Positions 1-64,000 of a stretch of 64,000 bases of DNA are shown piece after piece (position 1 is the stretch's first letter; every line of letters begins with the position of its first letter). The stretch comes from Cryomorphaceae bacterium (GTDB lineage: Bacteria > Bacteroidota > Bacteroidia > Flavobacteriales_D > Sanyastnellaceae), in assembly GCA_016124575.1 (NCBI GenBank), contig WGNM01000001.1, forward strand, positions 1 to 64,000. Reading direction: 5' to 3'. The notes under the pieces are model-generated. The model had not been told where the DNA came from. It saw only the letters and a program-made list of their open reading frames with translations, and searched no databases. A program made the position numbers and the translations under genes.

Positions 1-553
1 GGTTGTCCCACCCCCTGCTGCCACCTTTGATTTTGAGCAAATAGACTTCCCGTGTGAGCAGCGCTCTGAAGTAGTTGTCGGCTTCACCGGCACAGCCACC
101 ACCCTACTTTGGGATTTTGGCGATGGCTCAACATCCAGCTTTGCTGATGAAAATCATACCTACCTTGCTGGCGAGTACCAGCTTACACTCACTGCCTTTG
201 CGCCACCTTGCGCTCCCGATCAATCAGCAATCGACATTAACGTTGCCACCTACTCCACCGGATCCGGCGACCTTTCCCCCATCAACATCATCACCCCCAA
301 CCGAGACGGCATCAACGACTGTTTGTACTGGCAATCAATGCAGTACGACAACATCACGAGCTTTTCCATCAGCATTTTTAATCGCTGGGGAGTCGTGGTT
401 TACACCAGTGAAAACGGTGGATTTAGATGGTGTCCGACCGATATTGAAGCCGGCGTTTACTACTACATCGTGAGATGGTATGACGCGTGCGAGGAAAAAG
501 ACGGTGTTTTGAGTGGGGAGGTAACGGTGACGCGGGATGTTGAAGGTGGCTGA
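1..553 (+). CDS. T9SS-secreted PKD protein, C-terminal part (5' end outside window)
   Basis: An open frame in phase with position 2 runs from the window edge to a TGA at 551-553, so only the C-terminal ~183 residues are visible. It contains a PKD-type Ig-like repeat (WDFGDGST motif, residues about 38-45 of the visible part). A gliding-motility-associated C-terminal domain follows, recognisable by NIITPNRDGIND, then FNRWG and an aromatic GVYYYIVRW strand. In Bacteroidota this domain marks large surface or secreted adhesins exported by the type IX system. The last codons (DVEGG) lie at the edge of a 19-bp tandem repeat that supplies the stop. The substrate or adhesive target cannot be inferred. 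Confidence 0.85.
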   Translation, partial: VVPPPAATFDFEQIDFPCEQRSEVVVGFTGTATTLLWDFGDGSTSSFADENHTYLAGEYQLTLTAFAPPCAPDQSAIDINVATYSTGSGDLSPINIITPNRDGINDCLYWQSMQYDNITSFSISIFNRWGVVVYTSENGGFRWCPTDIEAGVYYYIVRWYDACEEKDGVLSGEVTVTRDVEGG

Positions 554-598
554 GCTCGTCGAAGGTGGCTGAGCTAGTCGAAGCCGGCTGCTGTGTTC
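542..598. repeat. 19-bp tandem repeat, three units
   Basis: Three consecutive 19-bp units (542-560, 561-579, 580-598). The first two differ at a single base (GAAGGTGGCTGAGCTCGTC and the same with TAGTC) and the third is degenerate. The first unit provides the stop codon of the upstream secreted-protein gene. Related GGCTGAGC/GTCGAAG words are common intergenic repeats in Bacteroidota; whether this one is dispersed in this genome cannot be seen here. Confidence 0.75.
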
Positions 599-617
599 GA
601 CAAAAAAGACATTGCCC

Positions 618-1391
618 CTATTGATTGGCCACCTTCCACTCAGAATATGCTTGTTCCAAAGCTTGGATAAATTGACTGCTATCTTGCGCACCAGAAACCA
701 CATACTTTCTATCGAATACAAAAAACGGAACACCACGTACTCCAAGATCCTGTGCCTCAGCAATATCGGCTTCCACAGCTTTTGCAAACGTCTCATTCTC
801 CAAAGCGATTTTCAATGCATCGATATCTAGCTTCAGCTCCACACCAATCTCAAGTAAAGTTGCTAGGTCGTTTAAATTACGTCCATCAGTAAAGTAAGAC
901 TTAAAAAGAATCTCTTCTGCCTCATCTTGCTTTCCTATCTGCTTGGCAAAATGAATCAACTGATGCGCGAGTCCGGTATTGGCGGGTCTGGCGATATCGA
1001 AATTGTACGTTAATCCAAGTCTGCCGGCGCGTTGCGTCACTTGCTCGTGAGCCGACACCGCCTCTTCCATGCTTTTCCCATATTTCTCGGCGAAATATTG
1101 GTAAGAGCTGCCTCCATAATTCGTTGGCATGTCGGGCATCAACTGAAAACTCTTCCATTCGATCTCTACATCCTTCGCTTGTGCAAATTGGCTGAGGGCC
1201 TTTTCAAATTCACGCTTGCCGATGTAGCAAAACGGACAAACGACATCGCTCCATATTTCTATTTTCATGTACTTCTCTTTAGGTGTTTGGACTTGAATGT
1301 CGGAGGTCTCAGGCATATTGATTATCGTTGACTGACCGCAAGCGACCAGACAAGGAAACAACAAAGTGAATATCAGAAACTTGACAGACAT
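618..1391 (-). CDS. DsbA-family (FrnE-like) thiol-disulfide oxidoreductase
   Basis: Thioredoxin-fold oxidoreductase of the DsbA/FrnE group. IEIWSDVVCPFCYIGKREFE holds the CPFC active site just after the first strand, and GVRGVPFFVF carries the cis-proline loop near the C-terminus. The full 257-residue frame begins with a hydrophobic stretch ending LVAC at Cys18, a plausible lipobox, which would anchor the protein outside the cytoplasm. Family members usually begin at the MKIEIW methionine (residue 42, start at 1268), giving a 216-residue cytoplasmic enzyme. The sequence does not decide between these. FrnE-type proteins act as disulfide oxidoreductases or isomerases; the substrate is unknown. 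It stands alone on the minus strand. Confidence 0.8.
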   Translation of the reverse strand: MSVKFLIFTLLFPCLVACGQSTIINMPETSDIQVQTPKEKYMKIEIWSDVVCPFCYIGKREFEKALSQFAQAKDVEIEWKSFQLMPDMPTNYGGSSYQYFAEKYGKSMEEAVSAHEQVTQRAGRLGLTYNFDIARPANTGLAHQLIHFAKQIGKQDEAEEILFKSYFTDGRNLNDLATLLEIGVELKLDIDALKIALENETFAKAVEADIAEAQDLGVRGVPFFVFDRKYVVSGAQDSSQFIQALEQAYSEWKVANQ

Positions 1392-1526
1392 AGCAAACCG
1401 GGTATTAAAACTTAAATCTGCATTTAGATTTCAGTCGTCGAAGATAGCACTTGAATTGGCTGAAAGGAATTTTCAAACTGAAAGACTTTATTGAACAAAG
1501 GCCGAAGGGTGGTTTGACACAACAAT

Positions 1527-2069
1527 TCAGTTCACATCCTCGCTAAACGCGCTAACAATTCGAAAAGTAATGGCGTTGATAAACTGGTCACAGCTAAGTT
1601 CGCTAGCGATGCGTTCGGATGAGTAATCGGTAAAGTATTTATAGAGAACAACAATGGTTTTCGTTTGATAGTGATGATTGACGGTATCGTTATTCAGTAT
1701 ATCATTCACTTGTTTTAAGTGTGTGAACATTGCAGTTTTGTGAATGGCTATATCGGTTTCGAGTTGTCTCACTGCCGCTTGATACCAATCTCTTAAAGAT
1801 CGCTCCATTAAAGCGGCTAATTCATTGAGCGCCTTCATACCGGTGGTAAAATCTAAAAAGATCTTTTCTTCCAAATGTTTTTCGTCGCCTCCAAGTCTAT
1901 AAACTCTTTTCACGCTGCGTTCAGCGAAACTGTTGAGCAATTCCCGCTCGAGATGACCGACTTCTCGCTCAGCGAAAAATTGATCTATTTCCTTGTTTAT
2001 GCGTGTCTGCAAATCTTCTCGCTTTATGTCTGTCGACGAAAATAGGAAATTCATGCAATCCTTCAACAT
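1527..2069 (-). CDS. hypothetical protein, largely helical
   Basis: A 180-residue protein that I do not recognise. It has no signal peptide or membrane segment and is rich in charged, probably helical sequence (for example the DLQTRINKEIDQFFAEREVG and ERELLNSF regions near the N-terminus). A second possible start is Met6 (position 2054). It lies alone between the DsbA-like gene and the M16 peptidase pair, transcribed away from the latter. Codon use looks like that of its neighbours. No function is proposed. Confidence 0.6.
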   Translation of the reverse strand: MLKDCMNFLFSSTDIKREDLQTRINKEIDQFFAEREVGHLERELLNSFAERSVKRVYRLGGDEKHLEEKIFLDFTTGMKALNELAALMERSLRDWYQAAVRQLETDIAIHKTAMFTHLKQVNDILNNDTVNHHYQTKTIVVLYKYFTDYSSERIASELSCDQFINAITFRIVSAFSEDVN

Positions 2070-2202
2070 CCTTGCGGTAACGCAAGCTTTAGCCTGTTAT
2101 AAAATGTTATAGCACCACTCTCATTGTCTAATTACCGCTCCTCAAAAACTGGCGGTATGAGGCACACATTGTATTATATTAGCCGACCAAATAAATGTTA
2201 AC

Positions 2203-3534
2203 ATGCGATACTTAGGGCTTATAGCTTTTACGCTTGTTGCTTTTGTGATTCAAACAAATGCACAGCGGAAGATTGATTTCGTAGAATACGATCTAAAAAA
2301 CGGATTACACGTGATATTGCACGAAGACCACAGCACTCCCATAGTTGCTGTTACCGTGATGTACCATGTAGGCTCCAAAAACGAGAACCCAGAACGTACT
2401 GGTATGGCTCACTTCTTCGAGCACCTGTTGTTTGAAGGCTCTGAAAACATTGGCAGAGGCGAATTTTCACGCTACATCGAAAATGCAGGTGGAGTATTGA
2501 ACGCGAATACAAGCAACGACCGCACATTCTATTACGAATTGTTACCATCGAACCAGCTCGAACTCGGTTTGTGGTTGGAGTCGGAACGCATGATGCATGC
2601 AAAAGTTGAACTTGAAGGCATAGAAACACAACGTGAGGTTGTGAAGGAAGAGAAGCGTCAGCGCATGGACAACCAGCCTTACGGAATGTTGTTGGCGGAA
2701 ACCATGTCGCACGCATACACCGAGCACCCTTACAAATGGACAACCATAGGATCAATGGAACACCTGAATGCTGCGAAAGAAGCTGAATTCCAACAGTTCT
2801 ATCGCACGTTCTACGTTCCAAACAACGCCATTTTGAGCATCGCTGGTGATTTCAATATTGAAGACACCAAAAAATTGATTGATGCATATTTCAGCGAAAT
2901 CCCGAAAGGCACTTTCGCCATTCCACGTCCGACAGTTGTTGAACCTACAAAAACCGCAGAAGTGCGCGACACCGTTTGGGGTAAAGACCAGTTACCACTT
3001 GTGGTGCAAGCTTACCACATTCCTGCCGAAGGCGATGACGACTACTACGCAGTGAGTATGTTGAACAAATTGCTTAGTGATGGCGGATCGAGCCGACTAA
3101 ACAAATCTGTAGTCGATGAAAAGCAACTTGCCATTTTTGCTGGAGCTTTTTCATTCGGCATGGAAGACCCGGGGCTTACCCTCACCTTCTCGATGGCGAA
3201 CATGGGTGTTGACCCATCAGAATTGGAAACTGCAGTGAATGAAGAAGTGGACAGAGTGAAGAACGAACTCATCACTGAAAAGGAGCTTCAGAAACTGAAA
3301 AACCAGATTGAAAGCGAATTTGTTGGTGGCAACGCATCGGTTGCGGGTATTGCTGAATCGCTTGCAAATTACCGCATGTACTTTGGCGATACCAACCTCA
3401 TCAATACTGAAATAGATAAGTACCTAGCCGTAACAGCTGAAGACATCCGCGCTGCTGCGCGAAAATATTACACCCCAGAAAACAGGGTCGTTTTGTACTT
3501 CATGTTCGATGAAAATGCAGCCAACGGAAACTAA
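2203..3534 (+). CDS. M16 family zinc metallopeptidase (active subunit)
   Basis: Secreted M16 (pitrilysin/insulinase-type) peptidase of 443 residues with an N-terminal signal peptide (about residues 1-20, ending TNA-Q). The inverted zinc motif HFFEH is at residues 70-74, and the distal glutamate ligand expected about 75 residues later lies in EVVKEEKRQR (E149/E150). The C-terminal half is the second, non-catalytic M16 lobe (GDFNIEDTKKLI onward). The next gene, 17 bp downstream, encodes an M16 relative without the zinc motif. That is the usual heterodimer arrangement in which one subunit supplies catalysis and the other shapes the chamber. It is probably periplasmic; peptide substrates are unknown. 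Confidence 0.92.
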   Translation: MRYLGLIAFTLVAFVIQTNAQRKIDFVEYDLKNGLHVILHEDHSTPIVAVTVMYHVGSKNENPERTGMAHFFEHLLFEGSENIGRGEFSRYIENAGGVLNANTSNDRTFYYELLPSNQLELGLWLESERMMHAKVELEGIETQREVVKEEKRQRMDNQPYGMLLAETMSHAYTEHPYKWTTIGSMEHLNAAKEAEFQQFYRTFYVPNNAILSIAGDFNIEDTKKLIDAYFSEIPKGTFAIPRPTVVEPTKTAEVRDTVWGKDQLPLVVQAYHIPAEGDDDYYAVSMLNKLLSDGGSSRLNKSVVDEKQLAIFAGAFSFGMEDPGLTLTFSMANMGVDPSELETAVNEEVDRVKNELITEKELQKLKNQIESEFVGGNASVAGIAESLANYRMYFGDTNLINTEIDKYLAVTAEDIRAAARKYYTPENRVVLYFMFDENAANGN

Positions 3535-3551
3535 CATTCAAGAAAGAAGAC

Positions 3552-5630
3552 ATGAAATTTTTTAAATATATACTACCAGCTATCATGCTCTTGGCGGCAT
3601 GCAGTGCTCCTAAGATAGACCGCTCGAAAGCTCCTGCGGCAGGACCTGCTCCTGCAATAAGTTTAGGAGAGTATTCGACTTTTAAACTCGACAACGGCCT
3701 TTCGGTAATCGTTGTGCAAAACAACAAGTTACCCCGTGTATCGTACCGAATGACATTGGATCGCGCCCCAATTTTCGAAGGGTCAAAAGCAGGCTATGTA
3801 AGCTTTGCTGGAGATTTGATGAAAACGGGAACTACCAACCGTTCGAAATCGGAGATTGATGAAGCAATAGATTTCATAGGTGGTGACTTAAACACCTTCT
3901 CTACTGGTATTTCTGGATCTTCGCTTTCAAAACACAGCGATGCCCTGTTAGAGGTAATGTCTGACGTGCTCTTGCACCCTACATTCCCAGAAGAAGAGCT
4001 CGAAAAAGCTCGCAAGCAAGCGCTTTCAGGATTGGCATCTGCAAAAACCAGCGCCGACCAAATCAGCGCAAACATTTCAAATGCTGCCACTTACGGCTTG
4101 TCTCACCCATACGGTGAAATGCAAACTGAAAAGACCACAAACGCAATTACGCGCGACGACGTGGTGAGCTACTACAATGCTTACTTCCGCCCGAACATCG
4201 CTTATTTGGTAATCGTTGGAGATGTAACTGTTGAACAAGCGAAAGAGCAAGCCAATAAGTACTTTGGTTCTTGGAAAGCTGATCAAACGCCGCGTGCAAA
4301 CTACGCAACCCCATCTAATCCTTCTGGAAATAGAGTTGTTTTTGTACCCCTCAAAGGCGCTGTGCAATCGGTAATCAATATTTGTCATACAGTTGAGCTG
4401 ACACCTGGACATCCAGATGCCATTGCCGTAAGTGTGATGAACAATATCTTGGGTGGAGGCGTGTTCGGCGGACGACTCATGCAGAATTTGCGTGAAGACA
4501 AAGCCTACACCTATGGTGCGCGTTCAAACGTGTCCCCAGATCGTATTATTGGTGAGTTTTCAGCTTATGCAAGTGTTCGCAACGAAGTAACCGATAGCTC
4601 AATAACTGAGTTTTTGTACGAAATAGATTTGTTGACACGTGAGCGCGTTGCAGATAGCACGCTTGTTTTCATCAAGAACTTCATGAACGGAAACTTTGCG
4701 CGCAGTCTGGAGAATCCGCAAACCATTGCCAACTTCGCATTGAATACCGAATTGAACGGATTGCCAAAAGATTACTACGCCACTTATCTCGGAAAATTGG
4801 CTGCAGTAACGGCTGACGACATCCTTCGCGTTGCGAAGAAATACCTAAAACCAGAAAACCTCAACATCACGGTTGTCGGCAACAAGGAAGAAGTTGGCGA
4901 AAAATTGTCGGTATTTGCTGCCAATGGCAAAGTAGAGTACTTCGATATGTATGGTCAGCCATGGAGCGACCTGATGCCTGCTCCAGAAGGTGTTACAGCC
5001 CAAACGGTGATCAACGCATACTTCAATTCAATTGGAGGCATGGACCAAATGAAAAAGCTCAACACACTCGTTGAAGTGGGTAAAATGAACCTCGGGCCTA
5101 TGGCGTTGGATTTCACACGTAAATTCAAAGACAACAACAAAATGTTGATGGTGGTTGAAATGGGCGGACAAGTATTTATGCGTCAAGCGCTTGATGGTGA
5201 GCGTGGTTCATCGAGTCAGATGGGACAAACGGAGAACGTTGAAGGTGACGAGCTTGCTGGATTGAAGAAAGAGGCCGATTTGATGTATTTGAATCGACCT
5301 GACCAATACGGCTTGACTCCTGTTTTAAAAGGAATCGGGTCTATTGATGATCAACCAGTATACGTTTTAGACCTGATGAAAGGCGGTGCGTTGAAGTCTA
5401 CTGAGTACTTCAGCGTCGAAAGCGGACGCAGATTGCGTTCTTCAGAGTCTGTCGACACGCCACAAGGCGCGATGGAAATCGTTGTCGATTATAGCAACTT
5501 CAAGACAACCAACGGTTATACCTTCCCTGCCAACATCAAACAGCTTGTTGGACCTCAGGTGATCGAAATCGTTATTGATGAAATGCAAATCAACAAACGA
5601 TTAACAGATTCCGACTTCAAAGTCGATTAA
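3552..5630 (+). CDS. M16 family inactive partner lipoprotein with extra C-terminal domain
   Basis: A 692-residue lipoprotein (LLAACS, lipid-acceptor Cys17). Residues about 40-460 form an M16 peptidase fold, but the HxxEH site is replaced (the equivalent region reads YVSFAGDLMKTGTTNR), so it should not bind catalytic zinc. The RxxY-type pair of the second lobe is visible (GGRLMQNLREDKAYTYG). Residues about 480-692 form an additional domain with beta-rich lines (FSVESGRRLRSSES; VVDYSNFKTTNGYTFPANIK) resembling LolA/outer-membrane-lipoprotein-sorting folds; this assignment is tentative. It is cotranscribed with the active subunit upstream and followed by a strong terminator. Confidence 0.9.
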   Translation: MKFFKYILPAIMLLAACSAPKIDRSKAPAAGPAPAISLGEYSTFKLDNGLSVIVVQNNKLPRVSYRMTLDRAPIFEGSKAGYVSFAGDLMKTGTTNRSKSEIDEAIDFIGGDLNTFSTGISGSSLSKHSDALLEVMSDVLLHPTFPEEELEKARKQALSGLASAKTSADQISANISNAATYGLSHPYGEMQTEKTTNAITRDDVVSYYNAYFRPNIAYLVIVGDVTVEQAKEQANKYFGSWKADQTPRANYATPSNPSGNRVVFVPLKGAVQSVINICHTVELTPGHPDAIAVSVMNNILGGGVFGGRLMQNLREDKAYTYGARSNVSPDRIIGEFSAYASVRNEVTDSSITEFLYEIDLLTRERVADSTLVFIKNFMNGNFARSLENPQTIANFALNTELNGLPKDYYATYLGKLAAVTADDILRVAKKYLKPENLNITVVGNKEEVGEKLSVFAANGKVEYFDMYGQPWSDLMPAPEGVTAQTVINAYFNSIGGMDQMKKLNTLVEVGKMNLGPMALDFTRKFKDNNKMLMVVEMGGQVFMRQALDGERGSSSQMGQTENVEGDELAGLKKEADLMYLNRPDQYGLTPVLKGIGSIDDQPVYVLDLMKGGALKSTEYFSVESGRRLRSSESVDTPQGAMEIVVDYSNFKTTNGYTFPANIKQLVGPQVIEIVIDEMQINKRLTDSDFKVD

Positions 5631-5649
5631 TCGTTTCTAAAGTATTTAA

Positions 5650-5684
5650 AAGCGTCGGTTTCAGTTTGAAACCGACGCTTTTTT
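5650..5684 (+). terminator. Rho-independent terminator of the M16 operon
   Basis: Perfect 13-bp inverted repeat (5650-5662 with 5668-5680, AAGCGTCGGTTTC arm, 5-nt loop) followed by a T run, 20 bp after the stop of the M16 partner gene. Confidence 0.93.
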
Positions 5685-5729
5685 GTTGAAATCTTGTCGG
5701 CTCATGCCATCACCACACCGCTAGTTTTG

Positions 5730-5737
5730 TAATTTTG
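5730..5737 (+). promoter_or_regulatory. -7 promoter box, leaderless start of the beta-barrel gene
   Basis: TAATTTTG matches the Bacteroidota consensus TAnnTTTG exactly and ends 4 nt before the ATG at 5742, so transcription should begin at or next to the start codon. No clear -33 TTG at the usual spacing. Confidence 0.6.
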
Positions 5738-5741
5738 AGGT

Positions 5742-6419
5742 ATGCCACGACAAACTAACTTACTTCTTTTCGCATTATTCTGCCTGACCACAATAACTGG
5801 ATTTTGCCAAGAATCAGCAGAACCTGAAGAAGCTTACACTTCTAAAAAACTCCTTTTCGGCTTCCAAATGGGATTCGAAGGTGGATTTTTATCGGGAACC
5901 GCTGCGCCATCCGACACAGCGCGCACAACATTCACCGAAGTAAACACGAAACCAGGTGTTGGCGCTTCTTTCGGCATGAGTTTCCTGATCAACTCAACGC
6001 ACAAATTCGCTTTCCGTCCCGGAGTCGCAGTAGCCATTCTCCCAACGAAAATCACGTATCGGTTCAATCACTACCAAACAGAGACACAAATCTTGTATCA
6101 CCTGTCGTCTGAGATCAATTTGCATTTCCTTTTTCGAAATCCTGCGATGACCAATAAAGGTTCGTTTATTATTGGACCTAGTGCAGTAATCAATATGCCA
6201 GCGTTGTCTGACGGACATCCAAAAGAAAGTGCTGCCTTCCCGCGTGCAGATCTCGGCTTTACCAAACCGTTAAAACTTGGAGTCGGCTTTTACATTCTCG
6301 ATTTGTTTTACGGATACGGACTGACAAGTACCATTGATTCGAAAGGCAGTGGGACATACGACCAATGGTATAAATCACTGAATCGCCATCAGATTAGTTT
6401 GCGCCTGCATTTGTATTGA
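5742..6419 (+). CDS. outer-membrane beta-barrel protein, PorT-like
   Basis: A 225-residue protein with a signal peptide (cleavage about residue 22, TGFCQ-E), alternating amphipathic strands and a terminal aromatic strand (HQISLRLHLY) typical of outer-membrane barrels. Length and strand pattern resemble the PorT family, a barrel required for type IX secretion, but PorT-like barrels are a broad group and I would not assign porT itself. The start at 5742 is supported by a -7 box ending 4 nt upstream. It is followed after 77 bp by an FtsE-like gene that has its own promoter-like box. Confidence 0.75.
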   Translation: MPRQTNLLLFALFCLTTITGFCQESAEPEEAYTSKKLLFGFQMGFEGGFLSGTAAPSDTARTTFTEVNTKPGVGASFGMSFLINSTHKFAFRPGVAVAILPTKITYRFNHYQTETQILYHLSSEINLHFLFRNPAMTNKGSFIIGPSAVINMPALSDGHPKESAAFPRADLGFTKPLKLGVGFYILDLFYGYGLTSTIDSKGSGTYDQWYKSLNRHQISLRLHLY

Positions 6420-6484
6420 GCCTTTGCCCATTGCATTTGTTCAAAAGTCGACAACACCACGATCGCCAAATGCGTTAACTCTTG

Positions 6485-6492
6485 TAATTTCG
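6485..6492 (+). promoter_or_regulatory. -7 promoter box, leaderless start of the FtsE-like gene
   Basis: TAATTTCG, one mismatch to TAnnTTTG, ends 4 nt before the ATG at 6497. Same geometry as at 5730 and several other genes of the window. Confidence 0.5.
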
Positions 6493-6496
6493 GGAA

Positions 6497-7192
6497 ATGG
6501 AATCCATCGTAAACCTTGAGAACGCAACCATAGCACAGCACGAAAACATCGTGCTAACAGATGTCAATTTGCGCATTGAGCCAGGTGAATTCATCTACTT
6601 GGTAGGAAAAACGGGCAGTGGTAAAAGCTCACTGCTCAAAACCCTGTATGGTGAATTGCCGATTGATAAAGGCGCTGCCTCGGTTTGCGGATACGACATG
6701 GGATCAATAAAGCGAAAACACATTCCCTTTTTACGCAGAAAATTGGGCATTGTGTTTCAAGATTTTGAATTGCTAACCGATCGTTCGGTGCATGAAAATC
6801 TAAAATTCGTTTTGCGTGCTACAGGTTGGAAATCCAAATCTGAGATGGATGTCCGCATAGATCAGGTGCTTTTTCATGTCGGACTTCAAACCAAAGGATT
6901 CAAGATGCCCCATGAGCTTTCAGGAGGTGAGCAGCAGCGTGTTGCCATTGCCCGTGCCTTGCTCAACGAGCCCGATTTGATTTTGGCGGATGAGCCGACA
7001 GGGAACCTTGACCCCACCACCACAGCAGGCATTTTACAACTCTTGCACGACATCAGCAAAGAAGGGAAAGCGGTTCTGATGGCTACGCACGACTACGCCG
7101 GTATGAAAAAATTCAATTCACGCACAATCATCTGCAGCGATGGGAAGTTGAAGGAAGCAACAGAAGTCGGAGGTTATACCGATTTCGTATAA
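6497..7192 (+). CDS. ftsE: FtsE-like ABC transporter ATP-binding protein
   Basis: A 231-residue ABC ATPase with Walker A GKTGSGKS (residues 37-44), Q-loop VFQDFELL, signature LSGGEQQ (141-147) and Walker B LILADEPTGN (161-170), followed by the H-loop ATHD. FQDFELLTDRSVHENL and the compact size are characteristic of FtsE, which with FtsX regulates peptidoglycan hydrolases at the division septum. No FtsX gene is adjacent, so the partner must be encoded elsewhere. That makes the symbol probable rather than certain; a LolD-type exporter ATPase is the alternative. A glycosyltransferase gene follows after 5 bp. Confidence 0.85.
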   Translation: MESIVNLENATIAQHENIVLTDVNLRIEPGEFIYLVGKTGSGKSSLLKTLYGELPIDKGAASVCGYDMGSIKRKHIPFLRRKLGIVFQDFELLTDRSVHENLKFVLRATGWKSKSEMDVRIDQVLFHVGLQTKGFKMPHELSGGEQQRVAIARALLNEPDLILADEPTGNLDPTTTAGILQLLHDISKEGKAVLMATHDYAGMKKFNSRTIICSDGKLKEATEVGGYTDFV

Positions 7193-7197
7193 TTGCC

Positions 7198-7917
7198 ATG
7201 CAACCCCTTGTTACTGTCATCATTCCCGTCTTCAACGCAGCAAAAACCCTTGAAGCGACGCTTAAAAGCGTAATTCAGCAAACGGCAACCACTGAGATCG
7301 TAGTAATTGATGGTGGGTCTACAGACGGATCTTTGGACATAATCAATACATACATCACGCACATCGCTACTTTCGTTACAGAAAGTGATCTGGGTGTGTA
7401 TGACGCCATGAACAAAGGTTTTTCAAAAGCCAAAGGCGATTTCATTTACTTCCTTGGGGCCGATGACCAACTGCATGATTCAACTGTTTTTTCTCGCTTA
7501 CTCGCGGATGTTGAACAAGCAGATCTTATTGCAGGTATCGTTCAACAGATGCCTCCCCGACACCCGCGTATCAAAGAGTGGAACAACCCGGAATGGAATT
7601 GGAAGTTGAACCTGCGACATACCCTGCATCACCAAGGTGTTTTGTACCGACGGACGGTTATGCCTGAGGTCCCGTTCGACATCCGGTATAAGATTTTAGC
7701 TGATTACGCCCTGCACCTCTCGTTGTTTAAGACGGGGCGAAGGGTTCGAATATCAGACATCCATATTGCAGATTGTGGCTCAGAAGGAATTTCGAAAACT
7801 TTCGACTCCAATCTCTACAAAGAAGAATGGCAGATCAAGAAAAATCTGCTTTCCCTGCCATGGAAGTTCTTTCAGCTATTTTGGTTGCCATTGAAATATC
7901 TGTATAAGCAGTTCTAG
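7198..7917 (+). CDS. glycosyltransferase family 2
   Basis: A 239-residue GT-A glycosyltransferase. It starts with the family 2 nucleotide-sugar strand PLVTVIIPVFNAAKTLEATL, followed by VVIDGGSTDGS and the acidic FLGADDQLHD motif (DxD equivalent, about residue 92). There are no transmembrane segments and it is probably cytoplasmic or membrane-associated. The DLGVYDAMNKG line is typical of enzymes adding sugars to capsule or O-antigen repeat units. It lies 5 bp after the FtsE-like gene and overlaps the opposing glycosyltransferase 7914-9011 by 4 bp at the 3' ends. Confidence 0.88.
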   Translation: MQPLVTVIIPVFNAAKTLEATLKSVIQQTATTEIVVIDGGSTDGSLDIINTYITHIATFVTESDLGVYDAMNKGFSKAKGDFIYFLGADDQLHDSTVFSRLLADVEQADLIAGIVQQMPPRHPRIKEWNNPEWNWKLNLRHTLHHQGVLYRRTVMPEVPFDIRYKILADYALHLSLFKTGRRVRISDIHIADCGSEGISKTFDSNLYKEEWQIKKNLLSLPWKFFQLFWLPLKYLYKQF

Positions 7918-9011
7918 CTGTCTGCTTTCAACAATATTTCTCCAATTACCTTCGATTCTTCTTCCCAGTTGTATCTCTTGCTCGCCAATTCGAGTTTTTC
8001 GGCATAGTGTGATTTTCCCTTCCTCAAAATCCGCCGCACAGCATAAGCGATGTCTTGCGGCTCCCAGGATGTCACCACTTCACCTATCTGGCTCGTTTCA
8101 ATCACGTACTTCACCTCTGGCAATGGCGATGCCACCACAGGCGTTCCGGCATGCATATAATCGAAAATTTTATTTGGTAAACTGTAATAATAATTGAAGT
8201 GCATTCCTTTATCTAGGGATAGCCCAACATCCGCCATGCGCGTATACTGAGCAAGGACATTGTAAGGCTGTCTTGGCAGTATGGTCACACGATCGGCGAT
8301 ATGTAAATCATCAACCAAGGTATGAGCCAATTCCCATTCTTCTCCAGCGCCAATAAGCAACAAGTGACATTCGGTGAGTTCTTGCATGGCGTGTAAGGTC
8401 TCTATCACACCACGATCTTTATCCATGAATGCCCCTTGAAGAATCAGGAGCGGATGCTTAAAATTGTCTACCATTGAAGTTTCAACCACGGTGTTTAACT
8501 GCGGTGTATTTCGCATCACATGCACAGGCACGCCATACGCTTTGCGATAAATCGAAGCGATGCTTTCATTGACCGTGATAACATGCTTTAACTTCGGGAA
8601 GATGAACTTTTCGATGCTCAGCCACACTCCTTTTTGAAATCTACGTCCCGTTAATCCCGCTGCTTCTGTGAAGTACTCGTGACTATCGTAAACCAATCGA
8701 CAACCCTTAATTCTGGATACTAGATAGGCAGGCAAAAGTGTATCGAGGTCGTTTGCCCATATCATGTCTATTTTTCGCGGCAACAGGTAAAAGAACATGC
8801 GAAGATTGAGCGCTGCATAGAAAAGAGCCCCTGACTGAAATACAAGTCCAAACCGCGTTGTCTTATACGTCCGCTCAATAGCTGGCGACGACGACAACTT
8901 CCGACCGATCAATTCGATCTCAAGTCCTGACTCCTCCAAGACTTCGCATGTTTTCCGCACCCGTTGGTCGAAACAAAGGTCGTTCGACACAAGTACTTTC
9001 ACTGATTTCAT
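7914..9011 (-). CDS. glycosyltransferase family 4 (GT-B)
   Basis: A 365-residue GT-B glycosyltransferase. N-terminal domain: KVLVSNDLCFDQRVRKTCE, a typical family 4 opening, then DMIWANDLDTLLPAY and VYDSHEYFTE. C-terminal donor domain: LLILQGAFMDKDRGVIE, LLIGAGEEWE, then the ExxxxGxP-like YMHAGTPVVASPLPEVKYVIE. It probably transfers a nucleotide-activated sugar in surface polysaccharide synthesis; donor and acceptor are unknown. The start overlaps the stop of the upstream exonuclease gene (TGATG), so the two are translationally coupled. Confidence 0.88.
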   Translation of the reverse strand: MKSVKVLVSNDLCFDQRVRKTCEVLEESGLEIELIGRKLSSSPAIERTYKTTRFGLVFQSGALFYAALNLRMFFYLLPRKIDMIWANDLDTLLPAYLVSRIKGCRLVYDSHEYFTEAAGLTGRRFQKGVWLSIEKFIFPKLKHVITVNESIASIYRKAYGVPVHVMRNTPQLNTVVETSMVDNFKHPLLILQGAFMDKDRGVIETLHAMQELTECHLLLIGAGEEWELAHTLVDDLHIADRVTILPRQPYNVLAQYTRMADVGLSLDKGMHFNYYYSLPNKIFDYMHAGTPVVASPLPEVKYVIETSQIGEVVTSWEPQDIAYAVRRILRKGKSHYAEKLELASKRYNWEEESKVIGEILLKADS

Positions 9012-9835
9012 CAGTTCAATGTTTTGCGCAGGTCGCTCAATACTTTTTTCGTGTAGAGAGGAAAATCACCTTGCATCATCCAACCGTAGTACCCTGCATC
9101 TTTTTGGAGTACTTCCAAGACAGGCATGCCTTTGTACTTTCCAAAATTGAAGACGGCGACATTGTTTTCGTTGTATACCATGCGGCCGGCAAGGTCAACA
9201 TTACGGTGACGCTGACAAAACCCATGCAGCTTATCTATATCGGTTGAGAAAGTATCTTCTTGTCCGCCCCGGCCATCTGGCACCACCATGCCATCATACC
9301 GTTCCACCTGTGCTTGCAATATCTCAAGTGTCGCCATGGCATCTGGCAGCGCCGCATGCGCGTCGTTGAGGTCTTTACCACAATAAAACTTATACCCTGC
9401 TTTTAGCGTGCGTTGTTCCATCAGGTGGAAAATCACCTGGACATCAATGAGATTCCTTCCTTCCATGCTAAAGTCGATGCCCACACGTAAAAATTCTTCC
9501 GCTAGCAGCGGGATGTCGAACCTATTTGAATTGAATCCACCAAGATCACAGTCGTGCATGAATTTGTACAGCTTATCAGATACCTGAGCGAATGTAGGTG
9601 CTGATTGGACATCTGCATCATAAATACCATGAACCATGCTTGATTCAAGTGGAATTGGCATCTCGGGATTGATGATAAAGCGATGTTCCACGCCAGATTT
9701 CTCAGGTTTGGTGTGTATGGTGCCGTCGGGCATTAGTTTAACCAGTGCAATTTCAACAATGCGATCGGTACCGATGCTTATTCCGGTGGTTTCGAGATCA
9801 AATATCACCAGTGGACGATGGAGTTTAAGTTTCAT
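9011..9835 (-). CDS. DnaQ-like 3'-5' exonuclease with ExoX-type C-terminal domain
   Basis: A 274-residue DEDDh exonuclease. Exo I is FDLETTG (Asp13, Glu15). Exo II lies around GGFNSNRFDIPLLAEE, and Exo III is HAALPDAMAT (His and Asp about 5 residues apart). The end (NFGKYKGMPVLEVL through GDFP) matches the exodeoxyribonuclease X-like C-terminal domain. Such proteins degrade or proofread single-stranded DNA ends; this one is not clearly the replicative epsilon subunit. It overlaps the next gene by one base. The ATG is preceded by a -7-like box 4 nt upstream. Confidence 0.88.
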   Translation of the reverse strand: MKLKLHRPLVIFDLETTGISIGTDRIVEIALVKLMPDGTIHTKPEKSGVEHRFIINPEMPIPLESSMVHGIYDADVQSAPTFAQVSDKLYKFMHDCDLGGFNSNRFDIPLLAEEFLRVGIDFSMEGRNLIDVQVIFHLMEQRTLKAGYKFYCGKDLNDAHAALPDAMATLEILQAQVERYDGMVVPDGRGGQEDTFSTDIDKLHGFCQRHRNVDLAGRMVYNENNVAVFNFGKYKGMPVLEVLQKDAGYYGWMMQGDFPLYTKKVLSDLRKTLN

Positions 9836-9839
9836 GCTG

Positions 9840-9847
9840 CGAAGATC
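9840..9847 (-). promoter_or_regulatory. -7-like box, leaderless start of the exonuclease gene
   Basis: On the minus strand GATCTTCG (two mismatches to TAnnTTTG) is followed by CAGC and then the ATG ending at 9833. The identical ATCTTCGCAGCATG string precedes the gene starting at 34546. Confidence 0.4.
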
Positions 9848-10048
9848 GAAAAAAGGAATGGATCGATCTGCTTTGATTCTAATTCAAACAGCATGGCAAA
9901 TGAAAAAAAGGGTGGAGATGAACTGCATTTCATAGCTTAATTCGCATACCGAGATTTAAAAACTCAAATGTGTTGTTCGCTTATTCTCCACAAAACTGTC
10001 ATTAAACACGCATTTACAAAATTCTCAACGGCATCCACAAAATGCCTA

Positions 10049-10079
10049 TTGACAGGCATTTCAGACTTTTGTACCTTCG
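10049..10079 (+). promoter_or_regulatory. Bacteroidota promoter of candidate small RNA, copy A
   Basis: -33 TTG (10049-10051), 20-nt spacer, -7 TACCTTCG (10072-10079, one mismatch to TAnnTTTG). Copy B at 41125-41155 has the same elements with the same spacing, and the alignment is ungapped for the 37 nt upstream of the TTG. Confidence 0.7.
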
Positions 10080-10083
10080 CTAT

Positions 10084-10138
10084 GCTCGGTTTGGATGGGC
10101 GGGGGCGGGCGGGACCCGCGAGGGTCAAGCCTTTGATT
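10084..10138 (+). ncRNA. candidate small non-coding RNA, copy A
   Basis: Predicted transcript start about 10084. The sequence is unusually G-rich for this genome and contains the hairpin GACCC-GCGA-GGGTC (10113-10126). The block 10012-10138 aligns with 41088-41216 with only a few one- to three-base gaps, including the promoter. No coding frame explains the conservation. The 3' end is not defined; the conserved part ends near 10138 and a tandem array follows. It could belong to a described Bacteroidota RNA family such as 6S-Flavo or Flavo-1, which I cannot test, or be a dispersed DNA repeat. The remainder of the 9836-10522 gap holds only the array and a terminator. Confidence 0.45.
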
Positions 10139-10204
10139 TTCAGTCCCTTTCTGCTTACTTTAAATCTATTCTCGGCTTCATCGCACTTCGCACTCCTTCT
10201 CTTT

Positions 10205-10369
10205 CTCACACTGTTCTTTCCTTATCGCTCTCATTCTCTATCTCACACTGTTCTTCCTTTATCGCTCTCATTCTCTTTCTCACACTGTTCTTCCTTTAAC
10301 GCTCTCATTCTCTTTCTCACACTGTTCTTCCTTTAACGCTCTCACTCTCTTTCTCACACTGTTTTTCCA
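10205..10369. repeat. 37-bp tandem repeat array (about 4.4 copies)
   Basis: The word CTCACACTG recurs at 10205, 10242, 10279, 10316 and 10353, exactly 37 bp apart. Units differ at only a few bases and are pyrimidine-rich on the plus strand. There are no spacers, so this is a minisatellite rather than a CRISPR array. 37 is not a multiple of three and the array is not part of a convincing gene. It lies between candidate RNA copy A and the terminator at 10465-10499. Confidence 0.92.
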
Positions 10370-10464
10370 GTTGGTTATACCAAAACAATTATCCACTGCG
10401 TTACCTATTTGTAGAGTAGCAGGTCGGATATACCTGGCAGTGAATCTGGCCTCTAAACAGACAG

Positions 10465-10499
10465 AAAAAAGAAAACCCTTCCAAACTGGAAGGGTTTTC
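10465..10499 (-). terminator. Rho-independent terminator of the PorE-like gene
   Basis: A perfect 13-bp inverted repeat (10471-10483 and 10487-10499, GAAAACCCTTCCA arm, 3-nt loop). On the minus strand it is followed by a T run (plus-strand AAAAAA at 10465-10470), 23 bp after the stop codon of the 10523-12640 gene. Confidence 0.92.
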
Positions 10500-10522
10500 A
10501 ATTTTATATTCTTTTGGTCGAA

Positions 10523-12640
10523 TTACTCCACCCAAATTTTAATGTATTGAAACTGCTCATACACTGCTTTGCGTTCTTGCGCGTCATTCTGGTAATCTGG
10601 ACCTTGAACAAGCTTACGTGCATCTTGAAACGAGAAGTCCTTCCCTTTTTTGAAGCCTTTCATCTCCAATGCTTTTGTTACTTCTTGTGTCGCCAGCTTG
10701 TTTCTGAAAGCGGTAAGTTCATTGTTTGAACGGAAACGGCTAGACGGCACTTTTGAAGCGCTCGACTCAACAAGCAGACGTGCAGTGCCATTCAAACGAA
10801 TGATTTCGGCAACACCTTCTACGAATTCAGAATACTTCTGCTCAACAGCTTCGTCGTTCCATTCTCCCATATCATAAATGAAATAACGCTGGTAATATGC
10901 TTTGCCATTTTCTAGCAATACACCCACCGTTTCGTCTTTCATTTCGTCTGGAGAATCTGGTTTGATATCGCCTGGCTTTACATTTGGCAAATTCGGTTTC
11001 GTGTCATCAGAAGCTATCGCTCCACCCAAATGCACCGGCAACAAATAAATCTCTTTGTCTATCTCGCTATATGCCGATTCACAAGGGACATTAATAAATT
11101 CTTCGTGCACGATTTCAGAATTCACGAAGTATTCAATTTTGTACGAAATACATGGAGGCAACACTGCTACGTAACCACCATCGCGCATGCGTGGACGGTA
11201 TTCGCTAACTTCTCCTGTCTCTTTATTCGTAACTTGAATGTAAGTGTCTTCAGGAATCTCTTCACCTTCTGCAGGTACTATAAATCCTTTCAAAACTGCC
11301 AATCCTGACTCAACTGGTGAATCTGGCATGTCGATAACATAGATATCTTTCAAACCAAATCCTTCTTCTTTGCGAGAAGAGTAATAGGCTCTTTTTCCTG
11401 TGGCCGTTGGCGCAAAAAACACATCATCATCCACAGTGTTTACTGGATAACCAATATTCACTGGCTTGGTCCACTCTCCGTCATCACTTAATGTGCTGTA
11501 AAAGATGTCAAAACCACCCATACTGCTATGGCCGCTTGAAGAGAAATACAATGTACGTCCGTCAGCACTCAAAAATGGTGAATCTTCCTCATACGGTGTA
11601 TTCAAAACATCGCCTACGTTCAAAGCTTTTGACCAGTCGCCATTAGGCAATTTCACGCAACGGTAAATATCACGACCACCTTTTCCACCCGGACGGTTAC
11701 TCACGAAATATAGCGTGTTGCCATCAGCTGATACTGTAGCATGTGTTTCCCATGATGGAGAGTTGATGTCGGACCCAAGCATTTCAGGATCGGTCCACGT
11801 TTCACCGACAAGTACTGACTTCCAAATCTGACCATCACCTGCTTTGTCGTAGTAGATGTATAGCTCTTGTCCGTCAGGACTTACACTACACGTCGCTGCG
11901 TGAGCATCGGTATTGATATTCAGCAATTCAGGTGCTTGCCAATTGCCAGCTTGGTCGCGATAAGATACATAGATGTCTTCCATGAACTCACCAGTATCAC
12001 CATCGGTAATGAATTGGTTGGTGCTATCAGCTCGCATTCTGCGTGAGGTGAAGAACATCGCCGACTCATCGATGGAGATTACTGGACTAAAATCGTTTGT
12101 CTCTTGGTTGATTACCGAACCCACATTCGAAATCAGGTAGCCTTCTGGATGTGCAACTTGATATTTCGCGTTGTTGCACATCTCTATTTCATGGAGGGTT
12201 TGTGCATATAGCTGGTGCTTCTCTGGCAAAACCTCCAGAAGTTTGTTGTACTCCGCAATCGCCTTATCCATCTCGTAATTCAAGTGAAACACTCTACCCA
12301 AATAATAACGTGCTTCAACTGGAGCAAGTACTTCCTTTGGATCATAAGGATCGTAATTCGGAGAAATGTTTTGATTGGCCGCAAATTGAAGATACGGCAT
12401 CGCTTTCAGCTTCTTAGTCGGCGTCTGCAAAAAGCAATATCCCAACTTGTAGTTCACATTCGCATTTTGGCTATTGCTCGCGAAGAGTTCTTGCCAAATA
12501 TCGATCGATTGGTTCCACTGTTTCTCCTCCATCAATTGGTTTGCTTCGAGAAATTTGGTATTAAAATCTCCAAGCGCCAGTTGCGCAACCATCACGTTAA
12601 CGTAAAGTAGAGATACAACAGCAACGAATATCTGTTTCAT
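10523..12640 (-). CDS. PorE-like envelope protein: TPR, PD40 propeller, degenerate OmpA domain
   Basis: A 705-residue secreted protein with signal peptide 1-19. Residues about 25-150 form TPR-like helices (KQWNQSIDIWQELF, MDKAIAEYNKLLEVLPE). About 180-440 carry repeated PD40/WD40-like blades (SPDGQELYIYYDK, SADGNTLYFVSNRPGG, SADGRTLYFSSSGHSSMGG), then a carboxypeptidase-regulatory-like segment and a C-terminal OmpA-like region. This order matches PorE, which links the type IX machinery to peptidoglycan, and related Bacteroidota proteins. The OmpA-like end keeps SNNELTAFR but not the aspartate-containing motif that normally binds diaminopimelate, so peptidoglycan binding is doubtful. It is probably monocistronic, with its own terminator. 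Confidence 0.82.
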   Translation of the reverse strand: MKQIFVAVVSLLYVNVMVAQLALGDFNTKFLEANQLMEEKQWNQSIDIWQELFASNSQNANVNYKLGYCFLQTPTKKLKAMPYLQFAANQNISPNYDPYDPKEVLAPVEARYYLGRVFHLNYEMDKAIAEYNKLLEVLPEKHQLYAQTLHEIEMCNNAKYQVAHPEGYLISNVGSVINQETNDFSPVISIDESAMFFTSRRMRADSTNQFITDGDTGEFMEDIYVSYRDQAGNWQAPELLNINTDAHAATCSVSPDGQELYIYYDKAGDGQIWKSVLVGETWTDPEMLGSDINSPSWETHATVSADGNTLYFVSNRPGGKGGRDIYRCVKLPNGDWSKALNVGDVLNTPYEEDSPFLSADGRTLYFSSSGHSSMGGFDIFYSTLSDDGEWTKPVNIGYPVNTVDDDVFFAPTATGKRAYYSSRKEEGFGLKDIYVIDMPDSPVESGLAVLKGFIVPAEGEEIPEDTYIQVTNKETGEVSEYRPRMRDGGYVAVLPPCISYKIEYFVNSEIVHEEFINVPCESAYSEIDKEIYLLPVHLGGAIASDDTKPNLPNVKPGDIKPDSPDEMKDETVGVLLENGKAYYQRYFIYDMGEWNDEAVEQKYSEFVEGVAEIIRLNGTARLLVESSASKVPSSRFRSNNELTAFRNKLATQEVTKALEMKGFKKGKDFSFQDARKLVQGPDYQNDAQERKAVYEQFQYIKIWVE

Positions 12641-12709
12641 GTATTAATCAGCTTAGCTGGGTAAATTTAATAGATTTCCCCGCGAATTACCAATCTAAAT
12701 GCCAGAGTT

Positions 12710-14053
12710 TTACCAAAGGTCTCTGTTAACATCAAATTGTTCGAGGTAGTCGGCAACGCGACGGACAAAACTTCCTCCCAACATTCCATCCACAACGCGG
12801 TGGTCGTAGCTGTGAGACAGGAACATCATGTGGCGAATCGCTATCACGTCACCATCGGGAGTTTCGAGTACTGCCGGACGTTTCCGAATGGCTCCCATCG
12901 CTAAAATAGCAGCTTGCGGTTGGTTTATAATCGGTGTCCCCATTACATTTCCAAAAGTACCCACGTTTGTTACGGTGTATGTACCCCCTTGAATTTCATC
13001 GGGCTTCAATTTATTTTCACGCGCTCGTACAGCAAGGTCATTGACGGTTTTCGCAAGTCCTACCATGTTGTAACGGTCAGCATTGCGAATCACAGGCACT
13101 ATCAAATTTCCGCTTGGTAAGGCCGCAGCCATGCCAATGTTTATGTCTTTTCTGATAATGATGTTGCTACCATCAACACTGACATTTACCCCAGGGAAGT
13201 CTTTAATCGCCTTCGCTACAGCTTCAACAAAAATTGGGGTAAAGGTCAAATTCTCACCTTCGCGCTTCTTGAAGGTGTCTTTCATTTTATTCCGCCAATT
13301 CACAATGTTCGTCACATCTGCCTCTACAAACGATGTAACGTGTGGAGAGACGTGTTTCGACATCACCATGTGATCAGCAATCATCCTGCGCATGCGATCC
13401 ATTTCAACGATTTCGTCGTTAGGACCAATGGCAACTGATGGTGCTTTCTTCACTTCATTATTCACAACAGGAGCTGCCGCTTGTGGCTTTTCTACCGGCG
13501 CTGGCGCGGATGTAGGAGCCGCTGCCGGTTGTCCGTTGCTCGCTACTTTCACTCCCCTGCCCGCAACATATTCCAACAAATCATTCTTGGTTACACGTCC
13601 TTCTGCACCTGTACCAGCAATGGTTTCAAGTTCAGACATAGCAATGCCTTCTTCTTTGGCGATGCTGCGAACGAGTGGACTATAAAATCGACCGCTTGGG
13701 CCTTTTTTGTTCACATCACCTGCGAGTGGCGCCGATACTGCCGCAATTACCTCCGCTTGTGGAGCAGGAGCCGCTTGCTGAACCGGTACTGTTGGTGCTG
13801 CTGCATCAGAACCGCCCGTGCTGAATATCGCAATTGGCTGACCTACAGCAACGACATCACCATCGTTCACCAGTTTTTTCAATAAGATGCCGTCTTCTGC
13901 AGCAGGCACTTCTGAATCGACCTTATCGGTTGCTATTTCAACAATCGGTTGGTCGGCTTCTACCTGTTGTCCTTCTTCTACTAACCAACGGATAATGGTT
14001 GCTTCTGCAACACTTTCGCCCATTTTAGGCAATAAAATCTCTGATTGTGCCAT
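12710..14053 (-). CDS. 2-oxo acid dehydrogenase E2 component (dihydrolipoyl acyltransferase)
   Basis: E2 acyltransferase of a 2-oxo acid dehydrogenase complex. Domains in order: a lipoyl domain with lipoylated lysine in EIATDKVDSEVP (Lys44 from the start used here); an Ala/Pro-rich linker; a peripheral-subunit-binding domain (YSPLVRSIAKEEGIAMSELE onward); a second linker; and the catalytic acyltransferase domain ending with SHSYDHRVVDG (His and Asp of the active site). An in-frame Met 9 nt upstream (14062) is possible, but MAQSEILLPKMGE is the family-typical start. Substrate class (branched-chain, pyruvate or 2-oxoglutarate) is not decided by sequence. No E1 or E3 gene is adjacent. Confidence 0.92.
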   Translation of the reverse strand: MAQSEILLPKMGESVAEATIIRWLVEEGQQVEADQPIVEIATDKVDSEVPAAEDGILLKKLVNDGDVVAVGQPIAIFSTGGSDAAAPTVPVQQAAPAPQAEVIAAVSAPLAGDVNKKGPSGRFYSPLVRSIAKEEGIAMSELETIAGTGAEGRVTKNDLLEYVAGRGVKVASNGQPAAAPTSAPAPVEKPQAAAPVVNNEVKKAPSVAIGPNDEIVEMDRMRRMIADHMVMSKHVSPHVTSFVEADVTNIVNWRNKMKDTFKKREGENLTFTPIFVEAVAKAIKDFPGVNVSVDGSNIIIRKDINIGMAAALPSGNLIVPVIRNADRYNMVGLAKTVNDLAVRARENKLKPDEIQGGTYTVTNVGTFGNVMGTPIINQPQAAILAMGAIRKRPAVLETPDGDVIAIRHMMFLSHSYDHRVVDGMLGGSFVRRVADYLEQFDVNRDLW

Positions 14054-14133
14054 GCTTTTCAAGCCAATTTTTGGAGCAACAAAATTATCTAAAAATACGT
14101 GACAGCCAAAGAAAGAATGAAGGTATTAGCCCT

Positions 14134-16077
14134 CTATTTTCCACCGAGAAGTTTGAAATGGCGGAATACCCACAGCAAGTCGTTCCTCAACTTGTAGTCG
14201 CGGGCGTAAATAAGATTCAGTTTATCGGCCGTTTCTTGGGTATACGCAATCTCTGGCATGCCCGTTAACGGTGTAACTACTCCCTTTCTTAATGCTGGCA
14301 ACGATGATTTTCCGACCGCTAGCTCAGCATAACCAACCCACGACATCCGTGCCGTGAGCACGCGAAAAATGGAGGTGAAAAAACCCGATTTATTATTCAC
14401 GAAGAACACTGAAATGGGCGATGACAGGAGTAAAAGTAGACCCAAAGTGACATCGAAAATCCGCTTTTTACGCTTGTTCAATGGTTTGTGAATGCTGTTT
14501 GTCTCGAGCATAAACAAGTCGCCAGCAGTGTCGATACTGTTGCTGCCAATCATGTACAAGGTATCTGGCGGTGCAATCTTAAAATCTACCCCGGTTTGCC
14601 CGCTGCTGTTCATCATCTGAATGATCTGACCAGCCGACAAGTCTTTCCCGCTGAACACCACCACTTCGATTTTATGCACCCTGATCACTTCTTCAAGTTG
14701 GTTGTATACACCCACCTGAGTTCCAACTTGTTTTGTAACGCCAACTCCTATCAAATAAGGATTAACGGTATGTGTTTGTGTCAGCAAGTTATTTATGCGC
14801 AGAAATTCCGCACTGTCGCCAACAATTGCAATGCGCTTGCTTTTTCTACCCCGCCATGTGAAGACTTTGGGGGCTACCAAAGACAATCCCAAACGCGACA
14901 AAGCGAAATACAGCAAGGCGAAAAGCGACCCTAGCAAAACGAGCGCGCGAGAAAAACGCAAACTTTCAGGCAAAAGTGAGTAGCCCAAAACGATTATCAA
15001 ACTGCCTATGGCGGCGCCGCGAAGCAGCTGCTTGGGCGACGATGGCTTGTCGTACCCCCCACTGAGGTGCACGCTGCTGACCCAAATGGCTGCAAAAACC
15101 CCAAACGCTATTTGAACCAAATCAGCTTCGAAAATTTTGTTCTGCAAATCGGCATAGTACGTCTTCAACAGCCACAAACCAGCGAACAGCAGCAAGGCAT
15201 CTAAAACCGGCAACCACATGCGTTGCACAAATCGCTGCGCCACAGCCAACGCGGCGCGCGCATATATTGCCAGGTTGATTAGCTGACTAAATGCTTTCGC
15301 ATTTTTCTCAGAGAAATGCTTCTTAGCGAATATGATCATCGCGTTGTAAAACACGAATACATAGTTCAAACTGCCTTTCTTGGTGCTTTCTCCTTTATAG
15401 TGTATGATGGTAGTAGCGGGGAAATAGTAGTTTTTAAAGCCTCCTAAAATAATCCGCCAACTCAAGTCGATGTCTTCTCCATACATGAAAAACGCTTCAT
15501 CGAGCAAGCCCACCTTGTCTAAGGCAGCTTTCCGCATCAACATAAAAGCGCCACTGAGGATCTCGATCTCGGCCTCTTCGTGCTCGTTTACAAATCCAAA
15601 GTAATAATGGTTGAATCTCCGAGAGCGCGGAAACAATCTGTATATACCGCTGATTTTGCAGAACGACACCCAAGGAGTTGGCAGTCCGCGTTTGCTTTCA
15701 GGCAAAAACACTCCTTTTCCATCTACCATCCGCACTCCCAGTCCGCCTGCGTCGGGATGCCGATCCATGAACTCCACAACTTTCTCAAATGTGTCTTCCT
15801 CTACTACCGTATCCGGATTTAGCAACAACACATACTCCCCTGCTGCTATGCGCATGGCTTGGTTGTTGGCACGTGAAAATCCGACATTATCAGTATTCGC
15901 TATGAGCTTCACCCATGGAAACCGCTCTCTCACCATGGCGCATGACCCGTCAACACTTTGGTTGTCGACCACGAACACCTCACACGAAACAGCTTTCATT
16001 GCAATCTCTACCGAGAGCAGACATTGCTCAAGAAAGTGTTCTACGTTGTAGTTGACAATGACGACCGTTAACTTCAT
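14134..16077 (-). CDS. glycosyltransferase family 2 fused to membrane sugar-transferase-like region
   Basis: A 647-residue fusion. Residues 1-260 are a GT2 rhamnosyltransferase-like domain (TVVIVNYNVEHFLEQCL, VVDNQSVDGS, LLLNPDT, FFMYGEDIDLSWR). From about 285 there are four or more membrane segments, then a nucleotide-binding-like segment (KRIAIVGDSAEFLRINNLL). A final section opens like bacterial polyprenyl-phosphate sugar transferases (KRKKRIFDVTLGLLLLL, MSWVGY, LNLIYARDY) but lacks their conserved catalytic core. The enzyme probably adds a sugar to a lipid-linked glycan; the C-terminal part may be structural. Its start overlaps recR (ATGA), so the two are coupled. Confidence 0.85.
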   Translation of the reverse strand: MKLTVVIVNYNVEHFLEQCLLSVEIAMKAVSCEVFVVDNQSVDGSCAMVRERFPWVKLIANTDNVGFSRANNQAMRIAAGEYVLLLNPDTVVEEDTFEKVVEFMDRHPDAGGLGVRMVDGKGVFLPESKRGLPTPWVSFCKISGIYRLFPRSRRFNHYYFGFVNEHEEAEIEILSGAFMLMRKAALDKVGLLDEAFFMYGEDIDLSWRIILGGFKNYYFPATTIIHYKGESTKKGSLNYVFVFYNAMIIFAKKHFSEKNAKAFSQLINLAIYARAALAVAQRFVQRMWLPVLDALLLFAGLWLLKTYYADLQNKIFEADLVQIAFGVFAAIWVSSVHLSGGYDKPSSPKQLLRGAAIGSLIIVLGYSLLPESLRFSRALVLLGSLFALLYFALSRLGLSLVAPKVFTWRGRKSKRIAIVGDSAEFLRINNLLTQTHTVNPYLIGVGVTKQVGTQVGVYNQLEEVIRVHKIEVVVFSGKDLSAGQIIQMMNSSGQTGVDFKIAPPDTLYMIGSNSIDTAGDLFMLETNSIHKPLNKRKKRIFDVTLGLLLLLSSPISVFFVNNKSGFFTSIFRVLTARMSWVGYAELAVGKSSLPALRKGVVTPLTGMPEIAYTQETADKLNLIYARDYKLRNDLLWVFRHFKLLGGK

Positions 16078-16694
16078 TTTCCGCCAATAGCGTTTTCGTA
16101 AGGCATTCGCTGCATGATTGAGCGCGCTAATGTCAATTCATCTGCATGCTGCAATTCATCTCCAATGGCAATTCCACGTGCAATTGCCGAAACACGAACG
16201 TTGAAAGGTGCAATTTTCTTGTATAGGTAGTATGACGTTGTTTCTCCCTCCATGGTTGTACTCAGAGCGAAAATAATCTCTCCTATCGTCCCACCATCAA
16301 GCCTAGCTACCAGCGACGCAATGTTCAAATCACTCGGCCCTACCCCATCTAACGGAGATATAACGCCGCCTAAGACATGGTACAAGCCTTTAAATTGTTC
16401 TGTACTTTCTATCGCGAGTACATCGCGGATGTTTTCGACGATGCATACTGTTGAGGCGTCGCGACGGGAATCGGCGCAAATCGGACAAACATCATCGTCG
16501 GATAAGTTGCCGCAGGTAGTACACGATTTGATGCCTTCCTTCAATGCCGTAAAAGCCCTAGAAAATCGCGCCACCTCATCGGAATCGCGGCGTAGCAGCT
16601 GCAAAACCAATCGCAATGCCGTTTTGCGACCAACACCTGGCAACGATGCCATTTGATCTACAGCCTCTTCTATCAGTCGCGATGGAAAATTCAT
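16074..16694 (-). CDS. recR: recombination mediator protein RecR
   Basis: RecR, which with RecF/RecO loads RecA on gapped DNA. From MNFPSRLIEEAVDQMASLPG the protein is 206 residues, the usual length. It has the helix-hairpin-helix segment LPGVGRKTALRLVLQL, the four-cysteine zinc motif CTTCGNLSDDDVCPIC and a Toprim domain (STVCIVENIRDVLAIE through the GGVISPLDG and IIFALSTTMEGETT lines). A longer in-frame start at 16754 exists, but the family start and a perfect TACTTTTG box 4 nt upstream favour 16694. It is the first gene of a two-gene unit with the glycosyltransferase fusion. Confidence 0.95.
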   Translation of the reverse strand: MNFPSRLIEEAVDQMASLPGVGRKTALRLVLQLLRRDSDEVARFSRAFTALKEGIKSCTTCGNLSDDDVCPICADSRRDASTVCIVENIRDVLAIESTEQFKGLYHVLGGVISPLDGVGPSDLNIASLVARLDGGTIGEIIFALSTTMEGETTSYYLYKKIAPFNVRVSAIARGIAIGDELQHADELTLARSIMQRMPYENAIGGK

Positions 16695-16698
16695 GCGG

Positions 16699-16706
16699 CA
16701 AAAGTA
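16699..16706 (-). promoter_or_regulatory. -7 promoter box, leaderless start of recR
   Basis: TACTTTTG on the minus strand is a perfect TAnnTTTG match followed by CCGC and the ATG. It decides the recR start in favour of 16694. Confidence 0.65.
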
Positions 16707-16819
16707 AGAGAAAGGTGAGAGATAATCTGTTTTTATCATTTCTCGTGCATTCATCTAAGCTTTCCTCCCATAAACCAGCAAACCACAGAAAATAGCATCT
16801 TTGCACAAACTCGCGCTTC

Positions 16820-18325
16820 ATGTCTACAACTCTGATACTTGCCCTCATACTTGGCTATTTCGCCCTGCTGGTTATTATATCTCGATTTACTGCTGGTCAA
16901 GAAAGCAACGCCAATTTCTTCTTGGCTGGAAAAAGTGCCCCTTGGTTTCTCGTAGCGTTTGGTATGATTGGAGCAAGCTTGAGTGGCATAACCTTCATCA
17001 GCATCCCCGGCAAGGTGGGTAATCCTGGTGATCAATTCTCTTACATGCAGATTGTGATTGGGTACCTACTGGGATACCTTTTCATTGCTTATGTTTTGAT
17101 GCCTGTGTATTATCGACTGCAACTCACATCTATCTACTCATACCTGGATAAACGATTTGGAATTGCAGCTTACAAAACTGGGGCTTTTTACTTTTTACTC
17201 TCGCGTACCATCGGCGCATCAATCCGTTTGCTGCTGGTAGCCAATGTGTTACAAGCATTTCTCTTCAACGATCTAAATGTTCCTTTTGAAGCAACAGTGG
17301 CCATTTCTATCGGCTTGATTTGGGTTTATACCTATCGCGGGGGTATCAAGACAATCATATGGACAGACACGTTGCAGACGTTGTTTATGCTCGTGGCATT
17401 GGGTGTGACATTGCTGTTGCTCATTAATCAACTGGACTTCGGGCCTGAAAATCCACTTGTGTCGTCGATCGCAAACAGCGGTATGACGCGCTGGTTCTTC
17501 TTCGACAACGCACAAATGGGTCCGCACTATTTCTGGAAAGACTTCATCGGAGGCTTTTTTATATGCATCGGAATGACAGGTATGGACCAAGATATGATGC
17601 AGAAAAACCTGGCTTGCAAAAACATCCGCGAAGCGCAAATGAACATGATGAGCTTTGCTGGTGTCTTATTTGTTGTAAACCTTCTCTTCCTAATCCTCGG
17701 TGTGTTTCTATTTATGTATGCTGCAAAAATTGGTATCGAGGTGCCTGTAGACGACTTTGGTAAAACCCGTACCGACCTGCTTTTCCCTGAAATAGCCTTG
17801 CGTTCACCCATTGCAGGCTATGTTGGCGTTTTCTTCTTGATTGGATTGATAGCGGCAGCTTATTCGAGCGCTGACAGTGCATTGACATCGCTAACAACGA
17901 GTGTGTGTGTCGACATCCTCAACATCGAAAAACATGAAGAAAAGCGCCGTGTGCAAATGCGTAAAGTGGTTCACATCGCTATGTCGGCCTTGCTTTTCGT
18001 CGTCATCCTAATCCTCAACTACACCCTCGATTTAAGCGCCATCGACCAATTGATAACACTGGCTGGGTATACGTATGGACCGTTGATTGGGATGTTTGCT
18101 TTCGGACTATTTACCAAACACCGATTGAGTCATTTCGTTTTCCCTATCGTTGCGCTGTTGGCGCCAATCCTGACCTTTTACATCAACTTGGTATTTGGCA
18201 CGTTAAAGACTTTTACTTTCGGCGCTTCCCTCATCGCCTTAAACGGCGGATTGACTTTCGGAATGCTGTTATTGGCAAGCATCATCCCCTTCTTGAAAAA
18301 AACGCCACAAGCCACGCGCCTTTAA
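16820..18325 (+). CDS. sodium:solute symporter (SSS family)
   Basis: A 501-residue integral membrane protein with about 13 hydrophobic segments. SSS-family features include FFLAGKSAPWFLVAFGMIGA (first core helix region, typically followed by SGITFISIPG), the YLDKRFG line and the SADSALTSLTTSVCVDI helix that contributes sodium-coordinating Ser/Thr residues. It uses the sodium gradient to import an organic solute; the substrate is not predictable (sugars, sialic acid, amino acids or carboxylates in this family). It stands 84 bp ahead of the aspartate aminotransferase gene, which has its own promoter-like box. Confidence 0.93.
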   Translation: MSTTLILALILGYFALLVIISRFTAGQESNANFFLAGKSAPWFLVAFGMIGASLSGITFISIPGKVGNPGDQFSYMQIVIGYLLGYLFIAYVLMPVYYRLQLTSIYSYLDKRFGIAAYKTGAFYFLLSRTIGASIRLLLVANVLQAFLFNDLNVPFEATVAISIGLIWVYTYRGGIKTIIWTDTLQTLFMLVALGVTLLLLINQLDFGPENPLVSSIANSGMTRWFFFDNAQMGPHYFWKDFIGGFFICIGMTGMDQDMMQKNLACKNIREAQMNMMSFAGVLFVVNLLFLILGVFLFMYAAKIGIEVPVDDFGKTRTDLLFPEIALRSPIAGYVGVFFLIGLIAAAYSSADSALTSLTTSVCVDILNIEKHEEKRRVQMRKVVHIAMSALLFVVILILNYTLDLSAIDQLITLAGYTYGPLIGMFAFGLFTKHRLSHFVFPIVALLAPILTFYINLVFGTLKTFTFGASLIALNGGLTFGMLLLASIIPFLKKTPQATRL

Positions 18326-18384
18326 TCCACTGTCGCAGGTGGAAAAGACAGCCCCTAAACTGTCTAAATGCTGATTGAATGTAA

Positions 18385-18392
18385 TAGCTTTG
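18385..18392 (+). promoter_or_regulatory. -7 promoter box of the aspC-rfaE1-trkH-ubiE-aroA operon
   Basis: TAGCTTTG, a perfect TAnnTTTG match, ends 17 nt before the ATG at 18410 and marks a likely start for the five-gene run ending at 24543. No clear TTG at the -33 position. Confidence 0.5.
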
Positions 18393-18409
18393 TATTCTAG
18401 AATTGAAAT

Positions 18410-19624
18410 ATGTCTAACACCGATACCCTCACTCAAAGAGAATCTGCCCTTCTGACGCGACTTTCAGAATCAGCAACCTTGGCCATGGCCCGCATTTCAC
18501 GCGAGCTAAAAAGCAAAGGTTTTGACGTTATTTCTCTCAGCTTGGGAGAACCCGACTTCAACACGCCTGAATTCATCAAAGAAGCTGCGAAGAAAGCCAT
18601 CGACGATAACTTTTCGCACTATCCGCCTGTAAACGGGTATCAAGATGTGAGAGAGGCGATTGCCAAGAAGTTCAAGCGCGACAACAACCTTGATTACACG
18701 GCTGATCAGATTGTGATTTCAACTGGCGCGAAGCAATCAATTGCCAATGCCGTACTTGCGCTGGTTAGCGAAGGCGAAGAAGTAATTCTACCCGCTCCAT
18801 ATTGGGTTAGCTACAGCGAAATTGTGAAAATAGCAGGTGGTGTGCCGGTTGAGGTGCTCACGCCTATCGACACCGATTTTAAGCTTTCGCCGGCACAATT
18901 GGAAGCTGCCATCACGCCGAAAACGCGGATGTTGATTTACAGTTCACCATGCAATCCTACCGGCACTGTTTACCTCAAAGAAGAGCTAGAAGCACTCGCT
19001 GAGGTGCTAAGAAAATATCCGAACATCATTGTCATCAGCGATGAGATTTATGAGCTAATCAACTTTTCTGGAAAACATGCCAGCATGGCCGGACTAGAAG
19101 GAATGTACGATCGTACCATCACCATCAACGGGGTGTCGAAAGGATTCGCCATGACGGGATGGAGACTTGGATATCTGGGGGCGCCAAAATGGATGGCTGA
19201 TGCCTGTACGAAGATTCAAGGTCAGTTCACCAGTTCACCATGCTCTATCAGTCAAAAGGCTGCAAAAGCGGCTGTGGAAGCTGATCCTGCAGTTACTTTC
19301 GATATGAAAGCTGCTTTTCTGCGTCGACGCGATCAGGTGGTTGCAGACTTGAAAGAAGTGCCTGGATTAATTGTAAACGTGCCCGCTGGAGCTTTCTACA
19401 TATTCCCCGATGTTTCATCGTATTTCGGGAAAGCGTTTGATGGCAAAACCATTCAAAATGCTTCCGACCTTTGCAACTTCATTCTTGAACAAGAATTCGT
19501 TGCTCTCGTAACTGGCGAAGCCTTTGGAGATCCGAACTGTTTGCGCATATCTTACGCAGCAGCTGAAAGCGAATTAACAGAAGCCGTTTTGCGCATCAAA
19601 CGCGCTTTGGCAAAATTGAATTGA
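18410..19624 (+). CDS. aspC: aspartate aminotransferase, PLP-dependent class I
   Basis: A 404-residue class I/II aminotransferase. It has SLGEPDFNTPEFI near the N-terminus, the SSPCNPTG substrate loop (179-185) and ISDEIYE (Asp211, which pairs with the PLP pyridine nitrogen). The Schiff-base lysine is Lys244 in GVSKGFAMTGWRLGY, and RISYA carries the carboxylate-binding arginine region. Length and motifs fit the prokaryotic aspartate aminotransferase subgroup (aspartate + 2-oxoglutarate to oxaloacetate + glutamate); related subgroups with other amino-acid specificities cannot be excluded. It heads a tightly spaced operon and its stop overlaps the next reading frame. Confidence 0.9.
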   Translation: MSNTDTLTQRESALLTRLSESATLAMARISRELKSKGFDVISLSLGEPDFNTPEFIKEAAKKAIDDNFSHYPPVNGYQDVREAIAKKFKRDNNLDYTADQIVISTGAKQSIANAVLALVSEGEEVILPAPYWVSYSEIVKIAGGVPVEVLTPIDTDFKLSPAQLEAAITPKTRMLIYSSPCNPTGTVYLKEELEALAEVLRKYPNIIVISDEIYELINFSGKHASMAGLEGMYDRTITINGVSKGFAMTGWRLGYLGAPKWMADACTKIQGQFTSSPCSISQKAAKAAVEADPAVTFDMKAAFLRRRDQVVADLKEVPGLIVNVPAGAFYIFPDVSSYFGKAFDGKTIQNASDLCNFILEQEFVALVTGEAFGDPNCLRISYAAAESELTEAVLRIKRALAKLN

Positions 19625-20634
19625 TTGCAGTGCACGCTACAACAAAGGAAGTAACAGAACTCTTTAATGGCTTTAACAACCTGAAAGTCATGGTCGTTGG
19701 AGATGTTATGATCGACGCCTACTATTGGGGAAAAGTAGATCGCATTTCGCCAGAAGCACCCGTACCTGTTGTCCAAATCACGAACAGAGAAAACCGACTC
19801 GGCGGTGCGGCAAATGTGGCGTTGAACTTATATGCTTTGGGTGCCAAACCTTTTATTTGCTCGGTGATTGGTGACGATGAGAAAGGACAACTTTTCCAGG
19901 ATTTGATGGATGAGTTGATGTTCTCAAACAGCGGATTGATAAGCAGTACAACACGACTTACAACAGTAAAAACGCGCATCATAAGCGGTGCTCACCATTT
20001 ACTACGAGTTGATGAAGAAACAACCTCTCCGCTTACCACCGATGAAGAAGAGCGCATCATTGGCAACTGCGTGCGGCTTATGGAGGAAGAAAAAATCGAT
20101 GTCGTTGTCTTTGAAGACTACAACAAAGGCGTCTTAACCGAACGCGTCATTACCCGTGTCATTGCCGAAGCTAAAAAACGAAACATTCCAACTTCTGTTG
20201 ACCCTAAAAAAGATAACTTCCTATCTTTCAAAGGTGTAGACCTTTTCAAACCAAACTTAAAAGAGCTGCAAGAAGGGGTCAAGCAGGAGATCAACAAAAA
20301 AGATTTCGCCACCATCATCCACGCCGTTGGCGTGATGGAAGAAGCATTGCAAAACCGCATTTCGCTTGTTACCATGAGTGAAATGGGGGTGTATGTGAAA
20401 GAAGGCGAGTACAAGAAACACATTCACGCTCACCCGCGTGAAATACTCGATGTTTCAGGGGCAGGCGACACCGTAATCAGCGTTGCAGCTTTGCTGCTGG
20501 CTCAAAAAGCTTCTCCAGAACTGATTGCTTTGGTTTCGAATTTAGCCGGTGGACTTGTTTGCGAGAAGGTTGGGGTGGTGCCAGTTGATAAACAACAACT
20601 TTTGAACGAGGCATTAAAATACGCCCTAGCATGA
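19621..20634 (+). CDS. RfaE1-type D-glycero-beta-D-manno-heptose-7-phosphate kinase (PfkB family)
   Basis: A PfkB/ribokinase-family sugar kinase of about 337 residues. The opening NLKVMVVGDVMIDAYYWGKVDRISPEAPVPVV is diagnostic of RfaE/HldE kinase domains. SVDPKKDNFLSFKGVDLFKPN precedes the anion-hole motif DVSGAGDTVISV with the catalytic aspartate. No nucleotidyltransferase domain follows, so this is the separate-kinase form. It should phosphorylate heptose-7-phosphate for ADP-heptose in LPS core synthesis. No ATG precedes the conserved N-terminus: TTG at 19621 or GTG at 19630 must be used, and the TTG overlaps the aspC stop. Confidence 0.85.
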   Translation: MIAVHATTKEVTELFNGFNNLKVMVVGDVMIDAYYWGKVDRISPEAPVPVVQITNRENRLGGAANVALNLYALGAKPFICSVIGDDEKGQLFQDLMDELMFSNSGLISSTTRLTTVKTRIISGAHHLLRVDEETTSPLTTDEEERIIGNCVRLMEEEKIDVVVFEDYNKGVLTERVITRVIAEAKKRNIPTSVDPKKDNFLSFKGVDLFKPNLKELQEGVKQEINKKDFATIIHAVGVMEEALQNRISLVTMSEMGVYVKEGEYKKHIHAHPREILDVSGAGDTVISVAALLLAQKASPELIALVSNLAGGLVCEKVGVVPVDKQQLLNEALKYALA

Positions 20635-22460
20635 GTCTGCAAACGTTTCGGGAGCGGGCGAATCTATTTCTTTACGGACATAAAGAACAACTGCTTGGTA
20701 TCATCAAGTATGTGAACCTTATCGTTACTGCCGTTGCTGTTTTCACCCTTGTCTATTACTATGGTTATCAGCACAATGTAGAAGAAAAAATCATGCTTCT
20801 GAAAATTATAAAAGGCAGCTTCGCTTTTTATGTTGTCCATTACCTCATTCGCTTTATATACGATTGGCACCCAGCCCAATTCTTAAAATCCACATGGTTT
20901 GAGGGAACCATGATGCTGGTGCTAACGGTTGAGGCCATTGCATACAACTTGTTCGACGTTTTACTTCTTGAACAAATCTTTCAATCGCTTGGATTTACGG
21001 GCATAACAGACCTTTCTGCTGTCTTCATTCAATGTTATTTTCTGGCCATCATCCTCATTGGATTTGGAAAGAGTACGAACGCCATTCCCCGTTTTAAAAT
21101 CAACCCCGCACTGATTTTCATCCTCACCTTTTTGACTATTATTTTAATAGGTACAGGGTTGCTTATGTTGCCTGAAATGACCAACATTGAGGGCAGCTTG
21201 AACTTCATTGACGCTTTGTTTTCGAGTACCAGTGCCGCCTGCGTAACAGGATTGATGACGCTCAATACCCATGTGGATTTCACCTTTAAAGGACAAATGA
21301 TTCTGTTGATACTTATGAAGCTGGGCGGACTAAATATCATCGCTTTTGGATCTTTCCTTGCGCTTGCTGCTCGTTTTGGTATCGATGTAAAACAACATTC
21401 TGTAATTGAAGATTTTGTAAACAAAGAGTCGTCTCTTTCAGCAACAGGAATGTTCAAAAAGGTTATCATTTGGAGTTTGGGAATTGAAGTAGCTGGAACC
21501 CTTGGCATGTTTATTTTCTGGGATCAGGCCATTCCATTCGCCTCTGCGAGTGAGAAGTTCTTCTACTCCATATTCCACGCAGTATCTGCCTTCAACAACG
21601 CAGGAATATCTATTTTCGACGGTGGCTTGTACGGCGAAATCGTGCGCAACAATTACTATGTGCATTGGATCATCAACATCCTTGTTTTCTTAGGTGCTTT
21701 GGGAATGATGGCCGTTTTCGACCTGTTCGATCCGCAGAACCTTCGCAACCGCATGCTAAACCCTTGGAAACGCATTTCTTTCGGGACCAAAATTGCCCTT
21801 TATTACTCCATCGGCTTGATAGCTGCTGGCGCAGGATTGTACCTGATATTCGAAAACAATGGCACACTGAGCGGCTTGACGACGTTTGGGAAAGTAACAA
21901 CTGCTGTCTTTCAAAGTGTGAACACGCGTTCCAACGGTTTCAACTCTGTTGATTACGGCATGATCAGCCTGCCAACGACGTTCATTTTCATCATGCTCAT
22001 GTTTATCGGGGCATCGTCGAGCTCAACCGGTGGTGGTATAAAAACAAGTACGTTGGCGCTTCTATTTGCATCGGCTTTGGCTACGATACGCGGACATAAA
22101 AACACCGAGTTGTTTCGCAGAACAATTTCCTCTTCCCTACTCACCCGAGCGGTAACGGTCTTCTTGTTCTTCGTTGTTGTAAACGTAGTTGGTGTCGTTG
22201 TCCTCAGTATTACTGAACAGCAACTGCTTGTCGGCGAGCAGTTTACTGGCACTGACCTGTTGTTCGAAACGGTCTCGGCATTCGGGAATGTGGGACTAAG
22301 CACAGGCCTCACCCCCTACCTTAGTGAAGGTGGTAAAATCGCCATCGTTCTGTTCATGCTCATCGGAAGAGTTGGGGTGCTCACGGTGGTATTTGCCGTT
22401 AGCGGAAGAGAAGAAAAGAAAGTATATCGCTACCCTGAAGGACATACAATGATTGGTTAA
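20631..22460 (+). CDS. TrkH/KtrB-family potassium transporter subunit
   Basis: A 609-residue membrane protein. After an N-terminal extension with about four hydrophobic segments come the four pore modules of the TrkH/KtrB family. Selectivity-filter-like lines include SSTSAACVTGL, HAVSAFNNAGIS, VNTRSNGFNSVD and TVSAFGNVGLSTGL, and SSSSTGGGIKTS is also typical. It imports potassium (or sodium) coupled to a cytoplasmic TrkA/KtrA regulator that is not in this window. Its ATG overlaps the stop of the upstream kinase gene (ATGA). Confidence 0.92.
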   Translation: MSLQTFRERANLFLYGHKEQLLGIIKYVNLIVTAVAVFTLVYYYGYQHNVEEKIMLLKIIKGSFAFYVVHYLIRFIYDWHPAQFLKSTWFEGTMMLVLTVEAIAYNLFDVLLLEQIFQSLGFTGITDLSAVFIQCYFLAIILIGFGKSTNAIPRFKINPALIFILTFLTIILIGTGLLMLPEMTNIEGSLNFIDALFSSTSAACVTGLMTLNTHVDFTFKGQMILLILMKLGGLNIIAFGSFLALAARFGIDVKQHSVIEDFVNKESSLSATGMFKKVIIWSLGIEVAGTLGMFIFWDQAIPFASASEKFFYSIFHAVSAFNNAGISIFDGGLYGEIVRNNYYVHWIINILVFLGALGMMAVFDLFDPQNLRNRMLNPWKRISFGTKIALYYSIGLIAAGAGLYLIFENNGTLSGLTTFGKVTTAVFQSVNTRSNGFNSVDYGMISLPTTFIFIMLMFIGASSSSTGGGIKTSTLALLFASALATIRGHKNTELFRRTISSSLLTRAVTVFLFFVVVNVVGVVVLSITEQQLLVGEQFTGTDLLFETVSAFGNVGLSTGLTPYLSEGGKIAIVLFMLIGRVGVLTVVFAVSGREEKKVYRYPEGHTMIG

Positions 22461-22562
22461 ATGAACCTATCACGAAGTCAGCGGTTAGACAAAAAGAAAC
22501 TATTAAAATATATTTCGGCTCACACGCCGGATGTCAATGCAACCTCATGGGAACCAAGGTAA
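22461..22562 (+). CDS. possible small basic protein, 33 residues
   Basis: An ATG directly after the trkH stop opens a 33-codon frame (beginning MNLSRSQRLDKKKLLKYISA) that ends inside the first codons of ubiE. It is Lys/Arg-rich and occupies the only gap of the operon. It could be a translated leader or a chance frame; nothing beyond position and composition supports it. Confidence 0.25.
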   Translation: MNLSRSQRLDKKKLLKYISAHTPDVNATSWEPR

Positions 22563-23290
22563 CACCATATCAATCGGCCGATCAGCGTGCTAAGAAGGAA
22601 CAAGTAGCTGAGATGTTCGACAACATTGCGCACAGCTACGACCAACTCAACCACCTGCTGTCTTTTGGCATCGATATCTTATGGCGAAAGAAAGCCATCA
22701 AAATGATTCGTGGCTTAAAGCCTCAACGCTTGATGGATGTCGCCACCGGCACGGGAGACTTCGCCTTGGAAGCTGCGCGCATGGGTGTAGAGGCTGAAAT
22801 TATTGGGGTCGACATCTCAAATGGTATGCTCGAAATTGGTCGAGAAAAGGTGCGCAAACGCGGACTAGAAAAAAAGATCGAATTGAAATATGGCGATTCC
22901 GAAAACTTACCTTTTGACAATGATTATTTCGATGTGTATACCGCTGCCTTCGGTGTGCGTAATTTCGAAAACCTTGAGAATGGTTTGACCGATATGCTGC
23001 GCGTTTTACGACCAGGCGGCACCGGTTTGATTCTCGAATTTTCGAAGCCAACATCCTTCCCTTTCAAGCAACTGTTCTGGTTTTATTTCCGTGTGATTTT
23101 ACCTACTGTGGGTAAACTGGTATCGAAAGACAACCGGGCGTACACCTACCTGCCTGAGTCGGTAAAAGCTTTTCCACAAGGAGATGAATTCCTTGATATC
23201 ATGCGCAAATGCGGATATCATAATTGCAAGAGACGTCCGCTTACCGGCGGCATCGCTACTATTTACACTGGAGAAAAAACCAAGGCATGA
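22547..23290 (+). CDS. ubiE: demethylmenaquinone methyltransferase (UbiE/MenG)
   Basis: A 247-residue SAM-dependent methyltransferase of the UbiE/COQ5 family. It has MFDNIAHSYDQLNHLLSFGID (family signature), SAM motif I LMDVATGTGDFALEA, GVDISNGMLEIGREKV, the DSENLPFDNDYFD line and the FGVRNFENLENGL motif typical of UbiE. In Bacteroidota, which use menaquinone, it performs the last methylation in menaquinone synthesis. It lies 86 bp after trkH; aroA overlaps its stop codon (ATGA). Confidence 0.95.
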   Translation: MGTKVTPYQSADQRAKKEQVAEMFDNIAHSYDQLNHLLSFGIDILWRKKAIKMIRGLKPQRLMDVATGTGDFALEAARMGVEAEIIGVDISNGMLEIGREKVRKRGLEKKIELKYGDSENLPFDNDYFDVYTAAFGVRNFENLENGLTDMLRVLRPGGTGLILEFSKPTSFPFKQLFWFYFRVILPTVGKLVSKDNRAYTYLPESVKAFPQGDEFLDIMRKCGYHNCKRRPLTGGIATIYTGEKTKA

Positions 23291-24543
23291 GACTCGTAGT
23301 GCGTCCATCACTTTTAGACGGACAAATCGCGGCTCCGAAGTCTAAGAGTTTGATGCAGCGCTTTATTGCCGCTGCTACCCTCGCAAATGGCACTACCATC
23401 ATCCGAGAGCCTGCGGAAAACGATGATAGTTTGCACGGTATTTTCTGCGCTCGTGCATTGGGTGCAGAAGTAGATTTCGATAACGACAACCTCCACCTCA
23501 CAGGAAATCTTCGCTGGCCAGAAGCCCCACTGAATGTCGGCGAATCAGGACTGGGAATGCGTTTGTACATACCCATTGCCAGTCTATTCGACAAAGGCGT
23601 TAAAGTAATTGGTGAAGGTAGTTTGCGGACACGTCCGATCGATGCTTTCGAAGAAATATTGCCTGCTTTGGGGGTAAACTTCCGCAGTCGCGGTGGCCGA
23701 TTGCCCGTTACGGTGCAAGGTCCACTGCTGGGCGGAGAAGCTACCATAGACGGCAGCGTTTCTTCACAGTTTTTATCGGGCCTATTGATGGCATTGCCTT
23801 TAGCAAAACACGAATCTACAATCCATGTCGACAATCTGAAGAGCATACCTTATGTAGACATGACCCTTGAAGTCTTGCGATCATTTGGAATCTTCATACA
23901 ACACCAAGATTACAAAGTCTTTAACATCCGCGGCAATCAAAAATACTCGCCTGCAGATGTCACCGTTGAAGGCGATTGGAGCGGCGGAGCAGCCTTGTTG
24001 GTAGCAGGAGCTATAGCTTCGAAGACGGGAATAAAAGTTGCGGGATTAAGAGGCGAATACACCCAAGCAGACAAAGCCGTAACGGGAGCATTGCTTTTTG
24101 CTGGAGCCAAGCTCATGCAGCACCCCGATGGTTTGCAGGTAACTGCTGGCAAGCTGCGCGGCTTTTCTTTCGATGCTACCGATTGTCCGGATCTGTTCCC
24201 CGTTTTAGCAGCCCTTGCCACGGCTGGTGACCGACCAACTACCCTGACAGGCATACACCGACTCACTCACAAAGAAAGCAATCGGGCCATCACCATCCGC
24301 GATGAATTCGCGAAAGCCGGAATAAAAGTAGAATTGATAGATGACAACATGATCATCCATCCCGGTGTGCCGCAAAATGCTGTATTAGATAGTCACCACG
24401 ACCACCGAATTGCCATGGCTGCTGCGTTGCTGGGATTGCGAGGTGGACCTATAGCCATTGAAAATGCAGAGGCCATAGCCAAGTCGTACCCTACTTTTTT
24501 CGACGATTTAGAATTGCTCGGAGCAGATATCCGAAAGAAGTAA
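23287..24543 (+). CDS. aroA: 3-phosphoshikimate 1-carboxyvinyltransferase (EPSP synthase)
   Basis: EPSP synthase (shikimate-3-phosphate + PEP to EPSP) of 418 residues from the ATG at 23287. The N-terminal substrate lysine motif is IAAPKSKSLMQRFIAAATLANG, followed by GESGLGMRLYIPIA (the NxGT/xxR region) and DGSVSSQFLSGLLMALP. The C-terminal DHRIAMAAALLGLR motif carries binding residues. Alternative upstream codons would lie inside ubiE and are unlikely. The protein is shorter than the 427-residue E. coli enzyme and LGESGLGMR differs from the canonical LGNAGTA(M)R, as in other Bacteroidota homologues. Last gene of the operon; it ends 9 bp before an opposing gene. Confidence 0.92.
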   Translation: MRLVVRPSLLDGQIAAPKSKSLMQRFIAAATLANGTTIIREPAENDDSLHGIFCARALGAEVDFDNDNLHLTGNLRWPEAPLNVGESGLGMRLYIPIASLFDKGVKVIGEGSLRTRPIDAFEEILPALGVNFRSRGGRLPVTVQGPLLGGEATIDGSVSSQFLSGLLMALPLAKHESTIHVDNLKSIPYVDMTLEVLRSFGIFIQHQDYKVFNIRGNQKYSPADVTVEGDWSGGAALLVAGAIASKTGIKVAGLRGEYTQADKAVTGALLFAGAKLMQHPDGLQVTAGKLRGFSFDATDCPDLFPVLAALATAGDRPTTLTGIHRLTHKESNRAITIRDEFAKAGIKVELIDDNMIIHPGVPQNAVLDSHHDHRIAMAAALLGLRGGPIAIENAEAIAKSYPTFFDDLELLGADIRKK

Positions 24544-24551
24544 ACGCTGTT

Positions 24552-25829
24552 TTAGCGCCCCAAGAGATAATCGATCATGTTCAAAGTGATCTTCTTAATC
24601 TTGTCGCCATCTTTACCACCTACCCCTGCTTTAGCGCACCAATCGGTACTTCCTACGTTGATGATGGTGCCTGAAGTTGAATCTTTCTGCATAATGACCC
24701 AAGCCATGTTCGAATGCGGCTTCCGTGAAATCAAATCGTAACCAATGAGCTCATAACGATAAAAGCCACAAACATTGTCGAGCGTAACTGTTGAGGAGTC
24801 GGAAGAAAACAAAAGTGGAGCACCATCGCATTCTTTAGACGGTAAACGCAAAATCTCACCCTGCTCAATATCCACACCACCAAAAATATAATCGGGTGCA
24901 TTGACAATCTTATAACCATCCCAACCCTTATCATCATTGAGGCCATACCCGCCATATTCAAAGTCAGCCCCTATAGATTCAATGATTGAGTAATGCAGAG
25001 AAGTATCCCTCCACATCACAGTGCGCTCCAGTTCGTTGGAGATTGTATCGTTATCAAAATACTTGTAGCAAATAAGATCACCTCCAGCATTGTACCTCAC
25101 TTGCCACCACATGCTATTCCCACTCAAAACAAGCGCATTTCCGCCCTGATCAACAAATGAATCGAAGTGAACACGTGCTTTCCGCGACCAATACTCCGAA
25201 TGTCCGCATATCACTAATAAGCTGCAATCACCAAAAGAATCGTAATCATCTAGATCGCGATCGCAAATAAACTTCACATCGATGCCTTCCACACCTTCAA
25301 ACCATTGCATGACATGGGTGCTATGCCATGGCAGTCCAATGGGCCGTTGGAAACTCACCTGATTGGATGCCTTCACTGTTCCATCTTTGATTGGGTACAA
25401 AGACTTCCCTCCTGCTTCGTTGTAGGCATTGATTGTGTTTGATGCATAAACAACAACAATTTCTTTTCGCTGTTTCGATTTTACCACGAACGGAATCTTG
25501 CCATCTAACAGATAAATGCCGCTGCGCAGATCCGGAACTACAATGCTCGTGGTAGGTTTGTAACCAAACCCCGTGGCGTAACCATCGGCTGGTATTTCTG
25601 CTTGAGCAAACAGTTTTATCTGATATTCCTCGATTTGGTTCCCAGATATATCAGAAAGGGATAAACTATAATCCTGCTCCTCTGCTCTACCATTTAAGAA
25701 CACGACCATAGAGTCTCCTGGGAAATATGACGTGGCATCAACGTAGCCGTCAATTAGTTTCTCGCTGCAACTGAAAAGAAACAAAACCAAAAAACATATA
25801 GGAACTGTAACTCTAGAAAACTGCATCAT
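24552..25829 (-). CDS. lipoprotein with N,N-dimethylformamidase beta-subunit-like domain
   Basis: A 425-residue lipoprotein (signal peptide ending LFSC, lipid-acceptor Cys21). It has an N-terminal Ig-like region (SYFPGDSMVVFLNGRAEEQD) and then a domain resembling the C-terminal part of the N,N-dimethylformamidase large subunit: VVYASNTINAYNEAGGKSLY, VSFQRPIGLPW, and LLVICGHSEYWSRKAR with a glutamine-amidotransferase-like fold. The family also includes glycan-associated proteins of unknown activity, so amidase function is not claimed. Met3 is a second possible start. A perfect -7 box and a 15-bp palindrome lie upstream, suggesting regulation. Confidence 0.72.
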   Translation of the reverse strand: MMQFSRVTVPICFLVLFLFSCSEKLIDGYVDATSYFPGDSMVVFLNGRAEEQDYSLSLSDISGNQIEEYQIKLFAQAEIPADGYATGFGYKPTTSIVVPDLRSGIYLLDGKIPFVVKSKQRKEIVVVYASNTINAYNEAGGKSLYPIKDGTVKASNQVSFQRPIGLPWHSTHVMQWFEGVEGIDVKFICDRDLDDYDSFGDCSLLVICGHSEYWSRKARVHFDSFVDQGGNALVLSGNSMWWQVRYNAGGDLICYKYFDNDTISNELERTVMWRDTSLHYSIIESIGADFEYGGYGLNDDKGWDGYKIVNAPDYIFGGVDIEQGEILRLPSKECDGAPLLFSSDSSTVTLDNVCGFYRYELIGYDLISRKPHSNMAWVIMQKDSTSGTIINVGSTDWCAKAGVGGKDGDKIKKITLNMIDYLLGR

Positions 25830-25839
25830 TTGATTCCTT

Positions 25840-25847
25840 CAAATTTA
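25840..25847 (-). promoter_or_regulatory. -7 promoter box of the dimethylformamidase-like lipoprotein gene
   Basis: TAAATTTG on the minus strand, a perfect TAnnTTTG match ending 10 nt before the ATG at 25829. The palindrome at 25850-25864 begins 2 bp upstream of it. Confidence 0.55.
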
Positions 25848-25849
25848 AT

Positions 25850-25864
25850 ACTCTAAATTAGAGT
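25850..25864. promoter_or_regulatory. 15-bp palindrome, candidate operator
   Basis: ACTCTAA-A-TTAGAGT is a perfect 7+1+7 inverted repeat. It sits immediately upstream of the minus-strand -7 box, where a bound regulator would block polymerase. No regulator gene is adjacent. Confidence 0.4.
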
Positions 25865-25927
25865 TTTAATCTTCATCGACCTTTAAAACCCTCACTTGTA
25901 TTGAACAAGAAATTTTTGTTTTTTCTG

Positions 25928-25935
25928 TAAATTTG
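25928..25935 (+). promoter_or_regulatory. -7 promoter box of the putative antitoxin gene
   Basis: TAAATTTG, a perfect TAnnTTTG match 17 nt before the ATG at 25953. A TTG at 25901 gives a slightly long 24-nt spacer. Confidence 0.45.
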
Positions 25936-25952
25936 ACTATCTTAAACATATC

Positions 25953-26168
25953 ATGGGCAGAATCAACTTAAAGTATATTACATCAAGACTTGTATCAAGG
26001 AAATCCACGAGTGCATTTCGCAAACGGGCGAAGATGGCTATGGATGCGAATGGTTATGTAATCATCGTTGAAGAAGGATGGTTAATTAAGAAATATTCTG
26101 ATGGTAGTATAGAACGATTAGAAGAGTTGGACATCGACAATCAAAATCAATCATTGATTCTTGATTAA
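25953..26168 (+). CDS. small protein, putative antitoxin of a zeta-like toxin
   Basis: A 71-residue protein with a basic N-terminus (KYITSRLVSRKSTSAFRKRA) and a C-terminal strand-rich part (GYVIIVEEGWLIKKYSDGSI). It is followed immediately, one base after its TAA, by a P-loop fragment of the kind found in zeta-toxin ATPases. Small proteins of this size and position often precede zeta-type toxins in Bacteroidota, so an antitoxin role is inferred from context. The sequence alone does not prove it. Confidence 0.55.
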   Translation: MGRINLKYITSRLVSRKSTSAFRKRAKMAMDANGYVIIVEEGWLIKKYSDGSIERLEELDIDNQNQSLILD

Positions 26169-26347
26169 ATGGTTAAAAGATTGCGAATTTTTGCTGGACC
26201 AAATGGATCTGGAAAAAGCTCAATAATTCAATGTTTGCCCATTTCAAGCTAAATCCCGACGGAGAAAAACAATGGACTGAGAACGACGAAAGTTCGTTTC
26301 CAACATGGTTTAAAAAGTACTATTCTTCTAAAATTCGTCAGAAATGA
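26169..26347 (+). pseudogene. truncated zeta-toxin-like P-loop ATPase remnant
   Basis: An ATG at 26169 opens a 27-codon frame (RLRIFAGPNGSGKSSIIQ) that contains a perfect Walker A motif in the context expected at the N-terminus of zeta-toxin family kinases. It stops at 26250-26252. A second frame, 26231-26347 (38 codons, ending YYSSKIRQK), overlaps in another phase and may be more debris. The remainder of a normal zeta protein (about 200 residues) is absent before the next gene at 26536. This looks like a deletion remnant. The rest of the gap to 26535 holds nothing I can recognise. Confidence 0.55.
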
Positions 26348-26535
26348 CATCCGATAAAATAGCAATATTGTTTTAAAGGAAGTTCAGCTGCAGGAGAACC
26401 ATTTCTAAACTTATTCAAAGGTGTCATGGCAAAATGCCATTTGTTACACTTTTGATATAATTCTCAATAAATCCGACACCAAATCCCAGAATGGTTGTCT
26501 GAAATTTGTCTTCATAATCATTAACACATTGAATT

Positions 26536-26991
26536 ATGAGACTTTTATTTATCGCTTTGATCGCGTCTATCGCTTTCACCTCTTGTAAAAAAGAAACTGA
26601 AACCATCACTGAAACGGTTACGGTAGATGGCAGCCAGCCTATTGGTACGTTCACTGAAATGAGCAGTGGCACACTGGTAGAACAAAACGCAACAGGGACA
26701 ACAGGAACTGTTAAACTGGGAACTGATTCTGAAGGGACGCAATTCTTGAAACTTACCGGAGGGTTCAACAGCAACTTCGGAACGGGTACCTTGATCGCCT
26801 ACTTATCTACAAGCTCTGAGTACATGGCAGATCCTGGAAATGGCAACCCAGACTTGAAACTTGTTGGATCGGTAACAGCTGCTGGAGATCGTTACTTGAA
26901 AGTTGCTCCAATGGCGGGCGCACAATTCGACCACGTGATTTTGTGGTGCGCTTCTGCTGGCATTCCTTTTGGGTATGCAGAACTTAATTGA
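26536..26991 (+). CDS. DM13-domain lipoprotein
   Basis: A 151-residue lipoprotein (AFTSC, lipid-acceptor Cys17). Residues about 35-150 resemble a DM13 domain: a small beta-sandwich with GTVKLGTDSEGTQFLKLTGGF, then YLSTSSEY, and the terminal hallmark HVILWCASAGIPFGYAEL with the conserved Cys138. DM13 domains are proposed to take part in redox or electron-transfer reactions; that function is not experimentally settled for bacteria. It is followed by a hairpin at 27012-27038 and an outer-membrane protein gene. Confidence 0.78.
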   Translation: MRLLFIALIASIAFTSCKKETETITETVTVDGSQPIGTFTEMSSGTLVEQNATGTTGTVKLGTDSEGTQFLKLTGGFNSNFGTGTLIAYLSTSSEYMADPGNGNPDLKLVGSVTAAGDRYLKVAPMAGAQFDHVILWCASAGIPFGYAELN

Positions 26992-27011
26992 TACGTTTCA
27001 CGTATATCTTT

Positions 27012-27040
27012 GCCGACAACTGGTTCACAGTTGTCGGCTC
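27012..27040 (+). terminator. 11-bp hairpin after the DM13 gene, probable terminator
   Basis: GCCGACAACTG / CAGTTGTCGGC (27012-27022 with 27028-27038, 5-nt loop) is a perfect inverted repeat, but only a short T-rich stretch follows. A TATCTTTG box (27005-27012) ends on its first base, so it could instead be the 5' end of the next transcript. Confidence 0.6.
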
Positions 27041-27059
27041 TTTCGCAATAAAAACTCCT

Positions 27060-27917
27060 ATGAAAAAATCCTTTCTTTTCGCACTGTTGTCCATCATGTC
27101 GACGCTGGCCTTCGCCCAGAACGGCTGGTTACGTCCACAAAAAGACTCATGGACGCAAATTTCATATCAGCAATGGAGTTCGAAAGAATTTTACAATGCC
27201 GATGGGAATCTAACGAATACGGCGAATGCTTTTAGTAGCAGTGAGGTCACACTCTATTCTGAGTTTGGCATTTCACCGCGTGCGAACATCCTGGTAAATG
27301 CCCCGTTATTCAAATCTGCTAAATTCGATAACACAGAATCGGCTTCGGGCTTTGGTGATGTCCGCCTTGAATTTAAATACAAACCGTTCGCAGGCAACTT
27401 CCCTTTCGCCTTGCAAGCGGCTGTTGAAGTGCCAACAGGTAAAGCAGAGAACCGTGCCAACAACCTCGACCCTGCTTTGGGGTTTGTTAACCTGCCTACC
27501 GGCGATGGCGAATGGAACTTTTGGGCCACTGCCGTTGCATCTCAAGGATTTACAAAATGGATGTATGGTACCTTGCATGCCGGTTACAACTTCAGAACAG
27601 CGTATTTAGGAAATAACTTCAGCAACCAATACCGAATTGGCGCCGAAATTGGCGTCAGTCCATACGAAACAGCATGGATCATAGCGAAATATAGCGGATT
27701 GTTTGCTCAAAAGTTAGAAGGACAATCGAACGATTTCTTGCGTCAGTCAGGAACCAATTTCAGTCAGTATGGCATCATGTTCCTCACAGAAATCAGCCAT
27801 GGAGTAGGTTTCTCTGTTCAATACAACGGTTTTGCAAATTTCCCAAGTAAGTTGACTAATTTGTACACACCGAACTACCTATCGTTTGGAATATTCTGGA
27901 ATCGCCAGAAAGCATAA
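27060..27917 (+). CDS. outer-membrane barrel / transporter-like protein
   Basis: A 285-residue protein from MKKSFLFALLSIMSTLAFAQN (clear signal peptide, cleavage after AFA). The mature part is a series of amphipathic strands (SSEVTLYSEFGISPRANILVNAPL, GFGDVRLEFKYKPFAG, ALQAAVEVPTG). It ends in an aromatic strand, as in the MetA/phenol-degradation-type and related outer-membrane porin families. A frame extending upstream to 26988 is less likely because it would precede the signal peptide. Two-component genes follow after 15 bp. Confidence 0.75.
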   Translation: MKKSFLFALLSIMSTLAFAQNGWLRPQKDSWTQISYQQWSSKEFYNADGNLTNTANAFSSSEVTLYSEFGISPRANILVNAPLFKSAKFDNTESASGFGDVRLEFKYKPFAGNFPFALQAAVEVPTGKAENRANNLDPALGFVNLPTGDGEWNFWATAVASQGFTKWMYGTLHAGYNFRTAYLGNNFSNQYRIGAEIGVSPYETAWIIAKYSGLFAQKLEGQSNDFLRQSGTNFSQYGIMFLTEISHGVGFSVQYNGFANFPSKLTNLYTPNYLSFGIFWNRQKA

Positions 27918-27932
27918 CACGGAGCATCTTTG

Positions 27933-28637
27933 ATGGAACTACTGAAGAAAGCATTGATTATTGAAGACGATGCAGATATAAGGAAACTGCTTGAATTGCA
28001 TTTGAAAGACATGCAGTTTTCAATAGAAACGGCAGCCGATGGCAAACAGGGATTGAGCATGGCACTCAGCAATCCGTTTGATTTTATCATTCTCGATATC
28101 ATGCTTCCCGGGATGGATGGCATCGATATCTGCAAAGAAATCCGTTACAAAAACATCAAAACCCCCATCATGATGCTGACCTCGAGAAGTGAAGAGATCG
28201 ACAAAGTGGTGGCGCTGGAAAGTGGTGCAGATGATTACATGACTAAGCCTTTTGGGACAAGGGAGTTGCAAGCTCGTGTGAAAGCTATCTTGCGTCGTTC
28301 ACCGGCAATAAGTGACGGACAAGATGCCAACAAAATTTTCGATATCGAAGGCCTGCACATCGACCTCGGAAAGCGGGTTGTCAAAAAAAACAATGTCACC
28401 CTCTCACTAACACCAAAAGAATTTGAACTGATTGCCTTGTTCATTCAAAACCCTGGCAAAACATATTCCCGCATCGACCTGCTCGATCTCGTATGGAAAT
28501 ACAGCTACGAAGGCTATGAGCACACTGTTAACTCGCACATCAACCGCTTGCGCAGTAAAATTGAAGATGACATGAATAATCCACAATTCATCCTCACAAG
28601 CTGGGGCATTGGTTATCGATTTAAAGAACTGAAATGA
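27933..28637 (+). CDS. OmpR-family response regulator
   Basis: A two-component response regulator of 234 residues. The receiver domain has the acidic pair ED (residues 11-12) plus D13, the phospho-acceptor Asp55 in ILDIMLPG and the conserved Lys in MTKPFG. A C-terminal winged-helix DNA-binding domain (LSLTPKEFELIALFIQNPGK through YEHTVNSHINRLRSKIE) follows. A TTG one codon upstream is possible. It is translationally coupled to the sensor kinase (ATGA overlap). The target genes are not evident; the preceding outer-membrane protein gene may belong to the same unit. Confidence 0.95.
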   Translation: MELLKKALIIEDDADIRKLLELHLKDMQFSIETAADGKQGLSMALSNPFDFIILDIMLPGMDGIDICKEIRYKNIKTPIMMLTSRSEEIDKVVALESGADDYMTKPFGTRELQARVKAILRRSPAISDGQDANKIFDIEGLHIDLGKRVVKKNNVTLSLTPKEFELIALFIQNPGKTYSRIDLLDLVWKYSYEGYEHTVNSHINRLRSKIEDDMNNPQFILTSWGIGYRFKELK

Positions 28638-30082
28638 CAAAATTATTCTGGAAACTGGTTGCCGCTTTTCTTGTTGTGCTCCTCTTGGTATCGGGAATCA
28701 CGATGCTGGTGACCATGAACAATGCCAACAAGATGTCGATGGAGGTTACACAACGCCTCAGTCGCGACCTCGCAAGTCATACCGTTGAAACAATCTCACC
28801 GCTTTTGCAATCCTCTGACCCTTCATTGGCACTGCAAGATATTATGCACAGTATGATGGTCATCAACCCCGGTGTTGAAGTATACCTGCTCGACGCCGCC
28901 GGCAATATATTGAACTACGTCGCACCCGAAAAAGTCGTACAACTTGAAAAAGTAGCGCTCAAGCCCATACAAGACTTCATTGGCGACCGCGAACAAAAAC
29001 TAATCCTTGGCGATGACCCGCGTCACCCCGGCACTGCAAATATATTCAGTGTGGCACCCCTCGCAGCAGGCACTGAGACAACCGGCTACATATACATCAT
29101 TCTCGCTTCTGACCTGTATGCTTCGCACGAAGACGTGCTGCTCGGATCGTACTTTTTTAAAACGTTTTACCGCTCTATTGCCATCACTGTGGTGATTGCT
29201 TTTTTGCTTGGCATTATCGCCATCTACTTTATTACCAGACAGTTGAACGGCATGATTCACGTTTTCAAACAGTTTAAAGAAGGAAATCTATCTGCTCGTA
29301 TGACAGAAGCTAAGGGTGAACTGCAAGTTGTAGCTACCACTTTCAACGACATGGCAGAGACCATTTCAGGCAATATGGAAGAATTGAAAGGGGTGGATAA
29401 GTTGCGAAAAGAGCTCATCTCAAACATCAGTCACGACCTTCGAACTCCCATTGCCAGCATTCATGGATATTCGGAGTTGTTGCAATCGAAAGGTCAGCAG
29501 TTGAGTGTTGAAGAGAAAACCGATTACCTCAATGTTGTGCTAAAAAACATTGAACGTCTGCGCAAACTGGTTGACGACCTTTTTGAATTGAGCAAGCTCG
29601 AAAGTCAAGCTGTTCAACTCTCTTTTGAACCGCTTTCAGTGCAAGAACTTATTACCGACTTGGCTGCCAAATACCGTCTGCTTGCTAAAGAAAAAGGGGT
29701 CAGCGTAAACGCCATTTACTCGAAAGATTTACCATTGGCTTTTGCTGATATCGGTCTGTTAGACAGGGCATTGCAAAACTTGTTCGACAATGCATTGAAG
29801 TTTTGTGACCACGGCGATGCCATCACAATTGAGTTGAACATTACCGATCAACACACCATCAATTTGAAAATCAGCGATACCGGAGCGGGTATCTCACAAG
29901 AAGCGCTGCCATTCATCTTTGATCGGTACTATAAGGGTACAGATACAGCAGACCGCACAGGCAGTGGACTCGGACTAGCTATTACCAAGAAGATTATTGA
30001 GATGCACGGCTCTGTGATTCAAGTGAGCAGCAGATTGAATGCTGGCACACAATTCTCTTTCGACCTACCTGTTTATCAGTAA
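28634..30082 (+). CDS. sensor histidine kinase (HAMP-containing)
   Basis: A 482-residue membrane kinase partnered with the upstream response regulator. TM1 is at about residues 8-28, then a periplasmic sensing region of about 145 residues, TM2 at about 181-200 and a HAMP linker. The HisKA phospho-acceptor is His267 in SNISHDLRTPIASIHG. The HATPase domain has NLFDNALKF (N box), SDTGAGIS (G1) and GSGLGLAI (G2). The periplasmic domain shows no motif that reveals the signal. Confidence 0.95.
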   Translation: MTKLFWKLVAAFLVVLLLVSGITMLVTMNNANKMSMEVTQRLSRDLASHTVETISPLLQSSDPSLALQDIMHSMMVINPGVEVYLLDAAGNILNYVAPEKVVQLEKVALKPIQDFIGDREQKLILGDDPRHPGTANIFSVAPLAAGTETTGYIYIILASDLYASHEDVLLGSYFFKTFYRSIAITVVIAFLLGIIAIYFITRQLNGMIHVFKQFKEGNLSARMTEAKGELQVVATTFNDMAETISGNMEELKGVDKLRKELISNISHDLRTPIASIHGYSELLQSKGQQLSVEEKTDYLNVVLKNIERLRKLVDDLFELSKLESQAVQLSFEPLSVQELITDLAAKYRLLAKEKGVSVNAIYSKDLPLAFADIGLLDRALQNLFDNALKFCDHGDAITIELNITDQHTINLKISDTGAGISQEALPFIFDRYYKGTDTADRTGSGLGLAITKKIIEMHGSVIQVSSRLNAGTQFSFDLPVYQ

Positions 30083-30102
30083 TTTACAAAGCCTAAAGCC
30101 TC

Positions 30103-30810
30103 TTACTTTGCCATGGCTTCAGCCTTCATGTCGTCGGGCATCTTCTCGATGGCATATCGCAAAGCAGTGCGTGGCATTTTGGATTTGCGCTCATTCACAA
30201 ACCGAAAAACTTCAATGAGGTGTTTTTGAGATGCTACTTTCAACATCCATCCGTACCCCTTCTGAACCATATCATCGGTATCTTCTAGCAACAGATCTGC
30301 TGTGTGAAAAATGTTCTTTAGATACAAACCTTGACGTCCGGGAACGATCAAAGAAACAGCCGCGGCCCTTCTCTCCCAGCGATTTTCGGAATTAGCTAAA
30401 AGGCTCAACCGACTGAGTTTATCTGGAAATTTGAGCAACAACTCTCCTACGCTTTTGGCGCAAAACGTATCACAAACAGCCCAATTGGTAATGTAGGTGC
30501 CTATCCATTTTTCAAAACGATCCATGTCGCTGGCGGTATACTGCTTTCGAATGGCATACGACCAATGGCAGGCAATCAGACACTCTTCCATGTACCCCGT
30601 TTGAAACATCCTTTCGCAATAGCGAAAGATGACCATTTTCGGTTCTTTGTTGATTTGTTTGAAAGTGATACGTGCAATTTGATTGATTTCGGCAGCAGGA
30701 ATGCCACGCCCTTTCACATCTTCTTTGAAAAAGCGGCGCATTTTCTCTGCTCTCACAGGATCATTCAAGTGATTCAACGATGTAATCAACTCGTCGATAA
30801 AGTCGGACAT
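30103..30810 (-). CDS. DNA alkylation repair enzyme, AlkD-like
   Basis: A 235-residue all-helical HEAT-like repeat protein. It has the AlkD-family region RFEKWIGTYITNWAVCDTFC with the conserved Trp/Asp pair that contacts the lesion, then NRWERRAAAVSLIVP and DMVQKGYGWMLKVAS. The family comprises glycosylases removing 3-methyladenine and 7-alkylguanine, as well as non-catalytic DNA-binding relatives. It is convergent with the histidine kinase gene and stands alone. Confidence 0.88.
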   Translation of the reverse strand: MSDFIDELITSLNHLNDPVRAEKMRRFFKEDVKGRGIPAAEINQIARITFKQINKEPKMVIFRYCERMFQTGYMEECLIACHWSYAIRKQYTASDMDRFEKWIGTYITNWAVCDTFCAKSVGELLLKFPDKLSRLSLLANSENRWERRAAAVSLIVPGRQGLYLKNIFHTADLLLEDTDDMVQKGYGWMLKVASQKHLIEVFRFVNERKSKMPRTALRYAIEKMPDDMKAEAMAK

Positions 30811-30850
30811 ATTTGCAGATTAAAAACGACAAGTTAATACAAAGCAGCAA

Positions 30851-32170
30851 TCATCGAACGATCTTGGTGCGCTTACCAGCAGCCTCCAGAAAGTAGATTC
30901 CTGACGCAAATGAAGTAAGATCCAAACTTGTTTTTAGTCCTGTTGTATTGCCTGTTCTTACGATGGTCCCATCGATGCTGTACAAGCGGTAAACGGTCGG
31001 TTCAGATGAGTTGAAGGCGATTACCACCATGCCGTCAGTAGGGTTTGGACTGACCGAAATTTTCGTCGTTGCCTTCACCATATCAACACCAGAAGTACAT
31101 TCACCTGGAGTATAGCTTGAAACACCGTGTTCGTATTGTGCCACGTCAGCATTCAAATACGTTACGTTATTGCACCCACAAACAGGAGAATCAACAGGGG
31201 AAACTGGGTATGATGGATCAATGAGTAAAGTGTTAATACAAGACGGACAACCGCTGATGCATTCTTCATACGTAACGTAGAAATATGGACTGTAGTCTAC
31301 ATTGTCAACTATCCATCCGCAACCACCCATCGCCTCACATGAACCGTTTAAAATGGCATAGCCGAGAAACATTTCACAGTCACCAAAATCAACAGTGGCA
31401 ACATCCATACAAGCATTTTCATCACAATTGAATTGACAGGATTCGAAATCGTTGTAGAAAAAAGGTGAGTAATCGATACCATTTACTTCCCAACCACATC
31501 CGCTTAATCCTATGCATTCTCCATTAACAAGTGCGATTCCCAAGGGCATGTCACAAAACCCAAAATCAACCGACCCGACATCCATGCAATCTATATTGTT
31601 AGCGCATGAGTTTTGACAATCGTCTATACTTTCAAAGAAAAAGGGAGAATAATCGATAAATCCAATTGTCCACCCACACCCACTCAACGAAACACATTGT
31701 CCGTCTACCAAAGCAATACCCAAGGGCATAGCACATTCACCAAAATCAAGACCTGTCAAATCAAAGCAACTCATTTCATTCGAACATGCAGTAAAACAAG
31801 CATCCTCATTATCGAAAAAATATGGAGAGTAATCGACATTGTTAACTGTCCACCCACACCCTGAAAGCAGCGAGCAACCCCCATCAACAAAAGCATAGCC
31901 TAGCACCATGTCGCACAAACCAAAGTCAATACCTCCCAGGTCTTGACAAACCATTGTACCACACTCGCCGTCTGTATAAGAAGTCACACCGCCATAATTC
32001 ACAGCTACACAACCATTGCTATATGTTACACCATTGCAACCACAAACAGGCGTCCAATCAGCGGTACACAAAATATCCGGATTAATGAGCGATTCATCGA
32101 CACAGTCAACCTGTGAGATTCCAATTTGAGAAATGAAAATCGATAAAATGAGGGCGTAAAGCGTTTTCAT
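30851..32170 (-). CDS. T9SS-secreted cysteine-rich repeat protein with Kazal-type modules
   Basis: A 439-residue secreted protein. Signal peptide 1-19. A Kazal-like module lies at about 23-70 (TPVCGCNGVTYSNGCVAV). Four tandem ~60-residue modules follow (first cysteines at 75, 135, 195, 254), each with six cysteines spaced C-x10-C-x12-C-x5-C-x19-C-x3-C plus conserved DFG, SGCGW and DYSPFF lines. A second Kazal-like module (311-358) has lost one cysteine (NADVAQ for NGCVAV). The end is a T9SS type A sorting domain (VSPNPTDG, then LTSFASGIYFLEA). Kazal domains inhibit serine proteases; the repeated module is not one I can name. Confidence 0.85.
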   Translation of the reverse strand: MKTLYALILSIFISQIGISQVDCVDESLINPDILCTADWTPVCGCNGVTYSNGCVAVNYGGVTSYTDGECGTMVCQDLGGIDFGLCDMVLGYAFVDGGCSLLSGCGWTVNNVDYSPYFFDNEDACFTACSNEMSCFDLTGLDFGECAMPLGIALVDGQCVSLSGCGWTIGFIDYSPFFFESIDDCQNSCANNIDCMDVGSVDFGFCDMPLGIALVNGECIGLSGCGWEVNGIDYSPFFYNDFESCQFNCDENACMDVATVDFGDCEMFLGYAILNGSCEAMGGCGWIVDNVDYSPYFYVTYEECISGCPSCINTLLIDPSYPVSPVDSPVCGCNNVTYLNADVAQYEHGVSSYTPGECTSGVDMVKATTKISVSPNPTDGMVVIAFNSSEPTVYRLYSIDGTIVRTGNTTGLKTSLDLTSFASGIYFLEAAGKRTKIVR

Positions 32171-32220
32171 GGTTTTGATGATTGCTGTAATAAAGACAAA
32201 AAATCAATCGATTTGGTTGC

Positions 32221-33027
32221 CTAGAGATCGCGCTTTTTAATCATCCAATAATTCACACCCAGCAACAGTGTTATGTACCCTAAAGAAATAGCCAAATCTC
32301 CGAGCGCAATGTTCGTTTGTGTTTCCATAAGCGCATATTTTGAAAACGGATTGTGAATCAAAATCTTCGTTGCCCCATTCGGCAGCATCTTAGCCAACCA
32401 TTCCATGCGCAATGCAAATTGAATAATTGCGTGTAAAATGCTTTCTATCCAACCATAAAAAATCAACACCACAACCGCGATACCTGTCCGACGAATCAAT
32501 ATCGCAATGAACATTGCCCAAAGAAAATCATGGAAGAGGTGAAGAAAATATGCGGGTATGAACTCAATATTCAATAAGATGCTTTCGATATCGGTTACGG
32601 GTGAATAGATCAATCCGAAAATCAGACAAATTGCAAAAACGACAGCGGTTACCGCGGCTGCCAAGGTGAGTAAAAAGTACACTTTTCCGAGAAAAAACTC
32701 CTTCCGACTCAAACCATCAATAACCTGTTGTCGGGCGGTACGCAAACTAAACTCCTGCGCAATTTGAATCGCTACAATGCTCGAAAGCAGAACGGTAAAA
32801 AACTGGTAAATGAAGGTGAAATTCTGCCATATATCAGCAAAATCATACAGGGGGAGAACCGATTGAATGGGCAGATCGGCGGGAAGTAAATTTCCAATTA
32901 TCCAATTGCCTAGCGCAAAAGTCCCTATCGGAATGGCCGCCAAGATGAACGCAAACAGCGAAAGTAGAATCCAGAAGTATTTTGCCGGACGAACCTTCAT
33001 GAATTCTATGGAGAGTAAGCGCATCAT
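32221..33027 (-). CDS. ABC transporter permease (ABC-2 type)
   Basis: A 268-residue membrane protein with six hydrophobic segments and a large first periplasmic loop. The SLRTARQQVIDGLSRKEFFLGK line between helices is typical of ABC-2-type permeases. It pairs with the ATPase encoded immediately upstream (4-bp ATGA overlap). Together they form a small exporter; the substrate is unknown. Confidence 0.85.
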   Translation of the reverse strand: MMRLLSIEFMKVRPAKYFWILLSLFAFILAAIPIGTFALGNWIIGNLLPADLPIQSVLPLYDFADIWQNFTFIYQFFTVLLSSIVAIQIAQEFSLRTARQQVIDGLSRKEFFLGKVYFLLTLAAAVTAVVFAICLIFGLIYSPVTDIESILLNIEFIPAYFLHLFHDFLWAMFIAILIRRTGIAVVVLIFYGWIESILHAIIQFALRMEWLAKMLPNGATKILIHNPFSKYALMETQTNIALGDLAISLGYITLLLGVNYWMIKKRDL

Positions 33028-33920
33028 GCCTGAACGTTTAAAATTGACAAAAATTTCTCTTCCAAGCTCTCTTTGCGTGTTATGAGGTGCGATACATGAA
33101 TACCCATTGTATTTAGGTATGCATTCAACGCTGCAGCGTCATGTCCGCTCAAAACCACCACCCTGCAATAATCTCCCACTCTTGTAACGGTTTGTACAAA
33201 AGGTATTTTCCGCAAGTGAATTTCTAGATCTTTATCTGCCGCACCCACTTCAATTTCAGTCGTCGTTGATTGTTCCGAATCCGATACCTTGCCTTGATAG
33301 ATAAGGTTTCCTGATTTAAGGATGCAGAAATCGGTGCATACTTTTTGGACTTCGTCGAGCAAATGGCTAGCCAGAATAATTGTTTTTCCTTGTTCCGCTA
33401 TGTCGCGGATGATGGTTCTAATTTCTGCTATTCCTTGCGGATCCAAACCGTTGGTAGGCTCATCTAAAATCAAAACTTCAGGGTCGCAAAGCATTGCGGA
33501 TGCGATAGCCAGACGTTGTTTCATTCCCAGCGAATATGTTTTAAAGGCATCGTGCTTCCGTTCTAAAAGTCCAACCATGCCTAAAACAACATCTATTCTT
33601 TCTGCACTCACCTCCTTTATCCGCGCTGTAATGCGCAGGTTTTTTTCTGCGCTAAAAGAAGGGTAGAAAACTGGAAATTCGAGGATGGCACCTATCCGCT
33701 TTCTTACCTGGTGATTCCCATTTTCTCCGAACCAATTAAAGCTTCCCGAGGTTGGATTCGATGCTCCTAAAATCATCGCCAACGTGGTTGTTTTGCCCGA
33801 ACCGTTGGGACCTAAGATTCCGAAGACGGCGCCTTTGGATACCTGCAGCGACAAATTTTTTACGGCAGAAATGCGACCGAAATCTTTGCTGATGTTAACT
33901 ATTTCGAGGACAGAACTCAT
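33024..33920 (-). CDS. ABC transporter ATP-binding protein
   Basis: A 298-residue ABC ATPase with Walker A GPNGSGKTT, Q-loop ILEFPVFYPSF, signature YSLGMKQRLAIASAML (LSGGQ variant), Walker B VLILDEPTNGLDPQG and H-loop ASHLLDE. A C-terminal extension (about 70 residues) is typical of ABC-2 exporter ATPases of the drug/bacteriocin-export group. Overlaps of 4 bp at both ends couple it to the permease downstream and the DUF4252-like gene upstream. Confidence 0.92.
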   Translation of the reverse strand: MSSVLEIVNISKDFGRISAVKNLSLQVSKGAVFGILGPNGSGKTTTLAMILGASNPTSGSFNWFGENGNHQVRKRIGAILEFPVFYPSFSAEKNLRITARIKEVSAERIDVVLGMVGLLERKHDAFKTYSLGMKQRLAIASAMLCDPEVLILDEPTNGLDPQGIAEIRTIIRDIAEQGKTIILASHLLDEVQKVCTDFCILKSGNLIYQGKVSDSEQSTTTEIEVGAADKDLEIHLRKIPFVQTVTRVGDYCRVVVLSGHDAAALNAYLNTMGIHVSHLITRKESLEEKFLSILNVQA

Positions 33921-34546
33921 TGGCCAGAAAGGGATTTAAGAAATGATGGATCTATTTTACTGAAAATACCCGGCAAGTCGTTCGACATCAATTTCACCAG
34001 AGAATCGAAGGATATGTCGCCTGTAAAGTCGGCGATGTAAAACGGTTGATCAGGAAAGTGAACCATCATGACACATTGTTTTATATTCCCGTTTTTCACC
34101 ACCCCATAAATACGTCCATGCTGCAACTCACTTCCCAGCCATTGCCTCGCCAAATTTGCATCTGCTAAAAGTGTATAGCCTTCGGCAGAAAGTCCGTCAC
34201 TGAATTTCTGGTATATGTCTGTTGCCGCTTCAAAACCAATTTCATCGCATTTTAAAAAGGCAAGCTCTTGTATTTTGTTAATCATGGCATTGAGCATGGC
34301 ATCATCTGTCTGAAGAATGACACGCAACGTGCTTGGATAGAAGAATGACGATGTAAAAACGACCGGCTTGGGGATGCTATCGGGATCCATTCCTTCTCCG
34401 GTTTTACTCCATGCTTCATTCCGCTGAGCATAGTACGATTCCATCGCGAGCGCATCAGCATCCAACTGAGCGCGGGTAACTTTGCTTTGTGCTCGGCCCA
34501 TGTGGCAAAGCGCTAAGAGAAGAAAGACGGTAACGTATATTCTCAT
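33917..34546 (-). CDS. secreted protein, DUF4252-like
   Basis: A 209-residue protein with signal peptide (about 1-19, HMGRAQ). The C-terminal half (GRIYGVVKNGNIKQCVMMVH, then PFYIADFTGDISFDSLVKL) resembles DUF4252, a Bacteroidota family of periplasmic or lipid-anchored proteins often encoded near anti-sigma factors; this assignment is tentative. It overlaps the ABC ATPase gene by 4 bp. Its start is supported by an ATCTTCG box ending 4 nt before the ATG. Confidence 0.65.
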   Translation of the reverse strand: MRIYVTVFLLLALCHMGRAQSKVTRAQLDADALAMESYYAQRNEAWSKTGEGMDPDSIPKPVVFTSSFFYPSTLRVILQTDDAMLNAMINKIQELAFLKCDEIGFEAATDIYQKFSDGLSAEGYTLLADANLARQWLGSELQHGRIYGVVKNGNIKQCVMMVHFPDQPFYIADFTGDISFDSLVKLMSNDLPGIFSKIDPSFLKSLSGQ

Positions 34547-34550
34547 GCTG

Positions 34551-34558
34551 CGAAGATG
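34551..34558 (-). promoter_or_regulatory. -7-like box, leaderless start of the DUF4252-like gene
   Basis: CATCTTCG on the minus strand (two mismatches to TAnnTTTG), then CAGC, then ATG. It lies in the 14-bp gap after the upstream gene, so it may be an internal promoter. Confidence 0.35.
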
Positions 34559-34560
34559 GA

Positions 34561-34965
34561 TTATTTTGAAAGAATCAGGTCGCGAAAAAGGACGAACGTT
34601 TCATCCCATGCTGATGAAAGGACCGACGAGGTGTCGATCGGTAATGTGCCCGTTTCACCGTTCAGCTTTCGGGTGGCGTAGACATACCACACCGCCAAAG
34701 CGAGTAAAAATGCAACTACCAGTGCGATTAGAATTCGCTCCTTTAAGGGAATTGATCTGGAGGTTGTGGAATTAGGAATACTTTCATCAGTGAGTGAATC
34801 ATCGTTTACTGTTTCGTTGAAATACTGGGCTAAACCTTCGTATTCGGCAGGGACATCGTCAGCAGATAACAGATGACGCAGCCGGTCTTCCTCACGCAAC
34901 GAAGTCTCGCCGTTCCAAAAACGGGTTACCAACTCATTTAATTCTCCGTGATAAGACTGCTTCAT
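34561..34965 (-). CDS. small membrane protein, anti-sigma-factor-like layout
   Basis: A 134-residue protein. The N-terminal helical segment (LVTRFWNGETSLREEDRLRH) resembles the cytoplasmic start of Bacteroidota anti-sigma-like proteins. A single transmembrane helix lies at about 77-96 (ILIALVVAFLLALAVWYVY), followed by a short periplasmic tail. No ECF sigma gene is adjacent, so the role is an inference from layout only. It is the first gene of the run through 32221. Confidence 0.55.
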   Translation of the reverse strand: MKQSYHGELNELVTRFWNGETSLREEDRLRHLLSADDVPAEYEGLAQYFNETVNDDSLTDESIPNSTTSRSIPLKERILIALVVAFLLALAVWYVYATRKLNGETGTLPIDTSSVLSSAWDETFVLFRDLILSK

Positions 34966-35166
34966 TTTGGCTTAGCTCATTCAACCGAATACCAACAAGA
35001 TAGAAAAAATAACAGTAATCGATTGTATTCAATGCAATGACGCGCAACTGTCGGCTTTGTTACACCGCTCCATCCACTTTCAATCGCATAATATTAACAA
35101 TCAGTACAATGAATGTTATGATTTCCAATAAAATAATCTTATATTCGTAATGCACTTTGTTGTACC

Positions 35167-36711
35167 ATGAACCAACGATTAACGATACTCTTTATTTGCC
35201 TGCTGGTGGGGATCTCCGCAGGTGCGCAGGTGTCTGTATCCGGACATCCAGTATCGTGGAATTCTAGCAACGACATTCAAGAAATCACAACATACATCGA
35301 CCTTCCCCCCATTGATGTAGCTCAGCTAATGGCTGAAGATGATGCAGTAGATTTGAAGGAAGTGCCTTATCGCTTTGCATTCAAGCACAATGTTAGTTTG
35401 AACACTGCCAATTCTGGACGTTGGTCGACTTTGAGTAATGGCGACCGTGTTTGGATGTTGGGCATTCAAGCTGAAAATGCGAAAGGTTTAAGTGTTGTCT
35501 TCGATCATTTTTCACTTCCTGCTGGTAGCGTTTTACATTTATATACTCCTGACAGAGAAAACGTAATTGGTGCTTTAACGAAGGAAAACAACAAGACTTC
35601 AGGGGTGCTATCTACATCTGTACTGCCTGGAAACGCAATTGTAATCGAATACTACGAGCCGTATCGCGTGCGTCAGCAAGGTGATATCTCGTTGCGTTCA
35701 ATTGCGCAAGTATACAAAACTACCGACCCAAACATCAGAGAATCGATTGAGGAGAACGGTTGTTTGCAAAATGTTGTCTGCTCTGGAAGTCTTCCCCAAT
35801 CCTCATCTGCCGTGCTAATAACTGTTGATGAAGGCACGCGGTGGGCAACAGGTACTTTGGTAAACAATGCGAATTTCGACGGTAAACCGTATGTCATCAC
35901 TGGAAGTCAGAACTTGTGGGGCGACCCTGAAACGTGGTTGTTTACGTTCAACTACCATTCGTCAGAATGCTTTCCTTCATCGGTAGACAAAGAAAACAAG
36001 TCGATTTCAGGTGCTGTTATCAAAAGCAATTTAACCGATGAAAAGTTGGCCCTTTTGGAATTGAGCAAACGTCCGCTTGTAGAATGGAACATTTTCTATT
36101 CTGGTTGGGAAATATCATCAGCAACTCCTCAAAATGTCTATTCATTGCACCACCCGGCAGGTGACCTGCAGAAACACAATACAGCGGGTGCCCCTACTCC
36201 TGATCAATATCTTGGTGTAGACACGTGGCGTGTATCTTCGTGGGATTCAGGAAGCACAGAATCAGGCTCGTCTGGAGCACCGTTGTTCAACGATCACAAC
36301 CGGTTGATAGGTGTTTTGTACGGTGGTCAATCTACTTGTATGGATGGTGGTGCAGATTACTTCAGTAAGTTGAGTAACGGATGGAGTGCCTTTGAAAAAT
36401 ACCTCAACCCATTTAACCAAAACCTGCGATCAATAGCTGGTATGTATCTCGGATTTGAAGTTATGAATAACCAAGTCTTTAAAGAAGATATCGCAATTTT
36501 TCCGAACCCTGCCGCCAACCAAGTGCGGGTTTTAAACGATAGCGACGAGCCCATCCAGTTCATAGCGCTGTTGGATATTCAAGGACGTGTATTATCGAGA
36601 GAAGCTTACACCGGACAACCCGTTATTCTCAACCATCTGCCGAACGGCGTGTATTTTATTGAAGTGCAGCTGCTGACAAAGAATGTACAGCGCCGACTGA
36701 TTAAGAATTAA
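35167..36711 (+). CDS. T9SS-secreted trypsin-like serine protease homologue, probably inactive
   Basis: A 514-residue protein with signal peptide 1-20. A propeptide-like N-terminal region precedes a chymotrypsin-fold domain (about 195-415) similar to lysyl-endopeptidase-type enzymes. The serine motif is intact (ESGSSGAPLF, Ser369). The histidine motif expected as PYFLTANHC reads PYVITGSQN (Gln248 in place of His), and the aspartate site reads EKLALLEL (Lys293). Proteolysis is therefore unlikely. The C-terminal ~75 residues are a T9SS sorting domain (IFPNPAANQVRV, then LPNGVYFIEVQ). Its 3' end overlaps the opposing gene by 11 bp. Confidence 0.82.
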   Translation: MNQRLTILFICLLVGISAGAQVSVSGHPVSWNSSNDIQEITTYIDLPPIDVAQLMAEDDAVDLKEVPYRFAFKHNVSLNTANSGRWSTLSNGDRVWMLGIQAENAKGLSVVFDHFSLPAGSVLHLYTPDRENVIGALTKENNKTSGVLSTSVLPGNAIVIEYYEPYRVRQQGDISLRSIAQVYKTTDPNIRESIEENGCLQNVVCSGSLPQSSSAVLITVDEGTRWATGTLVNNANFDGKPYVITGSQNLWGDPETWLFTFNYHSSECFPSSVDKENKSISGAVIKSNLTDEKLALLELSKRPLVEWNIFYSGWEISSATPQNVYSLHHPAGDLQKHNTAGAPTPDQYLGVDTWRVSSWDSGSTESGSSGAPLFNDHNRLIGVLYGGQSTCMDGGADYFSKLSNGWSAFEKYLNPFNQNLRSIAGMYLGFEVMNNQVFKEDIAIFPNPAANQVRVLNDSDEPIQFIALLDIQGRVLSREAYTGQPVILNHLPNGVYFIEVQLLTKNVQRRLIKN

Positions 36712-37522
36712 TTTCTTGCTCAACTTCCAAATAAGCCAACGTGGCCCCTACCGTGCATGTGATAGGCGCCACAACGGTACCGATGTATGTCCCCAACACC
36801 GGAATCATCAGCCACAAGGCGAAAAATGAACCATTTGTTACAGCAAGTCCCTTGTTCTGAGAAACGAAACTCACACTTTGCGCAACAGTTTTTTTCCGCC
36901 GTTCACTGGCGTAGTCGAGGGTTGAAAAACCAAAATAATAAGCGCTGACAAAAAACAAGATCACCGATACGACAGGTGTACTGATGAATGTGAGGGGGGA
37001 AAGAAAAATGGTTATGACCAGATTCAGTCCAAGCAATACAAAGGTTATCAAAAGTTCAATCACCATGTTACGCAACGCTAAAATAGACCCCCTGATGACA
37101 TCGCGCATCAACTGACGGTATGAAAAAGGAATGCGATTGCCCGTTACTACCTCTTCTGCTTTTTCGCTCACTACCGACATCACAGGAGAAAGAAAAATAA
37201 GAATGATGTACTTGCTGATTTTATGAAAGATGTAAATCAACGACACCCAGAGCACCGCTGCTGTGAGGTATCGCCCCACATCCTTTAGAACACTTAAGGT
37301 CTTCTGCCACCAGCCATCGCCAGGCACTGATTCAACACCAAGCAGATCATTTATCAGTGGAGTAACAACATCAACAACATAATTGATTCCCCAAAAAGCA
37401 AAAACTGAGAAACCCACTAAAAACAAAATGGGATATAAGTAAAAATGACTCAGCTTATTTTGCCGAATGAAGCTAAAACTCTTGAAATATGTCCGAAATC
37501 CAAGTGAAATACCCTTTCTCAT
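36701..37522 (-). CDS. EI24/CysZ-like membrane protein
   Basis: A 273-residue integral membrane protein with about five hydrophobic segments. The start GFRTYFKSFSFIRQNKLSHF, then YLYPILFLVG and the interior DYASERRKKTVAQSVSFVSQNKGLAV, are typical of the EI24-domain family, which includes the sulfate permease CysZ. No sulfate-assimilation gene is adjacent, so the transported species is not assigned. Its 3' end overlaps that of the protease-like gene. Confidence 0.78.
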   Translation of the reverse strand: MRKGISLGFRTYFKSFSFIRQNKLSHFYLYPILFLVGFSVFAFWGINYVVDVVTPLINDLLGVESVPGDGWWQKTLSVLKDVGRYLTAAVLWVSLIYIFHKISKYIILIFLSPVMSVVSEKAEEVVTGNRIPFSYRQLMRDVIRGSILALRNMVIELLITFVLLGLNLVITIFLSPLTFISTPVVSVILFFVSAYYFGFSTLDYASERRKKTVAQSVSFVSQNKGLAVTNGSFFALWLMIPVLGTYIGTVVAPITCTVGATLAYLEVEQEINS

Positions 37523-37523
37523 G

Positions 37524-37886
37524 CTAGTTGTTGTATCCGTGGTCGACCCTATCGTCGTCTTCTCGCCAGATCTGGAAAAACCAATACACTATATTGCCTA
37601 CGATTCCCGCTAGAAGGACAATCAACACCCACATCAAACGGGTATTGGAATCAAGCCGCGGATTCTTCAGGATGTGAACCAAATAATAGATGAATAAGCC
37701 AAGTCCGATTAACGACGCTAGCGCCATAGAAAGAAAAGACAGTCCAAAAGAGAAGATAACAACGTCTGGATTCGGATTGACATCAAGTCCGTGTGGCATC
37801 ATCAGCATCGAAGAAACAAACATTGCAATAAGCACCAACGGCAACACATTGGCTATTCCAAGCAATATTTTCGTGGTTCTCGTCAT
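37524..37886 (-). CDS. small membrane protein with phospholipase-D N-terminal-like segment
   Basis: A 120-residue protein from MTRTTKILLGIANVLP. Three hydrophobic helices are visible, the last two separated by HILKNPRLDSNTRLMWVLIV and ending GNIVYWFFQIWRE. That matches the PLDc_N (phospholipase D nuclease N-terminal) transmembrane motif of small membrane proteins with no catalytic domain. A longer frame to 37943 exists, but a perfect TATCTTTG box 4 nt before 37886 favours the shorter form. Function unknown. Confidence 0.65.
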   Translation of the reverse strand: MTRTTKILLGIANVLPLVLIAMFVSSMLMMPHGLDVNPNPDVVIFSFGLSFLSMALASLIGLGLFIYYLVHILKNPRLDSNTRLMWVLIVLLAGIVGNIVYWFFQIWREDDDRVDHGYNN

Positions 37887-37890
37887 GCCG

Positions 37891-37898
37891 CAAAGATA
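37891..37898 (-). promoter_or_regulatory. -7 promoter box, leaderless start, with -33 TTG
   Basis: TATCTTTG on the minus strand (perfect TAnnTTTG), then CGGC and the ATG at 37886. A TTG lies 17 nt further upstream (about 37916-37918), completing a consensus Bacteroidota promoter. Confidence 0.65.
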
Positions 37899-38054
37899 CA
37901 GTGAAAAATCTGTCTCAACACTTACCATCTGATGAACCGCCAATCTGCCCTGAGCAATGGCAGAAAATGCCCTTTGAACAACTTCACATTGCTGTGTTGA
38001 TTCTTCATCTTGGTTCGGCGATCAAAGCGGATGAAAATGTACTTCCTTCGCAGT

Positions 38055-39386
38055 ATGAAGGTACATTTCATTGCCATTGGCGGAAGCGCGATGCACAACT
38101 TAGCGTTGGCACTGCATTACAAAGGATATCAGGTTACAGGGTCTGACGACGAGGTCTTTGAACCCTCTAAATCACGCCTAAAAGCCGAAGGATTGCTGCC
38201 CGAAAAAGACGGTTGGTTTGTTGAAAATATACATACCGATTTAGACGCAGTAATTTTGGGAATGCATGCCCGCGAAGACAACCCTGAGCTTATCAAAGCA
38301 AGGGAGATGGGGTTGCCAGTGTATTCGTATCCCGAGTTTTTGTACCAACAAACCAAAGACAAAAAACGCCTGGTTATTGGTGGTAGTCATGGCAAGACTA
38401 CCATTACATCGATGGTGCTGCATGTCTTGAACAAATTAGATATCCACACCGATTTCATGGTAGGCGCTCTGTTAGAAGGCATCCCGCGAAGCGTAGTGCT
38501 TGAAAACGATACAGAAATTGCTGTTTTTGAGGGCGATGAATACCTTTCATCTCCCATTGATCGCCGACCTAAATTCCACCTCTACCATCCCCATGTGGCA
38601 TTGATCTCCGGCATCGCGTGGGATCATATGAACGTATTTCCAACGTGGGAAAACTACCTAGAACAATTCGCCATCTTCGTAGATCGCATTGAACCGAACG
38701 GCGTTTTGGTTTATTCTCAAGACGACGAGCACGTAGTTCAAATTGCTAAATCGGCGAGAGCCGATATCCGAACACTCCCCTACACCACGCCAAATCATAA
38801 AATCGTTACTGGAAAAACGATTTTGATTACCCAAAATGGAGAGGTTGAATTGGCGATATTCGGACGACATAACCTCCAAAACATGGAGGGCGCGCGACTG
38901 GTTTGTGCCCAAATCGGAGTCTCTGAAGCAGATTTCTACAGCGCCATCGCCTCTTTCAAAGGTGCAAGTCGCCGACTAGAATGTGTCCGAGAAGAAGGCA
39001 GCTATGTTATATACCGCGACTTTGCTCATGCCCCAAGTAAACTCCAGGCCACTACAACTGCTGTGAAAGAACAATTCCCTGACCGCAATCTTTTGGCTTG
39101 CATGGAGCTGCACACCTTCAGCAGCTTGAACAAAGCGTTTCTAGATCACTATGCGGGTACGATGGATAAAGCAGATGTAGCAGTGGTTTATTTCTCACCG
39201 GAAGTGATTGCTCACAAACGTTTACCAGCCATCACCATCGACGAAGTGAAAGTCGCTTTTGGAAGAAACGATTTAATGGTTTTCACAGATGTTGAAGCGC
39301 TTCAATCTTTCCTCGACCAGCAAGAAAAAGAAAACATGGTGCAGCTGATGATGAGCTCAGGAAACTTCGGTGGAATTCGATTCTAA
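38055..39386 (+). CDS. mpl: Mpl-type UDP-N-acetylmuramate:tripeptide ligase (Mur ligase family)
   Basis: A Mur-ligase family protein of about 443 residues. It has an N-terminal Rossmann opening (KVHFIAIGGSAMHNLALALH), the ATP loop GGSHGKTTITSM, the central-domain EGDEYLSSPIDRRPKFHLY and the C-terminal YRDFAHAPSKLQATTTAVKEQFP, a line characteristic of Mpl. Mpl recycles murein by joining L-Ala-D-Glu-meso-DAP to UDP-MurNAc. In-frame Mets also occur at 38010, 38031 and 38037; 38055 matches the family start. A weak -7-like box lies 4 nt upstream. Confidence 0.88.
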   Translation: MKVHFIAIGGSAMHNLALALHYKGYQVTGSDDEVFEPSKSRLKAEGLLPEKDGWFVENIHTDLDAVILGMHAREDNPELIKAREMGLPVYSYPEFLYQQTKDKKRLVIGGSHGKTTITSMVLHVLNKLDIHTDFMVGALLEGIPRSVVLENDTEIAVFEGDEYLSSPIDRRPKFHLYHPHVALISGIAWDHMNVFPTWENYLEQFAIFVDRIEPNGVLVYSQDDEHVVQIAKSARADIRTLPYTTPNHKIVTGKTILITQNGEVELAIFGRHNLQNMEGARLVCAQIGVSEADFYSAIASFKGASRRLECVREEGSYVIYRDFAHAPSKLQATTTAVKEQFPDRNLLACMELHTFSSLNKAFLDHYAGTMDKADVAVVYFSPEVIAHKRLPAITIDEVKVAFGRNDLMVFTDVEALQSFLDQQEKENMVQLMMSSGNFGGIRF

Positions 39387-40211
39387 TCATCCAAGTCCCA
39401 CATCCAACAGCATCATCACGATAAACCCACCAATGAAACCCATTGTGGCGATGTCGGTATATTTGTCGCGCTGCGTCTCAGGTATTACCTCTTCCACCAC
39501 CACGTAAATCATTGCTCCAGCTGCAAACGAAAGTGCATAGGGCAAAATGGGCTGCATTTGCAATACCAAAACAGCACCCAACACCCCTGCTATCGGCTCT
39601 ACAATTGCAGATAGTTGTCCGTACATAAAGGCCTTTCTTCTCGACATCCCATGACGTCGCAACGGCATTGAAACCGCAATGCCTTCTGGAAAATTTTGAA
39701 TCCCTATTCCGATAGCCAACGCTACTGCAGCACCTATGGAAGCGCCTTCTAAACCGGCTGCTGCCCCGCCAAAAAGGACACCTACTGCGAGGCCTTCAGG
39801 AATGTTGTGGAGTGTTATCGCAAGCACCAAAAGCGTGGTTCGGTGCCACTTGGTCGGCATTCCCTCTGCTTCGTCGGGCTTGAAATTGATGTGCAAATGC
39901 GGCAACCACTTGTCGAGCAAGTACAAAAACAACGCTCCAACAAAGAAACCCACCGCAGAAGGGATGGCACGTGCAAAGCCTTCTCCCTCACTCATTTCAA
40001 TGGCCGGTGCCAAGAGCGACCAAAAACTCGCAGCCACCATAACGCCACCCGTAAAGCCCAACATGCCATCGAGGGTGCTGCGCTTCATTTCTTTAAAAAA
40101 GAATACAAGTGATGCCCCTGCAGCAGTAACCAGCCAGGTAAACAATGTTGCGATGAGCGCACTTTGAACAGGCGAAAACTGCTCAATCCACGTTAGTAAC
40201 GAATCCATCAT
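39387..40211 (-). CDS. ZIP family metal transporter
   Basis: A 274-residue membrane protein with eight hydrophobic segments. Helices IV and V carry the metal-binding motifs HNIPEGLAVG and GIQNFPEGIAVSMPLRR, diagnostic of ZIP (ZupT/GufA-type) transporters that import zinc, iron or manganese. A His-containing loop (KWLPHLHINFKPDEAEG) lies between helices III and IV. The gene overlaps the upstream DtxR-family regulator (ATGA), implying metal-responsive control. It abuts the Mpl gene tail to tail with no gap. Confidence 0.92.
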   Translation of the reverse strand: MMDSLLTWIEQFSPVQSALIATLFTWLVTAAGASLVFFFKEMKRSTLDGMLGFTGGVMVAASFWSLLAPAIEMSEGEGFARAIPSAVGFFVGALFLYLLDKWLPHLHINFKPDEAEGMPTKWHRTTLLVLAITLHNIPEGLAVGVLFGGAAAGLEGASIGAAVALAIGIGIQNFPEGIAVSMPLRRHGMSRRKAFMYGQLSAIVEPIAGVLGAVLVLQMQPILPYALSFAAGAMIYVVVEEVIPETQRDKYTDIATMGFIGGFIVMMLLDVGLG

Positions 40212-40891
40212 GGTGTTATCAATAATAGGTTTGCTGCCACTTGCGATGAAAGTGTCAGTTTGTCTTTATCATTCCTCAAAACCTGCACGCTGCCGTCAAA
40301 CTGAAAACGTTCAACAATGGTTATGCGGGTTCCTAGCGCGATTTCAAAAGAATCGAGATAGCGCAAAAAAGTGTCGGAGGTGTCGCCGAGACCTACTAGC
40401 ACTCCTGCTTCTCCCGATAGCATGTCGTGCAACGATTTCTTCTTTCGTTTGTCGTGCATCACGCCCGTTTTATCTGGTATCGGGTCTCCATGCGGATCAA
40501 ATTGCGGATGTCCGAGCCATGCGTCCAATCTATCTACCAAGTCCCCTGATACTACATGCTCTAGCTGCTCTGCAATGTTGTGGACTTCATCCCACTTGAA
40601 CCCCAATTTTTCAACGAGAAATACCTCCCACAGGCGGTGCTTGCGCAATATGTCAATCGCTATTTTCCTTCCCTCACAAGTTAAGTGCGTGCCTTGGTAT
40701 TTCTCATACGTAGCCCACCCACGTTCACTAAGCTTACGCAACATATCACTTACCGATGGTGCTTGTGTCTCCATGCGATCTGCTATGGCACCTGTGGTTA
40801 TGCCTTTTGTTGAATCAGTCCGCTCTCCCGCTAGCTGCTCCTCCAATTGGTAGATACACTTTAAATAGTTCTCTATGGAAGTTGATATCAT
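40208..40891 (-). CDS. DtxR/MntR-family metal-dependent transcriptional regulator
   Basis: A 227-residue DtxR-family repressor. The N-terminal winged helix reads ENYLKCIYQLEEQ, then IADRMETQAPSVSDMLRKLSERG. The dimerisation and metal-binding domain has LWEVFLVEKLGF, HNIAEQLEHVVSGDLVDRLD and HPQFDPHGDPIPD (His/Glu/Cys-type ligands). A C-terminal FeoA/SH3-like domain follows (about 150-227). It should sense Mn(II) or Fe(II). It is operonic with the ZIP transporter, and a palindrome similar to DtxR boxes overlaps its own promoter. Confidence 0.93.
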   Translation of the reverse strand: MISTSIENYLKCIYQLEEQLAGERTDSTKGITTGAIADRMETQAPSVSDMLRKLSERGWATYEKYQGTHLTCEGRKIAIDILRKHRLWEVFLVEKLGFKWDEVHNIAEQLEHVVSGDLVDRLDAWLGHPQFDPHGDPIPDKTGVMHDKRKKKSLHDMLSGEAGVLVGLGDTSDTFLRYLDSFEIALGTRITIVERFQFDGSVQVLRNDKDKLTLSSQVAANLLLITP

Positions 40892-40895
40892 ACAT

Positions 40896-40903
40896 CAAAG
40901 CTA
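40896..40903 (-). promoter_or_regulatory. -7 promoter box, leaderless start of the dtxR-zip operon
   Basis: TAGCTTTG on the minus strand (perfect TAnnTTTG), then ATGT and the ATG at 40891. Confidence 0.65.
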
Positions 40904-40911
40904 ATTCTTTT

Positions 40912-40927
40912 TTTAGTATTGTCTAAA
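40912..40927. promoter_or_regulatory. candidate DtxR-family operator
   Basis: TTTAG-TATTGT-CTAAA is a 16-bp inverted repeat with the arm sequence and 6-bp spacing of DtxR/IdeR boxes (TTAGGnTAnCCTAA type). It lies 8 bp upstream of the -7 box, between the -7 and -33 regions, where metal-loaded regulator would block transcription of its own operon. Confidence 0.6.
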
Positions 40928-41124
40928 TTTTTTTTAAGTCTTATAAAATACACATTTAATTCATCTTGGCTTCAGCGTGGTTGAAATCTAACGACGGCTG
41001 ATTGTAGAGTAAAGATTTGAGTGATAAATGCATATAGATACAAAAACAAACTTCTGTTTATCTCCAAGTTTTAGGCGAAAAACGATCATCTACAAAATTG
41101 TTTTCAGCACACACAAAGTGCCTA

Positions 41125-41155
41125 TTGACAAGGTTTTTGTGAGCGCTTACCTTTG
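41125..41155 (+). promoter_or_regulatory. Bacteroidota promoter of candidate small RNA, copy B
   Basis: -33 TTG (41125-41127), 20-nt spacer, perfect -7 TACCTTTG (41148-41155). Identical layout to copy A at 10049-10079. Confidence 0.75.
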
Positions 41156-41159
41156 CAGT

Positions 41160-41216
41160 GCACGGTGTTGACGGCGCGGGGGAGGGAGGGCCCGCAGGGC
41201 CTAAAAAGCCTCGATT
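41160..41216 (+). ncRNA. candidate small non-coding RNA, copy B
   Basis: Predicted start about 41160. A G-rich stretch is followed by the hairpin GGCCC-GCA-GGGCC (41189-41201) and then a conserved AAAAAGCC...GATT segment. Relative to copy A the second stem pair changes from A-T to G-C, a compensatory substitution. The 3' end is undefined. The rest of the 40892-41495 gap contains the DtxR promoter/operator at its left end and A/T-rich sequence without a recognisable gene. Confidence 0.45.
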
Positions 41217-41495
41217 GTAAATACATCCAATAAAAAACAATGCTTGTGAGATCATTGACTTCAACCACTGAGATTTTAGATTCACGATTGAAGAATCCTC
41301 TACTTCTTTTAACTCGACTTAATACAACTTCGGCAGCGGCAACGGCCTGAACAAAATCTGAAATCAACAAACAAATCATCAATTGTTCGTTACTTCAAAT
41401 AATCATCAATCAATTGCCGTTAGAAAAGCACCTTATTGAAACAAACTCAAATCCGAATTAAATGGCGCTTTGTTACTTAACCATTACAAATCAAC

Positions 41496-42113
41496 ATGAA
41501 GCATGTATTGATACTGGTCTTCGCGACCATGATTTCGGCAACAGCGCACGGACAATCAGAAGCAAACCCTAAAAAATCAACATTCGGATTTTCATTGGGT
41601 GTCTTGCAATCGAACTTCCAAAACAGCAACACGATTCCTGGTCTTGACGCTGGAGGAATAAAAAACATGGTGGGCTATCGCTTGGGGTTGACCATGGATC
41701 GAGAAATAAATTCACAATTCACTCTGGCACCAAAAATCGATCTCGCAGTAAACCAGGGATATTTAGATGCTGAGGTAGATGGCGAATTTACGCCTTACAC
41801 TCCCGTTGGGTCAACCATCGATTTTATGCTGCATGGCACACTGAATACGTCATGTTCCAATGATCGCTTGTATGTGCTGTTCGGTCCCAATTTTCGATAC
41901 GCATTGGATGATACCAAGTTCTCAAGCACAGAAATAGATGTCCCCAATGATTTCGCCCTCGACTTCGGTATTGGAATGAGAAACAAACTCAAATCTTTCA
42001 CCTTCGCTCCAGAATTGCGTTATACAATCGGAACAACAAATGTCAGTCAGTTGGTCATGTGGCAGCGGGTGTACAACCACACCATATCTCTGATCTTTAG
42101 CTTCAAAGACTAA
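41496..42113 (+). CDS. outer-membrane beta-barrel protein
   Basis: A 205-residue protein with signal peptide (about 1-19, ATAHGQ). Amphipathic strands (TFGFSLGVLQSNFQNSNT, MVGYRLGLTMDREINSQFTL, LYVLFGPNFRYAL) and a terminal aromatic strand (HTISLIFSFKD) are those of the small PorT/OmpW-like barrel families of Bacteroidota. It is unrelated in detail to the 5742-6419 barrel, and its role is unknown. It is convergent with the aminotransferase gene, with stops 1 bp apart. Confidence 0.7.
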   Translation: MKHVLILVFATMISATAHGQSEANPKKSTFGFSLGVLQSNFQNSNTIPGLDAGGIKNMVGYRLGLTMDREINSQFTLAPKIDLAVNQGYLDAEVDGEFTPYTPVGSTIDFMLHGTLNTSCSNDRLYVLFGPNFRYALDDTKFSSTEIDVPNDFALDFGIGMRNKLKSFTFAPELRYTIGTTNVSQLVMWQRVYNHTISLIFSFKD

Positions 42114-42114
42114 C

Positions 42115-43494
42115 CTATTTATCGAGCAAGGTAGAGGCGAATTTAACGAATTCATCAATGTCGGCTTTGGTTGTCGCCAAACCAACAGATAAACGGATCG
42201 CACCTCTCATTTTCCCTAAAAAAGCGATCATATCGTAGTAATCGCCTTTATCTCTGCTCGTGTAATAGCGCGCCAATTCGTCGGTTGAAACACAATTGTT
42301 TACTTCATCGATCCCCGGATTGCAAAAACATCCGCCCCGAAGCGAAATCATTCGAGAACTGGCCATGGCCTCTATCTCTTCAAATGGATGCGCTGCGCCT
42401 GTGTGATTGTATAAATTCAAAATGATATTGCCTCCGCGGTCTTTGCGATTGATCGGACCGAAAATGCGGACAAGTTCATTTCCATTTTGGTGCTTTAAAT
42501 TCAACAGTGAATCGATCAAATACGCTGTCAATGAAGCGACTCTCTCATTCAACCGCTGCATCCCAATGCCTTCCATAAAATCCAATCCACGCTCAATGGC
42601 AGGGATTTCGAGGTAGTTCACTGTTCCATTTTCAAAACGCTCATGGTTGTTTGCCAAATAGTGATTGTCGACGTTTACCGACACCAATGACACCGTGCCA
42701 CCTGCAAACCATCGCTTGTGGAGCTTCGAAAACTTGTCTTTACGAACCAACAAACATCCAATGCCTGTCGGAAAACCAAATATTTTATAAAACGAAACCG
42801 ACACAAAATCGGGTTTATAAACACTCAAATCGAGTTGTGAGGTTGGCACATAGGCAGCAGCATCGAGCAAGACATCCCAGCCGGCATTTTGGAATTTTTC
42901 GATGTAGTCTAATGGGTGGCGGACACCTGAAACGTTCGATTGAGCCGGGTAAGCAAACAATTTATTCTTCGCACTGGTTTCTTTTTCTAGCGCGTCATTT
43001 AAAAATTGCTCATTCAAACTGAGGTCTTCATAATTCAATGGCGAATACACAAACCTTCCGCCCTTGTTCTTGCAATACTCACGAATTCCGTTCACAGAGT
43101 TGTGATTGTCTGAACTCAACATCAAAAAACCATCTTCCTCAAAAGGATAGTTCTCGCCAACAATGTGCAACGCCCCGCTGGCATTGGCAGTGAAAATAAC
43201 AACGTAATCACTGGCATTGAAGAACTTCGAAACCGCTTTCCTTGCCGACTCTACATACTTTGTCGAAAGCCTACTGGTAGGATTCATGGAATGCGGATTA
43301 CCGAAAACATTGGACTTTAAATAGTCAAAATGCTTTACTACAAGGGATTCCGGATAAAGATTTCCTCCTGTATAATCGAGGTAGACATGCTTTTCTTTCG
43401 CTAGACGAGAGAACTCACGCTTGCGCAAATTCTCAAAAAAATCATCTTCATAAAGCGTTTCAGACGACTTTCGAAATTTCATTAATAATCCCAT
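42115..43494 (-). CDS. class V aminotransferase (cysteine-desulfurase/MOCOS-like)
   Basis: A 459-residue PLP enzyme of aminotransferase class V. It has YLDYTGGNLYPESLVVKHF (like the N-terminal domain of molybdenum-cofactor sulfurase), NPHSMNPTS, SDNHNSVNGIREY, the PLP lysine in VSFYKIFGFPTGIG and a C-terminal RGGCFCNPGIDE loop with cysteines at the position of the catalytic cysteine of desulfurases. It probably acts on cysteine or a related amino acid; IscS/SufS identity is not supported. The MOSC domain of full MOCOS is absent. A TATCTTTG box lies about 42 nt upstream. Confidence 0.82.
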   Translation of the reverse strand: MGLLMKFRKSSETLYEDDFFENLRKREFSRLAKEKHVYLDYTGGNLYPESLVVKHFDYLKSNVFGNPHSMNPTSRLSTKYVESARKAVSKFFNASDYVVIFTANASGALHIVGENYPFEEDGFLMLSSDNHNSVNGIREYCKNKGGRFVYSPLNYEDLSLNEQFLNDALEKETSAKNKLFAYPAQSNVSGVRHPLDYIEKFQNAGWDVLLDAAAYVPTSQLDLSVYKPDFVSVSFYKIFGFPTGIGCLLVRKDKFSKLHKRWFAGGTVSLVSVNVDNHYLANNHERFENGTVNYLEIPAIERGLDFMEGIGMQRLNERVASLTAYLIDSLLNLKHQNGNELVRIFGPINRKDRGGNIILNLYNHTGAAHPFEEIEAMASSRMISLRGGCFCNPGIDEVNNCVSTDELARYYTSRDKGDYYDMIAFLGKMRGAIRLSVGLATTKADIDEFVKFASTLLDK

Positions 43495-43536
43495 AGTGCA
43501 TCGCAGAGAATCATTGACTCTGCTTCATTGGCTTAA

Positions 43537-43544
43537 CAAAGATA
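43537..43544 (-). promoter_or_regulatory. -7 promoter box of the class V aminotransferase gene
   Basis: TATCTTTG on the minus strand (perfect TAnnTTTG), leaving a leader of about 38 nt, unlike the leaderless genes nearby. Confidence 0.5.
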
Positions 43545-43619
43545 ATTTTTGTCTACTCATATCGAAAACCTAAATTCAATAATTCTCCCCCTGAAGGCCG
43601 TCACTAACTGCTGAATTTC

Positions 43620-43627
43620 TATCTTCG
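43620..43627 (+). promoter_or_regulatory. -7 promoter box, leaderless start of the sixA-like gene
   Basis: TATCTTCG, one mismatch to TAnnTTTG, ends 4 nt before the ATG at 43632. Confidence 0.5.
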
Positions 43628-43631
43628 AAAT

Positions 43632-44135
43632 ATGGAACGCACGCTCTACTTGATTCGTCATGCGAAATCTTCTTGGGATGATGAAACACAACGTGATTTC
43701 GATCGGGTACTGAACCAACGCGGGTTGCGCGATGCACCAGCTATGGCTAAAAAACACGCCGATTCTGGTACAAAAATCGACCTCATCATCAGCTCGCCTG
43801 CTATGCGGGCATTTACCACTTCTAAGTTTTATGCGCATGCACACGGCATGGATGTGGAACAAATTGATCTTCAGGAATCAATCTACAATGCCGGTGTGAT
43901 GCAGCTTTTAGAGGTTGTAAAAAACATTGATGACAGACATGCATGTGTGCTGCTTTTCGGACATAACCCAGGCATCAGCACGCTGGTTGGTTTGCTGAGC
44001 GGCGAATCTGTATCGATGCCAACAAATGGTGTTGCCGAATTGAAAATGGAAATCGAGCATTGGAAAGATGCCGACTCGTATTGCGCTGAACTTTTATCTT
44101 TCGATTACCCAAAAAACCACATAGAACTTCGATGA
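43632..44135 (+). CDS. SixA-type histidine phosphatase
   Basis: A 167-residue histidine-phosphatase-superfamily protein. The catalytic RHAK (residues 9-12) opens the protein, with DFDRVLNQRGLRDAPAMA following as in SixA. The second histidine is in LLFGHNPGIS. SixA proteins remove phosphate from phosphohistidine of phosphotransfer proteins in E. coli; in Bacteroidota the substrate is unknown. It overlaps the AI-2E permease gene by 4 bp (ATGA). Confidence 0.88.
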   Translation: MERTLYLIRHAKSSWDDETQRDFDRVLNQRGLRDAPAMAKKHADSGTKIDLIISSPAMRAFTTSKFYAHAHGMDVEQIDLQESIYNAGVMQLLEVVKNIDDRHACVLLFGHNPGISTLVGLLSGESVSMPTNGVAELKMEIEHWKDADSYCAELLSFDYPKNHIELR

Positions 44136-45226
44136 ATCAAGGTATTAAACTTGCTTTAGGCATATTGGGCGCCGTGCTGTTCATCTGGGGCATGTGGTAC
44201 TTCAGCTCTATCGTGGCATACATCCTGGTTGCTGCCGTTGTATCGTTGATAGGCAGACCGGTGACAAATTTTCTCTTGCGTATCAAAATCAAAGGTAAAA
44301 GCATTCCAAATAGTGTAGCTGCTTTGCTTACACTGCTCGGATTAGGGGCCTCTGCAGCCCTTTTACTCGCTCTCTTCGCTCCGCTGATAATAAAGGAAGT
44401 AGAGGTTTTGAGCGTTGTCGACTACAAAAAAGTAGGCGAAAAACTTAGTATACAAATTCAAGGTAGCCTGCAATTTCTGTCGCAAGTAAACCTCAGTGGC
44501 GACGATCGGAGCAATGAAGCATTTCTAATTGCTCAAGTGCAAGAGGTTATTTCCGCTGACGGACTTCGTCAATTGGTGAACAATATCTTCAGTGTCGTCG
44601 GCAATGCATTTGTTGCCCTCTTCTCCATTGTCTTCATCTCTTTTTTCCTCTTAAAAGACAGTGAGCTATTGCGAAAGGTAGTTTTGATGGCTACACCAGA
44701 TGATTATATGGATAAAGTTGACCACATCATGCACCGGACATCGCAACTGCTATCGCGGTATTTCGTTGGTCTCATCGTTCAAATATCCATCGTTACCTTG
44801 CTGATCGCATTGGGATTGTATGTAATTGGCATTCCCAACGCTTTGTTGATTGGTTTCCTTGCTGGTTTAGTCAACCTCATTCCCTATGTAGGTCCGCTAA
44901 TTGGCGCTTTCATCGGCATGTTTATCGCAACTACGCTGAATTTGGACCTCGATGTAACGCGTGAATTGGTGCCTATGCTGCTAAAGGTTGCAGCCGTATT
45001 CTTATCGGTACAACTGCTCGACAACCTCGTGATCCAGCCTTTTATATTCTCCAATTCCATCAATGCGCATCCGCTGGAAATTTTCTTGGTGATCTCACTT
45101 GCTGGAACCTTGGCCGGCATCGCCGGGATGGTGTTGGCTGTTCCTGCCTACTCCTTTTTCAGGATTGTAGCACGTGAGTTTCTATCAGAATTCAAACTCA
45201 TTCGCGGATTAACTAAGAATGCATGA
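44132..45226 (+). CDS. AI-2E family transporter (TqsA-like permease)
   Basis: A 364-residue membrane protein with about eight hydrophobic segments in the AI-2E (DUF20) arrangement. Two helices lie at the start (LGILGAVLFIWGMWYFSSIVAYI), then a long loop, then LFSIVFISFFLLKDSELLRK and the conserved PYVGPLIGAFIG and LLDNLVIQPFIFSNSINAHPL segments. The family includes autoinducer-2 exporters and Na+/H+ antiporters; the substrate cannot be assigned. Translationally coupled to the SixA-like gene. Confidence 0.9.
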   Translation: MNQGIKLALGILGAVLFIWGMWYFSSIVAYILVAAVVSLIGRPVTNFLLRIKIKGKSIPNSVAALLTLLGLGASAALLLALFAPLIIKEVEVLSVVDYKKVGEKLSIQIQGSLQFLSQVNLSGDDRSNEAFLIAQVQEVISADGLRQLVNNIFSVVGNAFVALFSIVFISFFLLKDSELLRKVVLMATPDDYMDKVDHIMHRTSQLLSRYFVGLIVQISIVTLLIALGLYVIGIPNALLIGFLAGLVNLIPYVGPLIGAFIGMFIATTLNLDLDVTRELVPMLLKVAAVFLSVQLLDNLVIQPFIFSNSINAHPLEIFLVISLAGTLAGIAGMVLAVPAYSFFRIVAREFLSEFKLIRGLTKNA

Positions 45227-45324
45227 TCATCCGGCGACAGCCGAAATGCATTGCCCGAAAACTGATTTTTGAATGTTTTTTCATTTTCTTTTCAAAAGGT
45301 AGCTCGCGGTCGTAAAAGTTAACG

Positions 45325-45332
45325 TAGTTTTG
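45325..45332 (+). promoter_or_regulatory. -7 promoter box of pyrG
   Basis: TAGTTTTG, a perfect TAnnTTTG match, leaving a leader of about 25 nt before the ATG at 45362. Confidence 0.5.
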
Positions 45333-45361
45333 ACTCCCGTATCGTTACTGATCGCGGGACC

Positions 45362-46987
45362 ATGAATCACTCTACAAAGTACGTCTTTGTCACCGGAGGT
45401 GTTACCTCCAGTTTGGGCAAAGGAATCATCTCGGCCTCACTGGCCAAACTTCTTCAAACCCGAGGATTTCGGGTGACCATCCAAAAACTCGACCCGTATA
45501 TCAACGTCGACCCTGGAACACTAAACCCCTATGAACACGGTGAATGTTACGTTACCGACGACGGTGCCGAAACAGACTTAGACCTTGGTCACTACGAACG
45601 TTTTTTGAACGTCCCTACCTCTCAAGCGAACAACATAACAACCGGAAGAATTTACCAATCGGTTATCAATAAGGAGCGCAAGGGAGAATACCTCGGGAAG
45701 ACAGTTCAGATTATTCCGCATATCACCGACGAAATTAAAAGGTGCATTCACATTCTCGGGTCCAAAAGCGATTTCGACTTTGTGATCACAGAGATTGGCG
45801 GCACTGTGGGCGACATTGAATCGTTGCCATACATTGAAGCTGTGCGCCAAATGAAATGGGAAAAACCAAACGATGTTTTGGTGGTTCACCTCACACTCAT
45901 TCCATACCTATCCGCCGCAGGCGAATTGAAGACAAAACCAACGCAACACAGTGTAAAACAGTTGCTTGAATTCGGTGTCCAACCCGATATTTTGGTTTGT
46001 CGCACCGAGCATGAACTTACACCGGCTGTCAGAACCAAAGTAGCACGCTTTTGCAACGTAGCTGCCAACGCTGTTATCCAAAGCATCGACGCAGAAACCA
46101 TTTACGACGTTCCAATTTTGATGCTGGAAGAGAAATTTGACGAGGTGGTGCTCGAAAAATTGGGCATAAAAAGCAAGAAAAAGCCTGATCTGAAAAAATG
46201 GATCAACTTTTTGGAACGCTACAAAAACCCAAATCACACCGTTCGAATTGGATTGGTTGGAAAATATGTAGAACTCAAAGACAGCTACAAATCAATTGCT
46301 GAAGCCTTTAACCACGCGGGCGCTGCCAACGAGGTGAAAGTTGAGATTGAATGGCTACATAGCGAAAACATAAATGAACGAAACGTCGCTGATTACCTGA
46401 AAGATTTGGATGGCGTTTTGGTAGCACCTGGATTTGGTTCTCGTGGCATTGATGGAAAGATTGAAACGATCAAGTTTGCTCGTGAAAACAACATTCCTTT
46501 TTTCGGTATTTGCTTGGGTATGCAGTGCGCCGTTATCGAGTTCGCTCGCAATGTTCTGAACATGCCAGAGGCGCATTCAACAGAAATCAAAGAGTATACG
46601 CCCTACCCTGTTATCAGCCTCATGGCTGAACAAAAATCAATCACCAACCTGGGTGGAACCATGCGTTTGGGGTCGTACCCGTGTAAGTTGAAGAAAGAGA
46701 GTCATGCGGCCAAAGCGTACGGACAAGAAATGATTGAGGAGCGTCACCGTCACCGCTTTGAATTCAACAACGACTACCTTGCTCAGTATGAAGCAGCCGG
46801 AATGGTTGCCACGGGAATGAACCCAGAGAGCAATTTGGTTGAGATTGTTGAGCTTAAAGGACATCCTTGGTTTGTTGGAGCGCAGTTTCACCCAGAATAC
46901 AAGAGTACGGTAGACAAGCCTCACCCACTTTTTGTTGCCTTTGTGAAAGCAGCCAAGAAGAAAGCAATTTCTAAAGAAGCGAAATAA
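45362..46987 (+). CDS. pyrG: CTP synthase
   Basis: CTP synthase (UTP + ATP + glutamine to CTP) of 541 residues, the usual length. The synthetase domain opens with [26 protein letters not shown] (P-loop) and has [30 protein letters not shown] and [13 protein letters not shown]. The glutamine-amidotransferase domain has VAPGFGSRG, the nucleophile Cys in [12 protein letters not shown] and the His-Glu pair in QFHPEYKS. All key motifs are present. It ends 3 bp before an opposing gene. Confidence 0.98.
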
Positions 46988-46990
46988 GAT

Positions 46991-47299
46991 CTACTCTTGA
47001 TCGAGTACTTCTTCTTGCCAGGTGTTTTGTGGTGCAGATTTCTTTAATCCTTGCAGCACGAGCATTGCTACTCCTGCCCCAATTCCAACAGATATTACAA
47101 CCGACATTATGCTCCAACCCAAATTGTCGGGAGCAAAGGTTTGAACAATCATTGGGGCAATGAAAAATGCAGAAATGTAGGTCGGCACAAGGTAAGCGCA
47201 CGCACCTATCAACTGCCACAACCAGGTTTTCTGCTTGTACTGAATCGCTGCCTTTTTATAGGTTCTGATGATCCAGATGACCAAAAGTATTTCGAGCAT
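46991..47299 (-). CDS. small hydrophobic membrane protein
   Basis: A 102-residue protein with three predicted membrane segments (start LEILLVIWIIRTYKKA, YLVPTYISAFFIAPMIV, IMSVVISVGIGAGVAMLVL) and a charged C-terminus. I do not recognise a family. It follows the O-antigen ligase gene by 2 bp and may be cotranscribed with it. Confidence 0.6.
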   Translation of the reverse strand: MLEILLVIWIIRTYKKAAIQYKQKTWLWQLIGACAYLVPTYISAFFIAPMIVQTFAPDNLGWSIMSVVISVGIGAGVAMLVLQGLKKSAPQNTWQEEVLDQE

Positions 47300-47301
47300 A
47301 G

Positions 47302-48540
47302 CTATTTAGGTAAAGATCTTACAAAGAAACAAAAGAAAAACCCGAAGAATACAACTCCAGACTGCACTTCGAGGAAGGATTCAAAAAGCATGTTTAACCC
47401 CAACAAAAGCAGGAATGAAAAGAAAAGGAAATCGCGATGGCGAAGCGCTATGCGGAATCCTGCAACCATGATGACGATCAATAAGATCATACCCAGCCAG
47501 CCAAACTCAACACCCGACTGTAAAAACTGATTGTGGGGGTTTAGTTCTTTCTTATAGGCATACGTCTCTCCGTCTTCCAGATAATGTTCTTTTAAAACAT
47601 TCGTTACATCTCCCGTACCCACACCCATTGGATGCTCAATCATAACTTCTAATGCTGTTTGCCAAGCTACAATTCGTCCTCCAGATGATGATGTCGCCTT
47701 CAATTCCTCCCCTGCATTATTCTCGGGTTGATTCAACGTTGTTACCTCTTCCAACCGGCGTTGAGCATTTGGAGAAAACAAGACTACACCGGCAAACAAG
47801 GCGCCATTCAGCAGTAAATAAACAAGCCCTTGCATCGATCGCTTCCTGCGTAGCAGCAACAAAGTGACCAAAAGCAATGCAAGTAGTGCACACAAATACC
47901 CTGCTTTCGATGAAAGTAGTGCGATATGCAATACCAGCAAAGCAGCGGTTATGTGATGCACCCAAGGCTTACCCAGGGCAAACATATGACGGGAGTACAT
48001 TCGTCCGAGAACTACAAGGCCAAACGCCATATAAGTAGCCAAATATGTGGGATGAAAAAACCAAGCGAGCTTGTCGTAATAGAAAGCACCAACATCGCCG
48101 GTTTCATAGAATATCCATCCTGCACGGCCCAAACTGATGCCGGTGAAAAGCAGACAACCCCAGACGAAGGAGAGTAAGACATTGAAGCGCTGGCGGATTT
48201 CAATGTTGGGTTGTAAGGCCCACATCAATGGAAAAAGCAACAAAGAAACTTTGATTTCCATGTTAAACAACGCGGCTGCGCTATCATTGCTCCACCAAAA
48301 CCACAAAAAATTGAAGAGATAATACAACGCAATAAGGCCAAAAACAGAAAACCCATCGCCAGCTTTCGTCTCTCCCGCGTGTATTTGTCGGCGCCGCTCA
48401 GCAAACATAAAAAACGATGCCAACACCCACAGTCCAATAATAGGTGGAACCAATTTCTTACTCACAGGCAGAAGCAAAGCTATTGCTGCAGTAAGATAGC
48501 CATGAATGGATGCAACGGATTGGTAGAGCCTTGTTTTCAA
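47302..48540 (-). CDS. O-antigen ligase/polymerase family protein
   Basis: A 412-residue polytopic membrane protein (about 11 helices) of the WaaL/Wzy_C family. The large periplasmic loop contains VGTGDVTNVLKEHY and KKELNPHNQFLQSGVEFGWLG, where the conserved Arg/His-Asn-Gln signature of ligases lies. It transfers or polymerises lipid-linked glycan. A GT2 gene lies directly upstream with no gap, which suggests a shared surface-glycan pathway. Confidence 0.86.
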   Translation of the reverse strand: MKTRLYQSVASIHGYLTAAIALLLPVSKKLVPPIIGLWVLASFFMFAERRRQIHAGETKAGDGFSVFGLIALYYLFNFLWFWWSNDSAAALFNMEIKVSLLLFPLMWALQPNIEIRQRFNVLLSFVWGCLLFTGISLGRAGWIFYETGDVGAFYYDKLAWFFHPTYLATYMAFGLVVLGRMYSRHMFALGKPWVHHITAALLVLHIALLSSKAGYLCALLALLLVTLLLLRRKRSMQGLVYLLLNGALFAGVVLFSPNAQRRLEEVTTLNQPENNAGEELKATSSSGGRIVAWQTALEVMIEHPMGVGTGDVTNVLKEHYLEDGETYAYKKELNPHNQFLQSGVEFGWLGMILLIVIMVAGFRIALRHRDFLFFSFLLLLGLNMLFESFLEVQSGVVFFGFFFCFFVRSLPK

Positions 48541-49560
48541 CTAGCGCGTGGTTTCAAGCCGAGACGAGCGCGGCTTAAGTCGCAAGATAGCAAACCGAAC
48601 GATACCCTCGAGATATCCGAGGCCATAGCTTACATGTAAAATGAAAAATGCCAACACCACACCTCCCAGCAAGGCCGAAGTTGTCCGCGCTGCCATAGCT
48701 GCCCCCATAGCAACCAAAAACCATACGACCAGTGCACTTGCGAAAACACTCCAGAAAAAAGGAAACACAAAACCCAACAAAATCAATGAGAGCATACTAA
48801 AAACAAATATTGCTGGTACCAATTGCCTGACAGTTGTTACTGTCTTGTGCTTCATATTGACAAACACCTTCCAATACCCGTATTGGCGGTATTGCTTAAA
48901 CAGTTTCTCGTAGCTGCCTCTGACAAAATACTTTGAACGTATGCTCGGGTCGAACCAGATCTTGTCGCCCCCAGCTAAAATGCGATAATTGAACTCATCG
49001 TCTTGATTGCGTACCAAATCAGCATCAAACAAGCCTACTTTGTCAAAAATTTCTCTTCGGTAGGCGCCAAAAGCAACTGTATCGACATATCCCGGTTGTC
49101 CGCCAGTTCGAAAACGCACATTCCCCACCCCAAAAGGTGACGACATCGCTTTGGCTATAATTTCAGCACTGCGGTTTTCATTGACATGTTCTAAAATACC
49201 ACCTGTGCAAGCCACCTCAAGGTGTTCATTGAGCACTTTGATGCAGTTGGATACAAAATCAGGATAGATTTCCGCATGAGCCCCTAATATAATTACCACA
49301 TCGCTATCTGAAGCCTGTATCCCCGTGTTCAATGCTTGCGGTGTATGTCTATCAGGGTTATCGAGCATTCTCACCCTACTCCATCGCTCGTTCCAACTGC
49401 CTAATACCTCGCGCGTCTTATCTGTGCTGCGACCGTCAGCAACAAAAACATCAATAAGTTCCAAAGGGTAATCTTGTGCGAAGATGGAAGCAAGGCATTT
49501 TCCAATATACAATTCCTCATTGTAGCAAGGAATGACTACTGATACTCTAGTTTTATGCAT
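48541..49560 (-). CDS. glycosyltransferase family 2 with membrane domain (ExoA-like)
   Basis: A 339-residue GT2 enzyme. It has VSVVIPCYNEELYIGKCL, VFVADGRSTDKTRE, the DxD-like VIILGAHAEIYP, the QDDEFNYRILAGG acceptor motif, and two to three C-terminal transmembrane helices. The layout resembles ExoA of succinoglycan synthesis. It abuts the O-antigen ligase gene and has a perfect -7 box 5 nt before the ATG. Substrates are unknown. Confidence 0.87.
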   Translation of the reverse strand: MHKTRVSVVIPCYNEELYIGKCLASIFAQDYPLELIDVFVADGRSTDKTREVLGSWNERWSRVRMLDNPDRHTPQALNTGIQASDSDVVIILGAHAEIYPDFVSNCIKVLNEHLEVACTGGILEHVNENRSAEIIAKAMSSPFGVGNVRFRTGGQPGYVDTVAFGAYRREIFDKVGLFDADLVRNQDDEFNYRILAGGDKIWFDPSIRSKYFVRGSYEKLFKQYRQYGYWKVFVNMKHKTVTTVRQLVPAIFVFSMLSLILLGFVFPFFWSVFASALVVWFLVAMGAAMAARTTSALLGGVVLAFFILHVSYGLGYLEGIVRFAILRLKPRSSRLETTR

Positions 49561-49565
49561 AGTGC

Positions 49566-49573
49566 CAAATTTA
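49566..49573 (-). promoter_or_regulatory. -7 promoter box, near-leaderless start of the GT2 gene
   Basis: TAAATTTG on the minus strand (perfect TAnnTTTG), 5 nt before the ATG at 49560. Confidence 0.6.
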
Positions 49574-49704
49574 GGAAACTGACAGCGAAAGCCTACACAT
49601 CTTCTAGCTAAAATCTTTCACTGTCATCAGTTGAAAACGGACAGACAACTCATGTATCGGTAAGGTAAAAGAAGACATCACACACCACACCTAAACTTTT
49701 ATCT

Positions 49705-51318
49705 ATGTTCAGATTAATAATTTCGCTCTTATTGAGCGCAATAGCCTTTCATGGGCTGGGTCAGCAATTCAACGCTGTTGTTGCCACATCATCCATGGAT
49801 TTTCTAACCTCAGGCCTCGAATTGGAAAATGGAAACTTAATCATCGGAGGATTCACCAGCGGCACAGGAGAAACAGGAAATGATATTTTGCTAATCCGCA
49901 TGAATCATTTGGGCGAACGTGTTTGGACAAAATCGCTTGCATCACCAGGCGAAGACCTGATCAATACCCTTCAAGCGTACGACAGTGAACATTTTTTATA
50001 CGCTGGCATTATAGACACTGAGACAGCTGGTAGTGAGGGTGCTTTTGGCATGTTAGATATTGATGGAAACTTTGTTTGGCAGATTGCCATCGGTGGAAAT
50101 TCAAATGAAGAAGTAACAGATTTCACCGTTTGCTCCGATGGCAATATGTTCATCGCAGGAAATACCACATCGTACGGTGAAGGAGATCAAGATGTATTTA
50201 TTGCGTTAATAGATGCTACCGGACATCTAGAATGGTCGAAGGTATTTGGCACTCCCATGTATGAAAAAGTGCTGGGCACAACGTGCGATCTAGATGGTAA
50301 CTTTTACATCTGGGGCCATCAAAACGGAAGTGAGACAAGCGGTTACGATACATTCATCATGAAATTCGACGCCAACGGCGACGAAGTATGGAACAAGCAC
50401 TTCTCTTTGCAATCGAATGAATTGGCGTGGGACATACTGCTCACTCCCAATGGTGATTTGCTTTTGAGCGGAGATACCAATAGCAGCGGTGAAGGACAAA
50501 ATGATATTTTCCTTATCCGCATGAATACCGACGGTGATGTCTTGTGGTCGAAAACATTCGGTAGTTACGCAAGTGAGCATGGTACGACTATTTGCAAAAT
50601 GAAAAACGACATGTATATGATAACCGGGGGCACCGGAAGCTTCGGAAGCGGTGGACTCGATTACCTTGCAATGTATGTCAACGACAATGGCGATTTGAAG
50701 TATGCCAGCGCCATTGGTGGTGAGATAAAAGATATTTCAGTAGGCGCCTTCAAAACCAAAGACGGAGGAGCGGTGCTTTTAGGCAACACGCGTAGTTTTG
50801 GTGAAGGATACACAAGTGGATATATGGTGAAAATAAATAACTCAGGTAGAAGCGCCTGCAATACCGCATTTTCAACAGATTTCCAATCACATTCTGTGGA
50901 GTTCAATATAGGAAATGCCGGCTTGGCAGAAAGAGGAGAGGGCATTGTTGTTGGCCTCGCCGCATTTCCGAACCCCACTATTGTCGGTGTAGGTTATACC
51001 ATTTTGTGCGATGACCAAATAGAGGGCGTATCGCCATCTGCTGTGGCCGATACTGAACATGCAGAATTTAATAGAATCCGCCTGCAACCAAACCCTTCTA
51101 ACGGCTACGTAAAGGCATACATCAACTTGCAAGAAAAAGAATCTGGAAAACTAGAGGTCTTTAACCTTGAAGGACGATTGGTGCAGTTTCATGTGTTCAG
51201 CTCCGCAATGAACGGAGAAGTGCGCGCAATTCAACTGCAACCACTCTCACGCGGTGTGTACCTCACCCGCTTGTCTATTGGTAATGCGATTGAAACCAAG
51301 AAGTTGATTGTGGAATAG
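49705..51318 (+). CDS. T9SS-secreted beta-propeller-like protein
   Basis: A 537-residue secreted protein with signal peptide (about 1-19, FHGLGQ). Residues 25-390 form about seven repeats of roughly 50 residues built on GGFTSGTGETGNDILLIRMN, where 'gE..ndifliriN.dGdvlWsK.fG' recurs, like SBBP/Kelch-like propellers. The C-terminal ~80 residues form a T9SS sorting domain (LQPNPSNGYVKAYI through LSRGVYLTRLSIG). The ligand is unknown. Confidence 0.82.
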   Translation: MFRLIISLLLSAIAFHGLGQQFNAVVATSSMDFLTSGLELENGNLIIGGFTSGTGETGNDILLIRMNHLGERVWTKSLASPGEDLINTLQAYDSEHFLYAGIIDTETAGSEGAFGMLDIDGNFVWQIAIGGNSNEEVTDFTVCSDGNMFIAGNTTSYGEGDQDVFIALIDATGHLEWSKVFGTPMYEKVLGTTCDLDGNFYIWGHQNGSETSGYDTFIMKFDANGDEVWNKHFSLQSNELAWDILLTPNGDLLLSGDTNSSGEGQNDIFLIRMNTDGDVLWSKTFGSYASEHGTTICKMKNDMYMITGGTGSFGSGGLDYLAMYVNDNGDLKYASAIGGEIKDISVGAFKTKDGGAVLLGNTRSFGEGYTSGYMVKINNSGRSACNTAFSTDFQSHSVEFNIGNAGLAERGEGIVVGLAAFPNPTIVGVGYTILCDDQIEGVSPSAVADTEHAEFNRIRLQPNPSNGYVKAYINLQEKESGKLEVFNLEGRLVQFHVFSSAMNGEVRAIQLQPLSRGVYLTRLSIGNAIETKKLIVE

Positions 51319-51401
51319 GGTGTTTAGGCAGTTGCCTGAGGCTCTCGAAGGCAACCACTTTTCAATTTTTCTTTCCTACCTTCACCACTCTCCCTCAAGC
51401 A

Positions 51402-52439
51402 ATGCGTTTTCACGATTTAAAATACCTTGCTGCCTACATCGTCCCGATGCTGGTTTTTTGCGGTATCAACTTCGGTGGTTGGTGGTCGTTTGCAGGTGTC
51501 GGATTTGCATTTGTAATCGTACCGCTGCTAGAACCTCTGTTTCGCGCTTCTGCAGACAACGATTTAGAACCTGAAAAAAATAGAAAAGGGACGATAGCTT
51601 TCTTTGATCTGCTCCTGTTTGTGAATATTCCAATAATTTATGGATCTGTGGGGTGGTTCGGTCATCGTTTGGCAAGTGATTGTTATTCCACAAGTGAAAC
51701 CATCGGCTTGGTGCTTTCCTTAGCTACGCTCATTGGAGCAAGCGGAATTAATGTCGCTCACGAATTAGGCCACCGCTCTTCTTCTTTCGCCCAGCTTGGC
51801 GCGAAATTGCTGCTGCTGCCAGCGCTGTACATGCACTTTTTTGTTGAGCACAACCGTGGACATCACCGACATGTAGCCACACCCCTCGATCCGGCATCCG
51901 CCGTGCAAGGCGAAATGCTTTATATGTTTTGGATTAAATCGGTTTTCGGTTCCTATATCTCCGCGTGGAAGATTCAAATGCTTCTACTCAAAACGAAAAA
52001 TAAAAATTTCTTTAGCTCGGAAAATGAAATGCTGGCGTTTCTGTTTATTACCGTTGCTTACCTCTTTACCTTATTTTTACTTTTTGGGTTTGGCGGACTG
52101 CTAGCCATAGCCGCTGCGGGAATTGGTGGATTCTTGCTTTTAGAAACCATCAACTACATTGAACATTACGGTTTGCGAAGAAAACAAGTAGATGGTGGGA
52201 AATATGAACGCGTGATGCCGAAACATTCGTGGAATTCGAATCACCATTTCGGACGGATTATGCTGTATGAATTGACCCGACACTCCGATCACCATTACCG
52301 TGCTTCGAAGCAATACCAATTGCTCGACCATCACCAAGAATCGCCGCAATTGCCTTTCGGGTATCCTACCGCGATGTTGGCATCGCTCTTCCCTCCGCTG
52401 TGGTTCAGCATCATGAATAAGCGAATCCCGAAAAATTAA
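51402..52439 (+). CDS. alkB: alkane 1-monooxygenase (AlkB-like)
   Basis: A 345-residue integral-membrane non-heme di-iron hydroxylase. The histidine boxes are HELGH (120-124), EHNRGHHRH (149-157), NYIEHYGL and the terminal LTRHSDHHYRASK. This is the full AlkB signature, including the NYxEHYG line that separates AlkB from fatty-acid desaturases. It hydroxylates terminal methyl groups of n-alkanes or similar hydrocarbons using rubredoxin-delivered electrons; no rubredoxin gene is adjacent. It ends exactly where the opposing DinB-like gene ends. Confidence 0.9.
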   Translation: MRFHDLKYLAAYIVPMLVFCGINFGGWWSFAGVGFAFVIVPLLEPLFRASADNDLEPEKNRKGTIAFFDLLLFVNIPIIYGSVGWFGHRLASDCYSTSETIGLVLSLATLIGASGINVAHELGHRSSSFAQLGAKLLLLPALYMHFFVEHNRGHHRHVATPLDPASAVQGEMLYMFWIKSVFGSYISAWKIQMLLLKTKNKNFFSSENEMLAFLFITVAYLFTLFLLFGFGGLLAIAAAGIGGFLLLETINYIEHYGLRRKQVDGGKYERVMPKHSWNSNHHFGRIMLYELTRHSDHHYRASKQYQLLDHHQESPQLPFGYPTAMLASLFPPLWFSIMNKRIPKN

Positions 52440-52982
52440 TCAAACCTTGGCATTCATGGCCTTCTTGACCCTTTCCAATTGGTGCATGTGGTGGGTGATA
52501 TGGGCCGCCAAGAAACCGAGGGTGTGCACCAATCCGATTCGCCCAGCAATGGGGTGGTTGAAAACCTGACGGTGGTCGTAAGCTGCAGACAAGTCTTCAA
52601 TAAATCCGAAAAAATCTTCACGGGTTGCTTCCCAATGGGCAGCGAGGGCATCATAAGAATGTGTTCCCGTTGGTCCTTGCAAGACATTGGGTGCTTGCCA
52701 CTGACGATCGCTTTTGAGCGCCGCAACCAAACCGACACCTCTGGAAGTAGATTCGGCATCCTCACTAGGAATATCATCGGCAGGAGCTTGGGTCTTCTTT
52801 TTCAAATACCCCAATGTCCCTACCTCACTGGTGATGATGTGTTCCATAATCTGCAAGGCATTCCATCCACCGGCCGGGTGAAATGAGCGTTCCTCAACGG
52901 TCCATGTCTTCAATTCATCAATGAAACGCTTTTTCTCTGCGTCCATTTCCTGCAAAGCATCTATTCTATTCTCCATTGTCAA
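52440..52982 (-). CDS. DinB-family protein
   Basis: A 180-residue four-helix-bundle protein of the DinB/YfiT superfamily. Histidines in positions typical of the metal-binding triad are in GGWNALQIMEHIITSE (first) and LGFLAAHITHHMHQL (C-terminal pair). These proteins are often thiol-dependent transferases with bacillithiol or mycothiol in other phyla; the function here is unknown. It overlaps the GNAT gene upstream by 4 bp (ATGA). Confidence 0.82.
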   Translation of the reverse strand: MTMENRIDALQEMDAEKKRFIDELKTWTVEERSFHPAGGWNALQIMEHIITSEVGTLGYLKKKTQAPADDIPSEDAESTSRGVGLVAALKSDRQWQAPNVLQGPTGTHSYDALAAHWEATREDFFGFIEDLSAAYDHRQVFNHPIAGRIGLVHTLGFLAAHITHHMHQLERVKKAMNAKV

Positions 52983-53443
52983 GCCTTGTTATCATCGCGT
53001 TTACGAATCATGCCGATGTGCGGTATGCCATCTTCGAGGTACTCCTCTCCTACTTGTTCAAATCCAAAAGACGAGTAAAAATCAAACAGGTATTTTTGAG
53101 CTGAGATGTGAATTTCAGAATCCGGATACATCTGCTGCGCTGCAGCGATGCCCCTGCGCATCAACTCTTTACCAACACCCAAACGCCGCACTCGGTCTGC
53201 CGTTACCACTCGTCCAATAGACGACTCCTCATAGCTCACGCCAGGGGGCAATATACGCAGGTAGCCCACAACTCCATCGTTGTCTTCAGCCCACAAGTGA
53301 TTTCCCGTGTCATCTTTGCCATCGAGGTCTTGATACGGACAATCTTGCTCAACTACAAATACCTCCGCACGCAACTTCAAGAGAGCGTACAACTCATCCC
53401 GGCTCAAATCTTCCCAGGCGAGAATTTTCCACATTAGCGACAT
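52979..53443 (-). CDS. GNAT acetyltransferase, ElaA-like
   Basis: A 154-residue GNAT-fold protein of the ElaA group. LYALLKLRAEVFVVEQDCPYQDLDGKDD is the hallmark N-terminal sequence. The acetyl-CoA-binding loop is RVRRLGVGKELMRRG, and YSSFGFEQVGEEYLEDGIPHIGM ends the fold. It probably acetylates a small amine or protein. The start is uncertain: Met at 53443 or 53434, since the frame up to 53476 includes residues unlike the family. Coupled to the DinB gene. Confidence 0.85.
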   Translation of the reverse strand: MSLMWKILAWEDLSRDELYALLKLRAEVFVVEQDCPYQDLDGKDDTGNHLWAEDNDGVVGYLRILPPGVSYEESSIGRVVTADRVRRLGVGKELMRRGIAAAQQMYPDSEIHISAQKYLFDFYSSFGFEQVGEEYLEDGIPHIGMIRKRDDNKA

Positions 53444-53547
53444 ACTGCAAGATGCAAGAAAAAAAGGAGATTTCAATGATCAAATCAAAAAGCGAAAATC
53501 CCCTATCTATTCGCTTCGCGGATGATGGATATACGCAACATTTCCAG

Positions 53548-53555
53548 CATCTTTG
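53548..53555 (+). promoter_or_regulatory. -7-like box, leaderless start of the ABC-F gene
   Basis: CATCTTTG (one mismatch to TAnnTTTG), then CAGC and the ATG at 53560. It supports 53560 over the upstream in-frame Met codons at 53452 and 53476. Confidence 0.5.
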
Positions 53556-53559
53556 CAGC

Positions 53560-55446
53560 ATGGAAGGCATTGTGAACTATCTCTCTGTTGAGGGCGTATC
53601 GAAGCGATTTGGCGAACGTCTCATTTTCGAAAATCTCACCTTTGGGATCACAAAAGGACAAAAAGTAGCGCTGGTTGCCAGAAATGGTGCAGGAAAAACA
53701 ACGCTCTTAAGGATTCTCACAGGTGAAGACACTCCGGATGTTGGAAGGGTGATCTTCAACAACGATGTCCGCATGTCGTACCTCGCTCAAGATCACGGAC
53801 TCGATGAATCAGCTTCCATTCTTGAAAACCTGTTCGATGCTGATAACGACATGGTGAAAGCCATTCGAAACTACGAGTCGATCATGCTGAAACCTGAAAA
53901 TCAGCAAGACCCAACAGCGGTGCAGCGTGCGATGGATTTGATGGACCAACATGATGCTTGGAACTATGAGTCAGACGCGAAACAAATTCTCGGTAAACTA
54001 AATCTGCACGACCTGAGCATGAATGTCGCCACCATGTCGGGTGGCGAAAAACGCAGAGTTGCACTCGCCAAAGCCCTGATCTCTCAACCCGACCTGTTGC
54101 TGTTGGATGAGCCTACAAACCACCTCGACCTTGAAATGATTGAGTGGCTTGAAGACTATCTCGTTCGCTCATCAATGACTTTGCTCATGGTGACCCACGA
54201 CCGCTATTTCCTTGAAGTGGTTTGCGATGAGATTCTCGAACTCGATGAGGGTGTTATCTATAAATACAAGGGAAATTTCTCTTATTTTCTTGAAAAGAAA
54301 GACGAAAGAGAAGAACTGGCTCTCGTAAACAGAGAAAAAGCGCGCAACCTGTTTCGAAGGGAACTGGTGTGGATACGGACACAGCCGAAAGCACGGACAA
54401 CAAAATCAAAGTACCGACAAGATCAATTCGACGATGTGAAGAAATCTGCTTCTATTCGTTTGGAAGATGATGATTTAAAATTGAATCTGAACCCGCATCG
54501 CCTGGGAGGGAAAATTGTTGAATTGATCAAGATCAAAAAAGTTCACGGAAAGAAACGCATTGTAAACAACTTCGAATACGCCTTTATTCGGGGTGAAAAA
54601 ATGGGCATTGTAGGCCCAAATGGAAGTGGAAAAAGTACGCTTCTCAACCTTGTTACGGGCAAAGAGGACGTAGATGGTGGAAAAGTAGTAGTGGGTGAAA
54701 CAGTGGTGTTTGGCTACTATACCCAGCAAGACATGATCTTTAAAGAAGGCATGAAGGTGATCGATGCGATCAAAGAAATTGCGGAGGTAATTCCTTTGAC
54801 GGGAGGTGCGAAGATTACCGCTGCTCAACTGCTTGAACGCTTTCTTTTTCCACGAAACATGCACTATCAGTTCATCTCGAAACTGAGTGGTGGTGAGCGA
54901 AAACGCTTGTATTTGTTGACAATCTTGATGGCCAACCCGAACTTCCTTATCCTCGATGAGCCTACCAACGACCTCGATATCTTCACGCTATCGGTGCTTG
55001 AAGACTACTTGAAAGATTTCCCGGGCTGTTTGCTCATCGTTAGTCACGACCGTTATTTCATGGATAAACTGGTAGACCACATTCTGCTTTTCGAAGGAGA
55101 TGGTGAGCTGCGCGAAATACCCGGAAACTACACTGTTTACAAGGAACTTCGAGACAAAGAAGAAGCTGTGAAACGTGCCGCACCAACTGTAAAAGCAGAG
55201 GTGAAAGAGGTGAAAGTTGCGGCCCAAAAAACGGGTAAACTCTCATTCAAAGAGAAGTTTGAACTCGATCAACTTACATCTAGAATCGAGGAATTAGAAG
55301 CGAGGAAAGTAGTTTTAGAACAAGATCTGATGCAGCCTCTAGACCATGAAAAAATATCCGCGATCAGCGCTGAGCTGGGCAGTGTGATTGAAGAACTCGA
55401 CCGCAGCGGCGACCGTTGGCTTGAGCTTTCAGAACGGGCTGAATGA
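53560..55446 (+). CDS. ABC-F family ATPase, Uup-like
   Basis: A 628-residue duplicated ABC ATPase without membrane domain. First cassette: Walker A region VALVARNGAGKTT (Ala at the first Gly position, common in this subgroup), signature MSGGEKRRVALAKAL, Walker B LLLLDEPTNHLD. The linker region (KAR...RRELVWIRTQPKARTTKSKYRQ) is typical. Second cassette: VGPNGSGKST, LSGGERKRLYLL, LILDEPTNDLD. A C-terminal coiled coil of about 70 residues (FELDQLTSRIEELEARKVVL) marks the Uup group, whose members bind ribosomes or branched DNA. The promoter geometry and family start favour 53560; a GTG at 53572 is also possible. Confidence 0.92.
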   Translation: MEGIVNYLSVEGVSKRFGERLIFENLTFGITKGQKVALVARNGAGKTTLLRILTGEDTPDVGRVIFNNDVRMSYLAQDHGLDESASILENLFDADNDMVKAIRNYESIMLKPENQQDPTAVQRAMDLMDQHDAWNYESDAKQILGKLNLHDLSMNVATMSGGEKRRVALAKALISQPDLLLLDEPTNHLDLEMIEWLEDYLVRSSMTLLMVTHDRYFLEVVCDEILELDEGVIYKYKGNFSYFLEKKDEREELALVNREKARNLFRRELVWIRTQPKARTTKSKYRQDQFDDVKKSASIRLEDDDLKLNLNPHRLGGKIVELIKIKKVHGKKRIVNNFEYAFIRGEKMGIVGPNGSGKSTLLNLVTGKEDVDGGKVVVGETVVFGYYTQQDMIFKEGMKVIDAIKEIAEVIPLTGGAKITAAQLLERFLFPRNMHYQFISKLSGGERKRLYLLTILMANPNFLILDEPTNDLDIFTLSVLEDYLKDFPGCLLIVSHDRYFMDKLVDHILLFEGDGELREIPGNYTVYKELRDKEEAVKRAAPTVKAEVKEVKVAAQKTGKLSFKEKFELDQLTSRIEELEARKVVLEQDLMQPLDHEKISAISAELGSVIEELDRSGDRWLELSERAE

Positions 55447-55449
55447 GTG

Positions 55450-56532
55450 TTACTGCTGATCGAAATCAACAACGATCTTGCCACTTCGAGGGTGCGACTG
55501 ACAGGTGAGGATAAAGCCCCTTTCAACTTCTTCTTCTTCGAGTGAATAATTCACTGCCATGTGCACCTCGCCTTCTGTAAGCTTGGCTCTGCAAGTGCAG
55601 CATACGCCTCCTTTGCACGCAAAAGGAAGATCAGCACCCAAAGCCAAAGCGGCATCCAATACATTCTTTCCGTCGTAGGGCAAATCAAAGGTCATGCTGG
55701 TGCCATCAAGTATCAACTCTACTTGCGCTGATTGTCCGCTGTACCTCGCCTCACTCGCTTTCTCCGCTTTCTGCTGCAAAGCACCCAGTACGGGCGATGT
55801 AAACAACTCAAAAAGCACTTTTTCTTTGGCTGCGCCAGCTTTTTGCAAGCTGTCTTTCACGCCGTGTATCATGAGCTCAGGTCCGCAAATATAAAAGGCA
55901 TCAGTATGCTCAACGTCTACCAAGGCATTGCACAATGCGGTGCACTTTGCTTCGTCGATGCGCCCTGCAAACAACGCCACTTCGCTTGTTTCTCTTGAAA
56001 GCAAATGAAACACACGCAACCTATTCATGTAGCGATCTTTCAAATCTTCTAGCGCTTCGCGGAAGATGATGCCACCGAAATTGCGGTTGCTGTAAAACAA
56101 GGTAAACTCACTTTCCGGCTCGGTTTCAAGGGTGGTTTTGATGATAGAAAGTACCGGTGTTATGCCTGATCCGGCCACGAAAGCAGTGTAATCTCCTTTT
56201 TTCGAGGCATCGAGTTTCACGAAGAAATTGCCCATTGGAGGCATGGCTTCTATCACATCACCTGCCTTCAAACTGCGGTTGGCATAGGTGCTAAACTTCC
56301 CTCCTTCTACTTCTTTCACTGCCACCCGCAACTCTCCATCGTTCACTCCACTGCATATCGAATACGAGCGTCGCACTTCTTCTCCATTGATGTCTATACG
56401 AAGTGTAAGATACTGTCCCTGAGTGAATTTAAATAACTCCGCAGCTTCAGCAGGGACATCAAATTTGATGGAAACACAATCAGAAGTCTCTTTTTTAACT
56501 TCCGCAACACGCAGGGAATGAAAATGACGCAT
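55450..56532 (-). CDS. paaE: phenylacetyl-CoA epoxidase reductase subunit PaaE
   Basis: A 360-residue iron-sulfur flavoprotein reductase. The FAD domain has RRSYSICSG, the NAD(P)H domain has VAGSGITPVLSIIKTTL and FYSNRNFGGIIFREALEDL, and the C-terminal 2Fe-2S ferredoxin domain has the cluster motif CKGGVCCTCRAKL. It passes electrons from NADPH to the PaaABC oxygenase. In many species it is last in paaABCDE; here it is transcribed divergently from paaA across a 140-bp shared intergenic region. The start MRHFHSLRVAEV is the family start; a longer frame to 56598 is unlikely. A perfect -7 box lies 14 nt upstream. Confidence 0.93.
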   Translation of the reverse strand: MRHFHSLRVAEVKKETSDCVSIKFDVPAEAAELFKFTQGQYLTLRIDINGEEVRRSYSICSGVNDGELRVAVKEVEGGKFSTYANRSLKAGDVIEAMPPMGNFFVKLDASKKGDYTAFVAGSGITPVLSIIKTTLETEPESEFTLFYSNRNFGGIIFREALEDLKDRYMNRLRVFHLLSRETSEVALFAGRIDEAKCTALCNALVDVEHTDAFYICGPELMIHGVKDSLQKAGAAKEKVLFELFTSPVLGALQQKAEKASEARYSGQSAQVELILDGTSMTFDLPYDGKNVLDAALALGADLPFACKGGVCCTCRAKLTEGEVHMAVNYSLEEEEVERGFILTCQSHPRSGKIVVDFDQQ

Positions 56533-56546
56533 GAAAAGAATTTTGG

Positions 56547-56554
56547 CAAATATA
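56547..56554 (-). promoter_or_regulatory. -7 promoter box of paaE
   Basis: TATATTTG on the minus strand (perfect TAnnTTTG), 14 nt before the paaE ATG at 56532. Confidence 0.55.
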
Positions 56555-56619
56555 TAAATGTGAAGTCTACATCGCCTGACATAATTGAAATGAACCAACT
56601 GACTTATGTTATGTTATTA

Positions 56620-56658
56620 TAGATCAAAGGCTGTATTTTCGTAAAATTGTAGATCAAA
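56620..56658. promoter_or_regulatory. paired direct repeats around the paaA promoter, candidate operator
   Basis: TAGATCAAA occurs at 56620-56628 and 56650-56658, exactly 30 bp apart (about three helical turns), flanking a -7-like box TATTTTCG at 56634-56641. The location between paaE and paaA suggests a binding site for a phenylacetate-responsive regulator; no such regulator gene is in the window. Confidence 0.45.
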
Positions 56659-56672
56659 AATCCTTCAGACGA

Positions 56673-57614
56673 ATGGAAGAAATGAACTTACTGGATCGTT
56701 TTGAGGCTTATGTAGCTGATAACAAAAAGGTTGAACCAAAAGATTGGATGCCGGATGCGTACCGAAAGACGCTAATTCGTCAGATTTCTCAGCACGCACA
56801 CTCGGAAGTTGTGGGTATGCTTCCTGAAGGAAACTGGATTTCTCGCGCACCAAGTTTAAAACGCAAGGCGATTTTGCTGGCGAAGGTGCAAGATGAGGCC
56901 GGACATGGCCTATATCTCTACAGCGCCGCTGAAACATTGGGAATTGATCGCGATACGCTTATTGAAGAATTACTGAGTGGAAAGGCAAAATACTCTTCAA
57001 TTTTCAACTACCCTACTCTGAACTGGGCAGACATTGGAGCGATCGGTTGGTTGGTTGATGGCGCTGCGATCATGAATCAGGTGCCGCTTTGTAAGTGTTC
57101 ATACGGTCCGTACGCGCGCGCTATGGTGCGGGTTTGTAAAGAAGAAAGCTTTCACCAACGTCAAGGATATCAGATTCTGCTCACGATTACGCAAGGCACT
57201 GCTGAACAGAAAGCGATGGCTCAAGATGCCCTGAACCGCTGGTGGTGGCCAAGCTTGATGATGTTTGGTCCATCGGATGCCGACTCTCCTCACAGCGCGA
57301 CATCGATGCGGTGGAAAATAAAGCATTTTAGCAATGATGAACTTCGCCAGCGATTTGTCGATATGACAATTCCTCAAGCTGAAATACTCGGACTAACTGT
57401 GCCTGATAAAGATTTGAAGTGGAATGAAGAAAGGGGACACTATGATTTTGGTGCCATCGATTGGGAAGAATTCTACAATGTGATCAAAGGCAATGGTCCG
57501 TGCAACAAAGAGCGCCTCGCAGCGCGCAGAAAAGCACACGAAAACGGTGCCTGGGTGCGTGAAGCTGCTGTAGCTCACGCCAACAAACGCGCTGCAAAAA
57601 CAAAGGCTGCATAA
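56673..57614 (+). CDS. paaA: phenylacetyl-CoA epoxidase catalytic subunit PaaA
   Basis: A 313-residue di-iron oxygenase subunit of the ferritin-like superfamily. The Exx(H) iron-binding motifs are visible as [20 protein letters not shown] and [17 protein letters not shown]. With PaaC it forms the core that converts phenylacetyl-CoA to its 1,2-epoxide in the aerobic hybrid pathway. It heads the plus-strand paaABCD run with short gaps or overlaps throughout. Confidence 0.97.
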
Positions 57615-57624
57615 ACGAACAAAT

Positions 57625-57912
57625 ATGAGCAAATCAAACTGGCCTCTTTGGGAGGTATTTATACGCAGCCGTCAAGGGCTAAGCCATAAACATGTCGGTA
57701 GCCTGCACGCTGCTGATGCACAAATGGCAATAGAAAATGCACGCGATGTGTATACTCGCCGTCAAGAAGGGATGAGCATTTGGGTGGTGCCTGCAGCAGA
57801 AATTACGGCTTCATCGCCGGATGAAAAAGACGAGCTTTTCGCACCTGCTGACGATAAGATATACCGTCACCCAACGTTTTACGACTTGCCCGATGTTTTA
57901 AAACACATGTGA
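57625..57912 (+). CDS. paaB: phenylacetyl-CoA epoxidase subunit PaaB
   Basis: A 95-residue protein, the size of PaaB, with the family lines WPLWEVFIRSRQGLSHKHVGSLHAADAQMA and ARDVYTRRQEGMSIWVVPAAEI. PaaB bridges PaaAC heterodimers in the epoxidase complex. It lies 10 bp after paaA and overlaps paaC (TGATG). Confidence 0.96.
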   Translation: MSKSNWPLWEVFIRSRQGLSHKHVGSLHAADAQMAIENARDVYTRRQEGMSIWVVPAAEITASSPDEKDELFAPADDKIYRHPTFYDLPDVLKHM

Positions 57913-58664
57913 TGCAGAAAGAGCTATTTGAATATGTGTTGCGAATTGGCGACAATGCGCTGATACTTGGTCAGCGATTGGGTGAGTGGTGCGGACATGG
58001 CCCTGTGTTGGAAGAAGACATCGCACTGACGAATATTTCTCTCGATTTGATCGGACAAGCGCGATCGTTTCTGACCTATGCTGGAGAAGTAGAAGGATTG
58101 GGGAGAGATGAAGACAAGCTTGCATTCTTTCGAGATGCCAGAGATTTCAGAAATATTTTGTTGTTGGAACAGCCAAATGGTGACTTTGGAGACACCATTG
58201 CACGCAGTTTTCTTTACGATCATTTCGCTTATCTGCTTTTTGAGTCGCTGCTTCACAGCAACGTTACGAACATTGCTGCTATTGCTGCAAAATCAATCAA
58301 AGAAGTGACGTATCACCGCCGCCATAGCAGCGAATGGGTCATTCGTTTGGGCGATGGCACTGCTGAGAGTCACGATCGCATACAAACAAGCATCAACAAT
58401 CTTTGGGAATATACAGGTGAGATGTTTAATGCCGATACCATCGATCATGTAGTAGCTTCATTGGGTGCAGGCACTGACCCATCCTCGCTGTATGCGAGCT
58501 GGAAAAAGAATGTAGCAGCCGTATTGTTGGAAGCCACGCTCGAAATGCCTGCCGATGACTGGATGCAGAAGGGCGGCAAACAAGGCGTGCACAGCGAACA
58601 CATCGGATTTTTATTGGCGGAGATGCAGCACATTCCGCGGACATACCCCGACGCGCAATGGTGA
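57912..58664 (+). CDS. paaC: phenylacetyl-CoA epoxidase structural subunit PaaC
   Basis: A 250-residue ferritin-fold partner of PaaA. It has YVLRIGDNALILGQRLGEWCGHGPVLEEDIAL, NISLDLIGQARSFLTYAGE, FAYLLFESL and the HSEHIGFLLAEMQ C-terminus. PaaC lacks a competent di-iron site in characterised systems and stabilises PaaA. The ATG at 57912 overlaps the paaB stop; a GTG one codon upstream is also in frame. It overlaps paaD by 7 bp. Confidence 0.95.
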   Translation: MQKELFEYVLRIGDNALILGQRLGEWCGHGPVLEEDIALTNISLDLIGQARSFLTYAGEVEGLGRDEDKLAFFRDARDFRNILLLEQPNGDFGDTIARSFLYDHFAYLLFESLLHSNVTNIAAIAAKSIKEVTYHRRHSSEWVIRLGDGTAESHDRIQTSINNLWEYTGEMFNADTIDHVVASLGAGTDPSSLYASWKKNVAAVLLEATLEMPADDWMQKGGKQGVHSEHIGFLLAEMQHIPRTYPDAQW

Positions 58665-59152
58665 TGGTCAGCGATCCATCGGATGTTTTTAAACTGCTGA
58701 CCACCGTCAAAGATCCTGAAATTCCTGTGTTGAACGTTGTCGACATGGGCGTAATTCGACGTGTAGAAATCGTGAACGACATCATCGAAATAGACATCAC
58801 ACCGACTTATAGTGGTTGTCCGGCCATGGATGTTATCGCCGCAAACGTCCGCACGACTCTCGAACGCGAATTTTCCAACCAAGTAAAAATCGCCAGCGTG
58901 ATGTTCCCACCGTGGACCACCGATTGGCTTACTGACGATGCACGCGCGAAGTTGATGGCTTATGGCATATCGCCTCCGGAGAAAAACACTGCTGATAAAT
59001 CACTTCTTTTCGGTCATCGCGAAGCTGTAGTTTGTCCGAAATGCCAGAGCAAAAACACCGAGCGCATCTCAGAATTTGGCTCTACAGCCTGCAAAGCCCA
59101 TTACCGTTGCGTTGATTGCAAAGAGCCTTTTGATCATTTTAAGTGTATTTAA
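58658..59152 (+). CDS. paaD: phenylacetyl-CoA epoxidase maturation protein PaaD (MIP18/DUF59)
   Basis: A 164-residue protein. The N-terminal DUF59 domain reads VKDPEIPVLNVVDMGVIRRVE with TPTYSGCPAMDVI, whose cysteine is conserved in Fe-S assembly proteins. The C-terminal cysteine-rich zinc-ribbon-like tail reads VCPKCQSKNTERISEFG through CKAHYRCVDCKEPFDHF. PaaD is required for assembling or activating the epoxidase iron centres. Starts at 58658 or 58664 are both possible. It ends 2 bp before the opposing gene. Confidence 0.95.
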   Translation: MVMVSDPSDVFKLLTTVKDPEIPVLNVVDMGVIRRVEIVNDIIEIDITPTYSGCPAMDVIAANVRTTLEREFSNQVKIASVMFPPWTTDWLTDDARAKLMAYGISPPEKNTADKSLLFGHREAVVCPKCQSKNTERISEFGSTACKAHYRCVDCKEPFDHFKCI

Positions 59153-59154
59153 GG

Positions 59155-59913
59155 CTAAAACCTATAAAACACCGACATCTGTGCAAGCGCAGGACCTGAG
59201 GTCAAATCAAATGTTGTGTACTGTGTTGTTTCGGTTGTCCCCGCTACATTATCTGAAGTGGTTTTCTCGGTTGGCCCGACAAATCCAGACATGTAAAATT
59301 GTCCTTGCAGCCACCACCTAGCTCCCACGGGCACTAGCAATCCAAGGCTTACACCTGCTCCAAATTGAATAGAACTCATATCTTCTTCGAAAATGGTATT
59401 TGTGCTCAACTGCGTTGTATGATAGAATTGATTTGCTGTGCCTGCAGATCCTATAGAGTCGATTTGTGAAATGGTCTCATTCACGCGCTCTCGTCCTTGA
59501 GTTAACTCGCCCAAGAGGTCGATACCAGCGACAAAATAAATGCCTGATTTGATGTGACTTCGGTGCTCAAAGCCGACGCCTAAGGTATATGCTTCTCGTT
59601 TTTTTGTTGTTATTCGTTCAGAAAGCATGCTATCTGCCCAAAGTACTTGCTCTGTGCGATCGAAGAAGGGGTTGTTCTTACTATTTGTATATGCGAATTT
59701 GGTTCGAAAAGCCCAATCATTGTACACGCGTTTGTAGGTAAGCTCTAGCGGCTTTGCACTCGGGGTTTCACCCAAAATTACAACAGCAAAAGGGGTGAGG
59801 TTCAAACCAATTTCATTTTTCTTGGTGTTTGGTATTGAATCGACTTGTGCATTGGAAACAAATGGCATTGAAATGACAACGACCAAACTGAGGAGCATCT
59901 TTGATTTACACAT
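59155..59913 (-). CDS. outer-membrane barrel-like protein, unknown
   Basis: A 252-residue protein with signal peptide (MCKSKMLLSLVVVISMPFVSNAQ). The strand-rich mature part (GLNLTPFAVVILGETPSAKPLELTYKR, SIQFGAGVSLGLLVPVGARWWLQGQFYMSG) ends in AQMSVFYRF, as outer-membrane barrels do. An upstream extension to 60024 lacks support. It is convergent with paaD and shows no link to phenylacetate. I do not recognise the family. Confidence 0.65.
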   Translation of the reverse strand: MCKSKMLLSLVVVISMPFVSNAQVDSIPNTKKNEIGLNLTPFAVVILGETPSAKPLELTYKRVYNDWAFRTKFAYTNSKNNPFFDRTEQVLWADSMLSERITTKKREAYTLGVGFEHRSHIKSGIYFVAGIDLLGELTQGRERVNETISQIDSIGSAGTANQFYHTTQLSTNTIFEEDMSSIQFGAGVSLGLLVPVGARWWLQGQFYMSGFVGPTEKTTSDNVAGTTETTQYTTFDLTSGPALAQMSVFYRF

Positions 59914-59992
59914 GTGTTCTGGTATTTTTATGCTGTTAAGAACGACATGAATGTGCAGATATTGTCGGAAAAAAGAATTCTTCAAAACGACA

Positions 59993-60033
59993 AAAGTCTG
60001 AATGCCCAGTTTTTCACTGTGCATTCAGACTTT
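59993..60033 (-). terminator. Rho-independent terminator after the fatty acid hydroxylase gene
   Basis: A 13-bp perfect inverted repeat (59993-60005 with 60021-60033; arm AAAGTCTGAATGC) plus an inner CAGT/ACTG pair, followed on the minus strand by T-rich sequence. It lies 18 bp after the stop of the 60051-60932 gene. Confidence 0.9.
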
Positions 60034-60050
60034 GCATAAATTTCAAATAA

Positions 60051-60932
60051 TCAGGCCTTTTCGCCTCTAAATCCGTGGAATAACTGCCCTATAAAACCCT
60101 GCGGCATCGCCTCATCTCCTGGGTAACCCAGTTTGATATTGCCGTCATCTTTTGGAATAGACGCCGTACCAAAAATATAGTCCCACATGCTCAACGATAT
60201 CCCGAAATTGATGCCGTTGGGATGTCCTGCCGGTAACTCATACACGTGATGCCACAAATGCATGACGCTGTTGTTGAAAACGTATTTAAGTGGACCCCAA
60301 GTGATGTGCACGTTGGCGTGATTGAGGTGTCCGATGGTGATGGCAATGAAATGGACAACGAATGCCATCTCAGGCTCGAAGCCTCCGATCAACATAACAC
60401 CAATGGTTTTCAGCGGCTTGTATAAAACATTCTCCATCCAGTGGTAGCGCAAATGTGCTGCGAAACCCATCTCTTTAACGCTGTGGTGGACTTGGTGAAA
60501 GCGCCATAAGAATTCGTACTTGTGAAGCAATACGTGGGTGACCCATTGGACAAAATCCAAAACGATAAAGAAAACAAGCAATTGCAACCACATGGGCCAA
60601 GCAGACATATCAACCAAGGCGAAACTATTCATGCTCAAACCCATTCCTCCAAAGAATTTTTCTAGAACGGCATACACTCCACCAATTACCAATGAGAATC
60701 CGAAGAAATTGAAGAACATATAAAAGCCGTCTAACCAGAAGTCTTTGCGGAAAACCGACTGTTCTTTTCGCCACGGGAAAAGCATCTCCAACGCCCACAC
60801 CAAAAGTGAAATAATGATCAGTCCGTAAAAGTAGTTGTTGTACCAAGGAACGTCGAAGGTGATCATCTTCACCGTCCAATCAAGGCTGCTAAAAAAACTG
60901 TTCTTGATTAATTCTAAATAACTATCCATCAC
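60051..60932 (-). CDS. sterol desaturase / fatty acid hydroxylase superfamily protein
   Basis: A 293-residue membrane protein with the eight-histidine pattern of the FA_hydroxylase superfamily: HVLLHKYEFLWRFHQVHHSVKEM, GHLNHANVHI and HLWHHVYELP. It has four or more hydrophobic segments. Such di-iron enzymes hydroxylate or desaturate lipid chains or sterol/hopanoid-type substrates; the substrate here is unknown. It follows the rhodanese gene by 2 bp on the same strand and is followed by a strong terminator. Confidence 0.88.
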   Translation of the reverse strand: MMDSYLELIKNSFFSSLDWTVKMITFDVPWYNNYFYGLIIISLLVWALEMLFPWRKEQSVFRKDFWLDGFYMFFNFFGFSLVIGGVYAVLEKFFGGMGLSMNSFALVDMSAWPMWLQLLVFFIVLDFVQWVTHVLLHKYEFLWRFHQVHHSVKEMGFAAHLRYHWMENVLYKPLKTIGVMLIGGFEPEMAFVVHFIAITIGHLNHANVHITWGPLKYVFNNSVMHLWHHVYELPAGHPNGINFGISLSMWDYIFGTASIPKDDGNIKLGYPGDEAMPQGFIGQLFHGFRGEKA

Positions 60933-60934
60933 TA

Positions 60935-61843
60935 TTAATTTTTATTTTTCAATGTTCTAAAACTCCACTCCGACCATGAACCATCGTAGTTCGAAACGTC
61001 ATCGAAACCGAGTAACTCTCTCATAACGAAGGTTGTGTGTGCGGAGCGGACTCCCGTGTGGCAATATGTAATGATGCGTTTCGAGGTATCGATGCCTGCC
61101 GCTACCATATCCGAAACAATTGCATCGCTCTCCTTCAATTTCCAGTCACTTTCCATCTCAACACATCTACCCCAATCGAAGTTTATACTGCCTGGAATAT
61201 GTCCCGCATAAAATGCTCCGTCTTTCAATGTTGACCCGTCGTATTCTTCGCTGGTGCGGGTGTCTACAATAACAACATTTGAATCGTTGGTGGCTGCTAG
61301 CACTTGATCATAACTAACTATCAAGGTTTCATCACCATTCTCTGCGAAACGAAATCCTTTGCTCTTTGCAGATGTCGTAAAACCTGTATCAACAGCCAAT
61401 CCTCTTTGCTCCCACAACTGCAATCCACCGTCAAGCAATTGTACGTTGTGATGTCCGTAATACTTCAACATCCACCACAAACGCGCCGCATCACATCCGC
61501 CTTTGGCGTCGTAAACGACTATTTTTGAGCCAGTTGCACATCCTATTGAATCGAGTAAAAATGTCAAGCGCGCTTTATCTACACACATGCCTCCAAAAGG
61601 GTATTCGTCTGATTGCAGGTTATCGCGCCACAATTGTTGGGCACCTGGCAAATGTCCGTTCAGGTATTCCCCGCGTTTGCGGATGTCGATGATGGTCGTG
61701 CTTCCCAACCGGTCTTGAAGTTCGTTGGGTTGCACCAAATCCATTTCATGTTCGACTTTTAGCGACGTTGGGAGCGGCGTTTCTGAACCTGCACAGCCAA
61801 TGAAAAGCACAGCTACAAATATCAATCTTCCAAGGTGTACCAT
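60935..61843 (-). CDS. lipoprotein sulfurtransferase, tandem rhodanese
   Basis: A 302-residue lipoprotein (signal peptide ending LFIGC, Cys17). Two rhodanese domains are present. The first (about 35-150) appears inactive at the cysteine position. The second (about 175-298) has the active-site loop YCHTGVRSAH with Cys261 in the CxxGxR form. Such enzymes move sulfane sulfur from thiosulfate or mercaptopyruvate. It overlaps the cytochrome gene by 22 bp and sits beside sulfite dehydrogenase genes. A periplasmic role producing sulfite from thiosulfate for oxidation is therefore a reasonable inference. Confidence 0.85.
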   Translation of the reverse strand: MVHLGRLIFVAVLFIGCAGSETPLPTSLKVEHEMDLVQPNELQDRLGSTTIIDIRKRGEYLNGHLPGAQQLWRDNLQSDEYPFGGMCVDKARLTFLLDSIGCATGSKIVVYDAKGGCDAARLWWMLKYYGHHNVQLLDGGLQLWEQRGLAVDTGFTTSAKSKGFRFAENGDETLIVSYDQVLAATNDSNVVIVDTRTSEEYDGSTLKDGAFYAGHIPGSINFDWGRCVEMESDWKLKESDAIVSDMVAAGIDTSKRIITYCHTGVRSAHTTFVMRELLGFDDVSNYDGSWSEWSFRTLKNKN

Positions 61844-62337
61844 TCGATGTTTGTTAGGTTCATGCGGCGGCCTGTTGCTACTGGCGCGTAGTTCTTTGCG
61901 AGGTAATCGAGTATGATGTCTTCATTTGGTCCCAAATCCCATAGATTTTGGGTTTCTTGCATCCATCGTATCATTTTCTTCCATCCATCCCGATCAGCTT
62001 TGTTTTGGGTAATCAGCTTCGATGAATGGCAGGCGGTGCATGATGCTTTCACTTGTTCAAAGCCATCGTCAACTATCAGTCCGGTGGCCATGTGTATGCC
62101 ATCAACAACCAGGGTGTCTGAAATTGTAGACTCCATGGCTACCATCAAACTGTCGGCATTGGCGCTGCTTGTATCAGCTTGAAACAGCCTTTCCATGGTT
62201 TGTGGTGCCATGATGTTCAGCAAGGCAACTACAACGATGAAGCCTGTAGCGTAGACGAGGATGTTGGTTCTGCGCACCACTTGTGCGAGAATCTGCTCCT
62301 GTTCAGGGGTTAAATCTGGCTTCTCTATCTCGCTCAT
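61822..62337 (-). CDS. membrane-anchored monoheme cytochrome c (SorB-like)
   Basis: A 171-residue protein with one N-terminal membrane anchor (about 26-43) and a heme-binding CTACH (Cys100-His104) in a short c-type domain. Near GWKKMIRWM a methionine may be the sixth ligand. It directly follows the sulfite-oxidase-type gene (ATGA overlap) and resembles SorB, the cytochrome partner that takes electrons from SorA. Its 3' end overlaps the rhodanese gene. Confidence 0.85.
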   Translation of the reverse strand: MSEIEKPDLTPEQEQILAQVVRRTNILVYATGFIVVVALLNIMAPQTMERLFQADTSSANADSLMVAMESTISDTLVVDGIHMATGLIVDDGFEQVKASCTACHSSKLITQNKADRDGWKKMIRWMQETQNLWDLGPNEDIILDYLAKNYAPVATGRRMNLTNIEWYTLED

Positions 62338-63644
62338 TGTACTTTAATGGCAATGCGATGTGTGGCGTTGTTGAGGTACCCTTTCGGATTCCAACCTGGT
62401 ACTACCATGGGTTGTGAGATCCCTTCACTATCTGTTGCTTTGGCCCATACTTCGTAGTATCCTTTCTGTGGGAATTTGACGTCGGCTGTCCAACGCTGCC
62501 ACGCCAAGCGGTTATGCGGTGCTTTTAAAACACATTTCTGCCATGTGGCGCCAAAGTCGATGCTGACATGCATGTCTACAACTTCTTTGTCCCCCGCCCA
62601 CGCATGTCCGCGCAGCTTCAACACTTTATCCGAAGTAATCATGGCGCCGCTTTTCGGATAGGTAATGAGCGATTTCACTGGCATCGATTCGATGATGCAC
62701 ATGTCTTCATCTTTCACTGTCTCTCCTGGAGCCACGGGCTTACATGGAACGCGGTACGATGGCGATTCCATCTTGGGTCCGTCGTGCACGATGTTCCGCA
62801 CCGACAGGCGTGTAAGCCACTTGCCACTCACTGATGCTGGCCATCCTCCTATGATCATCCGCAAGGGATGTCCGTTCATCAGGGGTATGTCTTTGCCGTT
62901 CATCGCAAACGCTATCAGGCTTTCGTCTTCCATGGCTTTTGCAATGGGAACTCCGCGTGAGATAACGACTTTGTTGGGGTCGTTGTTGAGGTGTTTGTCT
63001 TTGCCGTAATACCCGACGTACACGGCGTCTTTCTTCACTTTGGCGTACTCCAGGAGGTCGCGCAGGCGGACACCAGTCCACTCCGAACAGCCTACTGCTC
63101 CATTCGCCCATTGGTTTCCTTTGGCGGGTGGATTGAACTCTGCTCTGCTATTTCCTCCGCACTCAAGAGTAAGGCGGTATGTGTAATGTTTGAACTTCGA
63201 TTTTAGGTCGGCAAGGGTAATGACCACTGGCTCTGGAATGGATTCTCCGTCTAAGGTCAATGTCCATGCTGCTACGTCTATTTTTTCAGGAGCTAAGCCA
63301 TTGTTGCGGACAAAAAGTTTATCGGCTGGGGTTACTTCATCGTCTAACAAATGCGCCGGTGTTTCAATGTTCCACGGTTTGTCGTTGAGTACGATTAAAT
63401 CGGGATGCTTACCCGGTATGGGCGACCCCTGAGCCAAATCAAGCAATCCCGCCGGAATCAATCCTGCAGGCATATTCTCAGCAAAAACCACTGTACCGCC
63501 AAGCACCATGCCCATGGCTGCCAGTCCAGACTTTTTTAAAAATCCGCGTCGCGAGTCCGGGTCCGATTGTCGGCCCCATACAAGTTCATCAGCCTTTACA
63601 GGGTCTTCACTATACAGTTGATGTATCCCAATTTTCTTTTTCAT
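62334..63644 (-). CDS. molybdopterin sulfite dehydrogenase (SorA-like)
   Basis: A 436-residue protein with a Tat signal (SRRGFLKKSGLAAMG at about 31-45), fitting export of folded molybdoenzyme. The sulfite-oxidase fold has LECGGNSRAEF, whose cysteine ligates molybdenum, then GAVGCSEWTGVRLRDLL. A C-terminal Mo-co dimerisation (Ig-like) domain (VLKLRGHAWAGDKEVVDMHV) follows. Sulfite + water is oxidised to sulfate with electrons passed to cytochrome c. The cytochrome and lipoprotein rhodanese genes follow immediately, forming a compact periplasmic sulfur-oxidation unit. Confidence 0.9.
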   Translation of the reverse strand: MKKKIGIHQLYSEDPVKADELVWGRQSDPDSRRGFLKKSGLAAMGMVLGGTVVFAENMPAGLIPAGLLDLAQGSPIPGKHPDLIVLNDKPWNIETPAHLLDDEVTPADKLFVRNNGLAPEKIDVAAWTLTLDGESIPEPVVITLADLKSKFKHYTYRLTLECGGNSRAEFNPPAKGNQWANGAVGCSEWTGVRLRDLLEYAKVKKDAVYVGYYGKDKHLNNDPNKVVISRGVPIAKAMEDESLIAFAMNGKDIPLMNGHPLRMIIGGWPASVSGKWLTRLSVRNIVHDGPKMESPSYRVPCKPVAPGETVKDEDMCIIESMPVKSLITYPKSGAMITSDKVLKLRGHAWAGDKEVVDMHVSIDFGATWQKCVLKAPHNRLAWQRWTADVKFPQKGYYEVWAKATDSEGISQPMVVPGWNPKGYLNNATHRIAIKVQ

Positions 63645-63746
63645 CGTTCTTTGGCGTCATTTCGCAACACAAGAAACAAAAATCAATACGAATCATTGGT
63701 GACAAAAGTCGCAAACAGAAAAGGAGTTGTGCACGCTAAGTACTCG

Positions 63747-64000
63747 TCACCACTCTTTGTCGCTGCGGTATACGCTGCCTTTGAAATGGGCGACATCGAC
63801 ATCAAACTGATTGCGGATGGTGATGTGGTATATGCCTATTTTATTGGTGAGCGATATCTCTTCTACAAAGGTTGTGAGGGTGTCGCCTTCGCGCACTTGC
63901 TGCACGTGCGAGATGCTCGTTTCTACAGACACGCATTTTCTTCCGTGGGCGTTGGCTGAAAAGGCCAGTGCACTGTCTGCAAGTGCATAGGTTATTCCGC
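63747..64000 (-). CDS. paaI: PaaI-type hotdog thioesterase (5' end outside window)
   Basis: The frame is open to the window edge, so only the C-terminal ~84 residues are visible. They read GITYALADSALAFSANAHGRKC, then VSVETSISHVQQVREGDTL, the hotdog-fold thioesterase signature of PaaI (acyl-CoA thioesterase of the phenylacetate pathway) and its close relatives. It lies 102 bp upstream of the sorA-like start, on the same strand. Its relation to the paa genes 5-7 kb away is suggestive; more paa genes may lie beyond the edge. Confidence 0.8.
   Translation of the reverse strand, partial: GITYALADSALAFSANAHGRKCVSVETSISHVQQVREGDTLTTFVEEISLTNKIGIYHITIRNQFDVDVAHFKGSVYRSDKEW

Follow-up and report, generated by a model that had tools for sequence, protein, structure and literature searches.

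A dispersed noncoding element with a G-quadruplex motif, a covarying hairpin and a candidate competence-type operator in an uncultured Flavobacteriales family

Introduction

Multicopy small RNAs linked to competence and transcribed quadruplex sequences are both already known in bacteria. The csRNAs of Streptococcus pneumoniae are several highly similar noncoding RNAs under one regulator with a competence link (PMC4507080), and at the gonococcal pilE locus a promoter fires into quadruplex sequence, yielding a G4-associated sRNA, with the G-rich strand as the non-template strand (PMC3547852). GGGNATC repeats of Xanthomonas and Nostoc are dispersed intergenic G-quadruplex motifs, most of which are transcribed (PMC4692102), and the Flavobacteria are represented in Rfam 15 by structured noncoding RNAs such as Flavo-1 and 6S-Flavo.

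The element described here brings features of these systems together in a combination that is new. Like the csRNAs as published, it has several near-identical noncoding copies, a common operator and a probable connection to competence; the csRNAs, however, number five, are run by CiaR and pair with comC, whereas the element has ~23 copies per genome, is quadruplex-rich and shares its operator with comEC. As at pilE, its promoter is aimed at a G-quadruplex motif that the non-template strand carries, a likeness at the sequence level only, but pilE has a single such locus upstream of the gene, for which no hairpin family, dispersed copies or competence operator has been described. The Xanthomonas and Nostoc motifs differ in being simple heptamer repeats without a promoter, operator or hairpin of their own, and no match to Flavo-1 or 6S-Flavo was found in the window or in 13 representative loci. 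We did not find the element family in the literature, although this is weak evidence as the papers covered were those under open licence.

Copy number and distribution

The window (the whole stretch of 64,000 nucleotides analysed, positions 1 to 64,000 of contig WGNM01000001.1) belongs to a draft genome of 3.68 Mb in 61 contigs, hereafter G000, in which a sequence profile (R1) and a hairpin model (R2) identified 23 strong copies of a noncoding element. Two of these, copies A and B, lie in the window (Table 1), and the alignment of 10012-10138 with 41088-41216, from which a preliminary description of the window had started, was recovered. That description regarded the element as two-copy, whereas a BLASTN search of G000 with window positions 10002-10150 (copy A) returned 22 matches (E=6e-73 to 8e-8) which, with the 23 strong profile matches, bear out its view that the similarity is not due to chance. 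It had missed the copy number, the G-quadruplex motif, the link to DNA-uptake genes and the operator half-sites, which are the most informative part.

Eighty-four copies from nine genomes were examined. R2 counted 8 copies in G001, 19 each in G016 and G033, 9 in G002 and 3 each in G012 and G031, while G081 yielded weaker forms and G015 a single copy (L170) that is probable or plausible. The element is restricted to ~six genera, all from a single uncultured family of the Flavobacteriales, with no genome from other families of the order matching at E<=0.001 in a draw of 399 Flavobacteriales genomes. A BLASTN match in another family (G037) was attributed to chance, as it sits inside an RNase H-like coding sequence, and a weak match in G065 (L132) was rejected for its resemblance to coding sequence. 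A degenerate pattern scanned against the GTDB collection hit only Flavobacteriales MAGs and four high-GC genomes, the latter judged to be chance matches. A possible distant relative in genus g6 (L063, G025:C32:9656) has a half-site resembling the operator, together with TTGACT..TAACTTTG and a hairpin of the sequence GGCCCCGAGGGGTC.

Several known identities were considered and rejected. A viral, phage or plasmid origin was rejected, with zero matches among the viral contigs, phage records and plasmids searched. No Rfam 15 family reached its gathering score in the window, and 13 representative loci gave nothing relevant at E<=1 save one chance snoRNA-like match; a known RNA family was rejected, leaving the element undescribed, as the preliminary description had supposed. 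An rRNA or tRNA promoter or leader does not fit, as no tRNA lies near any genus g1 copy and the 16S promoters of G000 differ. A DNA uptake sequence (DUS/USS) would be expected as a 10-12 nt word occurring ~1/kb, and the element is 165 nt long with ~23 strong copies in 3.68 Mb.

Table 1 Features of the two element copies in the window
Feature	Position	Strand	Remarks
Copy A, whole conserved element (class 1)	9981..10145	+	Alignment of 31 copies; longer than the earlier 10012-10138 at both ends
TTTATCTCC box, 5' edge of element in genus g1 (copy A: TTATTCTCC)	9981..9989	+	
Copy A operator half-site 1, CATTTACAAAAT	10011..10022	+	Pair scores 30.7 bits, top site of the window on both strands
Copy A operator half-site 2, CATCCACAAAAT	10032..10043	+	21 bp from half-site 1
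Copy A -33 element TTGACA	10049..10054	+	Invariant in g1 alignment
Copy A -7 element TACCTTCG (TAnnTTTG type)	10072..10079	+	Predicted start near 10084
Copy A G-quadruplex-capable tract GGGCGGGGGCGGGCGGG	10097..10113	+	
Copy A hairpin GACCC-GCGA-GGGTC	10113..10126	+	
Tandem array 37-bp x 4.9, directly 3' of copy A	10188..10368	+	Flank, outside conserved core
Copy B, whole conserved element (class 2)	41057..41221	+	Orthologous copy in G001 (L051)
Copy B operator half-site 1, CATCTACAAAAT	41087..41098	+	
Copy B operator half-site 2, CACACACAAAGT	41108..41119	+	
Copy B -33 element TTGACA	41125..41130	+	
Copy B -7 element TACCTTTG	41148..41155	+	Predicted start near 41160
Copy B G-tracts GGGGGAGGGAGGG	41178..41190	+	The 3' GGG of the hairpin serves as fourth tract
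Copy B hairpin GGCCC-GCA-GGGCC	41189..41201	+	

Anatomy of the element

An alignment of 31 copies from two genus g1 genomes spans ~165 nt, running from the TTTATCTCC box ~67 nt 5' of the -33 box, and not from 37 nt before it as previously proposed, to ~20 nt past the hairpin. The order from 5' to 3' is two half-sites, -33 box, -7 box, predicted start, short variable leader, G-tracts and hairpin. Two direct 12-bp half-sites (CRTYYRYAAARTK), spaced 21 bp from start to start, are found in 82 of the 84 copies. Half-site 1 mostly lies 45/46, 55/56 or 66/67 nt from the start of the model, and such shifts by whole helical turns fit the expectation for a bound activator. The promoter is of the Bacteroidota -33/-7 type, its -7 consensus positioned as in PMC9723704, with TTGACA in genera g1 and g12 followed after 17 nt by the -7 box. 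Both window copies have the 20 nt between TTG and TA given in the preliminary description (TTGACA with TACCTTCG in copy A and with TACCTTTG in copy B), as well as its G-rich stretch and 5-bp hairpin.

Four runs of at least three G, separated by changing loops, follow ~14-20 nt past the predicted start and lead into the hairpin. The loops differ in sequence and length (A, C, T, AAA, CTA, ATA) while tracts of at least three G persist, four of them in all 58 copies tested: 24 have the four ahead of the hairpin, 31 rely on the hairpin's own 3' GGG and three attain four only with one loop of 8 nt. When quadruplexes were allowed in the folding (ViennaRNA), the predicted minimum-energy RNA structure included one in 82 of 84 copies.

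The hairpin was fitted to a structure model in an alignment of 86 matches comprising 76 distinct rows (A5), in which 98.7% of cells are paired. Compensatory changes are seen at the outer pair (GC 60, AU 8, CG 4, UA 1), and slid versions of the hairpin gave no double changes. This is the one pair that covaries in the fitted alignment, the three others being invariant or near-invariant GC and uninformative; an alignment-free reading adds an exchange at the inner end, with stems including GGCCCG-GGA-CGGGCT and GGCCCT-GGA-AGGGCT. The further copies with covarying stems that the preliminary description had named as support for an RNA are present, and the many copies without promoter and stem that would have spoken for a dispersed DNA repeat are not, nearly all copies keeping both. 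An alternative conserved GCGGG/CCCGC hairpin was dropped because it is absent from CCCGGGACGGGC variants. Hairpin loops are GNA or GNNA in 76 of 81 cases; these form an exceptionally stable class in single-stranded DNA, while RNA favours GNRA.

Copies differ by indels of 1 and 2 nt within the core, between CGGT and the G-run, which exclude a conserved reading frame and with it a coding reading, in agreement with the earlier finding of no convincing coding frame. A conserved intrinsic terminator was not found, terminator-like sites occurring in 15 of 84 copies against ~7.5 expected after shuffling. Of the small RNA gene family originally proposed, what is upheld is a noncoding element, so far undescribed, that carries a promoter of its own; a discrete small RNA is a fair reading that we infer.

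Conservation and genomic context

Orthologous copies are more conserved in the core than in the flanks. Between copy B and its counterpart on G001:C20 the region from -60 to +80 is 85-100% identical, most bins being 100%, compared to mostly 60-85% in the flanks, and at several orthologous sites the core is 95-100% identical compared to mostly 50-90% outside it. The same contrast is seen at C17/C200, G016:C44/G033:C59, G016:C125/G033:C83, G016:C78/G033:C75 and G012/G031, and the 3' flank differs between genera. The left neighbour of the copy on G000:C51 is homologous to the left neighbours of those on G016:C72 and G033:C10, so that one position may be common to genera g1 and g16. At three loci (C46/C156, C18/C216, C72/C10) the neighbours are orthologous but the core classes differ between two species, which could reflect either conversion or independent insertion.

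Local tandem arrays adjoin several g1 copies, including a 15-bp x 21 array following the copy on G000:C18. Downstream arrays were rejected as proof of instability because their asymmetry is not clear (13 downstream versus 7 upstream of 79). A second dispersed sequence, TGACCCGTCCTAAAATAAGTTTACAG, lies directly 3' of many g1 copies (L019, L045, L047, L048, L049, L100 and others) and has no occurrence in the window. Upstream of a 16S rRNA gene (L044, G000:C31:4300-4950, minus strand) some five promoter-like units, similar to one another, stand in tandem, and a GAACGTTCTCAACAG-type sequence follows several of these.

An operator common to the element and DNA-uptake genes

The double half-site, searched with two mismatches allowed and with the pattern read backwards as a control, yielded 42 sites in G000 versus 2 for the control, and 2-26 sites versus 0-1 in seven relatives. 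About half of the G000 sites belong to the element; the remainder precede a comF-like gene, yraN (UPF0102), DUF2851, a tyrosine recombinase, several degenerate IS1595-like genes and other genes. With a score matrix trained on elements only, the 300 bp upstream of comEC contain a site in each of the five genomes where this region is usable (24.5, 20.5, 19.4, 16.3 and 15.3 bits), and the start codon follows at 38-53 bp. In third-order random sequence a score of 15 bits occurs ~4 times per Mb, so that ~1/800 such upstream regions would do so by chance. Sites precede comM in both g16 genomes (30.4 and 27.7 bits) and not in G000, G012 or G002, while DUF1343 has a site in both g16 genomes and in that genus only. 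Weaker sites of modest score precede dprA in four of six genomes (12.8, 12.8, 10.3 and 7.3 bits). The controls radA and lon have no operator site, with scores of at most 5.9.

Transformation of Riemerella anatipestifer requires comEC, dprA, comF and a DUF1343 gene, and it is lower in yifB (comM) mutants (PMC8459023). As the double half-site is common to the elements and to DNA-uptake genes, the elements appear to be members of a DNA-uptake (competence) regulon, which suggests that the element takes part in natural transformation. That the regulon is one of competence we infer from the gene content of uncultured genomes; we found no published operator for a Bacteroidota competence regulon, weak evidence again since openly licensed literature was covered. 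Overall, we consider it likely that the element forms a genuine noncoding family, under selection and belonging to a competence-type regulon.

Other sequences were observed next to sites of this type. At least five, and probably about eight, IS1595/ISXO2-like genes lie under a competence-type operator (L223, L226, L228, L231 and L234; contig ends G000:C22, C60, C16, C52, C2 and C50), and Pfam matches, which cover a zinc ribbon but no more of the DDE domain than its C-terminal part, suggest inactivated, possibly domesticated, transposases. In L083 and L084 (G012:C1:3763964, G031:C12:232047) this operator and promoter type is followed by another RNA-like sequence, distinct from the element, whose hairpin (AAAAGCGGCGGG..CTCGCTGCTTTTTT) clearly resembles a terminator; it may be a second small RNA belonging to the regulon. 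Another G-rich variant, GGGGGTGGGTGGGCCCGCGGGAGCGGCGGGC, is found 3' of the operator in L240 and L248 (G012:C1:3372054, G031:C12:292300). Two operator-like sites with 2 mismatches in G015 (L244 and L256; G015:C10:30637 and G015:C123:2821) precede a PIF1-like helicase and a Y1 (IS200-like) transposase gene. PIF1-like helicases are of a class known to unwind quadruplexes.

Candidate modes of action

Our leading reading, held tentatively and at somewhat under even odds, is a family of competence-coregulated noncoding RNAs with a G-quadruplex and a hairpin that act in trans. In the DNA-uptake state a putative activator would bind the two half-sites just 5' of the -33 box and turn on the ~23 copies along with comEC, dprA and comF. 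Each copy would then give rise to a short RNA starting ~14-20 nt before the G-quadruplex and continuing into the small hairpin, and the many copies would together supply a strong dose of structured RNA. Such an RNA would most likely act through a structured module that binds a protein; base-pairing with mRNA is less likely, since the sole conserved unpaired stretch is the G-run.

Hairpin covariation, dose and a standard promoter would fit equally an element that acts in cis as DNA, a serious alternative that we rank a little behind the trans-acting RNA. Here competence-activated transcription would leave the RNA on the C-rich template strand and the displaced G-rich strand would fold into a G-quadruplex and a DNA hairpin, a structured single strand that might attract recombination proteins and render the copies sites of strand exchange, by analogy with gonococcal pilE, where the layout is the same, the promoter firing into a G-tract of the non-template strand (PMC3547852). 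The persistence of G-tracts between variable loops and the arrays beside several g1 copies are in keeping with this, and the DNA-type loops of the hairpin, the missing terminator and the class differences between nearly identical genes at the three orthologous loci lean towards DNA; yet the arrays show no clear preference for the downstream over the upstream side, and the flanks of the class-swapped loci differ too, making independent insertion possible. That the copies are competence-switched recombination sites, ~23 chromosomal extrusions of quadruplex and hairpin guiding strand exchange with incoming DNA or between copies, is conceivable though less likely than not.

The trans-acting RNA reading also has to be set against two further explanations. 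A selfish dispersed repeat (MITE- or REP-like) that captured a competence promoter and spreads in the competent state without benefit to the host would account for the many intergenic copies, several of them tandem pairs, and for an operator that would also drive degenerate IS1595-like genes and, in G015, the Y1 transposase. This is improbable, however, given that terminal inverted repeats were not found (the block starts with TTTATCTCC and ends near TTTGATTTTCA), that several copies occupy orthologous positions in a pair of species and that g1 and g16 have one left neighbour in common, that the core is more conserved than its flank, and that covariation of the hairpin over several genera indicates selection on structure. 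Least credible by some distance are ordinary competence promoters of downstream genes. Among 77 copies with both neighbours visible to a simple ORF caller, 30% have a co-directional gene downstream, as this would predict, but 54 (70%; binomial p=5e-4 versus one half) face an antisense gene as the nearest one downstream, which indicates that most copies stand alone, and 32 (42%) lie between convergent neighbours, with only 8 between divergent ones; nor would a promoter require the strict G-tracts and hairpin.

Implications

The 21-bp double half-site before comEC, comM, comF and dprA provides a testable candidate operator from which the members of the regulon could be listed. The noncoding family joined to it, undescribed until now, numbers tens of copies per genome and retains its core of quadruplex and hairpin from genus to genus. 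The element would tie natural transformation in these bacteria to a dose-amplified structured RNA or to transcription-driven quadruplex DNA.
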